Positions 1 to 64,000 of a stretch of 64,000 nt of DNA are shown here, piece by piece. Both the position numbers and the translations under genes were made by a program. Within the stretch, counting starts at the first letter, position 1; every line of letters starts with the position of its first letter. The DNA comes from Rhodoferax sp. Its GTDB lineage: Bacteria; Pseudomonadota; Gammaproteobacteria; Burkholderiales; Burkholderiaceae_C. The notes below the pieces were generated by a model that was given only the letters and a program-made list of their open reading frames with translations, was not told where the DNA came from and did not search any database. Where the stretch lies: assembly GCF_018063565.1 (NCBI RefSeq), contig NZ_JAGPBB010000001.1:81248-145247 (forward strand). Direction: 5' to 3'.

Positions 1-284
1 CCACCCTTGTCTGGTCCAGCCCGGAGCGCCACCTCAATGAAGAAGGCTGTCTGTCAGTGCCCGGCATTTACGATGGGGTTGAACGGTTTGACGCGGTCAA
101 GGTCGAGGCGCTGGACGGTGACGGCAAGTCGCGCCTGATCGAGGCGGACGGCCTGCTGGCCGTTTGCATTCAGCATGAGATGGACCATTTGATGGGCAAA
201 GTGTTTGTGGAGTACCTGTCACCGCTGAAACGCAATCGCATCAAGACCAAGATGCTCAAAGCCCAGCGCGAGGCGCGCGATTGA
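1..284 (+). CDS. def: Peptide deformylase, 3' part (5' end outside window)
   Basis: Metalloenzyme that removes the N-formyl group from nascent proteins. The reading frame is open from base 3 and the gene begins before the window. Two signature motifs are visible: EGCLSVPG, which holds the metal-binding Cys, and QHEMDHLMG, which has the HExxH-type metal and catalytic residues. The Lys/Arg-rich C-terminal tail is typical of the bacterial enzyme. Its stop TGA (282-284) overlaps the fmt ATG by one base (TGATG), giving the usual def-fmt pair that both acts on N-formyl-methionine. Identification is firm; only the N-terminal part is missing. Confidence 0.96.
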
Positions 285-1252
285 TGCGCCCGCTGCGACT
301 GGCGTTTGCCGGTACGCCCGAGTTTGCCCGGGTGGCATTGGCCGCGCTGCACGACGCCGGGTACCAGGTGCCTTTGGTGCTGACGCAGCCCGACCGTCCG
401 GCCGGGCGCGGGCTCAAGTTGCAGGCGTCACCAGTCAAACAGTTTGCCCTCGAACACGGCATGGTGGTGGCGCAGCCACGCAGTCTGCGGCTTGACGGTA
501 AGTTCCCCGATGATGCGCGGTCGGCGCAGAACTTGTTGGCCGCCAGTGGCCTTGATGCCATGGTGGTTGCCGCTTATGGCCTGATCCTGCCGCAGTGGGT
601 GCTCGATGCGCCCCGGCTGGGTTGCTTCAACATTCATGCCTCCAGCTTGCCACGCTGGCGCGGTGCCGCACCGATTCACCGCGCCATCGAAGCAGGTGAC
701 GCCAGCACCGGTGTCACCATCATGCAGATGGACGCTGGTCTGGACACCGGCGACATGCTGCTGGCGCAAGCGCTGCCGATTCTGCCCACCGACACCACCG
801 GCAGCCTGCACGACAAACTGGCCGCACTGGGTGCCGGTCTGATGGTGCAAACGCTGCAGCGGCTGCAAGCGGACCAACTGCTGCCTGTGCCACAACCCGC
901 CGAAGGCATCTGTTATGCCAACAAGATCGACAAGTCCGAAGCGATGATCCGTTGGGACCAGTCCGCCGAATGGATCGTGCGGCGGGTGCGTGCCTTCAAC
1001 CCTCATCCGGTGGCGCACACCTGCCTGCACGGTGAAACCCTCAAGGTCTGGTCGGCCCAGGTTGCGCCCGTGCCCCTGGCCGGTTTGCCGGAATTTGGAA
1101 CAATTGTGGCGGTAGCGCATGATGGCATCGTGGTTTCAGCGATTGATTCAGTCGTTTTGTTGACCGAACTGCAGCGGCCAGGAGGCAAACGGCTGCCGAT
1201 TGCGGACTTCTTGCGTGGCTTTGACTTAACCGTGGGCACGCGCCTGGGTTGA
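284..1252 (+). CDS. fmt: Methionyl-tRNA formyltransferase
   Basis: Transfers a formyl group from 10-formyl-THF to initiator Met-tRNA. The N-terminal Rossmann-like half begins [11 protein letters not shown] and contains the formyl-THF binding motif [16 protein letters not shown] near residues 108-123, followed by [11 protein letters not shown]. The C-terminal OB-like domain follows. Length is about 322 aa, normal for the family. A TTG lies one codon upstream (281), but the ATG at 284, which overlaps the def stop, is the better start. Translationally coupled to def. Confidence 0.96.
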
Positions 1253-1306
1253 TCCACCTGGCTGCGGCACCATGGCCGCCCTGAAAACCCAATACCGCCC
1301 CATCCT

Positions 1307-2047
1307 GTGTTCATTCGATCCGACTATCTGAAGCACCCCGAGTTTCGTGTCGGGGCCATGGACTCCCTGGGCGCAGCGCCGGGCCTGGCGGCCTGGGGCC
1401 TGATGACCGGCGTTGCCATGGTGAACTCCGGTTTGAGCACCTTCGAGGCGCTGCTGATGGGGGTGATTGTGTTTGCCGGCAGCTCCCAGCTGGCGGCCAT
1501 ACCCTTGATTGCCGCGGGTGCACCGATGTGGGTGGTGCTGGCGACCGGGTTTTGTGTCAATCTGCGCTTTGTCGTTTTCAGCGCGCATTTGCGTCCCTAC
1601 ATGATGCACCTGCCTTTGTGGGAGCGGTTGGTGTCGGGTTACCTCACCACCGACTTGACCTATGTGTTGTTCACACGGCGTTATCCGCATCATGGTGGCA
1701 GCCCGCATGACTTGCTGGCGCAGCAGGCCTATCTGGCCGGCAACAGCGGCGTGAACTGGCTGGCCTGGGTGGGCATGAGCATTGTGGGTGTGTTGCTGGC
1801 CAGACTGATACCCAGCGCCTGGGGTCTGGGTTTTGCGGGCATCCTGGCGCTGTTGGGAATTTTGTTTTCGCTGGCTTCCAGCCCGTTGCGCTGGGTCAGC
1901 GCAGGGGTGGCCGGTGCCGCAGCGGTGGCCGCGTTTGCGCTGCCGTTCAAGCTCAATATATTGCTGGCCATTGCCGCAGCGGTGGCATTGAGCCTGCTGC
2001 TTGAAGCCACCCGCGACGCGCGCCGCAGGCCGCCGCTGGCGCCATGA
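1307..2047 (+). CDS. azlC: AzlC-family branched-chain amino acid exporter, large subunit
   Basis: Integral membrane protein of 246 aa with several hydrophobic helices. It carries the AzlC features of a GxxPGLAAWG-like N-terminal segment and an FAGSSQLAAI motif near residues 60-70. AzlC with AzlD exports branched-chain amino acids or analogues. No ATG is available near the N terminus; GTG at 1307 is the likeliest start. It ends in an ATGA overlap with the next gene, so the two subunits are translationally coupled. The substrate is inferred from the family only. Confidence 0.88.
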   Translation: MFIRSDYLKHPEFRVGAMDSLGAAPGLAAWGLMTGVAMVNSGLSTFEALLMGVIVFAGSSQLAAIPLIAAGAPMWVVLATGFCVNLRFVVFSAHLRPYMMHLPLWERLVSGYLTTDLTYVLFTRRYPHHGGSPHDLLAQQAYLAGNSGVNWLAWVGMSIVGVLLARLIPSAWGLGFAGILALLGILFSLASSPLRWVSAGVAGAAAVAAFALPFKLNILLAIAAAVALSLLLEATRDARRRPPLAP

Positions 2048-2394
2048 ACGCACAAACCGACCTGTGGACTGTGCTGGTCATTCTGGGGCTCGCGCTGATC
2101 ACCGTGCTCACGCGCACGCTGTTCTTCTTGTCCAGCAAACCGTGGCATCTGCCACATTGGGCGCAGCGAGGTCTGCAGTACGCGCCGATTGCCGCACTGT
2201 CGGCGGTGATCGTGCCCGAACTGGTCATGTCGCAAGGCCGTTTCATTCACACCTGGCAGGACGCACGCCTGTTTGCCGCTCTGGCGGGTGCGGTGTTTTT
2301 TCTGTGGCGACGTGGCCAGGGGCAGGCCGTGCTGGGCACCATCGTCGTCGGGATGCTGGTTTACCTGCCGCTGCACCTGATGCTGGGTTGGTAG
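2044..2394 (+). CDS. azlD: AzlD-family small membrane subunit
   Basis: A 116-aa hydrophobic protein with about four predicted membrane segments, including WTVLVILGLALITVLTRT at the N terminus and a C-terminal helix VLGTIVVGMLVYLPLHLML. The TRTLFFL segment and the YAPIAALSAVIVPEL motif fit the AzlD family. It overlaps azlC by 4 bp (ATGA). It is expected to form the exporter with AzlC in the inner membrane. Confidence 0.87.
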   Translation: MNAQTDLWTVLVILGLALITVLTRTLFFLSSKPWHLPHWAQRGLQYAPIAALSAVIVPELVMSQGRFIHTWQDARLFAALAGAVFFLWRRGQGQAVLGTIVVGMLVYLPLHLMLGW

Positions 2395-2436
2395 CTCCTA
2401 CAATGATCATCAGCAGAACCTTCCCATTGCAACACC

Positions 2437-3993
2437 ATGAATGCCATTCGTTTTTCCGATTTGTGTGCCCAGGGCCAAGTAGCCGGTCAACGTGTTTTCA
2501 TCCGCGCTGACCTGAATGTGCCGCAGGATGCCAGTGGGCGCATCACCGAAGACACGCGGATTCGCGCCTCGATCGGCTGTATTCAGATGGCGCTCGATGC
2601 GGGCGCGGCCGTGATGGTCACCAGCCACCTGGGGCGTCCCACCGAAGGGGCGTTTACGGCGGCGGACTCTCTGGCGCCGGTGGCCAACCGCATGGCCGAA
2701 TTGCTGGGTCGGCCGGTACCGCTGCTGGCCAACTGGCTCGACGGCGTGCAGGTCGCGCCTGGTCAGGTGGTGCTGCTGGAGAATTGCCGGGTCAACGTCG
2801 GCGAAAAGAAGAACAACGAGGCGCTGGCGCGTCGCATGGCGGGTTTGTGTGACATTTTTGTGCACGACGCATTTGGCACGGCCCACCGTGCGGAAGCCAG
2901 TACCTACGGGATTGCCGAGTTTGCCAAGGTGGCGTGTGCCGGTCCCTTGCTGGCCGCCGAGATGGATGCGATCTCCAAGGCACTGGCGCAGCCCAGGCGT
3001 CCCTTGGTGGCCATTGTGGCGGGTTCCAAGGTATCGACCAAACTCACCATTCTCAAGAGTCTGGCGGAAAAGGTGGATCAGCTGATTGTGGGCGGTGGCA
3101 TTGCCAATACCTTCATGCTCGCGGCGGGGCTGAACATTGGCAAAAGTCTGGCCGAGGCCGATCTGGTGGCTGAGGCCAAAGCCGTCATCGACGCCATGCG
3201 GGCGCGTGGTGCGGCGGTGCCCATTCCGGTGGATGTGGTGACCGCCAGGACTTTTTCCGCCGATGCGCCCGCCACCATCAAAGCCGCCAACGCGGTGGCC
3301 GATGAAGAGCTGATTCTGGACATCGGGCCGCAGACAGCGGCGGCACTGGCCGAGCAGCTCGGACGTGCCGGTACCATTGTGTGGAACGGCCCGGTCGGGG
3401 TATTTGAGTTTGCCGCTTTCGAGCACGGTACCCAAACGCTGGCACGGGCCATCGCCGGCTCCAGCGCGTTTTCGATCGCTGGCGGCGGCGATACCCTGGC
3501 CGCGATTGCCAAGTATGGCATCGAAAAAGACATTGGCTACATCTCCACCGGTGGCGGTGCTTTTCTCGAAGTACTGGAAGGCAAAACCCTGCCCGCGTTC
3601 GAGATTTTGGCGCGGCGCGCCACCGCAACGGTGGCGCAGGCGAGCGCCGTGGTGCCCAGTCTGGATCTTGAGCGCGGTGTCGGCATGATGGGTTCGGCTG
3701 CATCACTGGCCAAAATCCTCAAGACCGTAGCCGCCAGCATGGCCGACAGCCTGCCCAAGATGAGCGCTGCCTTGCAAGCCGGTGACGTGCACAGCGCCAA
3801 CGCCCTGCTCCACGCGATCAAAGGTTACGTTCCGATTTTTTCAACGGATGCCCTGGTGGAACAGGTGACCCAAGTTGAAAAACTCAGCAAAACCGAGCCC
3901 ATCGAGGTGGTGGCGCCGCCGTTTGCGCAGCTCATGCCGCAGCTGCAAGGGCTGCTGGCAGAGATCGATGTTTTCTTAGCACAAAATCCTTGA
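2437..3993 (+). CDS. pgk: Phosphoglycerate kinase with C-terminal Hpt domain
   Basis: Residues 1 to about 397 are a complete phosphoglycerate kinase (1,3-bisphosphoglycerate + ADP to 3-phosphoglycerate + ATP). RADLNVP lies near the N terminus, and [25 protein letters not shown] and GGGDTLAAI follow. The family normally ends near residue 395-400. Here a short Ala-rich linker is followed by about 115 helical residues opening with [12 protein letters not shown], which resembles the start of Hpt domains, and containing LLHAIKGY with His459, Lys462 and Gly463 at the phospho-acceptor position. The frame is continuous, with no stop or shift. The ATG at 2437 gives the canonical N terminus. The Hpt role is inferred. 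A CheY-like regulator starts 111 bp downstream. Confidence 0.93.
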
Positions 3994-4104
3994 GCTTGGT
4001 TGTGTTGCCTGTAAATGCTGCTAAGCTATTTGTCCTGACCCCATAGAATTATTTAAACCGGCTTTCCGTGGCCTGACACCCCTCAGAAACTCGCATTTCG
4101 TATC

Positions 4105-4488
4105 ATGAATCTGACACTTTCCCGAGTCCTTGTGGTTGACGATGACGCCGTCATGCGTACCTTTGTGGTGAACAGCTTGCGCAGGCTCGGTATCCAGTCC
4201 ATCGAAACCGCCACGGACGGTGCCAGTGCGATGCGCACCATGGTGTCGTTCAAGCCTGACCTGGTGTTGACCGATATTCACATGAAGCCCATGGACGGCC
4301 TGGAGTTTGTGCAGCATCTGCGTGCCCACAACAATCCGCTGGTCAATGAGATGAAAGTCATTTTTATGAGCGCCGATGCCAGCTCAGCCACCCTGCAAGA
4401 GGCCATGCCCCTGGGAACGTATGGTTACATCGTCAAGCCGCCGCGGCTTGACACACTCAAGGCCAAGATCGAATTGGCGTTGAAGTAA
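4105..4488 (+). CDS. CheY-like single-domain response regulator
   Basis: A 127-aa stand-alone receiver domain. The acidic pocket is D12-D14, the phospho-acceptor is D57 (VLTDIHMKPMDG), Ser89 takes the switch Thr/Ser position, and Lys111 (YIVKPP) is the conserved Lys. No output domain is present. It lies between the Pgk-Hpt gene (111 bp upstream) and a chemoreceptor gene (42 bp downstream), so it is a candidate to receive phosphate from the Pgk-linked Hpt domain or from CheA. It is distinct in sequence from the second CheY-like gene at 6699. Confidence 0.9.
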   Translation: MNLTLSRVLVVDDDAVMRTFVVNSLRRLGIQSIETATDGASAMRTMVSFKPDLVLTDIHMKPMDGLEFVQHLRAHNNPLVNEMKVIFMSADASSATLQEAMPLGTYGYIVKPPRLDTLKAKIELALK

Positions 4489-4530
4489 TTGACACCGCGG
4501 CTGCAGCACCCTCCCTAAGACAGGTTTGCC

Positions 4531-6048
4531 ATGATCTTATTTGCCCCCGGGATCGCCTTGCTCAAGCCGATGCGCGGGACCCTGCGGTTCTGGGTTTTGC
4601 CCGCCCCCTTGCTGCTGTGCCTGGGGTACCTGCTGCTATCACCCTGGCTGGAATGGCCCGCCGGTGCGGAGGTGATTTCCGCTCTGGTGCTGCTGTCGCT
4701 GTTGGCCTGGTGGTATCTGCAGCTGTGTTTTTTCAGGATCACCCGCTCCGAGCGTGACCGCACCGAAAGCGCGATGAGTGCCGCCTCTGATGGCGATCTG
4801 ACGGCAAGCGGCTACGCCGGCATCAAGACGCTGGGCAACTTCGGGCGGCACTTTGAGGCCATGATCGACAACATGTCCGGCATCGTGGCCAACATCAGGA
4901 CCGCAGCGGTCATGTTGGGCGACACGGGCAAGAAGCTGGTGGATGACACCCGCTCGCTGGCTGAGCGGGCGGCCGCGCAGGGGCAGCATCTGCAACAAAC
5001 CTCGATGCACGTCAAAACGGTGAGCGAGACGGTCGCGCGCAATGCATCAGCCGCGCACGAAGTGAGCATGATGACCACCAGCCTGCACACCGAGGCCAAT
5101 CTGGCGGGCACCATGATGCATGAGGCCGTCAAGAGTATGGACCCGCTGGAAGCAACGTCGCGACGCATGTCCGAAATCATCGGGGTGATCGACGGCATTG
5201 CGTTCCAGACCAATTTGCTGGCGCTCAATGCTGCGGTGGAAGCGGCCCGGGCCGGTGAGCAGGGTCGCGGTTTTGCGGTGGTCGCGGCCGAGGTGCGCAA
5301 CCTGGCCAAACGCAGTCAAGGTGCAGCCGCCGAGATCCGCAACCTGATTGCCGAGTCTTCCACCCGGGTCGGCGAGACCGTTGAGGGGATCAAGAAGATC
5401 AATGAAACCATGGAAAGCCTGATCTCCGGCATCGGCGAAATTGCCATGAACGTCAATGTCATGGCCGAAGGCAGCGCCTCACAGAGTGCGGCGCTCGAAG
5501 AGGTGGTGCACGCGGTGGGTGATCTGGACGTGCTCACACACGAGAACTCCGAACTGGTGGAGCGTGCCAGCTACAACTCCGACCGCATGATCCTGCAGGC
5601 TTCGACACTGGAGATCTCGGTGGGCGATATCCGCCTGCGCCAGGGTACTGCCGACCAGGCGCGACAAATGGTCTTTGACGCCATGGTGCACATCCGGATG
5701 CAGGGTCTGGACCAGGCCAAGGCCGACTTCCATGACCGCCAGGGCCAGTTCATCGATCGCGACCTTTACATTTTTGTCTTTGATCGCTATGGCCGTTATG
5801 TGGTGCATGGTGCCATGCCTGAAAAAGATGGCAGTGCACTCAGTGAGATACAAGGTCTGGATGCCGAAAAGCTGGTCGCCGACGCGTGGGAAGTGTGTGA
5901 CAGCGAACAGGGTGGCTGGGTGAATTACACCATCATCAACCCGACCACCATGCAGATACAAGGCAAGGCCTCCTACGTCATGCCGCTGGACGACAAGCAT
6001 CTGGTGGGCTGTGGCTGCTATCTGAATCAACAATGGCTCAACCTATGA
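4531..6048 (+). CDS. Methyl-accepting chemotaxis protein with C-terminal Cache-like domain
   Basis: A 505-aa receptor. Two hydrophobic segments near residues 15-36 and 48-68 are separated by only a few residues, so there is essentially no periplasmic domain. The MA signalling domain follows, with hairpin tip [20 protein letters not shown]. After the MA coil comes a region of about 120 residues (380-505) resembling a single Cache domain: [30 protein letters not shown] and KHLVGCGCY. This places the likely sensor in the cytoplasm at the C terminus. The NF(K/R)PY tail of the other receptors is absent. It ends in an ATGA overlap with the CheZ-like gene. Confidence 0.9.
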
Positions 6049-6683
6049 GTGCGAATACTGCCTCCAGTTCATGCGATCACGACCGCGCACTGGTCCGGTT
6101 GTGCGCTCAGGTGCTGCCGGTTTGGGCGCGCCAATTGGCCAGCTCGCGCAGCCAGTCCGAAACTGCAGTGGCTGAAATGTTGGGTGCCTTTGCCGAGATT
6201 GGGCCCCATCTGGACATGGCCACTCGACAGTCGGGCCAGATCACCGCTGCGCTGGCACAAGGCAGCGATGGCATCACCGGGCTGGCGCAGGCGTGCGAAG
6301 AAGAACTCCGCCCGCTGGTGGCCGGGCTGGATGCACCCACGGCGGCGGCGATTGAGCGGGTCATGCACCTGATCCGTGGTGCGGTGGATGCGCTGGAACG
6401 CATCTCCAAACCGTTTGAGCGCGAAACCCAGCTGGTCGGGCAACAGGTTGAGCGGATGTACCGGGGGTTTCAGTACCAGGACCGGATCAGTCAGATGATG
6501 ACCCTGCTGCACGAAGATATCGAGCGACTCGAAAACGCCCTTGCCGACAGCAACGTGAACGTGGACGCCACGGCCTGGCTGGCACGTCTGGAGTCGCAGT
6601 ATGTGATGACCGAGCAGCGGCATCAGCATGGGGAGCCAGGTGGCAATCCGGCGGCCGATGACGAAGAAACCACTTTTTTTTGA
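6045..6683 (+). CDS. CheZ-like protein, putative CheY-P phosphatase
   Basis: A soluble, mostly helical protein of about 212 aa. In the middle it has [11 protein letters not shown], which matches the QDxxxQ arrangement of the CheZ active site (catalytic Asp and Gln). The C terminus, DDEETTFF, is acidic with two terminal Phe, like the CheY-binding tail of CheZ. The rest is too divergent for me to align. The start at 6045 (ATGA overlap with the receptor stop) is preferred; an in-frame ATG at 6033 is possible. It lies directly upstream of cheY. The function is inferred from the two motifs and context. Confidence 0.65.
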
Positions 6684-6698
6684 TAAGGAACAATAACA

Positions 6699-7067
6699 AT
6701 GGCACAGACAATACTGGTAATCGACGATTCGGCGAGCCTGCGCCAGGTGGTGGCAATGGCACTCAAGGGTGCGGGCTATGACGTGTTGGAGGCGGGTGAT
6801 GGCCAGGCCGCGTTGGCCTTGCTGGACGGTCGCAAGGTGCATATGGCGATTTGTGATGTGAACATGCCGCGCATGAACGGCATCGAGTTTGTCAAGGCTG
6901 CCAAAGCCCTGCAAAGCTACCGCTTCCTGCCCATCCTGATGCTCACCACAGAGAGCCAGGAGTCCAAGAAAGAAGAGGGCAAGGCAGCAGGCGCCAAAGC
7001 CTGGATGGTCAAGCCATTCTCGCCGGCCTCGCTACTCAACGCAGTTTCCAAGCTTTGTCTGCCATGA
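6699..7067 (+). CDS. cheY: Chemotaxis response regulator CheY
   Basis: A 122-aa receiver domain with D9/D10, phospho-acceptor D53 (AICDVNMPRMNG), T83 and K105 (WMVKPF). No output domain is present. It follows the CheZ-like gene by 15 bp, with AAGGA in the gap acting as ribosome binding site. It probably carries the signal from CheA to the flagellar motor. Two CheY-like regulators exist within 2.6 kb; this one sits closer to cheA and has the more canonical sequence. Confidence 0.92.
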   Translation: MAQTILVIDDSASLRQVVAMALKGAGYDVLEAGDGQAALALLDGRKVHMAICDVNMPRMNGIEFVKAAKALQSYRFLPILMLTTESQESKKEEGKAAGAKAWMVKPFSPASLLNAVSKLCLP

Positions 7068-7150
7068 CAGCGGCCTGAGACTGCGCCCGCGCGCAATCCT
7101 GTCGGGCCGGCAACTGCTGGGCGATCTTTTGTACACCATCGGGACTTTTC

Positions 7151-7438
7151 ATGAGTACGCCATTCGAGCTTCCCACAGAAATGACCATCTACAGCGCGGT
7201 TGAGGTTCGTGATGCGCTGCTGAGCTGGGTGACGGAGCAAACCGCCAAAGCGGCCAAGACGCTGGAGATTTCGGCCGAAAAGGTCAGCGAAATCGATGGC
7301 GCGGGTCTGCAGTTGATGGCGGCACTTTCCAACACCGATCAGCAATGGCGACTGGTCAAACCCAGTGCTGCCTTTGTCGATGCCTGTGCGGCGCTGGGCT
7401 TGAGCGCCTGGCTGGAAAAATCGCTTGCCAATACCTGA
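7151..7438 (+). CDS. STAS-domain protein in chemotaxis cluster
   Basis: A 95-aa STAS (anti-anti-sigma-like) domain. The segment VSEIDGAGLQLMAAL corresponds to the loop and helix that carry the phosphorylatable Ser in SpoIIAA-type proteins; here Gly/Ala occupy the usual Ser position, so regulation by phosphorylation at that site is doubtful. The gene ends 14 bp before cheA. Small STAS genes of this kind occur beside cheA in other proteobacterial clusters. Its partner is unknown. Confidence 0.8.
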   Translation: MSTPFELPTEMTIYSAVEVRDALLSWVTEQTAKAAKTLEISAEKVSEIDGAGLQLMAALSNTDQQWRLVKPSAAFVDACAALGLSAWLEKSLANT

Positions 7439-7452
7439 AAGAGGTCACTGCC

Positions 7453-8349
7453 ATGTCAGACGCCGACCAAGACTTTATTGCCGCTGCCATGCCGGCTTTC
7501 ATCAGCGAAGCCGGAGAGCAGACCGAAGCCATCGAGGCCCTGCTGCTTGAACTCGAAGAGCAGCCCGATAACCGGGAACTCCTTGACAACCTGTTCCGCT
7601 GTGCCCATACCGTCAAAGGATCGGCCGGCATTTTTGGCTTGAACAAGGTGGTGGAGTTCACCCACCACGTGGAAACCCTGCTCGACAAGTTGCGCGATGG
7701 CGAGATCCAGCTGACTCCCTCCATCAGTACCCTGCTGCTGCAATGCAATGACCAGATCAAGTTTCTGGTGGACACGGCGGCCCACGACGAGGCCGACACA
7801 CCCGATCAAAAGGACTTGCGTGCGGATCTGGTGATCCAGCTGCGTGCCTACACCGACAGTGTTCAAACAGCGCCTGCCGTGCCGGCTGCAGCCGCAGACA
7901 GTAAATCTGGTGCGGGTGCCCCAGCAACCGGGGGGGCTGCCGCTGGCGTGACCGAATGGCAGATATCGGCCCGCTTTGGCCAGGAGACGTTTCGCAATGG
8001 GATGGATCCCTTGTCCATTGCGCGTTACCTCAAGGGCTTGGGCAGCGTCAGGTCGATGATATGTGGCACCGATGCGGTGCCATCGCTGCTCAACCTCAAT
8101 CCTGAGACTTGTTATCTGAGCTTTGATATGGTGCTGGCGTCTTCGGCGACGCGCGAAGAGGTCGAAGGCGCTTTCAGCTTTGTGGCGGACGACTGCGAAC
8201 TCGATGTCATTGCTCCCGAGACCGAGGGCCAGAAGCTGGTGCGTGCCATTGAAGAGATGCCCGCCACACCGCGTTTGGGTGACATGCTGGTGTCGGTTGG
8301 CGCGGTGTCGCAGGAAAAGCTCACTGAAGTGCTATCCAATCAGGTGTAG
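7453..8349 (+). CDS. cheA: Chemotaxis histidine kinase CheA, N-terminal part (ends at in-frame TAG)
   Basis: Residues 1-298 of CheA. The P1 Hpt domain holds CAHTVKGSAGIFG with phospho-acceptor His52. An Ala/Gly-rich linker and a regulatory region starting TEWQISARFGQETF follow. The frame stops at TAG 8347-8349 within a helical-hairpin segment (SQEKLTEVLSNQ), but coding resumes in the same frame directly after. ATG 7453 is preceded by AAAGAGG. As read, this would be a free P1-P2 protein without kinase domain. It may be a true nonsense mutation, a sequencing error, or a split kinase. CAG to TAG is the simplest single change. Confidence 0.85.
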   Translation: MSDADQDFIAAAMPAFISEAGEQTEAIEALLLELEEQPDNRELLDNLFRCAHTVKGSAGIFGLNKVVEFTHHVETLLDKLRDGEIQLTPSISTLLLQCNDQIKFLVDTAAHDEADTPDQKDLRADLVIQLRAYTDSVQTAPAVPAAAADSKSGAGAPATGGAAAGVTEWQISARFGQETFRNGMDPLSIARYLKGLGSVRSMICGTDAVPSLLNLNPETCYLSFDMVLASSATREEVEGAFSFVADDCELDVIAPETEGQKLVRAIEEMPATPRLGDMLVSVGAVSQEKLTEVLSNQV

Positions 8350-8382
8350 TCCAAGCACACCCCTGCGGCGCAAAAGCCCAAA

Positions 8383-9675
8383 TTGGGCAATTTGTTGGAG
8401 ACCCAGGCAGGTGTCCCCCCCGAGGTGGTCGAGGCGGCGCTGAACAAACAGCAAAAATCGCGCGAAACCAGCGGCGGTGAAGAAAACCGATACATCCGGG
8501 TACAGGCCGATCGGCTTGACGCCGTCATCAATCTGTTGGGCGAGCTGGTCATTGCCGGCGCGGGCGCCAATCTGCTGGCGCGTGAAACCCGCAATGTGGC
8601 GCTGATCGAGGCCAATCTGCACATGAATGGCCTGATTGAGGAAATCCGCAACGGCACGCTGGGCCTGCGGATGGTGCCGGTGGGCGAGACCTTCAGTCGC
8701 TTCCGTCGCGTGGTGCGCGACACCGCGTCGAGTCTGGGCAAAGAGGTCAACTTTGAGATCGTGGGTGGTGAGGCTGAACTCGACAAGTCCATGGTCGAAA
8801 AGATTGCTGACCCGCTCATGCATCTGGTGCGCAACTCGCTCGATCATGGCCTGGAGCCGCCGCAGGAGCGCATTGCGGCGGGCAAGAGTGCGGCGGGCAA
8901 GCTGATTTTGAGCGCCCGCCACGAAACCGGTGCTATTTTGATCCGTATCGAAGACGACGGCCGGGGCATCAACCGCGAGCGGGTGTTGCAGCGTGCCTGG
9001 AACCGCGGTCTGATCGAACCCAATACCGTGCCCAGCGACGATGTGATCAACATGATGATCTTCGAGCCGGGCTTTTCGACCGCCGAGCAGGTGACCAATC
9101 TGTCGGGGCGCGGGGTCGGCATGGATGTGGTCCGGCGCAACATCGAGTCCCTGCGTGGCTCGATCAAACTCGACAGCCGCCCGGGACGGGGCTTGCAGGT
9201 GGACATCCGACTGCCCTTGACCCTGGCGATCATCGATGGTTTTCTGGTCGGGGTGGGCAAGGCCAAGTTTGTGTTGCCGCTTGGCTCGGTGGTCGAGGTC
9301 ATCGAAGCCGGTGGTCAGAACGTGCGGGTCGACAAGACCGGCCGCCATTGTGTCGAGCTGCGTGGCGCAGTGTTGCCGGTGGTGCGTTTGCGCTCACTCT
9401 ATCATGTGGAATCCAGCTTGCCTGAGCGCACCAGCGTGGTGGTGGTCAACTCGCCGCGCGGCAAATACGGCATTGAGGTGGAAGTCTTGCTGGGCCAACA
9501 ACAGACGGTGATCAAACCGCTGGGGCGCTTGTTCAAGACCTTGCGTGGCATTTCCGGCTCCAGCATCCTGGGCAGTGGCGAGGTGGCGCTGATTCTGGAC
9601 GTGGCTTCGCTGGGTGAATTGGTGACGGCAGACATCCACAGCGCGGCGCACCGCGCGATCGGACAACCCTCGTGA
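8383..9675 (+). CDS. cheA: Chemotaxis histidine kinase CheA, C-terminal part (dimerisation, ATPase, CheW-like)
   Basis: Same frame as the N-terminal part. It holds the P3 dimerisation helices (DRLDAVINLLGELVIAG), the P4 ATPase with N-box HLVRNSLDHGLE, G1 EDDGRGI and G2 GRGVGMDVV, and the P5 CheW-like domain (LAIIDGFLVGVG to the C terminus). Coding continuity begins right after the TAG at 8347; the first possible start is TTG 8383 and no ATG lies nearby, so independent translation would be poor. With the N-terminal part it makes a normal CheA of about 740 aa. Most likely one gene broken by a nonsense codon. Confidence 0.87.
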   Translation: MGNLLETQAGVPPEVVEAALNKQQKSRETSGGEENRYIRVQADRLDAVINLLGELVIAGAGANLLARETRNVALIEANLHMNGLIEEIRNGTLGLRMVPVGETFSRFRRVVRDTASSLGKEVNFEIVGGEAELDKSMVEKIADPLMHLVRNSLDHGLEPPQERIAAGKSAAGKLILSARHETGAILIRIEDDGRGINRERVLQRAWNRGLIEPNTVPSDDVINMMIFEPGFSTAEQVTNLSGRGVGMDVVRRNIESLRGSIKLDSRPGRGLQVDIRLPLTLAIIDGFLVGVGKAKFVLPLGSVVEVIEAGGQNVRVDKTGRHCVELRGAVLPVVRLRSLYHVESSLPERTSVVVVNSPRGKYGIEVEVLLGQQQTVIKPLGRLFKTLRGISGSSILGSGEVALILDVASLGELVTADIHSAAHRAIGQPS

Positions 9676-9714
9676 CGCGCGCCGTTCGGCCGTCCTCATT
9701 TTGAAAAGACCAAC

Positions 9715-10257
9715 ATGAGTAACCATCTTGCGATTTCCAGTGCCGCCGAACCGTTGGCCGTGCCGCGGCGTGTTGTGGCCAAAGAAGAAGTGCTGCAATA
9801 CCTCACCTTCAGCCTGGGTGACGAGGTGTTTGCCATGGACATCCGCAGCGTGCGGGAGATCATCCAGTTCAATGCGATGACCATCGTGCCACTGATGCCG
9901 GAGTTTGTGCGGGGCGTCATCAACCTGCGTGGTGCGGTGGTGCCGGTGATCGACCTCAAGTCCCGCTTTGGCCGGGCTGTGGCGCAAATGGGCAAGAAAA
10001 CCTGCGTCATCATTTTTGACGTGGGTGCCGAAGGCGACAAGGTGGAGCTGGGCCTGCTGGTGGACGCCGTGAGCGAGGTGATCGAGATCACGGCCTCGCA
10101 GATTGAACCGCCGCCACAGTTTGGCACCACCATCGAGCGCGAGTTCATTCTGGGCTTGGGCAAGGTGGGCTCGGAGTTCATCGTGATCCTGGAACCGGAG
10201 CGCGCGCTGTGTATTGACGACATGGCCGCCTTGGCGGCAAAAGGTCACGCCACCTGA
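9715..10257 (+). CDS. cheW: Chemotaxis coupling protein CheW
   Basis: A 180-aa CheW domain protein that links receptors to CheA. Typical segments are YLTFSLGDEVFAMDIRSVREII, VRGVINLRGAVVPVIDLKSRFG and the C-terminal ILEPERAL. A 35-residue N-terminal extension precedes the domain. It follows cheA by 39 bp. Cytoplasmic, at the receptor array. Confidence 0.93.
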   Translation: MSNHLAISSAAEPLAVPRRVVAKEEVLQYLTFSLGDEVFAMDIRSVREIIQFNAMTIVPLMPEFVRGVINLRGAVVPVIDLKSRFGRAVAQMGKKTCVIIFDVGAEGDKVELGLLVDAVSEVIEITASQIEPPPQFGTTIEREFILGLGKVGSEFIVILEPERALCIDDMAALAAKGHAT

Positions 10258-10307
10258 TGTGCGGGACTGCGGTCTGCACCCTTTGAATCCTACGAGGAGC
10301 CTCATTC

Positions 10308-12863
10308 ATGAACCAACTGACGATCAGGACACGTATCCTGGCGGGGTTTGCTTTGCCAATCTTGCTGTTTATCGGGTTTACCTTCTGGTTTTCCGGACAG
10401 CTGTCACAGGTCAAGCAGAGCATGGTTCAGGTGTCCGAACAGAGCGTGCAATACGCCTTGCTGGCCACGGCCATGGACAAGAACGTGGTGCAGATTCAGC
10501 AGTTTTTGTCTGACATTTCTGCCACCCAAGGTAAAGACGGTCTCGACGACGGCTTCAGAAAAGCCAAAGAAAACTATGAAGAGTTCAGCGCCGGGTTGAC
10601 GCGGTTCGAAAAACATTTCGCCGAAACCGGCGATGCTGCATCTGCCAAACAGGTGCAAACCATCAAGGCCGATGCGGCTGCCTATTACGCCACCGGTCAG
10701 ACCATGGCCCAGGCCTTTGTGGCAGCAGGTCCGGTGGCCGGCAACAAGCTGATGGGCGGGTTTGACAGTGCCAGCGAACAGTTGCAAAAACAGCTGGCAC
10801 CGTTTGTCAAGGCCCAGGTGGAGCATATGAAGGCCGATCTTGCGGCGTCGTCTGCCAAGACCGACCAGATTGCGCGCATCGGCATCATCATTGTGGCGGT
10901 GGCGGTGCTGGTGGCGGTGCTGGTGGCATTTTTTGTCACCGCCAGCATCATGCGGCCGCTGGGACGCGCGCTGGGAGCTGCGCGTGAGGTGGCGGCTGGC
11001 CGGCTCGACACGGAAATAGAGTCTGATGAGAGCGAGATTGGCCAGCTGATGGCACCGCTGGCCAAGATGAAAGACACCTTGTTGCAGTTCGAAGCGGCGC
11101 AAAGTGAAATGGCACGTCAACATGAGCTGGGTATGCTGGACTACCGGATGCCGGTAAACCAGCTTGAAGGCGACTACAAAGCCATGGGAGAGTCGATCAA
11201 TTCCCTGGTGAACTCACACATTGCGGTCACCATGAAGGTGGTGGAGGTGGTGAGCGCCTATTCGGACGGCCGGTTTGATCTGGCAATGGACCGATTGCCG
11301 GGCCAGAAAGCCCGCATCAGCGAGGCGCTGGACAAGGTGCAAGCGGGTCTCAAGGACGCGGCCATGGCCGCGCAGCGCAACCTGCGCATCAAGACGGCAC
11401 TCGACCGGTGTACCACCAACGTGATGATTGCCGATACAGACTTCAACATCATTTACCTGAACGACACCGTCAGCGCCATGATGCACCGCAATGAAAGCGA
11501 GTTGCGCAAAGTCTTGCCGCAGTTCGATGCCAACCGCCTGGTGGGTGCCAGCATCGACGTGTTCCACAAAAACCCCAGCCATCAGCGGCAGATGCTCGGG
11601 CAGCTTAATCAAAGTTATAGAACGCAAATTCAGGTCGGCAACCTGCATTTCAGTTTGGCCGCCAATCCGATCACCGACGAGCGGGGCCAGCGCTTGGGTA
11701 CCGTGGTGGAATGGGCGGATCGCACTGCCGAAGTGCACATCGAGAACGAGATTGCGGGCGTGGTTGACCATGCCAGTGCCGGAGATTTCGGGCATCGGCT
11801 GAGTGTGGCTGACAAGACCGGTTTTTTTGCCACCCTCTCGGTGGGCATGAACCGCCTGCTCGACGTCAGTGCGCAGGGTTTGAACGATGTGGCCAAGGTT
11901 CTGGCGGCATTGGCCGATGGCGATTTGTCGCAGCGCATGACGGGTGATTACGCCGGCCTGTTTGCCAAGGTCCAGGAAAGTGTCAACCGGTCCAACGACA
12001 ACCTGGCGCGTGTCATTGGTGAGGTGCGCGCCGCCGCGGACGCGCTGACGGGGGCGGCCAACCAGGTGTCTGCCACGGCTCAATCGCTGAGCCAGGCGGC
12101 CAGCCAGCAAGCATCGAACGTGGAGGAAACCACCTCCAGCATCCATGTCATGTCGGCGTCAATCAGCCAAACCAGTGACAACGCGCGCATCACCGATCGC
12201 ATGGCCACCCAGACCAACAAAGAGGCCGTTGAGGGTGGCGCGGCCGTCACGCATACGGTGGATGCGATGAAACAGATCGCATCGAAGATCAGCATTGTGG
12301 ATGACATCGCCTACCAGACCAATCTGTTGGCGCTCAACGCAGCCATCGAAGCGGCGCGCGCCGGTGAGCACGGCAAGGGTTTTGCGGTGGTGGCCGCAGA
12401 GGTTCGCAAGTTGGCTGAGCGCAGCCAGGAGGCGGCCAAGGAAATAGGCGCCCTGGCGGCCAGCAGTGTCACCCAGGCAGAGAGCGCCGGCAAGTTGCTG
12501 GGCCAGATTGTCCCCAGCATTCAGAAAACTTCAGAACTGGTCCAGGAAATTGCGGCAGCGAGCAGCGAGCAAAGTGGCACCGTGACCCAGATCAGCGGGG
12601 CCATGGGACAACTCAGCAAAGCCACGCAGCAGAATGCGTCCGCATCCGAAGAGTTGGCGGCGACCAGCGAAGAGCTTTCAGGTCAGGCCGAGCAATTGCA
12701 GCAGTCAATTGCTTTCTTTCACGAGGGACAGGGGCAAACGCCGGTGCGCAGCCGTCAGCAGGCGGCGACCGCGCCGGCACGACTGGAGCGACGCCAGCTG
12801 GGTGCGCCGCTGATCGCGGCACCGGTGCGTCGCGGTGACAGCGCCAATTTCAAGCCCTACTGA
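10308..12863 (+). CDS. Methyl-accepting chemotaxis protein (periplasmic sensor, HAMP, PAS, MA)
   Basis: An 851-aa receptor. TM1 is near residues 10-30, a helical periplasmic domain follows to about 185, and TM2 ([19 protein letters not shown]) lies near 187-207. A HAMP domain, a PAS-like region near 360-480 ([16 protein letters not shown]), a second HAMP-like segment ([19 protein letters not shown]) and the MA domain follow, with tip [21 protein letters not shown]. The C terminus is a basic linker ending NFKPY. AGGAG lies 9-13 bp before ATG 10308. The ligand cannot be read from sequence. Confidence 0.93.
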
Positions 12864-12908
12864 GATAGGGCCATAGTCAGTGCAAATACTCTTTGAGGAG
12901 ACGGTTGA

Positions 12909-13427
12909 ATGAAAAACAGGCAGACACCCAGTAGCCAGGAAAGGGTCATGCGGGAAGGCGACTTTATCGTCTCCAAGACCGATCTGAAAGGCCGCATCAC
13001 TTACTGCAATCGCGTGTTCATTGAATTTTCGGGTTATCAGGCGTCCGAGCTGATGGGCGAGCAGCACAACATCGTGCGTCACCCCGACATGCCGCGCGGC
13101 GTTTTCAAGTTCCTGTGGGACACGCTGGCACAGAAAAAGGAGTGTTTTGCATTTGTCAAAAACATGTGCAAGGACGGCAGCTTCTACTGGGTATTTGCCA
13201 ATGTGACGCCGGATTTTGATGCCAACGGTCAGGTCGTGGGGTATTTTTCGGTACGTCGCAAGGCCAGCACCAAAGCCATTGCGCTGATGGGCGGTCTGTA
13301 CCAGGCCATGCTCGAAGAAGAGCGCAAGGCCGGCTCCAAAGACGCTTGTGATGCCTCATTGGCTTTGTTGACCAATACCCTGAAACAACAAGGAGTCAGC
13401 TATGAGCAATTCGTCCTCTCGCTCTGA
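12909..13427 (+). CDS. PAS-domain (Aer-like) protein
   Basis: A 172-aa soluble protein with one PAS domain at about residues 15-120: [25 protein letters not shown], then [31 protein letters not shown] and [10 protein letters not shown]. This matches the FAD-binding PAS of Aer-type redox sensors. No membrane or MA domain is present, so it may act with a partner receptor. Its 3' end overlaps the next receptor gene by 26 bp, suggesting coupled translation. The FAD cofactor is inferred from the family. Confidence 0.82.
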
Positions 13428-15390
13428 GTTTGCCGCCTACCCGGCGCTGCTTGGCTCGCTGCTGGTGGTCGCGGCGTTGCTGCAAAGCTGGCACCAGGGC
13501 TGGAGCGCATTCGTGCTGGTCTGGTTGCTGCCTTTGCTGCTGCTGCTGGTGCTCTGGCACGTCAAACTGCAGTCACAGCAACATTGCGTGCAGCAGATTC
13601 GCGCGATTGCCCAAGAGGTGGCCCAAGGCAATTTTGGCCAACGGGTCGACCGTATGCCGTCCAGTGGTCAATTGCACGACCTGAGCTGGGACTTCAACGA
13701 CATGCTCGATCAGCTGGAAGCCTGTTTTCGTGAGCAGGCCACGGCCCTGCGCTACGCCAGCGGTGGCCAGTATTTCAGGCTGGCGCAGTCCGAAGGCTTG
13801 CGTGGATCATTTCAGGCCGCGCTGGTGCAGACCAATGCGTCCCTGCAAACCATGTCGCGTACCGCAGAACTGGAACAGCGCGCCGCCGCAGAGAAACTGG
13901 CGGCCTATGAGCAGGAGCAGCGCGTCGCCAGCGAAAACATGCGCATCAAGATGGCGCTCGACAGCCTGCCCGAATGTGTGACGGTATCGAACGCGCAAGC
14001 CGCTTTTGTGCACGCCACGCCGGCAGCCAAGCTGCTGTTGCAGAAATTTGGTGGCGCCGGTTTCGATGTCGACCGATTTGTCGGCCGCAAACTCAGCGAA
14101 TTGTTCACCGACCCCCGGGTGGCCGAGCGTTTTGACCATGCCATGCAGTCGGGTGAAGTGGTCGACGTGGAAATCGCCGGGCGGCAGATCAGGCTGTTGG
14201 CCAAACCCATCCTGGATGGCCAGGGGCATGCGCTGGGCCGGGTCACGCACTGGATTGACCGCACCGTCGAGATTCAGTCCGAGCAGGAGATCGCAGCGGT
14301 CGTGGCATCAGCCGCCAAAGGGGATTTGAGCAAGCGTCTGAGCCTGCAAGGCAAAGCCGGTTTCTTTGCGGCGATTGCGCAGGGCATGAATGAGCTGGTT
14401 GAAACCAGTGAAAGCGCCATGACGGACGTGGCCCGGGTGTTGGAGGCCTTTGCCAAGGGGGACCTGACCGAGCGCATTGATCGCAGCTATGAAGGCTTGT
14501 TCGACATGGTCAAGCGCAGCGCCAACTCGACAGCAGAGAACCTGACGCAGGTGCTCGAAGAGGTGCGCGCTGCCGCAGACGCGCTGACCGGGGCGGCCAA
14601 CCAGGTGTCGGCGACCGCGCAGTCACTGAGCCAGGCGGCCAGTGAGCAGGCAGCCAGCGTTGAAGAGACTACCTCACAGATTGACGTAATGAGTGCCAGC
14701 ATTACGCAAAACAGTGACAACGCCAAAGTCACCGACGGCATGGCCACCAAGGCCACCAAAGAGGCGGTGGACGGTGGCCAGGCGGTGAGTCAAACCGTAG
14801 GTGCCATGAAACAGATTGCGGCCAAGATTGGCATTGTGGACGACATTGCCTACCAGACCAATTTGCTGGCCTTGAATGCGGCCATTGAGGCGGCACGCGC
14901 TGGAGAACACGGCAAAGGCTTTGCGGTGGTGGCCGCAGAAGTACGCAAACTCGCTGAACGCAGCCAGGAGGCAGCCAAGGAAATTGGTGAACTCGCGGGC
15001 AACAGCGTGACTACGGCAGAGCGGGCCGGCAAGTTGCTTGACGACATTGTTCCCAGCATCCAGAAAACCAGCGAGCTGGTGCAGGAGATTGCGGCGGCCA
15101 GCAGCGAGCAAAGTGAATCGGTGACCCAGATTGGTGGCGCCATGGGTCAGCTGAGCAAGGCGACGCAGCAAAACGCCAGCGCATCTGAAGAGCTGGCCGC
15201 CACCAGCGAAGAGCTTTCCGGGCAGGCCGAGCAGTTGCAACAAAGCATTGCCTTTTTTAATTTTGGCGACGATGCCGTGGCGGTGTCCAACCGTTTCTCG
15301 GGTGCCCCCGCGCTGTCTGACCGCAAGAAACCGCCGCCGGCACCCCCGCAGCGGCGCATTGCCACGGGTGGCAATTTCAAACCCTATTGA
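13402..15390 (+). CDS. Methyl-accepting chemotaxis protein with short membrane hairpin, PAS and MA domains
   Basis: A 662-aa receptor. Two hydrophobic helices near residues 11-28 and 34-49 form a hairpin with almost no periplasmic loop. HAMP-like, PAS (residues about 185-290, [19 protein letters not shown]) and a second HAMP-like segment precede the MA domain; the protein ends NFKPY. AAGGAG lies just before ATG 13402, inside the end of the PAS gene. With no external sensor of its own, it may signal from the upstream Aer-like PAS protein or its internal PAS. Its MA domain is nearly identical to those of the next two receptors. Confidence 0.91.
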
Positions 15391-15414
15391 CCCATTTTCC
15401 AGAATCGATCCGCC

Positions 15415-16380
15415 ATGAGTCACGACAAGGACATCGAAGAGCGCACCCGCCTGGCGGGTACCAACAAGTTTGAGCTGCTGTTGTTCAGACTTGGCGAGTC
15501 CCCCAGCACCGGTGAGCGCGAGTTGTTTGGCATCAATGTGTTCAAGGTGCGCGAGGTGCTGGTGATGCCCAAAATCACGGCTTTGGCCAATTCCCATGAA
15601 CACCTGATGGGTATTGCCAACATCCGGGGGCAGATCATTCCGGTGATCAACCTGCCGGCGGTGGTCGGCTGCAAACCCACCAAAGGGCACACCATTCTGA
15701 TGGTGACGGAGTTTGCGCGGACCGTGCAGGCGTTTGCGGTCGAAGATGTGCGCGAAATTGTCCGGCTGGAATGGGACCAGGTCTTGCCTGCCGAGAGTTC
15801 CCATGCGGGTGCGCTGGTCACCGGGATTGCACGGCTGGATGGGGCCAAGCCGGATACCCGTCTGGCGCAGGTGCTCGATGTGGAAGAAGTGCTGCGCGAT
15901 GTCATGCCAGTCACCAAAGAGGAAATTACACGGGAGGTGGTCGGCCCCGAGTTGATCTTGCCCGCAGGTACATCCATCCTGGTCGCTGACGACTCCCATG
16001 TCGCGCGCGCGGTGATTGAACTGGGGCTCAAGGCCATGGGTGCGCCATTTGTCATGACCAAAACAGGCAAAGAGGCGTGGGACTACCTGCAGGACCTGGC
16101 CGATCACGCCAAGGCCGAGGGTTTTCGGGTCAGGGATCGCATCTCCGTTGTTCTGACCGATCTGGAGATGCCGGAAATGGATGGCTTTACCTTGACCAAA
16201 CTGATCAAGCAGGACCAGCGCTTCAAGGGTATCCCGGTGGTGATTCACTCGTCGTTGACCGGCACCACCAATGAAAATCACGTCAAGGCGGTGGGGGCGG
16301 ACGGTTACGTTGGAAAGTTTTCACCGCGTGAATTGGCCCACACTCTGAGGCTGGTGCTGAGCCAGATCCTGGGCAAGTAG
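15415..16380 (+). CDS. cheV: Chemotaxis protein CheV (CheW domain + receiver)
   Basis: A 321-aa two-domain coupling protein. The N-terminal CheW domain (about 20-165) includes ELFGINVFKVREVL and GIANIRGQIIPVINLPAVVG. The C-terminal receiver (about 185-318) has the acidic pair in VADDSHVAR and phospho-acceptor D249 in VVLTDLEMPEMDGF, with KFSPRE as the Lys region. CheV couples receptors to CheA and is thought to adjust coupling when phosphorylated. It lies between two receptor genes. Confidence 0.93.
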   Translation: MSHDKDIEERTRLAGTNKFELLLFRLGESPSTGERELFGINVFKVREVLVMPKITALANSHEHLMGIANIRGQIIPVINLPAVVGCKPTKGHTILMVTEFARTVQAFAVEDVREIVRLEWDQVLPAESSHAGALVTGIARLDGAKPDTRLAQVLDVEEVLRDVMPVTKEEITREVVGPELILPAGTSILVADDSHVARAVIELGLKAMGAPFVMTKTGKEAWDYLQDLADHAKAEGFRVRDRISVVLTDLEMPEMDGFTLTKLIKQDQRFKGIPVVIHSSLTGTTNENHVKAVGADGYVGKFSPRELAHTLRLVLSQILGK

Positions 16381-16398
16381 TTTCTAAAAGGACTCATC

Positions 16399-18651
16399 AT
16401 GAGCACAAAGCAATTTTCTCTTATGGATCGCCTGTTCAATGGTGCTGAAATCAATCGGCGACTGGCCGAACTGGAGCAGGAACTTCAAGTTCGCATCGAC
16501 ATCATGAACCTGACCTCGATCGTGTCCGAGTCCGACAAGAAGGGCGACATCGTCAGCATCAACGACAAGTTCATGGAAGTTTCCAAATACGGTCGCAATG
16601 AACTGGTCGGGCACCCCCACAGCACCACGCGCCACCCGGACATGCCCAAGGAGACCTTCAAGCAGTTGTGGGCCACCATCGGGCGCGGCGACATATTTCG
16701 TGGTGTCATCAAGAACCGCGCCAAAGACGGCACGCCCTATTACGTCGATGCGGTGGTGGCGCCGTTCATGGGGCCCAACGGCAAGCCGGAGAAATATCTG
16801 GGTGTGCGCTATGACATCACCGATGTGGAGATTGAGCGGCGCAATGCGCGTGCCATTTTGAGTGCCATCGACGCCAGCTATGGGTACATCGAGTTTGATC
16901 TGGATGGAAAGATACTGACTGCCAATGGCATTCTGCTCAAACTGATGGGGTACAGCCTTGACGAAATCAAAGGTCAGCACCACCGGATTTTTGTTGACCC
17001 CGCCTTTGCCCAGACCCCTGAATACGCGCAGTTCTGGAACGATTTGCGTACCGGTATGGCGAAAAGTGATATTTTCAAACGACTGAATCACAGCCATCAG
17101 GAAGTTTGGCTGCAGGGGGTCTATGCACCCGTCAAGGACGAAACCGGGCGTGTGAGCAAGGTGGTCAAGATTGCCACGGACGTCACGGCCGACGTTCGTA
17201 TCAAAATGGCGATCAACAATTTGCCGGTGGCCGTCACCGTTTCAGACGCCAGCGGTTGTCTGGTCAGTGCCACGCCACCGGCCGTGACTTTGTTGCAGAT
17301 GTTCACAGGTGAGAGCACCAGCGCTTCTGCCTTGATCGGGCGCAAGTTGACGACGCTGTTCCGCAACCCCCAGGACGCCGACAAACTGGAGCACGCCACC
17401 CGCAGCGGTGAAGTGATCGACACGTTCATTCAAGGCCATCATCTCAGACTGCAGGCGCAGCCAATTCTGGATAGCCAGGGTGGCCATGCAGGCCGGGTGA
17501 CTTATTGGCTTGATCGAACCCAGGAAGTTTCGGCAGAGAGTGAGGTGGATGACCTGGTTAAAGAAGCGACGCAAGGTCGTTTTGATGGTCGGATTGACGC
17601 GACCAACAAAACCGGATTCCTGGCCAAATTGTCAGGCGGCATCAATACCCTGGTTGAAACCTGTGAGCGTGGTTTGAACGACGTCGCGCGGGTGGTGCAA
17701 GCCTTGTCAGAGGGTGACCTGACCCAGCGCATGACGGCGAATTACGAAGGTCTGTTTGGTCAGGTCAAAGACAGCGTCAACGCCAGCACCGACAAACTGT
17801 CACAAGTGATGACCGAGGTTCGTGCCGCGGCGGACGCGCTGACCGGGGCGGCCAACCAGGTGAGCGCCACCGCGCAAAGCCTGAGCCAGGCGGCCAGCGA
17901 GCAGGCGGCCAGTGTTGAAGAAACCACTTCACAGATCGACGTGATGAGTGCGAGCATCACGCAAAACAGTGACAACGCCAAAGTCACCGACGGCATGGCC
18001 ACCAAGACCACCAAAGAGGCCGTCGATGGCGGCCAGGCCGTCAGCCAGACCGTGTCGGCAATGAAGCAGATCGCTGCCAAGATTGGCATCGTGGACGACA
18101 TTGCCTACCAGACCAATCTGCTGGCGCTCAATGCCGCCATAGAAGCGGCGCGCGCGGGCGAGCATGGCAAGGGCTTTGCGGTGGTGGCCGCCGAGGTGCG
18201 CAAACTCGCTGAGCGCAGCCAGGAGGCAGCCAAGGAAATTGGCGAACTCGCGGGCAACAGCGTCACCACCGCAGAACGCGCTGGCCGGCTGCTCGACGAC
18301 ATTGTGCCCAGCATCCAGAAAACCAGCGAGCTGGTGCAGGAGATTGCGGCGGCCAGCAGCGAGCAAAGTGAATCGGTCACCCAGATTGGTGGTGCCATGG
18401 GTCAGCTGAGCAAGGCGACGCAGCAAAACGCCAGCGCATCTGAAGAGCTGGCCGCCACCAGCGAAGAGCTTTCCGGGCAGGCCGAGCAGCTGCAGCAGTC
18501 GGTCGCGTTCTTTAATCTCGGTGATGGGCACAAGGCAGTTTCTGGTCGCCATGAGTTGTCAGCGCCGCGGCGTGGCGGACGCGAGTTCGGTGCCAGTGCG
18601 CCACGTTTGTCGGCACCGGTGCGCACGGGTGGCAACTTCAAACCCTATTGA
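16399..18651 (+). CDS. Cytoplasmic methyl-accepting chemotaxis protein with tandem PAS domains
   Basis: A 750-aa receptor with no predicted membrane segment. PAS1 (about 35-140: [43 protein letters not shown]) is Aer-like. PAS2 covers about 150-265 and a third PAS-like region about 270-380. A HAMP-like segment and the MA domain follow; the tail ends NFKPY. It probably senses an intracellular redox or energy signal. The MA domain shares a 158-bp perfectly identical stretch with the next receptor (18067-18224 and 21086-21243). Confidence 0.92.
18067..18224 (+). repeat. 158-bp exact duplicate in MA hairpin coding region, copy 1
   Basis: Within the PAS receptor gene; base-for-base identical to 21086-21243 in the following receptor gene, including third codon positions. 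It is bounded by a mismatch on each side. This fits recent gene conversion between neighbouring receptor genes. Confidence 0.9.
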
Positions 18652-18697
18652 ACCCAATATCTTCCCGCTTGCTTTCAATCTTTAAGACCTTGCACCT

Positions 18698-21682
18698 ATG
18701 CGTCAACAAACATCGACTGACAACAGCACTGGCCCCTTGCTAGGCCTGTTCGGCCCGGGTATGCGGCTGATGGGCAATTTGCAGTTTGGCGGCAAGGCGC
18801 TGCTGATCTGCCTGGTATTTCTGTTGCCCATTGGCTGGTTGGGCTGGTCTCTTTACACGACCAAGGCCACCAGCATCGCTTTTTCAGCCAAGGAAAAGCT
18901 GGGTGTGCGTTACAACCGCGAGATCTTTCCGCTGATCAACGCAGCGCAGCAATGGCGGCGTGACGCAACCTCCATGGCGGCCAACGGTGCGGCACCTGCC
19001 ACGCTGACGGAGGTGCAGAGCAAACTCAAGCTGGCGCAAGACAGGCTGGCCGCGGTGAACCAGGAACTGGGCTCACAGCTCGATACCGGCAAAACCTATG
19101 CTGCCGTGCAGAAGGCTTTTGCCGATGCCCAGGCTGCCGGTGCACCGGGCCAGCACATGGATGCCGTGTTTGAGGCACACACCGCACATATCAAGGCGCT
19201 GGTGGCCTTGATGCTGCAGGTCACCGATGCCTCCAACCTCACTCTCGACCCTGACATCGACAGTTATTACCTGATGGATTCGAGTTATTTCCGGATGCCT
19301 GACATTCTGGAGAGCACCGGCAAACTGCGCGGCATGGGGCTGGGCATCATGAAGGCCGGTGCCATCACGCCCCAGCAGCTGGATTTCCTGCATGCGCTGA
19401 TGCCCATCGCCGATTTTCAGTTCAACAACATGCGTGATGGCCTGGCCAAGGCTTACGCCTACAACCCGGCGCTGGCGTCCAAAGATGAGGCAGGAAATGC
19501 CCTTGGGATCACCGAGTCGTTTTTTGCGCTGGCACGCAATGGCGTGATCGATGGCAAAGACTACGCGGCAGAAACCCAGGCGTCGTACCTGTCGCTGGCA
19601 AACATGTCGCTGGAGGCCCAGTATGCATTGCTGGAAAAAATGCAAACCGAGCTGCAGATGCTGCTCGATCAGCGGGTGGGCGGGATGCAGACCGAACTCC
19701 AGGTCACGACCGGCGTTCTGTTGGTGAGCCTGTTGTTGGTGGCTTACCTTTTTTACAGCTTTTATCTGGTGACCAATGGGGGCTTGCGGCGGGTCAGCCT
19801 GCACCTGCAGGAGATTGCCCAGGGCAATCTGCACCACAGGCCAGCGCCGCCCACCGGCCGTGACGAGCCGGCCCAGGTGCTGCAGTCGGTGATCACCATG
19901 CAGGAGGTATTGGCCCAGTTTCGCGCGGCGCAGGTGGAGCTGGCGCAGCAGCATGAGGCCGGGATGCTCGATTTCCGCATGGCCTCACAAGGCCTGCCGG
20001 GTGATTATGCGGTCATGGCCGAGTCGATCAACCAGCTGGTGCAGGCCCACATTACCGTCAAGATGAGAGTGGTGGAAGTGGTATCGGCCTACACCGAAGG
20101 GCGTCTTGACGTGGCCATGGAGCGTTTGCCCGGTCAGAAGGCGCGGGTGACCGCCGCCATCGATCGGGTACAGGCCGCCATGAAGCAGGCGTCCGAGGCA
20201 GCGGCCTTCAACCTGCGCCTGCGCTTGTCGCTTGACAGTCTGCCGGTGGCGGTAACGGTTTCCAATGCCCAGGCACAACTGGTCCACGCCACACCGCCGG
20301 CCAAAGAGATGCTCAAGCTGTTTGGCGGCAGTGGCTTTGACACCGACAAGTTTTATGGCAACAAGCTCTCCACCCTGTTCAAGGACTCGACCCATGCGAG
20401 CCGGTTTGATCAGGCGGTGAAAACTGGCGAAACGGTGGAAATGGAAGTGGGCGGGCACCAACTGCGCTTGTTGGCCCGTCCGGTGCTTGATAGCCACGGC
20501 ACACCCATCGGCCGCATCACCCAATGGCTGGACCGTACCAATGAAATTGCGTCGGAACTTGAACTCGACCAGATGGTGAGCGCCGCCTCGCAGGGCGATT
20601 TCAGCCGCCGCTTGAGTCTGGACGGCAAAACCGGCTTTTTCGGCAAACTCTTCGAGGGCATGAACCAACTGGTCGAAACCAGCGAACAGGGTCTGTCGGA
20701 CGTGGCGCGGGTGCTGGCCGCGCTGGCGCAGGGTGACCTGACGCAGCGCATCACGCACGATTACGCGGGTTTGTTTGCCAACGTCAAAAACAGCGTCAAT
20801 GCCACCAACGAGGCCTTGTCCAGGGTCATAGGTGAAGTGCGCAGTGCCTCGGATGCGTTGACCAACGCCGCCGGGCAGGTCAACGCCACTGCCCAGGCGC
20901 TCAGTCAGGCGGCCAGTGAGCAGGCGGCCAGCGTGGAGCAAACCACGTCGTCCGTCAACCTGATGTCGGCCTCGATCAACCAGAACAGTGACAACGCCCG
21001 TGTCACCGATAGCATGGCCACCAAAGCCAGCAAGGAAGCCGTTGACGGTGGTCGTGCGGTGAGCCAGACCGTGTCGGCAATGAAACAGATCGCTGCCAAG
21101 ATTGGCATCGTGGACGACATTGCCTACCAGACCAATCTGCTGGCGCTCAATGCCGCCATAGAAGCGGCGCGCGCGGGCGAGCATGGCAAGGGCTTTGCGG
21201 TGGTGGCCGCCGAGGTGCGCAAACTCGCTGAGCGCAGCCAGGAAGCTGCCAAAGAAATTGGCGAGTTGGCCGTCAGGAGTGTGACGACGGCCGAACGTGC
21301 CGGTAAATTACTCGATGAAATTGTCCCCAGCATCCAGAAAACCAGTGAGTTGGTGCAGGAGATTGCAGCAGCATCCAGCGAACAAAGTGAATCGGTCACC
21401 CAGATTGGTGGCGCCATGGGTCAGCTGAGCAAGGCGACGCAGCAAAACGCCAGCGCATCGGAAGAGCTGGCCGCCACGAGTGAGGAGCTGGCAACCCAGG
21501 CCGATCAGTTGCAACAGAGCATCGGGTTCTTCAATACGGGCGAAACTCGGTTGCTGGCTCGCGGGCGTAATGAGGCGTCCGCACCCGAGCGACGCGGCAT
21601 TGGTGGGCGTGCGCCGCGGGCATCGGTGCCGGTTCTGACCGCCGCTCCGGTCAGGGGTGGCGGGAACTTTCGCCCCTATTAA
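18698..21682 (+). CDS. Methyl-accepting chemotaxis protein with large periplasmic domain
   Basis: A 994-aa receptor. TM1 lies near residues 31-51 ([20 protein letters not shown]), a helical periplasmic sensor of about 280 residues follows (with [14 protein letters not shown]), and TM2 lies near 335-357 ([19 protein letters not shown]). HAMP, a PAS-like region ([19 protein letters not shown]), a second HAMP-like segment and the MA domain come next. The tail ends NFRPY. The sensor fold and ligand are not recognised. It is the last receptor before cheR, and the cluster order suggests one long transcript. Confidence 0.92.
21086..21243 (+). repeat. 158-bp exact duplicate in MA hairpin coding region, copy 2
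   Basis: Identical to 18067-18224; lies in the MA domain of the large periplasmic receptor. After base 21243 the two genes diverge at synonymous sites, so the identity block has sharp edges. Confidence 0.9.
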
Positions 21683-21693
21683 GAAAGCTTGGC

Positions 21694-22512
21694 GTGTCAA
21701 ACATCAGTTTCAGCGACCGTGAGTTCAAACGCATCAGCGAGATCATGTACCAGGCGGCTGGCCTGTCCTTCAATGACTCGAAGAAGTCGCTGATCCAGTC
21801 ACGCCTGTTGCCGCGCATCCAGCGCATCGGCGCGGGCAGTTTTGCCGACTACATTGCCATGTTGGAGGATGAGTCGCAGGCGGCAGAGTTCCAGATGGCG
21901 GTCGATCTGCTGACCACAAACGAGACCTATTTTTTCCGCGAACCCAAACATTACGAGTTGCTGGAGCAGGAGCTCGCAAGTCGCAAAAGTCGCGCGCCAC
22001 TGGCGATCTGGAGCGCTGCATCCTCGTTTGGGGATGAGGCCTACAGCACGGCCATGCTGCTGGCCGACATGCAGATGCAGGGACGCATTGGTCCGGACTG
22101 GTCGATCCTGGCCACCGACATCAGCCACCGCGTGTTGCTGAGTGCCAAAGAGGCCGTCTACCCCGAAGACCGGCTGCGTGCCGTCAGCCCGGAGCGACTG
22201 CGCCGCTACTGCCTGCGTGGCGATGGTGATTCTGAGGGTCAGGTGCTGCTGCAGGACAAGATTCGCGAACGGGTGCAGTTTGGGCGCCTCAACTTGTGCC
22301 AGCCCATTGATGGCATTGGCCCTTTTGACGTGATTTTTCTGCGCAACGTGCTGATTTACTTTGATGTACCAACCAAGATCGAGGTGGTGGACCGGGTGCT
22401 CGCGACGCTCAAGCCAGGGGGTCTGTTTTTTCTGGGTACCGCCGAGGGCCGCGTCGCCTGCAAAACGCCATTGCAGACGGTGCAGCCAGGCGCCTTTCGC
22501 AAAACGCCTTGA
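21694..22512 (+). CDS. cheR: Chemotaxis protein methyltransferase CheR
   Basis: SAM-dependent methyltransferase that methylates Glu residues of receptors. The N-terminal helical domain (to about residue 75) includes GLSFNDSKKSLIQSRL. The catalytic domain follows with TTNETYFFREPKHYELL, the SAM loop WSAASSFGDEAYS (most CheR proteins read closer to WSAGCSTGEEPYS), ATDIS, and DVIFLRNVLIYFD. Start is GTG 21694, 11 bp after the receptor stop; no ATG is close. Length is 272 aa, normal. Active on the adjacent receptors, in the cytoplasm. Confidence 0.93.
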   Translation: MSNISFSDREFKRISEIMYQAAGLSFNDSKKSLIQSRLLPRIQRIGAGSFADYIAMLEDESQAAEFQMAVDLLTTNETYFFREPKHYELLEQELASRKSRAPLAIWSAASSFGDEAYSTAMLLADMQMQGRIGPDWSILATDISHRVLLSAKEAVYPEDRLRAVSPERLRRYCLRGDGDSEGQVLLQDKIRERVQFGRLNLCQPIDGIGPFDVIFLRNVLIYFDVPTKIEVVDRVLATLKPGGLFFLGTAEGRVACKTPLQTVQPGAFRKTP

Positions 22513-22527
22513 TGAGCGCCGCAGAAT

Positions 22528-22989
22528 ATGGCCACTTTTGAATTGATGCCCGGCGATGTCGCCCTGGGTCAGGCGGGTGATACGCTGAAAACGTTGCTGG
22601 GCTCGTGTGTCAGCGTGATCCTGACCGATCCGCGGCGCACCGTCGGGGTGATGTGCCACATTGTGCATGTGGGCCACCCCAACGCAGCCAACAAACACAA
22701 TACGGCGTTTGGTTCGGTGGCCATGGCCGACATGGTGCGCCGACTGTACCAGGTGGGTTTTGCGCCGCGCAGTTGCGAGGCCTATGTGGTGGGTGGAGGC
22801 AACATGTTCCCCAACCTGTTCACCCACCATCATGTCGGTGCCAACAATGTGGACTGGGTGCTGGGTTACCTGGAACACCATAAGATCCGCATCCTCAAGC
22901 AGGACCTGGGGGGTGCAGGCTACCGTCGTTTGTTGTGGACCGTCGGCCCGGCCGAACCCACAGTGGAAACCGTATCAACCAATTCATAA
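22528..22989 (+). CDS. cheD: Receptor glutamine deamidase CheD
   Basis: Deamidates Gln residues of chemoreceptors to Glu. A 153-aa protein with the catalytic Cys27 in LGSCVSVIL and His44 in MCHIVHVGHP, the same positions as in characterised CheD. YVVGGGNMFP and GGAGYRRL are further family motifs. It sits 15 bp after cheR and 16 bp before cheB, giving the usual cheRDB adaptation set. Confidence 0.93.
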   Translation: MATFELMPGDVALGQAGDTLKTLLGSCVSVILTDPRRTVGVMCHIVHVGHPNAANKHNTAFGSVAMADMVRRLYQVGFAPRSCEAYVVGGGNMFPNLFTHHHVGANNVDWVLGYLEHHKIRILKQDLGGAGYRRLLWTVGPAEPTVETVSTNS

Positions 22990-23005
22990 AAAGCAGGGCA
23001 AAACA

Positions 23006-24097
23006 ATGGCTGTGAAAGTTTTCGTGGTGGACGACTCTGCCGTGGTGCGGCAGGCGCTGGCGCACATGCTGTCGGGCAACCCCGAGGTGGAGCTGATTGG
23101 CAGTGCGCCCAACCCGCTGCTGGCCATGGATGCCATCCGCAAGAATCCGCCGGATGTGCTGCTGCTGGACATTGAAATGCCGGGCATGGACGGCCTGACC
23201 TTTCTGCGCCAGATCATGGCGGGCACGCCCATCCCCACCGTGATCTGTTCGACGCTGTCCACCGAAGGCAGCAAAGTGGCGTTGGAGGCCCTGTCGGCGG
23301 GGGCTGTAGCGGTGCTGGCCAAACCCAAATTGGGGTTGAAACAGCATCTCGATGACTCCCGCCATGAGATGATCCAGACCCTCAAAACCGCAGCCAGATC
23401 GCGTCCACGGGTCAGAAGCGGACCTTCTGCTGCTTCACCTTCAATAGCTTCAAGACCAACTGCAATAAGCGCTACAGGGCAAATTGCCCGTACACCAGGG
23501 TTGTCAGGGGTGCATGCCTTTGCCATGAACAAGCCGGTGGTGATCGGCAGTTCAACCGGCGGCACCCAGGCGCTGGAGCTGGTGTTGACCAGCCTGCCTG
23601 CCGATGCGCCAGGTATTGCCATCACCCAGCACATGCCCGAAAAGTTCACCGCCATGTATGCGCAACGCCTGGACGGTATCTGCGCCATGAATGTGCGCGA
23701 AGCCAAGGACGGCGACCGGCTGGAGCGGGGTGTGGCGCTGATCGCTCCCGGCGGGCGGCACATGCAGCTGCAGAAAATCAATGGCCAGTATTACGTCAAG
23801 GTGCTGGATGGTCCGCCGGTGAACCGCCACAAACCGTCGGTCGATGTGTTGTTCAAGTCGGCGGCCGAATGTGCCGGCCGCGACGCTTTGGGCATCATCA
23901 TGACCGGTATGGGCGACGACGGTGCCCGTGGCATGAAGATCATGCACGACGGTGGTGCCCGCTGTATCGCCCAAAACGAAGAGACCTGTGTGGTGTTTGG
24001 CATGCCCAAAGAGGCGATCAAGTTGCAGGCGGTTGACGACATCCTGCCCCTTGAGAGCATGGCGCGCGCCATTTTGCAGTTTGACTCGCGCGCTTAA
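23006..24097 (+). CDS. cheB: Chemotaxis-specific protein-glutamate methylesterase CheB
   Basis: Removes receptor methyl groups when phosphorylated by CheA. A 363-aa protein. The receiver domain (1-125) has FVVDDSAVVR and D55 in LLLDIEMPGMDG. The methylesterase domain (about 170-360) has catalytic Ser183 in GSSTGG, His in ITQHMPE and Asp in MGDDGARGM. ATG 23006 begins the receiver; the frame is open further upstream but only as cheD overlap. The linker, about residues 146-158, is encoded by a copy of a short dispersed repeat. The stop overlaps the stop of the convergent hybrid kinase gene. Confidence 0.94.
   Translation: MAVKVFVVDDSAVVRQALAHMLSGNPEVELIGSAPNPLLAMDAIRKNPPDVLLLDIEMPGMDGLTFLRQIMAGTPIPTVICSTLSTEGSKVALEALSAGAVAVLAKPKLGLKQHLDDSRHEMIQTLKTAARSRPRVRSGPSAASPSIASRPTAISATGQIARTPGLSGVHAFAMNKPVVIGSSTGGTQALELVLTSLPADAPGIAITQHMPEKFTAMYAQRLDGICAMNVREAKDGDRLERGVALIAPGGRHMQLQKINGQYYVKVLDGPPVNRHKPSVDVLFKSAAECAGRDALGIIMTGMGDDGARGMKIMHDGGARCIAQNEETCVVFGMPKEAIKLQAVDDILPLESMARAILQFDSRA
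23443..23480 (-). repeat. Short dispersed repeat inside cheB linker
   Basis: In reverse orientation it reads GCCCTGTAGCGCTTATT, then a variable part, then GAAGCTATT. This resembles the copies at 45908, 50095 and 55331 (GCCTCTAGCCC ... AAGCG ... AGCTAT). It encodes part of the CheB inter-domain linker in frame. Confidence 0.5.
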
Positions 24098-27000
24098 AGC
24101 CCGGATGGAAGGCTTTGCCGAATGCGCTGATCGGCCTGCGCCAGGGCGGCACTCAGGCCCTGGCACAGGGCCAGGCAACGCTGTTTGTCGGCTTGACGGC
24201 CGCTGGTTTCAATCTGCTGGCACAGATCGCCCAGCGCCATGGCGCCGACGGCGCGTGCGGCAGACTTGAGGGTATGCGCCACATTGGCGATCTGATCGAT
24301 GGCCTCGGTCTCGGTTGCGGTCTGGATTTGCGCACGTTGCCGGTGCGCATTGACCAAAAATTTCGACAACAGTCGGTTTTGCAAGCCCGGATTGTTGCCT
24401 ACGCTGGCCGACAGGGCACCGCTGACCCACACCGGTAGCCCGGAATCGGCGGTGTCAGGGTCAATCAGTTCGGCGGGCGGCTCTGCAGGCGACGCTGCGA
24501 CCGGATCTGCCGGTGGTGTGAGGTCTTCCAGTGCGGCTGCTTGTGAGTCTGGCGGTGCCGGCAACGGCAACCAGCGCGCCAGCATGGATTGCAGCTCTGC
24601 CATGCGCAGTGGTTTGGGCAGGAAGTCGTCCATGCCGTGCGCCAGACACCGCTGCGCCTCACCCGCCATGGCGTTGGCGGTGACGGCAATGATGATGGCG
24701 TGCTGACCGGGCGCCTCTGCCTGGCGGATGGCCGTGGTCAGGGTAAAGCCGTCCATGCGGGGCATGTGGCAATCCGTGAGCAGCAAGGCGTAATGGCCAC
24801 TTTGCCACATCTGCAGCGCCTCGACACCGTCGTTGGCCGTGTCGGAGCGGTAACCCAGCCGACGCAGCTGTTCGCGCAGCACGTCGCGGTTGGTCTCGTT
24901 GTCCTCGGCCAGCAACACCAGGGGCGCCACGCCCGTGTCGGGCAGGTCGGCGCTTGCCGCCTTGACCCTGGGGCGCCAGCGCCGCTCTGTCTGGCCGTTG
25001 TAAAGCCCTGGCGCCGGTGCCGGGCGCAGCGGCAGTTCGACCGAGAACTCAGCCCCCTCGCCCGGTGCACTGCGAACCCGGATGCTGCCGCCCATCAAGC
25101 CCACCAGGCGTTGGCTGATCGACAGGCCCAGCCCGGTGCCGCCAAACTGGCGTGCGGTACTGGCGTCTGCCTGGGTAAAGGGCTGGAACAGGCGCGCGAC
25201 GACTTCCTCGCTCATGCCGATGCCGCTATCGCTGACGCGCAGCCCCAGCGTCGGTGAGTCGCTGTTGCCCCCCTGCACAAACACCTGCAGTCGGACCCAC
25301 GCTGCCACACCCGCCTCGCTGGCGGTGAACTTGATGGCATTGCCCAGCAGATTGAGCAGCACCTGGCGCACCCGTGTCGGGTCCAGATAGAGCCAAGGGG
25401 GAACGGCATCGTCAACTTGCGCGCTCAGGTCGACTGATTTGTTCTGGGCGGAGTGGGACAGCAGCTGGATGATGTCCTGTGCCAGTTCACCGATCGGGGT
25501 CGGGATCGACTCGACCGACAGTTTGCCGGCCTCGATTTTTGAATAGTCCAGAATATCGTTCAGAATGCCCAGCAGCGCCAGCGACGACTGGGCGATGGTG
25601 CGCACCATGCGTTGCTGCTCGGGTTGCAAATCGGTTTGCTGCAGGATGTCGACCATGCCCACCACCCCGTTCATCGGGGTGCGGATCTCATGGCTCATGT
25701 TGGCCAGAAACTCGGACTTGGCCTGGTTGGCAGCCAGGGCTGACTGTTCAATCCGTTTGAGTTCGGTGATGTCGTCATACGACCAGACCCGGCCCATCAC
25801 CCGGTTGCCGTCCTGCTGCGGCAGGGAGATGCGCTTGAATACCCGGCCGTCGGCCAGCGCAAAGGTGTCGCTGCTGGCCAGTTGAGGCGCGCTGGTCAGG
25901 CGTATCGCATGGTTGCTGAACGCTTGCGGATCCGTGGTTTTGTTCGCCAGGAAATCCAGCATCTCGCGTTTGTGACCCGCGACCAGCAACGTCGGTGGCA
26001 CCCGCCACAGTTCCACAAAACGCTGGTTCCAGCTGACAAGGCGGCCCTCACAGTCGACCACCAGGATGCCGTACGCGGTGGACTCCAGGGTGGCGTTGAG
26101 CAGGGACACGGTATTGGCCAGCGCAGCTTTCTGCTGGTCGAGCTCGGCGGTGCGTTGTTGCACCTGCTGCTCCAGATGCTCCTGTTGGTCTTCCAGCTTG
26201 GCTGCCAGGGCGTTGGAGCGGTCGAGTGCCATGCGCGCCGCAAATTCGCTGTCGCGCAGCACGCGTTCGGCCTCATGGCGTGCCGCCTCGCGCCCACGTG
26301 CCTGCGCCAGGGCCTCGCGTTGCTGCGCCCACTGGGTGCGTCGCATCAGAAAGAGGCTCAGTAGTAAAGTGGAAATGGCCGCCAGCGCGCTCAGCAGCAC
26401 GCCCACCGAAGCCACCAGTCCGGGTCGCTGTCGCACGGTGGCCGGTCCGTAGCCTGGCAGCGCCTGCGTCAACAGCGTCCAGGTTTGGCCACCCACCGTC
26501 AGGGTCAGGCTGCTGCTGGGCAGTTCTTGCAGTGGCGGCGTGTCAGCGGGTCCCTGGGCCGAGGCCAACATCAGGCTCGCTGGGCCGGGCTGGATGCCGT
26601 CGTGGAGCTCAAAGCCCACGCGCTCAAGCCCGTTTGGGATCCGGCCCTTGAGCAAGTCCTGGGCACGAATGGGTCCGCCGATCCAGCCCAGCAGCGCCGC
26701 CTGACGCTGTGCCACATCCGCCTGTGGCAAGCCCGACTGGTACAAGGGCAGGTACATCGAAAATCCGGGTATCGGTTGCGCTGCGTCCTGCTTGAGGATG
26801 AGCTTGCGGGTCATGGCCAGGCTGCCGCTGTCGCGTGCACGCAACAAAGCCTGTTGGGCCGGTGCAAGCGTCAAAGGGTCGTAACCGAGCGCCGTGAGGT
26901 TGCTGCCTGCCTGGGGCTCGATGTAGACAATGGGTGCGTAAGTCGCCCGGGTGCCGCTGGGTTGAATGGTGTACAACGGCATTCCGTCACGCCGTACCCG

Positions 27001-27354
27001 CGCGATGTGGTTGGACAAACTGTCGACGGGTACCTGCTCGATAAAGTTGATGCCGACAAAGTGGTAGCTGCTGTCCTGTCCGACCAATGACCGATAAAAG
27101 TCGCCAAAGTCCTTGCGGGTGACCTGTTCAGAGGCATCAAACAGGGCCACGAAACCCTTCAGCAACAGGGTGTGGCGCGCCAGATCGTCCTCAATGCGGG
27201 TTTTGATCTCTTGCGTGTCGTGGCTGAGCAGCGTGGCCAATTCGGCGGCACTGTCCTGGCTGGCCTGGCGCCACAAAAGCACAGTGAACCCGAGCGATGT
27301 CACCGCGACCGCGGTGGCCAGGGCGCCGGATCGAAGCCAACGCGCAAACGGCAT
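24094..27354 (-). CDS. CHASE-domain hybrid sensor histidine kinase with receiver and Hpt
   Basis: A 1086-aa membrane kinase. TM1 is near residues 9-28; a CHASE sensor domain occupies about 60-250 (FVGINFIEQVP, YAPIVYIEPQ, GYDPLTLAPAQQALL); TM2 lies near 313-338. A coiled coil and a PAS domain (about 410-530) follow. HisKA has His555 in ANMSHEIRTPMNG, then HATPase_c (GTGLGLSISQRLV), a receiver with D861 (LLTDCHMPRMDG) and an Hpt with His1027 (VAHTLKSAARAVG). It is a complete phosphorelay in one chain. Convergent with cheB, sharing stop bases. No output regulator is adjacent. Confidence 0.92.
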   Translation of the reverse strand: MPFARWLRSGALATAVAVTSLGFTVLLWRQASQDSAAELATLLSHDTQEIKTRIEDDLARHTLLLKGFVALFDASEQVTRKDFGDFYRSLVGQDSSYHFVGINFIEQVPVDSLSNHIARVRRDGMPLYTIQPSGTRATYAPIVYIEPQAGSNLTALGYDPLTLAPAQQALLRARDSGSLAMTRKLILKQDAAQPIPGFSMYLPLYQSGLPQADVAQRQAALLGWIGGPIRAQDLLKGRIPNGLERVGFELHDGIQPGPASLMLASAQGPADTPPLQELPSSSLTLTVGGQTWTLLTQALPGYGPATVRQRPGLVASVGVLLSALAAISTLLLSLFLMRRTQWAQQREALAQARGREAARHEAERVLRDSEFAARMALDRSNALAAKLEDQQEHLEQQVQQRTAELDQQKAALANTVSLLNATLESTAYGILVVDCEGRLVSWNQRFVELWRVPPTLLVAGHKREMLDFLANKTTDPQAFSNHAIRLTSAPQLASSDTFALADGRVFKRISLPQQDGNRVMGRVWSYDDITELKRIEQSALAANQAKSEFLANMSHEIRTPMNGVVGMVDILQQTDLQPEQQRMVRTIAQSSLALLGILNDILDYSKIEAGKLSVESIPTPIGELAQDIIQLLSHSAQNKSVDLSAQVDDAVPPWLYLDPTRVRQVLLNLLGNAIKFTASEAGVAAWVRLQVFVQGGNSDSPTLGLRVSDSGIGMSEEVVARLFQPFTQADASTARQFGGTGLGLSISQRLVGLMGGSIRVRSAPGEGAEFSVELPLRPAPAPGLYNGQTERRWRPRVKAASADLPDTGVAPLVLLAEDNETNRDVLREQLRRLGYRSDTANDGVEALQMWQSGHYALLLTDCHMPRMDGFTLTTAIRQAEAPGQHAIIIAVTANAMAGEAQRCLAHGMDDFLPKPLRMAELQSMLARWLPLPAPPDSQAAALEDLTPPADPVAASPAEPPAELIDPDTADSGLPVWVSGALSASVGNNPGLQNRLLSKFLVNAHRQRAQIQTATETEAIDQIANVAHTLKSAARAVGAMALGDLCQQIETSGRQADKQRCLALCQGLSAALAQADQRIRQSLPSGL

Positions 27355-27632
27355 GGCTCAACCTCTGGACGTCGGGTTAAACCGGCAGGGCAGCTGGCGC
27401 AGTCGGTTTGGCGTTGGTTTTGGCATGAGGGTAGCTATAGAAAACAAAGCATAAAATGATTGCTGATCATGGGCTGGATGTCAATTCAACCAGATAAATG
27501 CAAAATGTGCTGGTGCCATCTGGCTGAAAGAGTCAGCACCCCAGCGAATTGTGCACGCAAATGCCAGGGTGGGGCGGCCTGGCGCAAGCGGCACCGTGCG
27601 GCACAGCGGCTACATCCGCACCGTGTTGACCT

Positions 27633-30284
27633 TCAAATGATTTTGTCGCATGTGGTTCTGGCATCGGTTAGCCAGCGTTGCATGAAGACATCTGGTGCCA
27701 CCGGGCGGTCAAACAGGTAGCCTTGTCCCAATTCACATCCCAATTGGTGCAGATACTCCGACTGTGCGGCGTGTTCCACCCCTTCTGCCACCAGCGTGAG
27801 ACCCAGATTGTGGGCCAGGTCAATGATGGTGCGCACCAGCATGGCATCGTTGTTGTTCTGCAGCATGGTGGCGATAAAACTCTGGTCAATCTTGAGCACC
27901 GACACGGGCAACTGGCGCAAATAAGACAGGCTGGAGTAACCGGTACCAAAATCGTCGATCGCCAGTGTCACTCCCATCGCGCGCAAGGCCGCCAGGCAAG
28001 CCAGTTGCGCCGGTGTGTGCTGCAAAAAGGCATCTTCAGTGATCTCCAGCTCCAACGCCTGGGCCGGGACATGGTGGTTCGCCAGCAGCTGGCGCAATTG
28101 TTCGGCCATATACGGGCGTTGCAGGTCAGCGGCGTTCTGGTTGACCGAGACTCGCCAGCCGCTATGCCACAGACCCTGGCGCATCCAACGGCTCAGTTGT
28201 TGCACAACCTCAGACATGACCCACTGATCGATCGCGACCAGCAGGCCATTTTTTTCGGCAAGACGGATAAAAACACCCGGGCCAACCAGACCATGACCGG
28301 GACGCTCCCAGCGCACCAGCGCCTCGGCACCCACCAGTTTGCCGCTGCCCAGCTCACATTTGGGCTGAAAGTGCACCCGCAGCTGTTGCCCGGATATGGC
28401 TTCGGCCAGCTCGGTCTGAATGCTGAAGTCCATCCGGTCGGCCAAGCCCTGGTCGGCTGAATAGCTTGCAATGCGGTTGCGGCCACTGGCTTTGGCGCAG
28501 TACATGGCGGCATCGGCATGGCGCAGCAGCAGCTCGGGGGTGTCGCCATCTTGCGGGAAAACCGCAATTCCGACACTCGCCATGGGCCGGTACTGCTGGG
28601 TCTCCGTCAGGTGCAGGGGCTCGCGCAAGTGCTCAAGCAGCGCGCTGGCCACCGCTTGAGCACCTGGCCGATCGGTGTCCGGCAACAGCAGCGCGAACTC
28701 GTCGCCGCCAATGCGCGCCACGGTATCCACCTGGCGCAAATGCTCACCCAAGCGATTGGCCACATTGCACAACAGCCGGTCGCCGACCGGATGCCCCAAG
28801 CTGTCGTTGACCTCCTTGAACCGGTCCAGGTCAATGAACAGCAAGGCAAATGGCTGGTCATTGCGTTGCGCGCTGGCCACCAGCTGGCTGGCCCGGTCGT
28901 TGAACAAGGCACGGTTGGGCAGGTCGGTCAAATCATCGTAAGAGGCCTGGTGCGCCAGGCGTTCCTGGGTTCGGCGTAGCTGAGTCACGTCGGTCTGCAC
29001 GGCAAAGTAGTACAGCACGGATCCATCGGCCTCGTAGACGGCATTGATGCTGGTGAGCACGTTGTACTCCTGGCCGCTGGTGCTGCGATTGCAGATCTCG
29101 CCAGTCCAATGCCCATGTTTGCCAATCGCCTGCCACATGGTCTGATAAAAGCTGGCCGGGTGCATGCCCGATTTCAGAATGCGCGGATGGTGGCCAATGA
29201 CGGCCTCGGACGAAAAGCCCGACAGCCGTGTAAACGCCGGGTTGACCCGCAGGATGCGGCACTGGGCATCGGTCACGATGATCGCCTCCAGCGACGCCAT
29301 GAACACGGTTTCACTCAGCAGACCCTGATGCTGCTGGCGCTTGAGCATGGTGATGTCGGTTGAAATACTGCCCACACCATACAGCTTGCCTTGCAGGTCA
29401 CGCAGTGGAAACTTGCGCGTGAGAAAATCGACCGTGCCGTCATCACGGCTGTAGACCTTTTCTTCAACCGTCAGCATGCTGCCACTGGCCAGCACCTGCC
29501 GGTCAGAATCGGATTGCCGGATGGCGTCTTGCAGCGGCATGTAATCGACCCGGCTGTGACCCAGAACCTCATGCCGGTCGCGTCCCAGAAACCGCAGCAG
29601 GGTATGGTTGGCCAACAGCATCTTTCCCTGCAGATCGGTGGCATAGAACAGGCTGTCACTGGCGTCGAGCAGCAACGAGAAGAACCGCTGATCGGCGGCA
29701 TGCGCCGTTTCAGCGGTTCGGTCCACCAGCAGCAGCAACAGACGCCGATCGAGCTTGTAGTCCATCGACAACCCGATCAGGTGAACGTCAAACACGGCGT
29801 TTCGGGTGTCTGATTTGGCGATCTGCACCTGCGCCAGCAACACCGACTCGCCGGAGCGCACATCGCGCAATGCCGCATGCAGGCGTGACCGGTCGTCTCG
29901 GTCGACGGCATTCCAAAAGCGGTTGTCCGGTTGGACGGTGTGGCCAAGGCCGCCTAGCAGTGCGTGCGCGCGCTCGTTGCAATCGTCCACGATGCCGTGG
30001 TCGTCCACGACAAGCGCGGGCAAGGGCATGTGTTCAAACAAAGTCAGGTAACGCCGCTGCATCAGATCCGAGGTCTGCTGGGCCGCGCGCAACTCGTCGT
30101 TCTGCATTTCCAGCTCGACCTGGTAGACCCGAAGCTCCTCCAGTAGCTTGGCCGTTGCCAGGTCCTGCTCGGTTTTTGGCACGGTTGCCAGGGAATGTTG
30201 TTGCAGCACCGATTCGGCGCGCTGTTTCAGCAGTGCCAGACGCTCGGTACGTTGCCTGACGGCACGCTGGTCTTCAAGACTCAT
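27633..30284 (-). CDS. PAS-GGDEF-EAL cyclic-di-GMP signalling protein
   Basis: About 883 aa, cytoplasmic. It has an N-terminal coiled coil, then three PAS-like regions (about 75-190, 200-320, 330-445, the last with NPAFTRLSGFSSEAVIGHHPRILKSG split over its core). The GGDEF domain has intact RIGGDEFALLLP (cyclase active site) and the EAL domain intact AEALVRWERPG with later DDFGTGYSSL, so both synthesis and breakdown of c-di-GMP are possible. The start is ATG 30284, overlapping the stop of the CheB-CheR gene (ATGA); an in-frame ATG ten codons upstream is less likely. It is co-transcribed with that gene. Confidence 0.9.
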   Translation of the reverse strand: MSLEDQRAVRQRTERLALLKQRAESVLQQHSLATVPKTEQDLATAKLLEELRVYQVELEMQNDELRAAQQTSDLMQRRYLTLFEHMPLPALVVDDHGIVDDCNERAHALLGGLGHTVQPDNRFWNAVDRDDRSRLHAALRDVRSGESVLLAQVQIAKSDTRNAVFDVHLIGLSMDYKLDRRLLLLLVDRTAETAHAADQRFFSLLLDASDSLFYATDLQGKMLLANHTLLRFLGRDRHEVLGHSRVDYMPLQDAIRQSDSDRQVLASGSMLTVEEKVYSRDDGTVDFLTRKFPLRDLQGKLYGVGSISTDITMLKRQQHQGLLSETVFMASLEAIIVTDAQCRILRVNPAFTRLSGFSSEAVIGHHPRILKSGMHPASFYQTMWQAIGKHGHWTGEICNRSTSGQEYNVLTSINAVYEADGSVLYYFAVQTDVTQLRRTQERLAHQASYDDLTDLPNRALFNDRASQLVASAQRNDQPFALLFIDLDRFKEVNDSLGHPVGDRLLCNVANRLGEHLRQVDTVARIGGDEFALLLPDTDRPGAQAVASALLEHLREPLHLTETQQYRPMASVGIAVFPQDGDTPELLLRHADAAMYCAKASGRNRIASYSADQGLADRMDFSIQTELAEAISGQQLRVHFQPKCELGSGKLVGAEALVRWERPGHGLVGPGVFIRLAEKNGLLVAIDQWVMSEVVQQLSRWMRQGLWHSGWRVSVNQNAADLQRPYMAEQLRQLLANHHVPAQALELEITEDAFLQHTPAQLACLAALRAMGVTLAIDDFGTGYSSLSYLRQLPVSVLKIDQSFIATMLQNNNDAMLVRTIIDLAHNLGLTLVAEGVEHAAQSEYLHQLGCELGQGYLFDRPVAPDVFMQRWLTDARTTCDKII

Positions 30285-33247
30285 GATTTCAGGGTTGGGT
30301 AGGACTGGCGCCATGAGGTGATATCGACGTGGCTCACCACCGCCCCTGGCTGCTCGCCTCCCATGGCCGTGACGTGCATCACGAACCAGCGCTCCTGGCT
30401 GGGTGAATGGCAGGCGTACTCAAGCGAAAAGTGGACGCGGTTGCCTTCCAGAACCTCGCGTACACCGCGCCGGGCAATGCTGGCGGTGGGCTCACTGGTG
30501 TCATGCAGGTCGCCGCCAAGGTTCAGATAGTTGACGCCTGGCCCCGACTTGGCCAGACTCGGGTCGCCATTTTCATGGGCAAAACGTCGCCACGCCTGAT
30601 TCACCAGCGTGATCACCCCGCTGCTGTTGAGCACGGCCACGTGCTCGGCCAGTGCGTCAATGACAAACTGCAGGCGCGACGCCTCATGCAGGGCGGTGAC
30701 ATCCATGAAGGTGATGACGGCCCCTTTTTTGTCTGAAGAGGGCACCCGATAGGGCAGCATCCGTACGAAATAGTGCAGGCCATTGATGCCGCGAATTTCT
30801 TTTTCAACCTTGTCACCACTGTCAAGGGTGCGACTCAGATCGGCAATCAGCTCCGGGTAAAGCAGCGTATGGGCCAGATCGTCCAGCGGGCGTCCGATGT
30901 CGGAGTCACGCAACCGGAAGATGTGGGTGGCGTCGGGTGAAAACCGCGTCAGGTGCAGGTTTTCGTCGACAAACACCGTACCCGCCGCCACCGCCTGCGC
31001 CATGTTGTCCAGATCCGCATTGAGCCGATTGAGGATGTCAATTTTTTCCTGGTATTCGGCGTTGACGGTATTGAGCTCTTCGTTGACCGACTGCAATTCC
31101 TCATTGGAGCTTTGCAACTCTTCGTTGGAGCTCATCAACTCTTCGTTGGTGGACTGCAGTTCTTCGTTGGAGGTTTCAAGTTCTTCCACCGTGGCCTGCA
31201 AGCTCTCGCGGGTGGCCGTGAGTTCGCGCTCCAGCACCTCCATGCGCTCGGCAGTTTCCGAGTCCAGGTCGATGGTTGCGACTGCGGCGGTCGGGCCTGG
31301 CACACCGATCAACGGCTCGAAGGCCAGCAAGGTCAAGCGGTCACCCTCGGAGCCGTCAACCGGCCAGGCCGACAGGCGCAAGTGTTCGGTCTCACCGTCA
31401 TGGTTGGTAAATTTGAGGCGGTCAGAGCTCACGCTGGCCCCTTCGCGGCCCGCCTTGAAAACCAGCGCCACCGCCACCGGCACCAGCACATCGGGCAGGA
31501 TGCGGTTCATGTCCAGGCTGGCATGCCCTTCACGCAGCTGCAAAAAGCGGTTCACCTCACCGTAGGAGTGCACCAGCTCGTGCCGGCTATTGACCAGAAT
31601 TGCAGCAGGCGGCGTAAAGGCCTTGAGCAGGGTCGAAAAGCCCTGCTCCACCTGTGTCGGCTTGATGCGACCGGTGCGCAGATGTTGGCCACCACCGGGC
31701 GGTGCCGCAGGGTAACCATAGCCACCACCCTTGTTGACGTCCAGCGGAAAACTCAAGGGACGCACCATCTCCCAGATCTTGTGGCGGGCACTGACGGTGG
31801 TGAAGTCTTTTTGCAGATCTCCGAGTGACTCGCTGGATCCCAGAAACAGGTGGGCACCGGGCAGCAGGGCGTATTGCAGGCGTTTCAGCGCGCGCTCCTG
31901 CGCCGCCGGTCGGAAATAGATCAGCGCATTGCGGCAGGTCACCAGGTCCATCCGGGTGAAAGGTGGGTCGGTCAGCAGGTTATGGCGGGCAAACACAATG
32001 CACTGGCGCAGCTCGTTCTTGACCACAAACGAGTTGCCTCTTTTGACGAAAAATCGCTCCAGTTGCTGCGGCGAGACTTCTGCGGCGATGGACTCCGGGT
32101 AGGTGCCGGCACCGGCCGTTTCCACATTCTGCTGCTCCACATCGGTGGCAAAAATTTTCAGGCTTGGCCAGTGCTTGAGCTGGTCAAAGGCCTCCAGAAA
32201 AAGCATGGCCACTGAGTACGCCTCTTCGCCGGTAGACACCGCTGCCAGCCAGACCCGGATCGACTCACCGGCCTGTTTTTTCGCCACCAGGGGTTCGATC
32301 ACCTGGCGCGACAGGAGCTCAAACGCATCGGTGTCGCGAAAGAAGCTGGTCACCGGAATCAGCAGTTCGCGGCGCAACGTCAGCACTTCGTTGCGATCGT
32401 TGTTGAGCAAATCCAGGTACGCCTCAAGTGCTGTCACCTGGCGCACATTCATGCGTCGTTCAATGCGCCGCATCACGGTGCCGGTTTTGTATTCCTGAAA
32501 ATCAATGCCGCCGACCTGCAACAGCAGGTGCATGATGGCATTGAGCGCCGCCTCCGGGCTGATGGCCAGCGCCGGGATGATGCTGGCGTCGATGGAAACA
32601 GCCGCTTTGACAATGGGCTGGTTGGTCACCAGCGCCAGCAGGCGCGCACCAATCTGGTCAACCGGCAAGATCGCATCGACCAGACCGGTGGCGATGACGC
32701 TGCGCGGCATACCGTCAAACTTGGCGTCTTCAGGCTCTTGCGCAATCAGGAAGCCGCCCGAGTCGTTGATGGCGGCTGCGCCTCGCGTTCCGTCGGACCC
32801 GGTACCCGAGAGGATGACCCCGACCGAGCGCGCGCCGTAATGCTCCGCCATCGACTTGAAGAACACATCGATGGGCAGTGTCAGGGTGCGGGGGTTCTTG
32901 GGTGTGAGGGTGAGTTTGCCCGGACCCATGTGCATGATCGACCCCGGCGGGATCAGGTACACCCTGTTGGGCTCGATCGGCATGTCTTGCTCCACCATCA
33001 CCACCGGCATGTCGGTGTGGCGCGCCAACAGGTTGGCCATCATGCTTTTGTGGTCAGGCGACAGGTGCTGAATCACCACAAAGGTGGCACCAGATGCACT
33101 GGACAAACCGGCAAACAGTTTTTCCAGGGCCTCCAGGCCGCCCGCAGAGGCGCCGATCGCCACAATCTGCGGGGTGGTTTCAGCCAGCTCATCAGCTCGC
33201 GCCATAGCAACAGGTTGATCGGTCGACATCTGGTATTCAAACTCCAA
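30281..33247 (-). CDS. CheB-CheR-PAS fusion signalling protein
   Basis: A 988-aa protein. A CheB methylesterase domain without receiver (about 28-215) has GASAGGLEALEKL (Ser), QHLSPDH (His) and GTGSDGTRG (Asp). A CheR domain (about 225-490) has WLAAVSTGEEAYS and DLVTCRNALIYF. A long coiled coil near 650-735 is built of repeats of the type SNEELQS/TNEELMS. Two PAS regions follow (FVDENLHLTRFSPDATHIF and a second near 875-980). The C terminus overlaps the GGDEF-EAL gene by 4 bp, so the pair probably acts together. Substrate receptors are unknown. Confidence 0.92.
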   Translation of the reverse strand: MEFEYQMSTDQPVAMARADELAETTPQIVAIGASAGGLEALEKLFAGLSSASGATFVVIQHLSPDHKSMMANLLARHTDMPVVMVEQDMPIEPNRVYLIPPGSIMHMGPGKLTLTPKNPRTLTLPIDVFFKSMAEHYGARSVGVILSGTGSDGTRGAAAINDSGGFLIAQEPEDAKFDGMPRSVIATGLVDAILPVDQIGARLLALVTNQPIVKAAVSIDASIIPALAISPEAALNAIMHLLLQVGGIDFQEYKTGTVMRRIERRMNVRQVTALEAYLDLLNNDRNEVLTLRRELLIPVTSFFRDTDAFELLSRQVIEPLVAKKQAGESIRVWLAAVSTGEEAYSVAMLFLEAFDQLKHWPSLKIFATDVEQQNVETAGAGTYPESIAAEVSPQQLERFFVKRGNSFVVKNELRQCIVFARHNLLTDPPFTRMDLVTCRNALIYFRPAAQERALKRLQYALLPGAHLFLGSSESLGDLQKDFTTVSARHKIWEMVRPLSFPLDVNKGGGYGYPAAPPGGGQHLRTGRIKPTQVEQGFSTLLKAFTPPAAILVNSRHELVHSYGEVNRFLQLREGHASLDMNRILPDVLVPVAVALVFKAGREGASVSSDRLKFTNHDGETEHLRLSAWPVDGSEGDRLTLLAFEPLIGVPGPTAAVATIDLDSETAERMEVLERELTATRESLQATVEELETSNEELQSTNEELMSSNEELQSSNEELQSVNEELNTVNAEYQEKIDILNRLNADLDNMAQAVAAGTVFVDENLHLTRFSPDATHIFRLRDSDIGRPLDDLAHTLLYPELIADLSRTLDSGDKVEKEIRGINGLHYFVRMLPYRVPSSDKKGAVITFMDVTALHEASRLQFVIDALAEHVAVLNSSGVITLVNQAWRRFAHENGDPSLAKSGPGVNYLNLGGDLHDTSEPTASIARRGVREVLEGNRVHFSLEYACHSPSQERWFVMHVTAMGGEQPGAVVSHVDITSWRQSYPTLKS

Positions 33248-33474
33248 CGAACATCAATGGCAGCCAACGCGGATGCAACTGGCCAGAAAGCTTCAGCATT
33301 ATCGCCAATTGTCATTTTGTCCCGGACAATTTTTTGACCTGGATGATGGTCAAACCCAAGCTTGCCAATCAGCCTGACACCGCAGTAATTGCAGGCTTGT
33401 CAGGAGGGGCTTTGCCCCAGCGGACGCTGCACTTGCATTTTTCGCAGCCTTCGCCGGGTCATCGGGGTGAGCGG

Positions 33475-34011
33475 CTATCTGCTTGTTTGTTCATTGTTCC
33501 TGATTTTCCTGACCAGCGCCGTGGTGGAGTACCCGGTGACAAAGGGCAGTGCCAGCGCCGTCCCGCCCCAGCTGTGCATCAGCGCGGTCTCAGCCAGTTT
33601 GCTCATGTCGTAGTCGCCGCCTTTGACCAGAATGTCGGGGCGCACCCGGTCGATCAATTGAAGGGGTGTGTCGTCGTCGAACCAGGTGACCAGGCTGGCA
33701 CTGGCCAATGCAGCAATGACGCAGGCGCGGTCCATCTCGTTGTTGAGGGGGCGCTCAGGGCCTTTGCCCAGGCGGCGCGCCGAAGCATCGGTGTTGAGGG
33801 CCACGATCAGGCTGGCCCCCAGCGCGCGGGCCTGTTCCAGATACATCACGTGTCCACGATGCAACACGTCAAACACCCCGTTGGTGAACACCAGTGGTCG
33901 CGGCAAGGCTGCCACCTGCATGGCGAGCTGGTCAGGATGACACAGTTTCTGGGTCAAGATGGAGCCGCCCGTTGCGCTGGTTAAGGTGTGAATTGCCGTG
34001 TCTTTTGCCAT
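33475..34011 (-). CDS. rfaE2: RfaE2-type heptose-1-phosphate adenylyltransferase (HldE C-terminal family)
   Basis: About 178 aa. A nucleotidyltransferase with FTNGVFDVLHRGHVMYL, containing the HxGH signature, then DRARPDILVKGGDY-like residues (DRVRPDILVKGGDY) and a GYSTTALVRKIR C terminus. This activates D-glycero-D-manno-heptose 1-phosphate with ATP for LPS core synthesis. It stands alone rather than fused to the kinase domain. Start ATG 34011 is chosen because GATAGG lies about 9 bp upstream; ATG 34020 is in frame but leaves no ribosome binding site. Divergent from the HD-GYP-like gene. Confidence 0.88.
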   Translation of the reverse strand: MAKDTAIHTLTSATGGSILTQKLCHPDQLAMQVAALPRPLVFTNGVFDVLHRGHVMYLEQARALGASLIVALNTDASARRLGKGPERPLNNEMDRACVIAALASASLVTWFDDDTPLQLIDRVRPDILVKGGDYDMSKLAETALMHSWGGTALALPFVTGYSTTALVRKIRNNEQTSR

Positions 34012-34099
34012 GTGTTGCATCCTATCAGGCTGGCTGGCCGGTGTATGCTGGGGCTGCTTTGTCTTTTTGGAAAGTGCCTTGGCATAATTCGGCGCATCT

Positions 34100-35353
34100 A
34101 TGAATCTGGTCCCTGTCAGCATCGACTCTATCGTTATCGGGCAGCCGCTACCCTGCGCGTTGCGTGATGTCAGTGGCGTTTTGCTGGCCAGCCAGGGTTT
34201 TCAGGTGCATAGCCGGCAGGATCTGGAGGCGATGGTCGGGCGGCGCAGCGAGATTTATATCGACGCGGACGAGTCCGAGAATTACCGGCGCGGCTATTTC
34301 AACCGGCTGAACAGGGCGGTGATGCAGGACCACGAGTTGCGCAAGATTGCCGAGGTGCAGATATCGCCCTACGACAACAAAAAGGCGGCCAGGGCCGAGA
34401 CCAGCGGTGAGCCGGACTGGATCGACCTGCAGACGCAAATGGACGGGATGCTGCGCGATTTCCGCGGTGACAGTTTTCTGCCGCGGCTGGAGCGCCTGCA
34501 AAAAGAGCTGGAGCGCCAGTTGCAGCGCAACCCGGACGGTACCCTGTTTGCCCTGATTCACCTGGCGGGCAGCGAAATTCGTCGTTACAGCGCCACCCAT
34601 GCCATGCTGGTCAGCGCGGTCTGCAGCCTGGCCGCGCGTGAAGTGCTCAAGTGGAGTGAAGACCACATTGCCGCCATGTGCAACGCGGCGCTGACCATGA
34701 ACATCGGCATGACCGACCTGCAGGACCGCATGGCCATGCAAAAAGGCTCGCCAACGGCTGAGCAGCTCAAACTGATCGAAAGCCATGCCCCCCGCTCGGT
34801 GGACATGCTGCAACTGATGGGGGTGACCAACCCGCTGTGGCTGGAAGCCGTGTTGTACCACCGTCACAACACGGCCGGCCCACTGGCATCGCGCACGGTC
34901 AGCCAGCGGTTGGCGCGCCTGATCGAGCGGGCCGACATGTTTGCCGCCCGGTTGTCGCCGCGCACCTCGCGACCGCCGGAAACGCCCAGTGCGGCCATGC
35001 AGGCCTGTTATTTTGATGAAAACCGGGCGGTGGACGAAGCCGGTGCCGCCATCATCAAGGCGGTGGGCATTTATTCACCGGGCACTTTTGTCAGACTGCA
35101 GTCCAACGAGATTGCTGCCGTAATCAAACGGGGCCTCAATACCACCATGCCCAAGGTGGCGGTGCTGGTCAACCGGCAAGGCATGGCCACCGGCGAGCCG
35201 ATTGTGCGCGACACCAGCCTGCCCGAGTTTCGCATCGTGGCCAGCGTGCCTTACCGGGAGGTCAAGGTCAACCACAATCTGGAGCGCCTGCTGGCGCTGA
35301 CGCGGCAGGTCACGGCCGAGCGGCCCTGGCAAGGCTTGCCCAGAAACTTCTGA
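34100..35353 (+). CDS. Degenerate HD-GYP-like protein
   Basis: A 417-aa protein. The N-terminal part (to about 100) resembles the DUF found before HD-GYP domains (VSIDSIVIGQPLPCALRDVSGVLLASQG with QVHSRQDLEAMV). The central region (about 150-320) has the HD-GYP helical pattern: ATHAMLVSAVCSLAARE, then CNAALTMNIGMTDLQ where active proteins have a HD-IGK motif, and AVLYHRHN. The HD pair is replaced by MN, and no GYP motif is seen, so phosphodiesterase activity is doubtful and a binding or scaffold role is more likely. Divergent from rfaE2. Confidence 0.75.
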   Translation: MNLVPVSIDSIVIGQPLPCALRDVSGVLLASQGFQVHSRQDLEAMVGRRSEIYIDADESENYRRGYFNRLNRAVMQDHELRKIAEVQISPYDNKKAARAETSGEPDWIDLQTQMDGMLRDFRGDSFLPRLERLQKELERQLQRNPDGTLFALIHLAGSEIRRYSATHAMLVSAVCSLAAREVLKWSEDHIAAMCNAALTMNIGMTDLQDRMAMQKGSPTAEQLKLIESHAPRSVDMLQLMGVTNPLWLEAVLYHRHNTAGPLASRTVSQRLARLIERADMFAARLSPRTSRPPETPSAAMQACYFDENRAVDEAGAAIIKAVGIYSPGTFVRLQSNEIAAVIKRGLNTTMPKVAVLVNRQGMATGEPIVRDTSLPEFRIVASVPYREVKVNHNLERLLALTRQVTAERPWQGLPRNF

Positions 35354-35362
35354 CCTGCCGGT

Positions 35363-35803
35363 TCAGTGCGGGGCCGGCACGTTGTGGTGCAGCACTTTGC
35401 CCATGCTGACCCGCGGTTCGATCACGTAGCCCAGCGACTGGTAGAACGCTGCGGTGGCCTCGTTGCTGGCCACCAGTTGCAGATTGATCTTCAGGCAGCC
35501 GCGCTGAGCCAGTGCCGCTTCGGCAAACCGCACCAGCCGGCTACCCAGGCCGGTGCCGCGCTGTTCGGCCAGAACCGCTACCGAATACAACCAGCCACGA
35601 TGCCCGTCGTAGCCGGCCATTGCCGTTCCCACGATGCTCTGACCCAGTGTGGCCACAAAAAACAGGCCATCCTGCACGGCCATTTTTTTGGCAATGGCCA
35701 GCGCCGGGTCGTTGTGTGCGGCGTCGTAGCCGAAGGCAGCACGCCAGAGTTGGATCACCTGCTCGCGGTCGCTTGGGTCCTGGTATGGGCGAATTTCGGG
35801 CAT
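35363..35803 (-). CDS. GNAT-family N-acetyltransferase
   Basis: A 146-aa GNAT protein. Acetyl-CoA binding motif A is visible as YSVAVLAEQRGTGLGSRLVRFAEAAL (core Q/RGTGLGS), and the C-terminal part has NEATAAFYQSLGY, as in YpeA/RimI-like members. The N terminus starts MPEIRPYQDPSDREQVIQLW. It lies 18 bp after deoA on the same strand and may share the transcript. The substrate is unknown. Confidence 0.85.
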   Translation of the reverse strand: MPEIRPYQDPSDREQVIQLWRAAFGYDAAHNDPALAIAKKMAVQDGLFFVATLGQSIVGTAMAGYDGHRGWLYSVAVLAEQRGTGLGSRLVRFAEAALAQRGCLKINLQLVASNEATAAFYQSLGYVIEPRVSMGKVLHHNVPAPH

Positions 35804-35821
35804 CTCTACTCCCTGTTCGGT

Positions 35822-37186
35822 TCAGTCGATGGTTCCAACGATAGCCGCAACGGGGTCGGCATCCATGCAGCCGTCAAGCCGCTGCCACAGCACTGGCCCG
35901 GCCGTGGCGGATTCGTCACCGATCTGAACCATGGCCAGCAAGGCGACGCGGGCATGTTCAGCCGCCGCCGCGTCGGCCGCATGCACCAGCGCCAGCGGCT
36001 CACCGGCCTGTACCGGCTGACCGATCTGGGCGAATTGTGTAAAACCGACCCGCGGGTCGATGCTGTCGCTGGCGCGGCGGCGTCCGCCACCGAGTTCGAC
36101 GATCAGCAGCCCGATGTCGCGCGTGGCCATGCCGGTGACCCAACCGCTGCGCGGTGCGGGTATCACCCGTTGCACCGGTGCGCCAGGAAGGTAATGTTGT
36201 GGTCGGTCGACCAGATCCGCTGGACCACCCAAGGCGAAAATCATGCGAGAAAAGTGCTCCAGCGCTTTTCCACTCTGCAAAGCATGGTCTACTTTTTGTA
36301 GCGCATCGACGGCATCCGTGGCCAGGTTACCCATCTGCAGCAACTCGGCGCAGAGGGTTCGGGTGAGCAGCCACTGGCGCGGCTCAGGCGCTTGCCCCTT
36401 CAGAAAGGCGATGGCCTCCAGCACCTCCAGCGCATTGCCGCAGGTGGTGCCCAGCACCTGATTCATGTCGGTGATCCAGGCCGTGGTGGGCAGGCCCGCG
36501 CCGCCGGCCACCCGCACCAGCGACTGCGCCAGGCGGCTGGCCATGTCCATCGACGCGGCAAAGGCACCATTGCCCACTTTCACATCCATCACCAGACCCT
36601 GCAGGCCGGCGGCGAGCTTTTTCGACAGGATGCTGGCGGTGATCAGTGGCACCGACTCCACCGTGGCAGTCACATCACGGATGGCGTAGAGCCTGCGGTC
36701 AGCCGGAGCCAGGTCGTCGGTCTGGCCAATGATGGCGCAGCCGGCCGTTTTGAGCGTTTGGTGCAGCCGGGTGATATCGGGTGTGGCCTGGTAGCCCGGG
36801 ATGCAGCCGAGTTTGTCGAGCGTGCCGCCAGTGTGTCCCAGGCCGCGCCCCGAGATCATCGGTACCACGCCGCCACAGGCCGCCACAATGGGTGCCAGCA
36901 TCAGACTGATCTTGTCGCCCACACCGCCGCTGGAGTGTTTGTCCAGAATCGGGCCGTTCAGATGAGCGTTTGACCAGTCCATCACCCGACCGGAGTGGGT
37001 CATGGCGCGCGTCAGGGCCACCGTCTCATCCGGGCTCATGCCCTGCAGAAACATGGCCATGGCCAGCGCAGCGGCCTGGCCCTCGCTCCAAGATTCGTCC
37101 ACCAGACCGCGCACAAAGTGGTCGATATGCGCGGGCACCAGGGTGCCGGCGTCGCGTTTGATGCGGATGATTTCCTGTGCCAGCAT
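35822..37186 (-). CDS. deoA: Thymidine phosphorylase
   Basis: Converts thymidine and phosphate to thymine and 2-deoxyribose 1-phosphate. A 454-aa protein with the family signature SGRGLGHTGGTLDKL, KHSSGGVGDK in the phosphate-binding loop, and the C-terminal barrel-sandwich hybrid domain. It begins 9 bp after the deoC stop on the same strand and is the fourth gene of the run cdd, PNP, deoC, deoA. An imperfect inverted repeat (about 36249-36270) lies within the coding region and has no clear role. Confidence 0.95.
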   Translation of the reverse strand: MLAQEIIRIKRDAGTLVPAHIDHFVRGLVDESWSEGQAAALAMAMFLQGMSPDETVALTRAMTHSGRVMDWSNAHLNGPILDKHSSGGVGDKISLMLAPIVAACGGVVPMISGRGLGHTGGTLDKLGCIPGYQATPDITRLHQTLKTAGCAIIGQTDDLAPADRRLYAIRDVTATVESVPLITASILSKKLAAGLQGLVMDVKVGNGAFAASMDMASRLAQSLVRVAGGAGLPTTAWITDMNQVLGTTCGNALEVLEAIAFLKGQAPEPRQWLLTRTLCAELLQMGNLATDAVDALQKVDHALQSGKALEHFSRMIFALGGPADLVDRPQHYLPGAPVQRVIPAPRSGWVTGMATRDIGLLIVELGGGRRRASDSIDPRVGFTQFAQIGQPVQAGEPLALVHAADAAAAEHARVALLAMVQIGDESATAGPVLWQRLDGCMDADPVAAIVGTID

Positions 37187-37195
37187 GGTGTGACT

Positions 37196-37984
37196 TCAGT
37201 AAGCGCCAGGCGGCGCGGGGACGGCCGATGCGCCACCCAAGACGGCTTCAATGTCGCCCAGCAGGCTGCTGGCACCGATGCGAAAGCGCCGTGGATTCAA
37301 GGCGGCATCACCCAGGATGTGCGCCGTCAGAGATTCGTAGACGATGGCGTCTTTCACCGTCCGGATGCCGCCGGACGCCTTGAAGCCGGCTGAGCTGGCG
37401 CGGCTGGAAATCACGCCGAGCATGGTGGCCGCCGCCTCCACGGTGGCGTGGATGCTGGTTTTGCCGGTGCTGGTTTTCAAAAAGTCGGCACCCGCTTCCA
37501 GCGCCAGCACGCTGGCACGCTCGATCAGGCGGATGGTTTGCAGTGCACCGGTTTCCAGAATCACCTTGAGGATCAACCTCGGGCATGCCTGGCGCACGGC
37601 ACACAGCAGCTGGCTTACGCTGGCCTCGTCGCCCGCCATCAGGGCGCGGTAGGGCAGCACCACATCCACCTCTTGCGCACCGGCCTGCACAATCTGCAAG
37701 GTGTCTTGCACCGCCGCGGCCACGTCGGTGTTGCCATGCGGAAAATTGGCCACCGCCGCCACAGCGATGTGGCTGGGCAGTTGAGAGCGGGCAAACGCCG
37801 CCAGGCGCGGCCAGACGCACACGGCCGCCACTGCACCAAACGGACTTTGGGCGCGCAGGCAAAGCGTGGCGATATCGGCTTCGGTGTCGGCGTTGTTCAG
37901 GCTGGTCAGGTCCAGGCACGCCAAGGCGGTGCGGGCGCGTTGCGACAGGTCGAGTGCGTAGAGGGTGTTGTCGTGGGGGGTCAT
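37196..37984 (-). CDS. deoC: Deoxyribose-phosphate aldolase
   Basis: Splits 2-deoxyribose 5-phosphate into glyceraldehyde 3-phosphate and acetaldehyde. About 262 aa, close in size to the E. coli enzyme. The Schiff-base Lys170 lies in DFLKTSTGK, and the second active-site Lys is in GFKASGGIRT. VDVVLPYRALMAGDE is another conserved stretch. ATG 37984, 7 bp after the upstream stop, gives the normal N terminus; the frame is open further up. The acetaldehyde product is also a eut pathway intermediate. No phosphopentomutase (deoB) gene is in the window. Confidence 0.95.
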   Translation of the reverse strand: MTPHDNTLYALDLSQRARTALACLDLTSLNNADTEADIATLCLRAQSPFGAVAAVCVWPRLAAFARSQLPSHIAVAAVANFPHGNTDVAAAVQDTLQIVQAGAQEVDVVLPYRALMAGDEASVSQLLCAVRQACPRLILKVILETGALQTIRLIERASVLALEAGADFLKTSTGKTSIHATVEAAATMLGVISSRASSAGFKASGGIRTVKDAIVYESLTAHILGDAALNPRRFRIGASSLLGDIEAVLGGASAVPAPPGAY

Positions 37985-37991
37985 GGGGATC

Positions 37992-38807
37992 TCATGCGGT
38001 GGCGCCGGTCGGGTCCGTGATGGCGGCAATGATGTCGGCCAGCAAGCGGCTCGCTTTGGCACTGCCTTCTTGCGCTTGTTGCAGCGTGTGGGCGTGGCTC
38101 AAGCTTTCTGCCGACATGCCCGCGCCAAAGTTGGTGATGAACGAGAGCGCCAGCACGCGCAGGCCCAGGTGGCGCGCCAGAATCGTCTCGGGCACGGTGC
38201 TCATGCCCACCGCGTCGGCGCCCAGCCGCTGTGCCATGCGGATTTCGGCCGGGGTTTCAAACTGCGGCCCCAGAAACCAGGCGTAAACACCTTCAAAAAG
38301 CGTAGCGCCATGCGCTTGTGCTGTCTGCGCCGCAAGGCGATTCAGTTCTGGATCGTAGGCATTGACCATGTTGACGAAGCGTTCACTGCCACTTTGCCCC
38401 ACCAGCGGCGAGCGCTGCGGCAGGTTCAGGTGGTCGGTGATCAGCATCAGGCTTTGCGGCGGCATGTCGGGGTGCACGCTGCCGGCGGCATTGGTTTGCA
38501 CCAGCGTGTGGCAGCCCAGCTGTTGCAGAACCTGCAGCGGCGCGGCCATGCCGTCCACGGCACCGGTTTCGTAGCCGTGTTTGCGCCCGCTCATCACCGC
38601 CACCGGTTGTGTACCGATGTGCCCCAACCACAGGGTGGCACTGTGCCCCGCCACCGTGGGTTGCGGAAACCCTTCTAGCTCGGTGTAGGGAACTTGCACC
38701 GCTTCTCGAATGTGATCGGTCAAACCGCCCCAGCCCGAACCCAGCACCACGGCGATGCGGGGTCGGATATGGGGAGCACGTTCTTGAATGGTGCGAATAG
38801 CGTTCAT
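37992..38807 (-). CDS. Purine nucleoside phosphorylase, trimeric class
   Basis: A 271-aa protein. Motifs of the trimeric (PunA/XapA-like) class are VVLGSGWGGLTD, GFPQPTVAGHSATLW with phosphate-binding His, SGRKHGYETG, TNAAGSVHPDMPP, and VGMSTVPE. It phosphorolyses purine (deoxy)nucleosides to the base and (deoxy)ribose 1-phosphate. It lies between cdd and deoC on the same strand, consistent with nucleoside salvage. The exact base preference cannot be read. Confidence 0.93.
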   Translation of the reverse strand: MNAIRTIQERAPHIRPRIAVVLGSGWGGLTDHIREAVQVPYTELEGFPQPTVAGHSATLWLGHIGTQPVAVMSGRKHGYETGAVDGMAAPLQVLQQLGCHTLVQTNAAGSVHPDMPPQSLMLITDHLNLPQRSPLVGQSGSERFVNMVNAYDPELNRLAAQTAQAHGATLFEGVYAWFLGPQFETPAEIRMAQRLGADAVGMSTVPETILARHLGLRVLALSFITNFGAGMSAESLSHAHTLQQAQEGSAKASRLLADIIAAITDPTGATA

Positions 38808-38840
38808 GGTCAGTGGGTGGCGTGCAGTGGTTGGGAGCTT

Positions 38841-39290
38841 TCAGGCGGCGCTGAGGTGATCCGGCCCAAAACTCTCGGGCAGCAGTTGCGCCAGCGTGTA
38901 TTGTGGTCCAACGTGGTCTGCGTTGGCTGTCAGGATGGGCAAGTCAGGGCTGCCAAATTCACGCATTTTTTGCCTGCAGCCACCGCAGGGCGTGGTCCAG
39001 GCGCTACTGTTCTTGCCACCGTTGCCAACCACCAGAACGGCCAGCGCCCGGCGGCCACCAGCCAGCACCATGGCAGCCAGCGCGGCGGCTTCGGCACACA
39101 GGCCTTCGGGGTAAGCAGCGTTCTCGACATTGCAGCCGGCATGGATGCGACCCTGCTCGTCCAATACAGCAGCCCCTACCGGGTAATGGGAATACGGCGC
39201 GTAGGCCGCGCGATGGGCGTTGCGCGCCGCTTGCAGCAGGGCTTGGTGCTGGGGGTCGGACAGACCGGCCAATCGGGTTGGGTTGGACAT
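38841..39290 (-). CDS. cdd: Cytidine deaminase
   Basis: Deaminates (deoxy)cytidine to (deoxy)uridine. About 149 aa; zinc ligands and catalytic Glu are in GCNVENAAYPEGLCAEAAAL (CAE) and PCGGCRQ, with YPVGAAVLDEQGRIHAG upstream. Start is ATG 39290 (MSNPTRLAGLS); the frame is open further but without better start. It is the first gene of the nucleoside catabolic run on the - strand. Confidence 0.95.
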   Translation of the reverse strand: MSNPTRLAGLSDPQHQALLQAARNAHRAAYAPYSHYPVGAAVLDEQGRIHAGCNVENAAYPEGLCAEAAALAAMVLAGGRRALAVLVVGNGGKNSSAWTTPCGGCRQKMREFGSPDLPILTANADHVGPQYTLAQLLPESFGPDHLSAA

Positions 39291-39759
39291 GGGTCGCACT
39301 TTAACGCGAACTGCGGGTGCGGTGAACGGTCGTAGCACCGATTGCCTGGGAGGTACCTGGTACTGCTATGTTGTCCCGACCAGGCGCACTGAAGACAACC
39401 AGCACATCGTCCTGCGCGCCCGCACTTTTGCCAGCCAGGCGCACTGGCACATTGATCACCGCCGCAAATACAGCAACCAGCCGTCTGAAGCGCATTTGAA
39501 GGGCGTGGCTGAACTGGTGCGCAGTCTTACCGATGACCCGGAGTTTCCGCGCATGTTTGCGACAGGTAGAGGGTAGGGCACTGGGGTGAGCCAATGTCGG
39601 GTCGGGTGATGCCTCATCCTGATGGTGAGGCGCTGGTCTCGACCCGGGCAAATCACGCTTGACAAGCGGATCACACGGGCCAGAATCCGGCATCTCGCTG
39701 ATGTGGCACAAAAGCTGCATCACGTGGCTAGACTTCAGCAACCAACATCTGGACTTTGT
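39291..39759. other. Intergenic region between cdd and eutR with an unassigned open frame
   Basis: 469 bp between divergent genes, so promoters for both the deo run and eutR are expected here. On the + strand a frame is open to TAG 39576; its last 75 codons read like protein (AHWHIDHRRKYSNQPSEAH, then FPRMFATGRG), but no convincing start or ribosome binding site is present outside cdd, and I do not recognise it. It may be a gene remnant. An imperfect stem GCCTCATC/GGTGAGGC lies at 39611-39631. No clear -35/-10 pair was identified. Confidence 0.3.
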
Positions 39760-40740
39760 GTGAATTCAACTTCTGCTTTGCTGCCCCCACCCGCGCCCCA
39801 GTGGCGGGCCACGCAGTCGGCGGGTGTTGATCAGCTGGCACAAAGCATTTCGGGTTGGCACCAGGTGTATGACCAGACCTCGCCGGGGCAGTTTCAGGGA
39901 GCACTGACCGAACTGATGCTCGGGCCGGTGCAGTTGTTCGTTGAGATGTCCAGCCACGCCCTGGTGCAAAGCTGCAAGACCTGGCCTGGTGCCAGCTGGT
40001 TTGGCATCCCGGTGCGCCACCAGCCTGGGGTTCGGGTGGATGGCGCGCCAGTGGCGCCCGACATGCTGGCATTGCATACGGGTCAGGGCGACTTTCAGTT
40101 GACCACGCCCGATGACTTTGGTTTTTTGGGGCTGGTGATCCAGACCGACGGGTTGCGCCAGTACGCCGCGCGGGAGCACAGCGATTTGCCCGATGATCGT
40201 CTGGCTCAACGTGTTTTGCAGGTGCCAGATGCCCAGCTGCACGGGTTTCGCCGCTGGTTATGCCGTTTGCTGGCAGATCAGCCCCAGCGATTTTCGTCGC
40301 TCACATCGCAAGCGCAGCAGCTTTTGTTGGACGAGGCGGTGTCTGGCCTGGTACAGCTGCTCACGCAGGGGCACAACGGTCCGCGTGAAAACGTGTCGGC
40401 GCAACACGCCCGGCGCACGCTGCGGCGGGTGCGCGACTATCTGCAGGCACATGACGACCGCTGTGTCACGGTGCATGAGTTGTGCGAACAACTCGGTGCC
40501 AGTCCGCGCGCCTTGCAGGACTGCTTTCGCAAATATGTTGGGCTGTCGCCCAAAACTTATCTCAAGGCGCTCAAGCTCAACGAGGCACGGCGCGAACTGC
40601 GCCGCAGCGACTCCGCCCTGGCCAGTGTCAGCGATGTGGCGATGCGTTATGGCTTCTGGCACTTGAGCCAGTTCGCGGCGGACTACCGCTGGCTGTTTGG
40701 CGAACTGCCGTCCGAGACGCTGCGCAAACGCGTGGTTTGA
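39760..40740 (+). CDS. eutR: AraC-family activator of ethanolamine utilisation, EutR
   Basis: About 326 aa from GTG 39760; the frame is open to 39622 but the added residues look unrelated. The N-terminal domain has SGWHQVYDQTSPGQFQG and SCKTWPGASWFGIP, which align with E. coli EutR. The C-terminal double HTH of AraC type covers the last 110 residues, with YGFWHLSQFAADYRWLFGE. EutR activates eut transcription in response to ethanolamine plus adenosylcobalamin. Here it is the first gene, just ahead of eutS, whereas in enteric operons it is last. The exact start is uncertain. Confidence 0.9.
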   Translation: MNSTSALLPPPAPQWRATQSAGVDQLAQSISGWHQVYDQTSPGQFQGALTELMLGPVQLFVEMSSHALVQSCKTWPGASWFGIPVRHQPGVRVDGAPVAPDMLALHTGQGDFQLTTPDDFGFLGLVIQTDGLRQYAAREHSDLPDDRLAQRVLQVPDAQLHGFRRWLCRLLADQPQRFSSLTSQAQQLLLDEAVSGLVQLLTQGHNGPRENVSAQHARRTLRRVRDYLQAHDDRCVTVHELCEQLGASPRALQDCFRKYVGLSPKTYLKALKLNEARRELRRSDSALASVSDVAMRYGFWHLSQFAADYRWLFGELPSETLRKRVV

Positions 40741-40862
40741 CACTGGCGTCGATAAATCACGCCGATTTTTGCTAACCCCTGAGTCACTGCTGTTCACAAA
40801 ATGCGGGTAATGGTGGGCGCAATCTTTGCCCGCTGACCAGCTTCCAACCCGAATCGAGCCCG

Positions 40863-41216
40863 ATGGACGCCAACCCAGTTGTGACCAAGGAACGCATCAT
40901 CCAGGAGTTTGTGCCTGGCAAACAGGTCACGCTCGCGCACTGCATCGCCAACCCGACCACCGAGCTGTGCAAAAAAATTGGCGTGCCCGGCGCCGAGGCG
41001 ATCGGCATCATGACCCTGACGCCCGGTGAAACCGCCATGATTGCCGGCGACATTGCCACCAAAGCGGCCAATGTGGAGATTGGTTTTCTGGACCGATTCA
41101 GTGGCGCGCTGGTGATTTGTGGCTCGGTGGCTTCCGTTGATGAGGCGCTGCAACAGGTGATCAACACCTTGCGCCGGCAGATGAGCTATTCCACCTGCGA
41201 GATCTCGCGCACATGA
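40863..41216 (+). CDS. eutS: Microcompartment shell protein EutS
   Basis: A 117-aa BMC-domain protein of the circularly permuted type. [19 protein letters not shown] and [16 protein letters not shown] are very close to enteric EutS, as is [12 protein letters not shown]. It forms bent hexamers in the shell. ATG 40863 is preceded by weak ribosome binding features. It overlaps eutP by ATGA. The 122 bp upstream of it, after eutR, is the likely site for the main eut promoter, but I can not mark its boxes with confidence. Confidence 0.95.
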
Positions 41217-41695
41217 GCCAAGTCGTCAACAAAGTCGGGCGTTTCATGCTGATCGGCGAGATTGGTGCGGGCAAAACCACGCTGTTCAACCTGTTGTTTG
41301 GCAAGGATGAAGAGGCTCGCAAAACCCAGGTGATGGAGTTTGAGGGCAGCAGCGGCATCGATACGCCAGGCGAATATTTCAGCCACCCGCGCCTGTACCA
41401 CGCACTGATCACCATGGCCGCCGACGTGGAGCGTCTGGTGTATGTGCACCCGGCTGACAAGTTTGACTGCCGCCTGCCCTATGGTTTGCTGGAGGTGTAT
41501 GCCGACAAGACCATTGATGCCATTGTGACCAAAATGGACTTGCCCGGCGCGGACCTAGCGCGCGTAACAACCTTGTTGCGCGAGGTGGGGATTGCCGGGC
41601 AGATTTTTCCGGTGGCCAGCAACGACCCGGTGGCCATAAAACGCATTCGTCGGCACCTGCTCGACCCTGAGCTAGGTGTTTTGGAGGAAGCATGA
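41213..41695 (+). CDS. eutP: EutP, small GTPase-like/acetate kinase-like protein
   Basis: A 160-aa P-loop protein: Walker [14 protein letters not shown] at residues 13-24, and VTKMDLPG corresponding to a G4-like NKxD/TKxD motif. EutP of other bacteria is reported to act as an acetate kinase that makes ATP from acetyl phosphate; family name only supports this here. It overlaps eutS and eutQ by ATGA on either side. Confidence 0.93.
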
Positions 41696-42381
41696 GCAAA
41701 AAACAACTGATCGTGGCTGCTGATGTGCAGGCTGTCGCCAAAACGGGTGGCAAACTGATTCATTTGCAAGACCCGCACGCCATCGTGACTGCCGAGGCGC
41801 GCAGTTTGGCCAAGGAGCTTGGGGTTGAAATCAAGCTGGTGGCGGCTGGGGACGTGGCGGCAGCAGCATGTGACGCCTCACCCGACACCTCTGTGGATCA
41901 GGAAGCGGTGCGCAGGGTGATCGAAGCCCAGACCCATGGTCCGGCCAGCGAGGCGGTGCTGGCCGAAGTGCTGCGCCGCATTGCGCAGGAGAGCGCACTG
42001 CCGGCCCATTCGTCAGAGACTGCGGCAGATTGCATCGCTGACCCTGCGACCACACAAATCCGCAAGATCACCTCGCTGTGCCCCAGCCCCAAAACCAGCG
42101 CCAGCGCGGTCAACATGAGTCAACTCGACTTAACGACACTGGGCTTGACGACCGCCGCGCCTTGCGCATCCGGTTTTATGGGTTGGTCCAGCAATGTGTT
42201 CCCGTTCACCCGCACCAGCGATGAAATCAACCTGGTGCTCGAAGGCGAGTTGCAGTTTCATGTGGGTCAGAACGTGATCAGCGCCCAGGCCGGTGATGTG
42301 ATGTGGGTGCCCAAAGGGACGCAGGGCAAGATCGGCACGCCGGGCTCGGTCCGTTATTTCTACCTGAGCTACTCCGGATAA
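41692..42381 (+). CDS. eutQ: EutQ, cupin-domain protein
   Basis: A 229-aa protein. The N-terminal half is variable with Ala-rich linker (residues about 55-110); the C-terminal half is a cupin with [23 protein letters not shown] and [14 protein letters not shown]. EutQ is needed for anaerobic ethanolamine growth in Salmonella and has reported acetate-kinase activity. It is 4-bp coupled to eutP. Length is typical. Confidence 0.93.
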
Positions 42382-42386
42382 ACACT

Positions 42387-43448
42387 GTGCAGCTGATTCA
42401 AGCCTGTGAAGACTGGGCACGTGCCCATCCGGCCCGGGTGGTGTTCCCCGACGCGTTGGATCAGCGTGTGATCGAGGCCGCAGGCATCTTGAACCGATGC
42501 AGCTGGGCGCGGCCCACGCTGCTGGCCAACCCGATGGCACTGCGCGACCATTGCTTCAAGCATCGTATTGGCTACCCGGCGCTGCGGGTCATTGACCCAG
42601 CCAGCTCCCCCAAAATCGATGCCTACGCCGCCAGCCTGAGGGAGCGCCGCCCCGAACTGGATGACCAGAGCGCCCGCAGCAAGCTGGCGGACCCCATGTG
42701 GTTTGCCGCCATGATGCTGGTGTGTGGTGATGCCGACTACTGCATTGCCGGCAATCTGTCGTCCACTGCGTCGGTGTTGCGCGCTGCGCTCAAGGTGATT
42801 GGCCTGAGCGCGGGCAACCACACGCTGTCGTCGATGTTTTTCATGCTGCCGCCGGACCATTCGCATGTGTTTGGTTTTGCCGACTGCGGCGTGGTGCCCA
42901 AACCGACGGTGGAGCAGCTCGCCGACATTGCCATCAGCACGGCGGCCACGTTTGCCAATGTCACGGGCGAGCAGCCGCGTGTGGCGATGTTGTCATTCTC
43001 GACCCTGGGCAGTGCCAAGCACGCCTCGGCTGAACTGGTGGCGCAGGCCACGGCCCTGGCCAAAACCCGGCGGCCTGACTTGCTGATTGACGGTGAGCTG
43101 CAGTTTGATGCGGCTTTTGTGCCCGCGGTGGCGGCGCGTAAAGCCCCCGACAGCCCGGTCGCCGGCAAGGCCAATGTGTTTATCTTTCCGTCGCTGTCTG
43201 AAGGCAATATTGCCTACAAGATTGCCGAGCGCCTGGGCGGTTACACCGCGCTGGGGCCGATGATCCAGGGGCTGCAGCGACCCATGCACGATTTGTCACG
43301 TGGCTGCAGTGCCAGTGACATTGTTCAGGTGACGCTGCTGGCCATGAAGATGGCACCCATCGGGGCCGATCGGGCGCACCACCGGTCATCCCAAACCTCC
43401 ACGCTGGCCCGAGAAACCGGTCGACCCCGACGGCCCGAACTGGTCTGA
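42387..43448 (+). CDS. eutD: Phosphotransacetylase EutD
   Basis: About 353 aa. It converts acetyl-CoA and phosphate to acetyl phosphate and Co[48 protein letters not shown]-like ([13 protein letters not shown]) and [19 protein letters not shown] are hallmarks. The start is GTG 42387, five bases after the eutQ stop, which places [13 protein letters not shown] at the same position as the enteric N terminus; the frame is open further into eutQ. In enterics eutT lies between eutQ and eutD; it is absent here. Confidence 0.94.
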
Positions 43449-43492
43449 TTTTGTTGTTCGTTGTACCCACCTCACTAACTAGGAGAAAACAA

Positions 43493-43783
43493 ATGGAAGC
43501 ACTTGGCATGATCGAAACAAAGGGACTGGTTGCACTGATCGAGGCGAGCGACGCCATGGTCAAGGCAGCGCGTGTCAAGCTGGTTGGTTTCCAGCAAATT
43601 GGTGGCGGCCTGGTCACCGCCATGGTGCGGGGCGATGTGGCGGCCTGCAAAGCCGCCACCGATGCGGGTGCCGCTGCGGCGCAACGTATTGGTGAACTGG
43701 TGTCGGTGCATGTGATTCCGCGCCCGCATGGTGACCTCGAATCCATCTTCCCGATCAAGGGCGATGGCAAGCCGCTGGATTGA
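43493..43783 (+). CDS. eutM: Major hexameric shell protein EutM
   Basis: A 96-aa single BMC domain: [25 protein letters not shown] at the N terminus and [10 protein letters not shown] near the end. It forms flat hexamers that tile the microcompartment facets. ATG 43493 follows a strong AGGAG at 43482. The frame is open upstream but the added residues precede the ribosome binding site and are rejected. Confidence 0.96.
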
Positions 43784-43803
43784 ACCTCTGACAGGAATCC
43801 GCT

Positions 43804-44088
43804 ATGCAACTAGCCCTTGTGGTAGGGCAGGTGGTGTCAACCGTCCGCTGCGACGGGCTGGGCAAAGACCGCCTGCTTCTGGTTGACTTTATCGACGCCC
43901 AGGGCCAGCCCTCGGGGGTGCGGCATGTGGCCGCCGACAGCGTGGGTGCGGGCAATGGCGAATGGGTGCTGGTGGTCAGTGGCAGCTCGGCGCGCAAGGC
44001 TAATGGGGGCGACTTGCCCATTGACCTGAGCGTGATCGGCATCGTTGATCAGGTGGTCACGCAAGACCAGGTGACTTATCGGAAGTAA
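43804..44088 (+). CDS. eutN: Pentameric vertex shell protein EutN
   Basis: A 94-aa EutN/CcmL-type protein: MQLALVVGQVVSTVRCDGL and the conserved LLLVDFIDAQG, VAADSVGAGNGEWVLVVSGS-type sequence. Pentamers cap microcompartment vertices. It lies 20 bp after eutM. Size is normal. Confidence 0.95.
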   Translation: MQLALVVGQVVSTVRCDGLGKDRLLLVDFIDAQGQPSGVRHVAADSVGAGNGEWVLVVSGSSARKANGGDLPIDLSVIGIVDQVVTQDQVTYRK

Positions 44089-44136
44089 AGGCGCGACATG
44101 CAACAGTTTTGGCTTGTCAGGCGCTAGCAGCAGGAG

Positions 44137-45627
44137 ATGCCCGTGAGTATTGGGAACGCAGACATTGAACGCATTGTCAAGGCGGTGGTGCAGTCAATGG
44201 ATCGCAACACCACTGACAAGTCGCTAGTTGTGCCCGCCAGGCCAGCCAGCGCAACACCCAGGATGGGCTTGGCGCCCAAGTTCAACGCAGCGCCATCGTC
44301 ACCCTTGTCCATGGGTGTGTTTGCCTCGTTGGACGATGCAGTGGCTGAGGCAGACATTGCCTACCGCCAGATGCGCAGCGTAGCCATGCGCAGCCGGGTC
44401 GTGGCTGCCATTCGCCAGGCCGGTGAAAAACACGCGCAGGAGTTGGCCGAGCTGGCGGTGGCCGAGACCGGCATGGGCCGCGTGGCCGACAAGTTTGTCA
44501 AAAATGTCTCGCAAGCGCTGCACACGCCGGGTGTGGAATGCCTGGTGCCCACTGTGCTGTCGGGCGACCATGGCCTGACCTTGATGGAAAACGCCGCCTG
44601 GGGTGTGGTGGCCTCGGTCACACCAAGCACCAATCCGGCGGCGACCATCATCAACAACGCCATCAGCATGATTGCCGCTGGTAACACGGTGGTGTTTGCA
44701 CCGCACCCTGCGGCCAAAGGGGTTTCGCAGCGCGCCGTGGCCCTGCTGAACGAAGCGGTGGTGGCCGCAGGCGGTCCACGCAACGTGATCACCACGGTGG
44801 TGCAACCCAACATCGCCACGGCGCAAGCCCTGTTCAGCTACCCAGGCATCCATCTGCTGACGGTGACCGGTGGTGAAGCGGTGGTGGAAGAAGCGCGCAA
44901 ACACACCGACAAACGCCTGATCGCTGCCGGGGCCGGCAACCCGCCAGTGGTGGTGGATGAGACCGCCAACCTTGAAAAGGCTGGTCGTGACATCGTCTGG
45001 GGCGCGTCGTTTGACAACAACATCATCTGCGTGGATGAAAAAGAAGTCATCGTGGTGGCCTCGGTGGCGGACCGGCTCAAGGAAGAGATGAAGAAACACA
45101 AGGCGGTGGAGTTGACCGCCGACCAAGCCAAACGACTGCTCGAACTGGTGCTGGGCAAAGTGGGGCTGGACAACAAGGGTACGGTCAAGCGCGAGTGGGT
45201 GGGTCGCGATGCATCCAAGATTGCTGCGGCCATTGGCCTGTCGGTGCCATCAGATACGCGGCTGCTGTTTGTCGAAACCACGGCTGATCACCCGTTTGCG
45301 GTGACCGAGTTGATGATGCCGATCCTGCCGGTGATCCGAGTGGCCGATGTGGGCGAGGCGATTGATCTGGCGGTGAAGCTGGAAGGCAATTGCAAACACA
45401 CGGCGGCCATGCACTCGCGCAACCTCGACAACCTGGACCGCATGGCCAACGAGATCAATACCAGCATCTTTGTAAAAAATGGGCCGTGTCTGGCTGGCTT
45501 GGGTTTTGGTGGCGAAGGCTGGACCAGCATGACCATCACCACCCCGACCGGTGAAGGCGTGACGTCAGCGCGTACCTTTGTGCGGCATCGCCGCTGTGTG
45601 CTGGTGGATAACTTCCGCATCGTCTGA
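44137..45627 (+). CDS. eutE: CoA-acylating acetaldehyde dehydrogenase EutE
   Basis: A 496-aa enzyme oxidising acetaldehyde to acetyl-CoA with NAD+. The N-terminal NADIERIVKAVVQSM is an amphipathic helix like known encapsulation peptides. ETGMGR, SVTPSTNPAATI and the catalytic Cys298 in FDNNIICVDEKE are seen, as is the C-terminal VRHRRCVLVDNFRIV. It matches enteric EutE throughout. In enterics eutJ, eutG and eutH follow; here the repeat-bearing ORF follows after 5 bp. Confidence 0.96.
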   Translation: MPVSIGNADIERIVKAVVQSMDRNTTDKSLVVPARPASATPRMGLAPKFNAAPSSPLSMGVFASLDDAVAEADIAYRQMRSVAMRSRVVAAIRQAGEKHAQELAELAVAETGMGRVADKFVKNVSQALHTPGVECLVPTVLSGDHGLTLMENAAWGVVASVTPSTNPAATIINNAISMIAAGNTVVFAPHPAAKGVSQRAVALLNEAVVAAGGPRNVITTVVQPNIATAQALFSYPGIHLLTVTGGEAVVEEARKHTDKRLIAAGAGNPPVVVDETANLEKAGRDIVWGASFDNNIICVDEKEVIVVASVADRLKEEMKKHKAVELTADQAKRLLELVLGKVGLDNKGTVKREWVGRDASKIAAAIGLSVPSDTRLLFVETTADHPFAVTELMMPILPVIRVADVGEAIDLAVKLEGNCKHTAAMHSRNLDNLDRMANEINTSIFVKNGPCLAGLGFGGEGWTSMTITTPTGEGVTSARTFVRHRRCVLVDNFRIV

Positions 45628-45632
45628 AAACC

Positions 45633-46175
45633 ATGGGATGCAATAGCTGCCGCAGCGCTTGTGAAGATTGTTCTGAAGGGGGGATTACCTTCAGGCGATC
45701 GGCAAGACAGGCGGTGCCACTCGTCAGCCCTGCATCAGCTTGTGGAACTGAACCACGTAGCAGCGTTGATGGGGCGCGCGCTGTAGCAGATTTGGGGTCG
45801 GATCCCAATTCGGCCGCGCATGCTACGGACGGTCAACGGTCGTTCCCCGAATTGGGCTCTGACCCCAATTCTGCGGGCCACCCGGACAACAATTCAAGCG
45901 TCTTATTGGCCTCTAGCCCTTATGAAAAAAGCGTTCACAGCTATTTAATTGATATCAATCTATCGCTTGACCCGATCAACGGGTCGCGCGCTGAAATCCG
46001 CAGAATTGGGGTCAGAGCCCAATTCGAGGATGCATCTGCCACGAACTCAACGACAGTAGGCCGAATTGGGATCCGACCCCAAATCTGCTACGCCGCTTGC
46101 GAATTTGAGGCTGACCCGAAAAGTCGCTTGATCAATGATGCCGTTGTGCCGCTTACGCCAGGGGCCGCAGCATGA
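45633..46175 (+). CDS. Repeat-derived coupled ORF between eutE and eutA (function unknown)
   Basis: A 180-codon ORF that fits the gap exactly: ATG 5 bp after the eutE stop, and its TGA overlapping the eutA start (ATGA). Codons 52-152 cover a palindromic repeat element (45786-46089) and read [11 protein letters not shown], ten variable residues, [10 protein letters not shown], a variable part, GVRAQF, then RIGIRP. The 102 residues align without gaps to the ORF at 49876 with about half identical. No known domain is seen. It may be a translated spacer that keeps eutA translation coupled, or a real small protein. Its position is where enteric operons carry eutJGH. Confidence 0.45.
   Translation: MGCNSCRSACEDCSEGGITFRRSARQAVPLVSPASACGTEPRSSVDGARAVADLGSDPNSAAHATDGQRSFPELGSDPNSAGHPDNNSSVLLASSPYEKSVHSYLIDINLSLDPINGSRAEIRRIGVRAQFEDASATNSTTVGRIGIRPQICYAACEFEADPKSRLINDAVVPLTPGAAA
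45786..46089. repeat. Four-unit palindromic repeat element, copy 1 (A-B-B'-A')
   Basis: Units: A at 45786-45815 (GATTTGGGGTCGGATCCCAA core), B at 45846-45876 (GAATTGGGCTCTGACCCCAA core), and their reverse complements B' at 45998-46027 and A' at 46060-46089. Each unit is a hairpin with an 8-bp stem and 7-base loop (perfect in B, one mismatch in A). A starts to B starts is 60 bp, B to B' 152, B' to A' 62. The same spacings hold at 49972-50274. Flanks outside A and A' also match as extended terminal inverted sequence. Confidence 0.9.
45908..45948 (+). repeat. Short dispersed repeat, copy in element 1
   Basis: GGCCTCTAGCCC followed 31 bp after its start by AGCTATTTAA, with AAGCG between. The same layout and spacing occur at 50094 and 55331. 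It lies at the centre of the palindromic element, between B and B'. From memory this resembles a short repeat common in Comamonadaceae genomes. Confidence 0.7.
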
Positions 46176-47599
46176 CCACGCGTCTCCTGCGCAGCATCGG
46201 CATTGACTTGGGCACGACCACGTCGCAGGTGATATTTTCCGAGCTGGAAATCGTCAACACCGCCGGTCCCACCAGCGTGCCACACTATGAATTTTCCCGG
46301 CGCGACATTTTGTATGTCAGCCCGGTGATCTTCACGCCATTTGCGCCTGACGGTCAGGTAGACATACAGGCGCTGGATGCTTTTATTCGCCAGCAGTACG
46401 AATCGGCTGGCCTAACGGTCAGCGAAGTGGAGTCGGGCGCGGTCATCATCACCGGTGAAACCTCCAAGGTGCGCAACGCGCGTGACACGGTGATGTCGCT
46501 GGCCGCCGGCCTCGGTGATTTTGTGGTCGCTACAGCCGGGCCGCATCTGGAGTCGGTTATTGCCGGACGCGGCTCTGGCGCAGGGGCGTATTCTGAAGCC
46601 AACGCCGCCCGCGTGCTAAATATCGACGTGGGTGGGGGCACCTCCAACTACGCTGTGTTTGAAGGCGGCAGGGTGATCGATACGGCCTGCCTGAACGTCG
46701 GCGGCCATTTGATCCAAACCGATGGCAGTGGACGCGTCAGCACCATCCATGCGCCAGCCGCGCTGATCCTGCGCGAGCTGTTTGGCGCAGATCGCACCGC
46801 CGCCCAGCTTTCCACACAGGATTTGCAACAGGTGGCCGAGCGCATGGCGGCGTTGATTACTGAGCTGATACGGGCCCAGCCCTCCCCGCTCGCGCAGCAA
46901 CTCCTGATGACCGATGCCCTTCGTGAAGCCTACCGTTTTGACGCGGTGTTTATTTCGGGTGGCGTCGGTGAATGTATGGTGCATCCGTCCAACGAATCGC
47001 CCTACCGCTTTGGCGACATCGGCCCGCTGTTGGCGCAGGCGCTGGCACGGCAACTGGCTGCGGGTGGTTTTCCGGTGCGGGAACCCGCCCAAACCCTGCG
47101 CGCCACGGTGATTGGTGCGGGTGCCCACACCCTCACGCTGTCTGGCAGTACGGTCTGGAACAGATACCAGGGTGTGCCGCTGCGCAATCTGCCGGTGCTG
47201 CACCCGCGCCTGCGCTGGCGCGAGTTCCGACCCGGTGCGCTCAACAAAGCGTGGCAGGAGGCCGTCAAGGTCCACGATCTCGATGCTGCGGCTGACGTCT
47301 ACGCACTGGCGCTGCCGGACGACATCCCCGTCACCTGCCAGACCGTCTGGCAGGCAGCCCTTGAACTGCAAAGCTTTGCGCGCACGCAACCCGGCAGCAC
47401 GCACCCGCTGGTGGCGGTGACCTCGCAGGATGTGGGCAAGGCGCTGGGCATGGAACTGTTTCGCCTGGTCCCCGGGCGCGAGCTGCTGATCATCGACGAG
47501 GTCCACACCCGCGCTGGCGACTATCTGGACATTGGCAAGAGTTACTTCAACGGCGGCACCATTCCCGTGACCGTCAAGTCGCTTGCCTTTCCGCATTGA
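46172..47599 (+). CDS. eutA: Ethanolamine ammonia-lyase reactivating factor EutA
   Basis: A 475-aa Hsp70/actin-like ATPase that exchanges damaged cobalamin in EutBC. LLRSIGIDLGTTTSQVIFS (phosphate 1 motif), LNIDVGGGTSNYAVFEGG (phosphate 2), and ISGGVGEC with GAGAHTLTLSGST are the expected sites. The C-terminal DYLDIGKSYFNGGTIPVTVKSLAF matches enteric EutA. ATG 46172 overlaps the stop of the upstream repeat-derived ORF, so its translation may depend on that ORF. Confidence 0.95.
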   Translation: MTTRLLRSIGIDLGTTTSQVIFSELEIVNTAGPTSVPHYEFSRRDILYVSPVIFTPFAPDGQVDIQALDAFIRQQYESAGLTVSEVESGAVIITGETSKVRNARDTVMSLAAGLGDFVVATAGPHLESVIAGRGSGAGAYSEANAARVLNIDVGGGTSNYAVFEGGRVIDTACLNVGGHLIQTDGSGRVSTIHAPAALILRELFGADRTAAQLSTQDLQQVAERMAALITELIRAQPSPLAQQLLMTDALREAYRFDAVFISGGVGECMVHPSNESPYRFGDIGPLLAQALARQLAAGGFPVREPAQTLRATVIGAGAHTLTLSGSTVWNRYQGVPLRNLPVLHPRLRWREFRPGALNKAWQEAVKVHDLDAAADVYALALPDDIPVTCQTVWQAALELQSFARTQPGSTHPLVAVTSQDVGKALGMELFRLVPGRELLIIDEVHTRAGDYLDIGKSYFNGGTIPVTVKSLAFPH

Positions 47600-47611
47600 A
47601 GGACTACCAAC

Positions 47612-48973
47612 ATGATGCTTTCCACCCGACTGTTTGGCCACGGCTACACCTTCAAAAGTGTGAAAGACGTGCTGGCCAAAGCCAACGAGGCGCGCTCTGG
47701 CGACCGGCTGGCCGGCATTGCCGCGCAGGACGCGCGTGAACGCGTGGCGGCCAAACAGGTGCTCTCAGAATTGCTATTGTCCGACCTGCGCAACAACCCG
47801 GCGGTGCCGTATGAAGAAGACTGCGTCACGCGGCTGATTCAGGACAACGTGAACGAGGCGGTTTACAAACGCATTCAAGGTTGGAGCGTGGGTGAGCTGC
47901 GCGAATACCTGCTGGGCGACACCGCCACACCCGAAGAGCTGGAGGTGCTGCGCAAAGGACTCACGTCAGAAATGGTGGCGGCCGTGGCCAAGATCTGCTC
48001 GAACGGCGATCTGATTTACGGTGCCAAGCTGCTGCCGGTGGTGACCAAGGCCAACACCACTCTGGGCTTGCCCGGGCGCTTCAGCAGCCGCTTGCAGCCC
48101 AACGATACGCGCGACGACATTCGCAGCATCACGGCGCAGATTTACGAGGGCCTGTCGTACGGTTCGGGTGACGCGGTGATTGGCGTAAACCCGGTCACCG
48201 ACAACGTCGAGTCGGTCACGCGCATCCTGCATCAGGTGTATGACGTCATTGAGAAATACCAGATTCCGACGCAGGGCTGCGTGCTGGCGCACATCAGCAC
48301 GCAGATGGAAGCGGTGCGTAAGGGTGCGCCGATCGGTCTGTTGTTCCAGAGCATTTGCGGCAGCGAAAAAGGCTTGAAAGAGTTTGGCATTTCGTTGGAA
48401 ATGCTTGACGAGGCCGCCGATGTGGGGCGGCATTATTCGCGTGTGGCCGGTGGCCACTGCCTGTATTTTGAAACCGGTCAGGGCTCGGCCTTGTCGGCCA
48501 ACGCGCACCACGGCGCTGACCAGGTCACGATGGAAGCGCGCAACTACGGTCTGGCGCGGCATTATTCGCCCTTTATCGTCAACACCGTGGTCGGCTTTAT
48601 CGGCCCCGAATACCTCTACAACAGCCGGGAAATTCTGCGTGCCGGGCTCGAAGACCACTTCATGGGCAAGCTCTCGGGCATTTCGATGGGTTGTGACTGT
48701 TGTTACACCAACCATGCCGACGCCGACCAGAATTCCAACGAGAGTCTGTTGATGCTGATGGCCACGGCCGGTTGCAATTTTGTGATTGCCATGCCGCTGG
48801 GTGACGACATCATGCTCAATTACCAGACCTGCTCGTTCCACGATATCGCCACCGTACGGCAAACGCTGGGGCTGCGGCCAGCGCCCGAGTTTGAACACTG
48901 GCTGGAAGCACGCGGCTTGATGGCGAACGGCAAGCTGACCCGCGCCGCGGGTGACCCCTCGCTGTTTTTCTGA
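47612..48973 (+). CDS. eutB: Ethanolamine ammonia-lyase large subunit EutB
   Basis: A 453-aa catalytic subunit that, with EutC and adenosylcobalamin, splits ethanolamine into acetaldehyde and ammonia. GHGYTFKSVKDVLAKANE, SYGSGDAVIGVNPVTDN, GLLFQSICGSEKGL and SGISMGCDCCYTNHADADQ are hallmark segments. Length is equal to the enteric protein. It begins 12 bp after eutA and ends 12 bp before eutC, so the complex subunits are tightly co-expressed. No repeat interrupts eutA-B-C. Confidence 0.97.
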   Translation: MMLSTRLFGHGYTFKSVKDVLAKANEARSGDRLAGIAAQDARERVAAKQVLSELLLSDLRNNPAVPYEEDCVTRLIQDNVNEAVYKRIQGWSVGELREYLLGDTATPEELEVLRKGLTSEMVAAVAKICSNGDLIYGAKLLPVVTKANTTLGLPGRFSSRLQPNDTRDDIRSITAQIYEGLSYGSGDAVIGVNPVTDNVESVTRILHQVYDVIEKYQIPTQGCVLAHISTQMEAVRKGAPIGLLFQSICGSEKGLKEFGISLEMLDEAADVGRHYSRVAGGHCLYFETGQGSALSANAHHGADQVTMEARNYGLARHYSPFIVNTVVGFIGPEYLYNSREILRAGLEDHFMGKLSGISMGCDCCYTNHADADQNSNESLLMLMATAGCNFVIAMPLGDDIMLNYQTCSFHDIATVRQTLGLRPAPEFEHWLEARGLMANGKLTRAAGDPSLFF

Positions 48974-48985
48974 TTGGAGCGCACC

Positions 48986-49879
48986 ATGAACGAAGCCCAG
49001 ATCGCCGACATTGTTCGCGCCGTGATGCGCGAGCTGCAACAAACCCCCGGCGCACTCGCGTCCACCGAGGTCTCGCCTGCAGATGCGCCAGTACCGGGTG
49101 AACTGCCCGACCTGGGCAGCGAGGAAGCCCGCACCTGGATCGGCGTGGCTGATGCCAAAAGCTTGGAGGTGCTGACCGAACTGCGCCGCAGCACCCGCGC
49201 CCGCGTCTGTGCTGGGCGCATCGGCCCGCGCCCGCGCACCCAGTCACTGCTGCGTTTTCTGGCGGATCATTCGCGCTCCAAAGAAACCGTGCTGAGCGAA
49301 ATCCCAAATGAATGGGTGCAGCGCGCCGGGCTGCTGGAGGTGCAGACCGAGATTGTGGAAAAAGGCCAGTACCTGACACGCCCGGATCTGGGCCGGGTGC
49401 TGAGCGCCAAAGGGCTGGAGATGGTCAAAACCCAATGCATTCAGGCGCCTGATGTGCAGTTGCTGATCTCGGACGGCTTGTCCACCGAGGCCACCACGGC
49501 CAACTTTGACGACATCGTGCCGCCATTGATTCGCGGCATGGAATCCTTGCAGCTCAAGGCCGGCACACCGCTGTTTGTGCGTTTTGGCCGCGTCAAGGTC
49601 GAAGACCAGATTGGTGAGTTGCTAAAAGCCCGGGTGGTGATCCTGCTGATTGGTGAGCGCCCCGGTCTGGGCCAGTCCGAGAGCCTGTCGTGTTACATGG
49701 TCTACCAACCCACCCGCCAGACGGTGGAGGCTGAGCGCACCTGTATTTCCAACATCCACCGGGGTGGTACCCCACCCGTTGAAGCGGCGGCCGTGATCGC
49801 CGAACTGGCGGCGCGCATGCTCAAAGAACAGTGCAGCGGGATTGCGTTGGGCAAAAAAATGGCGGGGGGTGGGTCATGA
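48986..49879 (+). CDS. eutC: Ethanolamine ammonia-lyase small subunit EutC
   Basis: About 297 aa; with EutB forms the cobalamin site. N-terminal [17 protein letters not shown] resembles the encapsulation helix of enteric EutC, followed by a Pro/Gly linker. [57 protein letters not shown] are family motifs. ATG 48986 is preferred over TTG 48974. The TGA stop (49877-49879) overlaps ATG 49876 of the following repeat-derived ORF. Confidence 0.95.
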
Positions 49880-50328
49880 AGGCTACCGCGATAAACCGAA
49901 GGCTGGCCCAAATGCCACCGCCAATCAGGCAGTCGGGTATGCATTGCAGCGTTGATCGCGTGCGCGATGTAGCAGATTTGGGGTCGGATCCCAATTCGGC
50001 CCGGCACTTTAGGATTCGTGACGAAAGCATCCCCGAATTGGGCTCTGACCCCAATTCTGCGGGTTATCGGGCAGACAGTTCAAGCCTGTTTTATGCCTCT
50101 AGCCCAGACACAGCAAGCGCCAAAAGCTATTTAGTTGATAACAATCCAACGTCGCGCTCGACCAGTGGACCATGCGCTGAAACCCGCAAAATGGGGGTCA
50201 GAGCCCAATTCGGGAATGTTTTGCCCGCCTATCCAGCGCCAGTGAGCCGAATTGGGATCCGACCCCCATTCCGCTACACCGCGCATCTGCCCTGCGCCAC
50301 CTTTAAAGTCCGCCATGTCCACCTTTGA
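49876..50328 (+). CDS. Repeat-derived coupled ORF between eutC and eutL (function unknown)
   Basis: A 150-codon ORF. Its ATG overlaps the eutC stop (ATGA), and its stop lies 14 bp inside eutL, so it bridges the gap by translational coupling. It spans the second palindromic element (49972-50274) in the same frame as the ORF at 45633 and as eutK: SVD.. [33 protein letters not shown]. About 53 of 102 residues match the first ORF with no gaps; several differences are conservative. No known domain. It could be a translated spacer rather than a functional protein. Confidence 0.45.
49972..50274. repeat. Four-unit palindromic repeat element, copy 2 (A-B-B'-A')
   Basis: A at 49972-50001, B at 50032-50062, B' at 50184-50212, A' at 50246-50274. 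All start-to-start distances (60, 152, 62) equal those of copy 1, though the 30-bp spacers share only about a third of positions. In B' and A' the AATTGGGG core has become AATGGGGG and the CCCCAAAT core CCCCCATT, so the right arm has drifted. Both A units and both B units of the left arm are identical to copy 1 in the core. Confidence 0.9.
50094..50134 (+). repeat. Short dispersed repeat, copy in element 2
   Basis: TGCCTCTAGCCC with AGCTATTTAG 31 bp from the start. Same position relative to the palindromic units as in element 1, so the two elements carry it as part of the unit. About two thirds of bases match. Confidence 0.6.
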
Positions 50329-50971
50329 AAAAATTCCGGTGTCAGTCTGCGCCGTGCGGCTGATCTCGTCGCTGCAGGAAGATTTCAAAAAAGAACTCAA
50401 ACTCGACGACAGTGTGTTTAGCCTGGGTGTGTTTACCGCCGATTCGGACGACGTGGCCTACATCGCGGCCGACGAGGCCACCAAGCAGGCCAATGTGCGC
50501 GTGGTCTATGGCAGCTCGTTCTACGCCGGTGCCAAGCACGGCCCATCGAGCACGGCGGGCGAAGTGATCCTGATGCTGGCCGGCCCGTCGCCTGCCGAGG
50601 TGCGCTCGGGGCTGGACGCGGCACTCGGCGCGGTGCGCGATGGCGCGGCGTTTCAGTGGGCCAACGATGCCCACACCGTGGCCTTTTTGTCGCATGTGGT
50701 GACGCGCTGCGGGTCGTATCTGGCCGAGGTGGCCGGCGTCAAGGAAGGTGACTCGATGGCCTATCTGGTCGCACCTCCGCTGGAGGCCGCCGTGGGTCTG
50801 GATGCCGCACTCAAAGCGGCTGAGGTGCGACTGGCCGGTTATGTGCGTCCGCCATCCCCCACCAACTATTCCGGTGCCTACCTGCAAGGCTCCCAAGCCG
50901 CGTGCCGCGCCGCCTGTGACGCGTTTTCCCGCACCGTTGCTGATATCGCAGCGCAACCTTTGGTGTACTGA
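50315..50971 (+). CDS. eutL: Trimeric tandem-BMC shell protein EutL
   Basis: A 218-aa protein with two permuted BMC domains; trimers have a gated pore. [32 protein letters not shown]-type ([17 protein letters not shown]) and the second-domain [23 protein letters not shown] are seen. Length equals enteric EutL (219). ATG 50315 gives the right N terminus; it overlaps the preceding repeat-derived ORF by 14 bp. It ends one base before eutK. Confidence 0.95.
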
Positions 50972-50972
50972 G

Positions 50973-51764
50973 ATGAAGCACGCCCTGGGCTTTCTGGAAG
51001 TGCGTGGGCTGGTGGCCGGCATTGAGTGCGCCGACGCCATGCTCAAAGCCGCCAACGTGCGCCTGATCACGCAGATTATCACCAACCCTGCGCTGATCAC
51101 ACTGATCGTCGAGGGCGACATCGGCTCCTGCCGCGCCGCCATCGATGCCGGCCGCATGGCTGCTGAGCGACTGGGTGCCATGGTCAGCGAAAAAGTCATT
51201 GGCCGCCCCGAACCGGATCTGGCGCTGTTTGTAAATGCCAAGCAGCGCTGGAAAGCACCAACCGGTCAGCCCAGCGGCAACATCAGCAGAAACGGAATTG
51301 GAAATGTCAGCGTGCAGCCAGAGGTAGCGATCTCCCCGGAAGTCCATGAATCGTTGCCCGTCGATAAGGCGCACGGCTTAGCAGATTTGGGGTCGGATCC
51401 CAATTCGGCCAACAACAGCCAATTTGATGCACAAGCCGCCCCCGAATTGGGCTCTGACCCCAATTCTGCGGACCCTACCGACGACGACCTATCGGCCAGC
51501 CCGCATGACATCAACAACGCGGACCGCCAGCCAGCCAATTCAGCGGACCATCCATCCGCCCCGCGACAGAACGATCACGATGTCAACCCGCCAGACCCAC
51601 TGCAAGCCCTCCTCGCCTACCTGACCCCCATCCCCAACGGCAAACGCCTCGATCAACTGGCGGCAACCATGAACTTGCCGGAAAAAGCGCTTCATGCGCT
51701 TTTGAACACCGCCCTCAACCAAGGTCGCCTGAAAAAGCTTGGCAGCCGCTACATGATCCCTTAA
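50973..51764 (+). CDS. eutK: Shell protein EutK with repeat-expanded linker and C-terminal HTH-like domain
   Basis: About 263 aa, against about 166 in E. coli. Residues 1-95 are a BMC domain (ALGFLEVRGLVAGIECADAMLKAA). The last about 55 residues (ALLAYLTPIPNGKRLDQLA and on to YMIP) match the helix-turn-helix-like tail of EutK. Between them is an acidic, polar, probably disordered linker of about 115 residues. Codons about 137-167 of it are encoded by the A and B palindromic units (51381-51471): [10 protein letters not shown] and [10 protein letters not shown]. Frame is intact. It is one base after the eutL stop. Confidence 0.88.
   Translation: MKHALGFLEVRGLVAGIECADAMLKAANVRLITQIITNPALITLIVEGDIGSCRAAIDAGRMAAERLGAMVSEKVIGRPEPDLALFVNAKQRWKAPTGQPSGNISRNGIGNVSVQPEVAISPEVHESLPVDKAHGLADLGSDPNSANNSQFDAQAAPELGSDPNSADPTDDDLSASPHDINNADRQPANSADHPSAPRQNDHDVNPPDPLQALLAYLTPIPNGKRLDQLAATMNLPEKALHALLNTALNQGRLKKLGSRYMIP
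51381..51471 (+). repeat. Half palindromic element (A-B) inside eutK
   Basis: A at 51381-51410 and B at 51441-51471, 60 bp apart, exactly as in the two intergenic elements. The spacer differs from both. No clear B' or A' follow. It encodes [10 protein letters not shown] and [10 protein letters not shown] in the eutK frame. The preceding V-D-x4-L residues also match the elements, so homology extends a little upstream. Confidence 0.9.
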
Positions 51765-51774
51765 GGAAAAGTAC

Positions 51775-53088
51775 GTGAACGACATCGCCCTCAAAGCCCG
51801 CGAAGCCGGCGTGGTCGGCTCCGGCGGCGCGGGTTTTCCAACCCATGTCAAGCTGCTGAGTCCGGCCGAGATCTACCTGGTCAACGCCGCCGAATGTGAG
51901 CCGTTGCTCAAGGTGGATCAACAACTCGCCGTCAAGTACGCCAGCCAGCTGGTGCGCGGCCTGCAGCTGGCCATGCAGGCGGTGGGTGCGCGCGAAGGCA
52001 TCATCGCCTTCAAGGCCAAGTATGTGGATGCCATTGCCGCCGTGCAGCCGCTGCTGGCCAGCAACATGCGCATTCACATCCTCAAAGACATTTACCCAGC
52101 CGGCGACGAAGTCATCACCATCTGGATGGCCACCGGCCGGCGCGTGCCCCCTGCGGCGCTGCCCAAGGATGTGGGCGTGGCGGTCAACAATGTGCTGACC
52201 TTGATCAACCTGGCGCGGGCGGTGGACCACAACCTGCCGGTCACAGAGCGCACGCTGACCATTTCAGGTGCCGTGTCCGACCCCATCACGCTCACTGTGC
52301 CAATTGGCACACCGCTGAGCGAGGTGATTGCCCGCGCCGGCAGCATCACCACCGCCAAGCCGTATTTTGTGAACGGTGGCCCAATGATGGGCAAGCTGCT
52401 GGATGGCATCGATCAGCCGGTCACCAAAACCACCGGCGGCATCATTGTGCTGCCCGAAGATCACGTCGTGATCCGCCGCCATCGCCAGCCCATGCGGGAT
52501 GTGATGGCGATCGCCCGCGCCGTGTGTGAGCAGTGCAACCTGTGCACCGAATTGTGCCCGCGCCACCTGATTGGCCACGAATTGCACCCGGCGCTGATTG
52601 TGCGCAGCGCCAACTACCACGACATTGGCAAACCTTCGGTGCTGCTGTCGGCGCTGACCTGCTCGGAATGCGCTATATGTGAGCAATGGGCCTGCCCGGT
52701 GAACATCTCGCCGATGCGCATCAATGTGGCGCTGAAAGAAAAATTTCGTGCCGAAGGTGCGCGCTATGTGGGCGATCTGCGCCCGCTCGATCCAATGGCC
52801 GAACACCGGCTGGTGCCCACCTCGCGTCTCATCACGCGTCTGGGCATTGCGCCCTACAACAAAAAAGCCCCGCTGGACGAGACCGAAACCCATCCCGCCA
52901 CTGTGGTGCTCAATATGCGCCAGCACATTGGCGCGCCCGCGCTACCCGTGGTGCAGGTGGGTGATGCGGTCCAGCGCGGCCAGTTGTTGGCCGAGATTCC
53001 ACCCGACGCGCTGGGCGCCCGCATTCACGCCAGCATCAGCGGGCGCGTCACGGCCGTTTCTACCCAAGCCATCACCCTGACTGCCTGA
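51775..53088 (+). CDS. PduS-like SLBB/4Fe-4S flavoprotein (RnfC family)
   Basis: A 437-aa soluble protein. N-terminal GVVGSGGAGFPTHVKL and NAAECEPLL are the nucleotide/FMN-binding features of the RnfC/NuoF-like fold; an SLBB domain follows. Two 4Fe-4S motifs are CEQCNLCTELCPR (near residue 250) and CSECAICEQWACP (near 300). The C-terminal part has a biotinyl-like hammerhead (GARIHASISGRVTAV). PduS of Salmonella reduces cobalamin and binds PduT. Start GTG 51775 follows AAGGAAAAG. Enteric eut operons lack it. Role here is inferred. Confidence 0.88.
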   Translation: MNDIALKAREAGVVGSGGAGFPTHVKLLSPAEIYLVNAAECEPLLKVDQQLAVKYASQLVRGLQLAMQAVGAREGIIAFKAKYVDAIAAVQPLLASNMRIHILKDIYPAGDEVITIWMATGRRVPPAALPKDVGVAVNNVLTLINLARAVDHNLPVTERTLTISGAVSDPITLTVPIGTPLSEVIARAGSITTAKPYFVNGGPMMGKLLDGIDQPVTKTTGGIIVLPEDHVVIRRHRQPMRDVMAIARAVCEQCNLCTELCPRHLIGHELHPALIVRSANYHDIGKPSVLLSALTCSECAICEQWACPVNISPMRINVALKEKFRAEGARYVGDLRPLDPMAEHRLVPTSRLITRLGIAPYNKKAPLDETETHPATVVLNMRQHIGAPALPVVQVGDAVQRGQLLAEIPPDALGARIHASISGRVTAVSTQAITLTA

Positions 53089-53097
53089 AAGAAGACC

Positions 53098-53649
53098 ATG
53101 AACCACCACGCTATCGGACTGGTTGAATTCACCAGCATCGCCCAGGGCATTGCCGCAACGGACGCCATGGCCAAAACAGCCAATGTCGAAATCCTGTTTG
53201 CCAAAAGCATTTGCCCCGGCAAATACATCGTGATGATTGGCGGCGGTGTGGCCGCGGTGAACCAGTCGGTGGGTGCTGGTACCGAGCTGTGCCCGGATGT
53301 GGTGGTGGACAGCTTTGTCATCCCCAACGTTCACCCTGCCGTTCTGCCCGCCATCAGCGGTGGTACCCACATCGAGAATGTGCGCGCCATCAGCGTGATC
53401 GAAACCTATTCGGTGGCTGCCACCATTGAGGCCACCGATGCGGCGGTCAAAGCGGCGTCCGTAGAGCCGATTCGCATGCATCTGGCCTTTGGCATTGGTG
53501 GCAAAAGTTATGTCGTGCTGACCGGAGAGGTGGCGGATGTGAACGCCGCCACCCAGGCTGGCGCGGCAATTGCTTGTGATAAGGGGTTTCTGGTGTCCCA
53601 GGTGGTGATACCGCGTCCGAGCAAACAACTGATCGATCAGCTGCTGTGA
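53098..53649 (+). CDS. PduT-like tandem-BMC shell protein
   Basis: A 183-aa protein with two BMC domains (NHHAIGLVEFTSIAQGIAATDAM; NVRAISVIETYSVAATIEATDAAVKAA). The first domain has a Cys in KSICPGKYIVMIGG, at the pore position that binds a 4Fe-4S cluster in PduT. It therefore could pass electrons across the shell and pair with the PduS-like protein encoded 9 bp upstream. Identification is firm by domain layout; cluster binding is inferred. Confidence 0.88.
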   Translation: MNHHAIGLVEFTSIAQGIAATDAMAKTANVEILFAKSICPGKYIVMIGGGVAAVNQSVGAGTELCPDVVVDSFVIPNVHPAVLPAISGGTHIENVRAISVIETYSVAATIEATDAAVKAASVEPIRMHLAFGIGGKSYVVLTGEVADVNAATQAGAAIACDKGFLVSQVVIPRPSKQLIDQLL

Positions 53650-53773
53650 GGCCTAACCCGCTCAATAGGCGGTTTGCATTCTTTCCTCTCGTGCCGCCAC
53701 GTTTCGTCCGCTAGCGTCCACTTTCTGAAGCGGAACTGTTAAGTTTTCATTCAACTGAGTCAAGGAGTCGTTC

Positions 53774-55252
53774 ATGTCAGAGCATTCAGGTGTTCAGTAC
53801 ACCAAAGTTGATCAGGCCTATTTTGAGAAGCGTGGGCTGCGCCGCTACGCAGGTGTTTGGTCGCTCTGGGCCCTGGGGGTGGGCGCCGTGATCTCTGGCC
53901 ACTTCTCGGGGTGGAACCTGGGGCTGGCCAATGGCTGGGGCAGCATGCTGTTTGCCACCATCATCATCGCCATCATGTATCTGGGGCTGACCTTCTCGCT
54001 GGCCGAAATGTCACCGGCATTGCCGCACACGGGTGGTGCCTATTCCTTTGCGCGCACTGCCATGGGGCCATGGGGTGGGTTCCTGACTGGCCTGTCGGAA
54101 AACGTTGAGTACGTCATCACCCCTGCGGTCATCGTCTATTTCATCAGCAGTTACATGGGCGGCATTTTTGGCACGCCCACCCAGTACCTGCCGCTGTGGT
54201 GGATTGGCTTTTACATCTTCTTTGTCGGGCTCAACATCGTGGGCGTGGAGCTGTCCTTCAAGGTCACCCTTGTGATCACGCTTTTGGCCTTGGCCTGCCT
54301 GGTGGTGTTTTGGGTCAGTGCCTTCCCCACGATCGACTTCAGTCGTTGGGCGATGAATGTGGGCGAAGGCGGTGCGCTGCTGGAGAATGGCAATGGCCCT
54401 CTGTTGCCTATGGGCATCACGGGTGTACTGGCGGCCATGCCCTTTGCGGTGTGGCTTTTTTTGGCCATTGAGCAGCTGCCGCTGGCCGCCGAAGAGTCCG
54501 TGGACCCGAAACGTGACATGCCACGCGGTATTCTGGCGGGCATCTTTACGCTGATCTTCTCTGCCTTCATGGTGCTGTGGCTCAACCCCTCGATTGCTGG
54601 CATTGGTGCACACACGCTGGCCAAGTCTGGCGAACCGCTGCTGGATGGTTTCAAAGCCATCTATGGTGACGGCATTGCCAAAATGCTGGCCCTGGTCGCC
54701 GTGCTGGGCTTGATTGCCAGCTTTCACACCATCATTTTTGCCAAGGGACGTCAAATCTATTCGCTAAGCCGCGCGGGTTACTTTCCCTCGGTCTTGTCCA
54801 TTACCCATGGCAGTCGCAAGACGCCGCACCTGGCGATGATTTTGGGCTCTGTGGTGGCGCTGGCCGTGATGTTTGTGCTGTGGTTCAGCCTGGGCTCGGA
54901 CAAGGGCGCTGCAGTCATTGGTGGCACGCTGCTCAACATGGCTGTGTTTGGTGCCATGTTTTCCTACATCATGCAGGCTTTGTCGTTTATCTTGTTGCGC
55001 AAGAACATGCCCAACATCCCGCGCCCCTACCGCAGCCCCTTGGGTGTGTTTGGTGCCGGGTTAACCGTGCTGATTGCCATTGTCACCCTCTACTTCCAGC
55101 TGAGTGATCCGCTTTACCGTGATGGCGTGATGTGGGTGGCGGTATGGTTTGCCATCGGTATTGCCTACTTTGCACTGGTGGGACGCAAGCACCTCATCCT
55201 CTCGCCCGAAGAAGAGTTTGCGATGGAAATGGCTGAAAAACCGCACGCCTGA
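53774..55252 (+). CDS. eat: Ethanolamine permease, Eat family (APC superfamily)
   Basis: A 492-aa transporter with about 12 membrane helices. ALGVGAVISGHFSGWNLGL, EMSPALPHTGGAYSFARTAMGP and the FLAIEQLPLAAEESVDPKRDMPRG-type loop fit APC/Eat transporters. It replaces EutH as uptake route. AAGGAG lies before ATG 53774. It lies 124 bp after the pduT-like gene, so it may have its own promoter; I see no clear one. Confidence 0.9.
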   Translation: MSEHSGVQYTKVDQAYFEKRGLRRYAGVWSLWALGVGAVISGHFSGWNLGLANGWGSMLFATIIIAIMYLGLTFSLAEMSPALPHTGGAYSFARTAMGPWGGFLTGLSENVEYVITPAVIVYFISSYMGGIFGTPTQYLPLWWIGFYIFFVGLNIVGVELSFKVTLVITLLALACLVVFWVSAFPTIDFSRWAMNVGEGGALLENGNGPLLPMGITGVLAAMPFAVWLFLAIEQLPLAAEESVDPKRDMPRGILAGIFTLIFSAFMVLWLNPSIAGIGAHTLAKSGEPLLDGFKAIYGDGIAKMLALVAVLGLIASFHTIIFAKGRQIYSLSRAGYFPSVLSITHGSRKTPHLAMILGSVVALAVMFVLWFSLGSDKGAAVIGGTLLNMAVFGAMFSYIMQALSFILLRKNMPNIPRPYRSPLGVFGAGLTVLIAIVTLYFQLSDPLYRDGVMWVAVWFAIGIAYFALVGRKHLILSPEEEFAMEMAEKPHA

Positions 55253-55330
55253 AACGTCGGCGCTGCACGATTGAGCGGGGTTGCCATCGTGCCACCACCG
55301 CGCACGAAAGCTTGGGTTATTGATAAAAAT

Positions 55331-55371
55331 GGCCTCTAGCCCAAGCTCAATAAGCGCTGTAAGCTATAAAA
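55331..55371 (+). repeat. Short dispersed repeat in eat-potC intergenic region
   Basis: GGCCTCTAGCCC with AGCTATAAAA 31 bp from the start and TAAGCGCT between. Lies between convergent eat and potC. Part of it forms an inverted repeat with AGCTTGGG at 55309, which might act as terminator structure, though no T-run follows. Confidence 0.65.
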
Positions 55372-55392
55372 TAAGTAGTGAAATTGTAGCCG

Positions 55393-56268
55393 TTACTTGG
55401 CTGCGCCGTTGTGCTCAGCGGCTTTCGGCCCGCGGAGCAAGGTCAGCGCCAACACGGCCGAGGCGGTCATCAGCAGAAGGCTCACCGCATTGAGTACCGG
55501 CGTGGCTCCTTCACGCATGCGGCCATACATCATCACGGTGAGTGGCGAGTCCGATCCCACCAGCATCAGCGTGGTGTTGAAGTTCTCAAAACTCATCAGG
55601 AACGAGATCGCGGCTGAGCCAATCAGCGCGGGCTTCAGGTAGGGTAATGTGATCGTCCACAGCACAGCCTGTCGTGTGGCCCCTAGGTTGTAAGCAGCTT
55701 CTTCCAAGGTGATGTCAAACCGTTTCAGGCGCGCGGTGATCGTCAGCGTGGCGATCGACACAATGTACGAGAACTGCCCCAGCACCACCAGCGGCAGTCC
55801 GGGTCGCAAGAATTCGAGTTCGAGCCCCCAGAGGTCATCGGCCAGGTTGGCGATGCGACTGGCAAACGCCAGAATCGAGATGCCCAGAATCACCCCTGGA
55901 ATCACGAGCGGTGCCAGCATCAGCATCGACAGGGCCTGTTTGCCCCGAAACTGCGTGCGCTCGATCAGAAACGCATTGGCAGTGCCTACCAGCACCGACA
56001 GCAACGTGACCCAGGCCGCAACCACCACGCTGGTCCAGATGCTGCCCAGCATGGCTGTGTCGGCAAACAATCCGCGCCGCTTGGCTTCGGCCCCGCCCAG
56101 GAACCAGTCCAACGTGAAGCCGCGCCAAGGCGGTGCCGGGTAAGCGGCATCGTTGAAGGCAAACACGGCAACAATCACCAGCGGTAGAAACAAAAACGCA
56201 AAAAACGCCACGCCGTAAAGCACGGTGCTGCTACGCAACCAAAGTGGACGGGGCAATGAGGCAATCAT
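55393..56268 (-). CDS. Polyamine-type ABC transporter permease (PotC-like)
   Basis: A 291-aa inner membrane permease with about six helices. The cytoplasmic EAA loop is LEEAAYNLGATRQAVLWTITLP. N-terminal FLPLVIVAVFAFN resembles PotC/PotI. It overlaps the PotB-like gene by 4 bp. It is the last of four pot genes on this strand. Confidence 0.88.
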   Translation of the reverse strand: MIASLPRPLWLRSSTVLYGVAFFAFLFLPLVIVAVFAFNDAAYPAPPWRGFTLDWFLGGAEAKRRGLFADTAMLGSIWTSVVVAAWVTLLSVLVGTANAFLIERTQFRGKQALSMLMLAPLVIPGVILGISILAFASRIANLADDLWGLELEFLRPGLPLVVLGQFSYIVSIATLTITARLKRFDITLEEAAYNLGATRQAVLWTITLPYLKPALIGSAAISFLMSFENFNTTLMLVGSDSPLTVMMYGRMREGATPVLNAVSLLLMTASAVLALTLLRGPKAAEHNGAAK

Positions 56269-57155
56269 GAGCGCTGCATCACTTCGCCAAATTTCTGACC
56301 GCTAAGTTTGAGGCCGGCCCAGACGATGGCGGTGGACAGGCCCAGCAGCAAAAAGCCAAACGCCGCGCCCTGTTCCCAGTTGAAGCGGGTGATGAACTGG
56401 GTGTAAATCTGCTCGGTGAACCACTGCGAGTTCTTCCCGCCCAGCAGCGTCGGTGTCAGGTAATTGCCCAGCGTAAGCATGAACACCACGATGCAGCCCG
56501 CCACGATGCCGGGCGCGGCGTGCGGAATGACGATCTGGCGCAGGATCGACCAGCCGTTACCACCCAGGTCGTATGCGGCTTCGATCAGCGAGTCGTCCAG
56601 GCTCTCCAACGCGCTGATCAACGGAATCACCATGAACAGCATCGAGGTATAGACCAGCCCGACCAGAATGGTGGCATCGTGGTAGAGCATCTCAACTGGA
56701 GCGGGGGTCACGCCCAGGCTCACCAGCAGCGCCGGCAGCACGCCAGACTCGCGCAGCAAAATCATCCAGCCCAGCGTGCGCACCGTCTCGCTGACCCAGA
56801 ACGGGATCAGGCACATCACAAACATCATCGACTTGACGCGCCCACGGGCAATCTTGGCAATCGTCCAGGCAATGGGAAAGGCCATCAGCAACGTGATGGC
56901 GGTGGCCACAATCGACATCAGCGCGGTGCGCACAAAGGTGTGCCAGTACAGCGGTTCATCAACAAAGGTGGCGAACTGCGCCAGGCTGGGCTCGTAGACC
57001 CGGGGTGCCACACGCTGGCGCAAGGACAAAATGCCCAGTTCAACATGTGGCAGCACGACCAGCCCGAGCAGCCACAAAAGCGCCGGCGCCAGCAGCAGCA
57101 TGAGCATCAGCCGCGCCGAGTGGCGCGACACATCGGACGGGTCAGCTAAAGACAT
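56265..57155 (-). CDS. Polyamine-type ABC transporter permease (PotB-like)
   Basis: About 296 aa, six helices. EAA loop: LIEAAYDLGGNGWSILRQIVIPHAAPG. ATG 57155 gives MSLADPSDVS; the frame extends further upstream into potA but without need. It overlaps the end of the ATPase gene by 14 bp. Forms the channel with the PotC-like protein. Confidence 0.87.
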   Translation of the reverse strand: MSLADPSDVSRHSARLMLMLLLAPALLWLLGLVVLPHVELGILSLRQRVAPRVYEPSLAQFATFVDEPLYWHTFVRTALMSIVATAITLLMAFPIAWTIAKIARGRVKSMMFVMCLIPFWVSETVRTLGWMILLRESGVLPALLVSLGVTPAPVEMLYHDATILVGLVYTSMLFMVIPLISALESLDDSLIEAAYDLGGNGWSILRQIVIPHAAPGIVAGCIVVFMLTLGNYLTPTLLGGKNSQWFTEQIYTQFITRFNWEQGAAFGFLLLGLSTAIVWAGLKLSGQKFGEVMQRS

Positions 57156-58278
57156 GGGCGTTGGAGGTGGTGCCAGCGGCAAAACACACCACGCGTTGTG
57201 GGTCAAAACCAAAGGTCACGACCTGTCCCACACTCAGGTGGGCAAACTCACCTGTTTGCGGTAGCGCGATGCGGAACTCGGTCTGTGTGCCTACCTCCTG
57301 CAACAGCACAGCCGAATTGGCACCGTCAAACAGCAGGCTTTCTACCCTGGCGCTGTAGCTGGGCAGCCCGGCGTCCGTCAACACGGCGGCATCGTGCGCC
57401 AGGCGAGCAACTTCAGGGCGCACAAAGGCCTCGACTGCATCGCCTTGGGCCAGTTTGCCAATGGCGCGTGCCGGAATCAGTAGACCCTTGGCTGTGGTGA
57501 CGCTGACCTGGTCGCCGATCACAGAGGTGGCGCGCCCGGCCATGCGGTTGTTGGCACCCACAAAACCCGCCACAAACGGGGTTTGCGGTTCGTAATACAA
57601 CTGCTGCGGTGTACCGACCTGCTCAAACTTGCCCTGGTTCATCACCGCCACATGGTCAGAGAGTACCAGCGCCTCGGACTGGTCGTGGGTGATGTACACA
57701 AAGGTCGTGCCAAACGCCGCCTGCAACTGCTTGAGCTCGATCTTCATGTGCTCGCGCAGCTTCAAGTCAAGTGCGCCCAGTGGCTCATCGAGCAGCAGCA
57801 GCGTGGGTTCGAGCACCAGGCTGCGGGCAATCGCCACGCGCTGCTTTTGCCCGCCCGAGAGCTGATCCACGCGCTTGTTTTGCGCACCGGCCAGGCTGAC
57901 GCGCTCAAGCATATCGCCAACACGGCGTTTGATCTCGTCCTTGGCTACACCCCGGCGTGCCAGACCGTAGCCGACGTTGTCGCCTACACTCATCATGGGA
58001 AACAGCGCCAGATGCTGAAACACCATGTTGACCGGGCGCTTGTTGGGCGGCACCCCGTTCATGGGCTTGCCGCCAATCTGGATCTCGCCCACATCGGCTT
58101 CCAGAAAGCCCGCAATCATGCGCAGCAGTGTGGTCTTGCCGCAGCCCGAGGGCCCCAGGATCGAAAAAAAACTGCCGCGCGCCACCTCGAGCGACAAATC
58201 GTCCACGGCGCGGAAAGCACCGTAGTGCTTGGCCACGCGGGTTGCTCGCAGGTCTGGCTGCGCCGCAGCGTTCGCCAT
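57142..58278 (-). CDS. Polyamine-type ABC transporter ATPase (PotA-like)
   Basis: About 378 aa. Walker A LGPSGCGKTT, Q-loop VFQHLALFP, signature LSGGQKQR, Walker B LLLLDEPLGALD and H-loop ITHDQSEA are complete. The C-terminal TOBE domain covers about 290-375. ATG 58278 (MANAAAQPDLRA) is 7 bp after the binding-protein stop. Energises uptake by the PotB/PotC-like channel. Exact polyamine not determined. Confidence 0.92.
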   Translation of the reverse strand: MANAAAQPDLRATRVAKHYGAFRAVDDLSLEVARGSFFSILGPSGCGKTTLLRMIAGFLEADVGEIQIGGKPMNGVPPNKRPVNMVFQHLALFPMMSVGDNVGYGLARRGVAKDEIKRRVGDMLERVSLAGAQNKRVDQLSGGQKQRVAIARSLVLEPTLLLLDEPLGALDLKLREHMKIELKQLQAAFGTTFVYITHDQSEALVLSDHVAVMNQGKFEQVGTPQQLYYEPQTPFVAGFVGANNRMAGRATSVIGDQVSVTTAKGLLIPARAIGKLAQGDAVEAFVRPEVARLAHDAAVLTDAGLPSYSARVESLLFDGANSAVLLQEVGTQTEFRIALPQTGEFAHLSVGQVVTFGFDPQRVVCFAAGTTSNAHVFS

Positions 58279-58285
58279 GGCGGCC

Positions 58286-59353
58286 TTAGTTAGCGGCCTT
58301 GATACGGTCCAGCACCTTGCCTTCGATGTCTTCAATGCCAGCGGGTACGGCTGGGTACCACTTGACATTCTTCAGAGCCGCCTCCGGGAAGCTGGCGGCA
58401 AACTGGGCTTTGAGTTTGGCATCCATCAACTGGTCTGCACCCTTGGAGGCGGTGAAGTTGCCAGCCGAGCCAGCCACCTTGGCGGCGATCTCGGGGCGCA
58501 TGTTGAAGTTGATCCAGGCGTAGGCGGCAGCGTCGTTCTTGCCCTTGGCGGGGATGGCGAAGGTGTCGATCCAGCCGAGTGCGCCGGCTTTGGGTGCGAT
58601 GAACTGGATTTCAGCTTTCTCGTTGTTGAGTTTCCAGCCACCCGTGTCCCACATCATGGCACCGACGATCTCGCCTGAACGCATGCCGTTGAGCAACTGG
58701 TCCTTGTTGTCCCAGAAGAACTTCAGGTTGCCTTTGCAGGCGGTCACGGTTTTGCCGACCTCGTCCATCAGCGCGGTGTAGGCCTTGGCGTCTCCATACA
58801 AAGCAAACGGGTCTTTGCCAGAAGCAAATGCGAAGGCCAGCAGTGTCGGGCGTTTCAGGCGCACGGCGGTCTTGCCTTTGAAATCGGCCTTGCACAGGTC
58901 CGTGTAGTTGTCCATCTTGGCCAGTTTGGTATTGACCACCAGGCCATCGGTGCCCCAGATGTGTGGCAGCCCATATACCTTGCCAGCCAAAGTTGTGTTT
59001 TTCTTGGTGGCGTCGAGCATGGAGGGGATGAACAGCTCGGCTTTGAGCTTGCTCAGGTCCATTGGCTTGTAGATGCCAAACTCGGCTTGCGGGCCGGTGA
59101 TGCGGTCTTGCGAGGGTTGGGCCAAGTCAAAGCCAGCACCGCCGGTGGCGCGCAGCTTGGAGATCATTTCTTCATTGTTGGACAAGGTCAACTCAACCTT
59201 GTAGCCGCTTTCTTTCTCGAACTGCGCCACGATGTCAGCGGGGGCGTAGTCAGCCCAGGTCAACAGGCGCAAGGTTTTTTCCTGGGCCAAAGAGCTGCCC
59301 GAGGCACCGAGTGCGACAACGGCTGCAGCAATGAGTGAGTAGCGGATTTTCAT
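58286..59353 (-). CDS. Periplasmic polyamine-type binding protein (PotD-like)
   Basis: A 355-aa extracytoplasmic solute-binding protein. Signal peptide MKIRYSLIAAAVVALGASG with SLAQ cleavage site near residue 24. LRLLTWADYAPADIVAQFEKE at the mature N terminus is typical of PotD/PotF. It is the first gene of the transporter operon, with 220 bp to the divergent parA-like gene where the promoter must lie. Confidence 0.9.
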   Translation of the reverse strand: MKIRYSLIAAAVVALGASGSSLAQEKTLRLLTWADYAPADIVAQFEKESGYKVELTLSNNEEMISKLRATGGAGFDLAQPSQDRITGPQAEFGIYKPMDLSKLKAELFIPSMLDATKKNTTLAGKVYGLPHIWGTDGLVVNTKLAKMDNYTDLCKADFKGKTAVRLKRPTLLAFAFASGKDPFALYGDAKAYTALMDEVGKTVTACKGNLKFFWDNKDQLLNGMRSGEIVGAMMWDTGGWKLNNEKAEIQFIAPKAGALGWIDTFAIPAKGKNDAAAYAWINFNMRPEIAAKVAGSAGNFTASKGADQLMDAKLKAQFAASFPEAALKNVKWYPAVPAGIEDIEGKVLDRIKAAN

Positions 59354-59573
59354 GGAAGTGTCCTCAAGTGAGTTGATAAGAGGTGATGACGGTCTGAAAG
59401 ATATGATTCTGACAGCAACTGCTGATTGTGCGACAGATTTTTGTCAATTTTGTGACGCCCGCGGCGCCTGGCAGGCTGAGATGGCAAGCCGCCATGGGTG
59501 ATTGAGGATGGGGTGAGTTTTCGCAGCAGGCGCATACGGTATATTCGATTAATGCTACTGATTCAGGAGTTTT

Positions 59574-60197
59574 ATGCCCATCATCGTGGTCACCAATCCC
59601 AAAGGCGGCGTCGGGAAAACTACTCTATCTACCCATGTGGCGGCCTATTTCGCCAACCAGGGCCACGCGGTGATGCTGGGCGACGTTGACCGCCAGCAGT
59701 CCAGCAAGATGTGGCTGACGTTGCGCCCCGAGTCTGCCGCGCCCATCGCCAGCTGGGCGGTCGAGCGCGACCGCATTGCCAAGCCGCCCAAGGGCACCAC
59801 CCACGTGGTGCTGGATACCCCGGCAGGCTTGCGTGGCAAACGCTTGCTGGACGTTCTCAAGCGCGGCCAGAAATTGCTCGTCCCGTTGCAGGCCAGCGTG
59901 TTTGACATGACGGCCACCTTGCACTTCCTGGCCGAGCTGGCTGATTGCCGTGCCGAGGCGGGTCGACTGCAGGTGGCATTGGTGGGGCTGCGGGTGGATG
60001 AACGCACCCGTTCAGCCGAGCAATTGCGGCAGTTTGTGGCACGCACGGAACTGCCGTTGCTCACCATGTTGCGCAACACCCAGAACTACCCCTTGCTGGC
60101 GGCGCGGGGCTTGACGGTGTTTGATTTACCGACGGCGCAGGCACAACGCGACTTGCAGCAATGGGAGCCAATCTGTCGCTGGCTGGATGCCGCGTAG
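59574..60197 (+). CDS. ParA/MinD-type ATPase, orphan
   Basis: A 207-aa P-loop ATPase. Deviant Walker A NPKGGVGKTTLS at residues 8-19, then GDVDRQQSSKMW and VVLDTPAGLRGK. No ParB lies beside it. CAGGAG precedes ATG 59574. Such short ParA-like proteins position proteins or chromosome regions; which one here is unknown. It heads a group with PP2C, FHA and PilB/GspE-type genes. Confidence 0.87.
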   Translation: MPIIVVTNPKGGVGKTTLSTHVAAYFANQGHAVMLGDVDRQQSSKMWLTLRPESAAPIASWAVERDRIAKPPKGTTHVVLDTPAGLRGKRLLDVLKRGQKLLVPLQASVFDMTATLHFLAELADCRAEAGRLQVALVGLRVDERTRSAEQLRQFVARTELPLLTMLRNTQNYPLLAARGLTVFDLPTAQAQRDLQQWEPICRWLDAA

Positions 60198-60310
60198 GCT
60201 TTTCAAGGTTCGTGCTGGTTGTCTGATGCCGTATGGGTTTACAGTTTGGGGGTGGTGGCTGCGCTGTTGCGGCCAACATGATGGCCAAGCAGTCTTTTGA
60301 AGATGATCAC

Positions 60311-61075
60311 ATGATGAACTACTCCTTTTACGCCTTGAGTGACGCAGGCCTGGTGCGCACCAACAATGAAGACTCCTTTGCGCTGGATGAAAAATCGGGC
60401 GTGGCGGTGCTGGCCGACGGCATGGGTGGCTACAACGCGGGCGAGGTGGCCAGCGGCATGGCCACCACCTTCATCAAGGGTGAACTGGTAAGGCGCCTGA
60501 ATTCGAGCGCTCAGCCGCGCAGCCTGGAGCAGATTGCACGTGACATCGAAAGCCTGACCAGTCGTTCCAATCAGCTGATCCTCAATGCAGCCACTTCCGA
60601 TGTTCAGTGCATCGGCATGGGCACCACGGTGGTGACGGCGGTTTTTCAGGGTGACAGCCTGATCCTCGGCCACGTCGGTGATTCGCGCTGCTATCGACAG
60701 CGACAGGGTTTGCTGACGCAGATCACCAAGGACCACTCGATGTTGCAGGAGCAGGTCGATGCCGGGGTGCTCACGCCGGAGCAGGCCGCCGTGGCACCTG
60801 GCAAAAACCTGCTGACCCGGGCGCTGGGTGTTGAGGACACGGTGAAGGTGGACGTGTTTCGACACGTCGTTGAAGCGGGCGACATTTACCTGTTGTGCTC
60901 GGACGGTTTGACCGATATGCTCGATCTGCCGGACATGGCCCGGGCACTTGCGCTGAACGCACCGCTGCAAGGCGTGGCCTCAGCTCTGGTCGAGCAGGCC
61001 AAGGCCAATGGCGGGCGTGACAATATTACCGTCGTGCTGGTTCAGGCCTCTGGCCCGGCGCCTTTGTCGGATTGA
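60311..61075 (+). CDS. PP2C-type Ser/Thr protein phosphatase
   Basis: About 254 aa. Metal and phosphate motifs of bacterial Stp1/PstP proteins are all present: LVRTNNEDSF, ADGMGGYNAGEVAS, GHVGDSRCY, CSDGLTDM and GGRDNITVVL. Two start clusters exist (ATG 60278/60281 and ATG 60311/60314); the later one fits the family, which begins close to the first strand. It is 4 bp overlapped by the FHA frame's upstream extension but the true FHA start is 45 bp on. A phosphoprotein-reading FHA gene follows directly. Confidence 0.9.
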   Translation: MMNYSFYALSDAGLVRTNNEDSFALDEKSGVAVLADGMGGYNAGEVASGMATTFIKGELVRRLNSSAQPRSLEQIARDIESLTSRSNQLILNAATSDVQCIGMGTTVVTAVFQGDSLILGHVGDSRCYRQRQGLLTQITKDHSMLQEQVDAGVLTPEQAAVAPGKNLLTRALGVEDTVKVDVFRHVVEAGDIYLLCSDGLTDMLDLPDMARALALNAPLQGVASALVEQAKANGGRDNITVVLVQASGPAPLSD

Positions 61076-61119
61076 TCGCATTACCCCAAAACCCTATACT
61101 TCCCCAACAGGAGGTGTTC

Positions 61120-61791
61120 ATGCCCAAGGTGTCAGTGCTACTGGATGGTGTTGTCCTCAAAGAAGTCGAGCTGACCAAGGCGCGCACCACCCTGGGTCGT
61201 CGGCCGTATAACGACATCGTGATCGAGCATCTGACGGTGAGTGGTGAACACGCTGCCTTGCACCTGTCGGACGGTGCGGTCACAGTGGAAGACCTCAACA
61301 GTACCAATGGCACCTACCTGGATGCCAAAGCCGTCAAGACGCAGTTGCTGCAACATGGTGATGTGCTGGAGCTTGGCAAATTCAAGATCAGATTTGAATC
61401 CGAACCGCCAGCCGATGATTTTGAGAAAACCATGGTGTACAAACGCGGTTCGCTGCCCTTGCCCCCGCTGGTGCGGCCAGCACCAGCGGCCAGCCCGGCC
61501 GCAGTGGTACCGGCTGTGCCCGCGCGGGAGCTGCAGGGCTGGATCAAAGTCCTCTCGGGTACCGCAGCGGGCCGGGAGATGGCCTTGACCAAGGTGGTGA
61601 CCACCGTCGGCAAGCCTGCAGTGTCGGTGGCGGCGATCACCCAACGGCGCCACGGCTATTGGGTCCACCATGTAGAAGGCATGGACCGGATTCTGGTCAA
61701 CGGCATTCCGGCCAGCGAAGAGCCCACATTGCTGAAACACGGAGACCAGATTGTGCTGGCCGGAACGCAGATGCAGTTCTTGCTGCGCTGA
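61120..61791 (+). CDS. FHA-domain protein
   Basis: A 223-aa protein with an N-terminal FHA domain (LGRRPYNDIVIEHLTVSGEHA and LNSTNGTYLD give the pThr-binding Arg, Ser-His and Asn). A Pro/Ala linker is followed by a second FHA-like region (about 140-220: TTVGKPAVSVAAITQRRHGYW, LVNGIPA) lacking the usual SxxH, so probably degenerate. ATG 61120 follows GGAGG. It likely recognises phosphothreonine controlled by the upstream phosphatase; no kinase gene is visible. Confidence 0.9.
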   Translation: MPKVSVLLDGVVLKEVELTKARTTLGRRPYNDIVIEHLTVSGEHAALHLSDGAVTVEDLNSTNGTYLDAKAVKTQLLQHGDVLELGKFKIRFESEPPADDFEKTMVYKRGSLPLPPLVRPAPAASPAAVVPAVPARELQGWIKVLSGTAAGREMALTKVVTTVGKPAVSVAAITQRRHGYWVHHVEGMDRILVNGIPASEEPTLLKHGDQIVLAGTQMQFLLR

Positions 61792-61809
61792 ACGCCGGGT
61801 TTTGCGCGA

Positions 61810-64000
61810 ATGAACTCGGTGTTGCGCCCTTTGCCGCCAGAGCGGGTCGGCATGACCTTTGAGGCGTTGTTCTACAAGCAGCTGCAACATGTCACGGCAC
61901 GTATCCACGAGACCGACAACATCGAGCAGATCATGCTCGAAGCCAGTCAGGACATCTGCAAGCTGTTCAATGCGGATCGGTTGACGCTCTACGTCCTCAA
62001 CGAGGAGCAGAACGCGATCATTTCCAAAGTCAAGACCGGCCTTAACAGCAGCCGTGACCTCAAGTTGCCCATCACGCCACAAAGCATTGCCGGATATGTG
62101 GCCTTCAGTCATATGTTGGTCAATTTGCCGGATGTCTATGACGAGGAGGCGCTCAGGAAGATTCACCCTGCGCTGACCTTTCTGAAAGAGGTCGACAAAC
62201 GCTCGGGTTACCGGACCCGACAAATGCTGGTGGCCCCCATTCTTGAAGGCAGCACCCTGTATGGGGTGTTGCAGGTGATCAACAACAAAGGCAATCAGCC
62301 TTTTGGTGATCTGGAGGTTGAAGGGGTGTCGCAGCTGTGCAAGACACTTGCCACGGCCATCCGTCACCGGACCCTGGGTGCTGCCAACACCCTGCGGCGG
62401 ATGGTGACCAAGTACGACGGTCTGGTCTCGGATGGTGTCATGAGCGAGACCGAGCTGGCGCAGTGCCTGCACCGTGCCCGCGAAGAGGGGCTGACCGTAG
62501 AGCGCATGCTGCATGATGTCTACCAGGTCAAACCGCAGCAAATCGGCCCGTCGCTGGCCCGGTTTTTTGGTGTTGCCTATGAGCCGCTGTCTCCTGATCG
62601 AATTCGTTCTGAAACCCTGCATGGCGCGCTCAAGCGGGAGTTCATTGAAGAGCAGGGCTGGATTCCGCTGAAAGAGTCGACTGCGGGGCTGGTCGTCATG
62701 TGCCTGGACCCGGAGGCCGTCCGAACATCACGCATCCTGCATCAGGTGTTCCCTCGCATCAGCAAGTTTGACTATCGGGTCACCACCCAGATCGAGTTCA
62801 AGGAAACTCTGGGGCAGATCTTTGGTGTTGAAGCCAGTGGCGGCAGCATTGACGAAATGCTCGCCGACATGGACAGCGGTGCCATTGACGAAGGCGGCAA
62901 CGACGACGCGCTGGAGTCTGCCGCCGCTGACAACGAACTGGTCAAGTTTGTCAACAAGGTCATCATGGACGCCTATAAACAAGGTGTTTCGGACATTCAT
63001 ATCGAGCCCATGCCTGGCAAGCTCAAGACCGGCATCCGCTTTCGCATCGACGGATCATTGCAGCCCTACATCGAAGTGCCAGCGCATTTCCGCCAAGCGA
63101 TGGTCACGCGGCTGAAGATCATGTGTGACCTGGATATTTCCGAGCGTCGCAAACCCCAGGACGGCAAGATCAAGTTCAAGAAATACGGCCCGATCGACAT
63201 CGAGCTGCGGGTCGCCACCATTCCCTCGGCCGGTGGCGTCGAAGACGTGGTGATGCGTATTCTGGCCGCCGGTGAACCCATTCCGCTCGACAAACTGGGA
63301 CTGACACCGCACAACAAGGCACGGGTCGTTCAGACGGTGGAAAAGCCCTACGGCCTGTTTTACGTGTGTGGCCCCACCGGGTCGGGTAAAACCACCACCC
63401 TTCACTCGATCCTGAAACACCTCAACAAGCCCGACACGAAGATCTGGACGGCCGAAGACCCGGTAGAAATCACCCAGAAGGGGCTGCGCCAGGTGCAGGT
63501 CAACAAAAAAGCCGGTATCGACTTTGCGCTGGTGATGCGTGCTTTTCTGCGTGCCGACCCCGACATCATCATGGTCGGGGAGTCGCGCGACAAGGAAACG
63601 GTGTCGATGGGTGTCGAGGCATCCTTGACCGGACACCTGGTGTTCTCCACGCTGCACACCAATTCAGCACCCGAATCGATCACACGTCTGCTCGACATGG
63701 GTATGGACCCGTTCAACTTTGCCGATGCACTGCTGGGCATCCTGGCACAGCGGTTGGCCAAGCGTTTGTGTGCCTGCAAAGAGGCGTATCTGCCAGACGA
63801 TGACGAGCTGAAACTGTTTGCCGCGGAGTACGTGGAGGAACTGCGGCATTCGGCCAGCTGGAAGGCTGACTACGACGCCGAGATGCGCAAACTGATGGCG
63901 AGCTGGCTGGAGCTTTATGGTGAAGACGGCCGGATCAGACTTTACCGCCATGTCGGCTGTGACAAGTGCAACCAGACCGGCTACAAAGGCCGGGTCGGCC
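61810..64000 (+). CDS. GAF-containing GspE/PilB-type secretion/pilus ATPase (3' end outside window)
   Basis: At least 730 aa; runs past base 64000 without stop. Residues about 15-185 look like a GAF domain (DICKLFNADRLTLYVLNEE, LEVEGVSQLCK). A MshEN-like region follows (LARFFGVAYEPLSPDRIR). The secretion ATPase domain has DIHIEPMPGKLKTGIRFRIDG, Walker A GPTGSGKTTT, an Asp-box-like MVGESRDKET (usually GEIRDxET) and His-box TLTGHLVFSTLHTN-like sequence. Near the end CDKCNQTGYKGR is a zinc motif. GspE/PilB proteins drive type II secretion or type IV pili. ATG 61810 is 18 bp after the FHA gene. Confidence 0.9.
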   Translation, partial: MNSVLRPLPPERVGMTFEALFYKQLQHVTARIHETDNIEQIMLEASQDICKLFNADRLTLYVLNEEQNAIISKVKTGLNSSRDLKLPITPQSIAGYVAFSHMLVNLPDVYDEEALRKIHPALTFLKEVDKRSGYRTRQMLVAPILEGSTLYGVLQVINNKGNQPFGDLEVEGVSQLCKTLATAIRHRTLGAANTLRRMVTKYDGLVSDGVMSETELAQCLHRAREEGLTVERMLHDVYQVKPQQIGPSLARFFGVAYEPLSPDRIRSETLHGALKREFIEEQGWIPLKESTAGLVVMCLDPEAVRTSRILHQVFPRISKFDYRVTTQIEFKETLGQIFGVEASGGSIDEMLADMDSGAIDEGGNDDALESAAADNELVKFVNKVIMDAYKQGVSDIHIEPMPGKLKTGIRFRIDGSLQPYIEVPAHFRQAMVTRLKIMCDLDISERRKPQDGKIKFKKYGPIDIELRVATIPSAGGVEDVVMRILAAGEPIPLDKLGLTPHNKARVVQTVEKPYGLFYVCGPTGSGKTTTLHSILKHLNKPDTKIWTAEDPVEITQKGLRQVQVNKKAGIDFALVMRAFLRADPDIIMVGESRDKETVSMGVEASLTGHLVFSTLHTNSAPESITRLLDMGMDPFNFADALLGILAQRLAKRLCACKEAYLPDDDELKLFAAEYVEELRHSASWKADYDAEMRKLMASWLELYGEDGRIRLYRHVGCDKCNQTGYKGRVG

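Follow-up and report, generated by a model that had tools for sequence, protein, structure and literature searches.

The eut operon in the 64,000-nucleotide stretch of Rhodoferax DNA analysed here (the window) raises the question of why palindromic repeats between and within its genes can be read straight through in one frame. The original prediction held that the element inserts so that reading stays open and eut genes stay coupled, or that it encodes a real peptide; the open frame is upheld by our analysis, the peptide is not. The repeats are likely copies of a REPIN-type element, probably moved by a RAYT transposase, whose survivors in genes and tight operon junctions mostly keep reading open.

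Five REPIN-like hairpins, with 28-nt arms, a 33-nt loop and a 60-nt register, are located in the operon, all features being on the + strand. The gap between eutE, encoding an aldehyde dehydrogenase (44137–45627; Pfam Aldedh, 2.1e-33), and eutA (46172–47599; Pfam EutA, 7.1e-162) is filled by gap ORF 1 (45633–46175), which starts 5 nt past the stop codon of eutE and shares an ATGA with eutA at its end. This is a small Cys-rich gene with a conserved N-terminal part and two hairpins in its 3′ part: REPIN 1 (A-B, 45786–45874), in phase 0 with the LGSDPN reading, and REPIN 2 (46000–46088), an inverted copy (B′-A′) in phase 2 (RIGVRAQF). A central repeat of family D7 (GCCTCTAGCCC...AGCTAT, 45909–45944) lies between them, recurs in the second gap (50095–50130) and has a third copy at 55332. 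The second gap, between eutC (48986–49879; Pfam EutC, 1.5e-76) and the BMC shell protein gene eutL (50315–50971; Pfam BMC, 1.5e-16), repeats the A-B...B′-A′ order with REPIN 3 (phase 0, 49972–50060) and the inverted REPIN 4 (phase 2, 50186–50274). Gap ORF 2 fills it, its start at 49876 overlapping the eutC stop (49877–49879) in an ATGA and its end at 50328 being 14 nt into eutL. REPIN 5 (51381–51469) is in phase 0, the gene's own frame, within the long linker of eutK (50973–51764) between the BMC domain (Pfam BMC, 3.8e-22) and the EutK C-terminal domain (EutK_C, 7e-05, under the curated Pfam cut-off). The coordinates and frames predicted for the LGSDPN-type reading at three eut loci were confirmed, and the best ungapped 102-residue window between the two gap ORFs contains 54 identities, close to the 53 estimated before.

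Matches to the A-B unit with at most two mismatches are far above chance in the window (10, where 100 shuffles gave 0.26 on average). Two inverted REP palindromes at a fixed distance, as in REPINs, are evident in the scan, where 99 F-R neighbours among the matches listed are exactly 60 nt apart, against 4 for the next commonest F-R spacing. Both arms are read in one frame because of this distance, and the peptide so read, LGSDPNS, is polar and linker-like and can be accommodated in protein loops. Paired doublets among the matches listed are separated, start to start, by 181, 214, 241 or 250 nt, all 1 mod 3. Folding predictions give a strong hairpin for all five window copies (z −3.7 to −5.4), and 89% of stem cells are canonical, compared with at most 56% when the stem is slid. 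Changes on both sides of the stem are found at 11 of 28 pairs in genic copies and 12 of 28 in non-genic copies, so that the predicted folds and pair counts show the single hairpin with compensatory changes expected of a REPIN. Among the window doublets, four of five have GTAG just outside one arm.

The element family is widespread in the genus Rhodoferax and occurs elsewhere in the taxonomic family too (14 genomes at the family level; loci L270–L285 examined). At least 44 of 89 genomes have a peptide match; the own genome has 24 unit matches on the forward strand (at most three mismatches), short of the high copy number in one genome that characterizes REPINs. Y1_Tnp, the RAYT transposase domain, is present in 79 of the 89, and its presence fails to discriminate between genomes. 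The same palindrome, in the variant form GATTCCAA, flanks the Y1_Tnp gene on both sides in 6 of 31 loci (that of the own genome and five others) and on one side in two; the other 23, including L286–L307 with higher model scores, have no flanking palindrome within two mismatches. Element loci were 80 stretches hand-picked from the matches listed, with some places (C304 of G017, two of G088) left out, and genes were called with a home-made codon model. Since the doublet scan scores a fully symmetric unit as F, L144, L170 and L173 show no doublet despite a peptide match. Exact duplicates, L160 (the same place as part of L153), and L038 and L077–L081, which have no doublet in the scan, were left out of the phase count.

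Inside called genes, all 27 copies with the 60-nt register among the matches listed are in phase 0, the LGSDPN phase. Thirteen are in UvrA, and many are orthologous, so the 27 are not independent events; one (L166) has no Pfam domain and another (L181) is at a contig end. Phase 1 is used by two further genic copies, whose spacings are 31 and 61. In an exact-pair scan, partly of the same copies, the phase rule is followed by 17 of the 18 doublets that lie in long ORFs. Among the 69 non-genic copies listed, a phase-0 stop occurs on the locus + strand in 34 and on the other strand in 20. In-frame insertion into conserved protein genes, as described for RPE, is indicated by the domains on the carrier ORFs and by empty sites for one UvrA loop, where 18 of 30 loci have no insert and five carry this element in frame; an insertion was also found in a CusA-like pump. 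As a separate observation, the UvrA loop is filled in different genomes by seemingly different palindrome families.

In the sister genome G033, both eut gap ORFs reach the same junctions as in the own genome (G000) despite different gap lengths, and the reading frame is kept, as predicted. The eutE-eutA gap is 544 nt in G000 and 490 nt in G033, and the eutC-eutL gap 435 and 534 nt, differences of 54 and 99 nt that are multiples of 3; the gap lengths carry this argument, since the length of any ORF is necessarily divisible by 3. A 111-nt length difference in eutK, whose extension is present in G000 and G033 and absent from five other genomes, was dropped as frame evidence because any genuine gene would stay in frame regardless. 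In G065 the eutC-eutL gap holds a 309-nt insert of a different kind, through which reading likewise stays open from ATGA until shortly before eutL. A small ORF follows eutE in all seven genus genomes with eutL (own genome counted), six of which keep the N-terminal CxxCxxxCxxC(S/A)EGGITF. The element as maker of the eutE-eutA start codon was rejected, since this small ORF is older, and gap ORF 1 in part reflects an older Cys-rich gene. It has no Pfam family at E 0.01 and no NCBIfam family at E 1.

That either gap ORF specifies a working peptide component of the ethanolamine microcompartment is very improbable. The conserved Cys motif of ORF 1 favors such a role, and this N-terminus may be functional, yet it is distinct from the element. 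In the eutC-eutL ORF, substitutions by codon position are 44/36/37; this absence of codon bias, the pattern that the original prediction itself had named as speaking against codon selection, argues against a real peptide, which is probably not selected, although alone it is no proof that the openness is due to chance. The stretch of ORF 1 that the element occupies shows little bias (21/17/28), and codon-position counts were rejected as proof for the gap ORFs since ORF 2 lacks bias. Moreover, eutC and eutL are just 4–13 nt apart in four relatives. The 31-residue peptide has no plasmid match at E 0.01. The hairpins might instead protect or process eut mRNA between cistrons, a role proposed for REPs in E. 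coli, with the open frames incidental. The strong predicted hairpins and the conserved stems with both-side changes agree with this explanation; however, copies inside genes are equally stem-conserved (0.894 vs 0.887 canonical), which fits mobility as well, and the phase rule would not be expected from a role in RNA alone. We regard this RNA explanation as improbable.

Chance also has to be weighed, since stop-poor palindromes in GC-rich genomes would make long open frames expected, the eut gaps then being lucky ones picked by eye. When the G000-G033 divergence is simulated neutrally, a weak test, the gap ORFs remain stop-free by chance with a probability of 0.11–0.33. Composition alone yields 0.0008 and 0.006 for the two eut gaps, values that overstate the case because the stems are poor in stops. 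The single phase of the genic copies listed argues against chance, as does the eutC-eutL gap, kept open by related inserts in G000 and G033 and by a different one in G065. Among the matches listed, 22 of 39 co-directional element gaps are at least 90% open in sense, compared with 6 of 39 in antisense (without eut, p 4e-5; by stop counts, 0.0003–0.006); the other 17 count against frame selection. A weak excess in sense is also present in control gaps that lack the element (p 0.027). By the longest open fraction, element gaps without eut differ from controls with p 0.0007, whereas by stop counts p is 0.076, 0.065 and 0.21 (0, 30 and 60 nt trimmed), and the genus-wide excess over controls is metric-dependent and weakened. 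G033 has, at another junction, a composite of four units lying within an ATGA stop/start overlap, which creates a 168-residue ORF bounded by ATGA on both sides; in five close relatives this overlap is bare. Two of the three filled junctions followed have bare −4 overlaps in relatives; at the third, other inserts are equally open in antisense (3 of 4), which counts against frame selection. Similar inserts with an open frame occur in coupled junctions elsewhere in the genus. Overall, we hold chance to be a rather unlikely explanation.

We therefore favor a REPIN-type element with mostly frame-keeping survivors. The A-B units would be inverted doublets of REP palindromes, each forming one hairpin of ∼90 nt, and the probable mover would be a RAYT transposase, its own gene flanked by a like palindrome, with the GGGGTCAGA palindrome as its candidate target. 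Copies would land widely, and those surviving in genes and tight operon junctions would mostly let reading continue. The eut operon has a single doublet within the EutK linker and two inverted pairs of doublets, one inside the small Cys-rich gene and the other between eutC and eutL. As these copies can be read straight through, the probably mobile element seems to be accepted for the most part at sites where it does not halt the ribosome. Selection would act on the open frame rather than on the peptide, for protein integrity in genes and, in operon gaps, for unbroken translation, which would secure coupling or avoid Rho-type polarity. The gap ORFs may be translated and the eut genes coupled across them; the genus-wide support for coupling depends on the metric. 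It is possible, although we put this forward tentatively, that REPIN composites entering ATGA overlaps duplicate the overlap and provide a spacer ORF that passes ribosomes on to the following gene, and that such a mobile hairpin is retained for translational coupling through selection on frame and not peptide.

If this is correct, the copies amount to a natural series of insertions, and for some of them close relatives have the empty site; the cost of broken translation between operon genes could be read off them directly. The growth of operon gaps without loss of coupling would be explained, and a route from selfish DNA to spacer ORFs and protein linkers would be defined, with the UvrA loop as a ready test bed for protein tolerance of insertions.

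The original prediction knew of no described system like this one. This needs revision for genes, since Rickettsia has in-frame palindromes (RPE) and intragenic REPs occur in other bacteria (PMC3733652, PMC2229807), and may stand for operon gaps: a literature search, mostly of titles and abstract openings, returned no paper recognized as a description of the Rhodoferax element or of operon-gap ORFs made by REPs. Inverted REP doublets with a preferred spacing, a hairpin with compensatory changes and palindromes flanking RAYT genes are shared with the REPINs described in the parts of PMC3116915 compared; those are extragenic, whereas 27 of 96 distinct 60-nt copies of the Rhodoferax element among the matches listed are inside called genes, and its own-genome copy number is low. 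Like RPE, it is inserted in frame in unrelated conserved proteins; RPE, compared by description only, belong to another bacterial class and have units of 105–146 bp, and the description compared mentions no transposase-flanking palindrome (PMC2229807, PMC3733652). Enterobacterial small mobile sequences with ORFs are likewise small repeats fused in frame to genes, although, as described in the parts compared, they are longer MITE-type units of about 103–168 bp and not REP doublets (PMC2759123, PMC2229807). A close likeness inside genes is to the intragenic GTAG/CGTC REPs, which, in the sections compared, are situated in conserved genes including uvrA and dnaE2, occur in more than half of cases as dimers or groups that encode 20–30 residues and, for GTAG REPs, are associated with transposase genes (PMC3733652). 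The Rhodoferax element is also found within conserved genes, UvrA among them; the main text of that paper names neither Rhodoferax nor Polaromonas, and the single-phase rule and operon-gap ORFs are absent from the sections compared. As intragenic REPs, including those in uvrA and dnaE2, were already described there, the intragenic part of our findings represents a new family of a known kind, while the operon-gap part is less expected.

In the eut operon, the original prediction had described palindromic elements open in one frame at three loci, the eutE-eutA gap (ORF 1, 45633-46175), the eutC-eutL gap (ORF 2, 49876-50328) and eutK, and this description was borne out on re-reading the sequence. 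At the loci of the window, each doublet consists of two 28-nt arms (REP palindromes, here termed units) with 33 nt between them, and folding predicts one hairpin for each pair of units. Both gaps contain a doublet A-B followed by an inverted doublet B'-A', with a central repeat of family D7 (GCCTCTAGCCC...AGCTAT) in between. A further copy of this repeat, without palindromes, is found at 55332-55367, directly past an ORF ending at 55252. From the start of one doublet to the start of its partner, the distance is 214 nt in the two gaps of the window and in one eut gap of the sister genome G033, 241 nt in its second eut gap, 181 nt in L123 and 250 nt in L136, whose contig ends before one of the neighbours. 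These distances are all 1 mod 3, as an open frame across paired doublets requires; in L184, where the gap is convergent, the pair is spaced by 116 nt, or 2 mod 3.

The unit is present with at most one mismatch in 54 of the 89 genus genomes, and the peptide has matches at E 1 in 44 of the 89. Scanning 95 sources yielded 105 doublets, which were assigned to genes by a codon model. All 27 genic copies with 60-nt spacing are read in phase 0, the frame that gives the LGSDPN reading; the probability of this result is 10^-7 if all stop-free sense-strand phases are equally likely, although orthologous copies weaken the true value. The host proteins are UvrA (13 copies), a pump (5; Pfam ACR_tran) that we take to be CusA-like, a radical SAM protein (3; Radical_SAM_N and DUF3362), presumably YgiQ-like, a DNA polymerase III alpha-type protein (3), which we assume to be DnaE2 from a motif, EutK (2) and an ORF without a Pfam domain (1). 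A Pfam search of 13 such proteins or stretches gave fitting domains in 12, and the remaining hosts were assigned from flanking sequence and a UvrA search. Among 69 non-genic copies, 34 have a phase-0 stop on the + strand of the locus.

A scan of named genomes for exact doublets, blind to frame, gave 48 stretches, by title 26 from Rhodoferax, 13 from other Betaproteobacteria or Comamonadaceae, 2 from Polaromonas, one each from Hydrogenophaga, Ramlibacter and Alphaproteobacteria, and 4 from one Actinomycetota MAG. Phase 0 was found in 17 of the 18 doublets whose longest ORF spans at least 100 codons on both sides, a set that overlaps the 27 genic copies and in which three doublets, including the exception, come from the Actinomycetota MAG with its unreliable open frames. 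In this MAG (ACE_ACT3; L200, L208, L230 and L238), the longest frame reads LGSDPN in three of the four exact doublets, their gene status being unsure. Doublets with at most two mismatches occur in 14 of 399 family genomes, own genus counted. At loci read outside the genus, some of whose genes coincide with those of the exact-doublet scan, 11 long-ORF doublets are in phase 0, L270 is ambiguous and L271 is in phase 1. The latter (L271:386-2893) is a single open frame of 836 residues in which the doublet connects a glycosyltransferase-9 domain to a Kdo-transferase N domain, an arrangement resembling a fusion of two genes by the element.

The UvrA query matches 82 of the 89 genus genomes, and the loop that receives the element was read at 30 loci: 18 are bare, 4 have a few extra residues, 5 carry the LGSDPN element and 3 carry other inserts, so that one and the same loop is reused. 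The other inserts (L243, L251 and L257) are also in frame and presumably resemble peptides of other palindrome families.

Three element-filled junctions were traced in relatives. The first, which by its look we take to be a permease followed by an ABC ATPase, was compared at 21 loci with at least 92% identity at the end of the upstream gene. It contains 499 nt with four units in G033; six loci, our own genome included, have a -4 overlap (five confirmed base by base), and the remaining loci range from -10 to 87 nt. G033 retains both the stop of the upstream gene and the start of the downstream gene, and its two ATGA sites, left and right, are connected by a frame of 168 residues (openness 0.99 sense, 0.69 antisense). 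The second junction measures 297 nt in G038 (0.99 sense, 0.43 antisense), compared to -4 in its nearest relative (89% identical). The third measures 401 nt in G013 (1.00 sense, 0.49 antisense). Its length is 9-38 nt in seven relatives, and a further four carry other inserts of 205-289 nt; of these inserts, three are equally open in antisense and thus do not help the case for frame-keeping.

Among co-directional gaps of 150-700 nt, a single sense frame is open over 90% or more of the gap, our definition of filled, in 22 of 39 gaps with the element, and an antisense frame in 6 of 39; with eut left out, the counts are 18 and 6 of 35 (Wilcoxon p = 4e-5). The 52 control gaps give 17 and 11 (p = 0.027). 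The excess of non-eut element gaps over controls is significant by open fraction (p = 0.0007), but is weaker by a stop-count metric with trimming (p = 0.065-0.21), under which the element gaps on their own keep their sense excess (p = 0.0003-0.006). With the lower limit set at 100 nt, filled gaps number 27: in 24 the filling frame is an ORF of its own, and in 3 it shares the frame of the downstream gene. Six filling ORFs start at -4, seven end at +4, and two (L123 and L138) do both.

The eutL gene is present in 7 of the 89 genus genomes, including our own (G000), and G033 has the same five doublets as G000. A small Cys-rich ORF lies between eutE and eutA in all seven (45633-45722 in the window), retaining an N-terminal MxCxxCxxxCxxC(S/A)EGGITF in six, the G065 form being degenerate and short; it matches no Pfam family at E 0.01 and no NCBIfam family at E 1 in the versions tested. 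The C-terminal end of the G049 version is read through GGGCTAGAGGCC, which is the central repeat in reverse. The eutC-eutL spacing is 4-13 nt in four of the seven genomes and, measured from the last eutC codon in the alignment, 440, 545 and 309 nt in G000, G033 and G065. In all three, an ORF extends from an ATGA with eutC to about the eutL start, the G065 insert being other sequence plus half a unit. The EutK protein of the five other genomes is short (∼95 residues), and that of G000 and G033 is long and element-bearing; the form with a long linker and an EutK_C-like end (50973-51764) is confined to these two among the seven.

The original prediction had left open whether the spacers keep reading open or encode a real peptide. 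Between G000 and G033, the eutE-eutA gap differs by 54 nt (544 and 490 nt) and the eutC-eutL gap by 99 nt (435 and 534 nt), and the gap ORFs terminate at identical junctions. Substitutions at codon positions 1/2/3 number 29/23/42 in ORF 1 and 44/36/37 in ORF 2 (sites aligned in the same frame only), compared to 30/20/62 in eutK, with 6/4/26 in its BMC part and 16/13/22 in the element-bearing linker. Thus, the shell domain is clearly constrained and the gap ORFs hardly. In neutral simulations, the probability of a stop-free frame was 0.11-0.20 for ORF 2 and 0.28-0.33 for ORF 1, which is compatible with selection for the frame, without proving it.

A RAYT-like gene (REP-associated transposase) of our own genome, C113, has TTGGGGTCAGATTCCAA on both flanks in F...R order, as do five other such genes. 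Given these flanking palindromes, movement through that enzyme would be the natural reading. An insertion that blocks the ribosome within a gene or a coupled junction would not persist, and the polar, linker-like character of the LGSDPNS phase would account for the phase rule. The benefit in operon gaps may be coupled initiation, or else protection from Rho-type termination.

In the literature searched, we did not find the LGSDPN doublet family, a single-phase rule or spacer ORFs in coupled junctions. REPs within uvrA and dnaE2 genes are already described (PMC3733652), and the Rickettsia palindromic elements (RPE) provide a published precedent (PMC2229807, PMC3733652).
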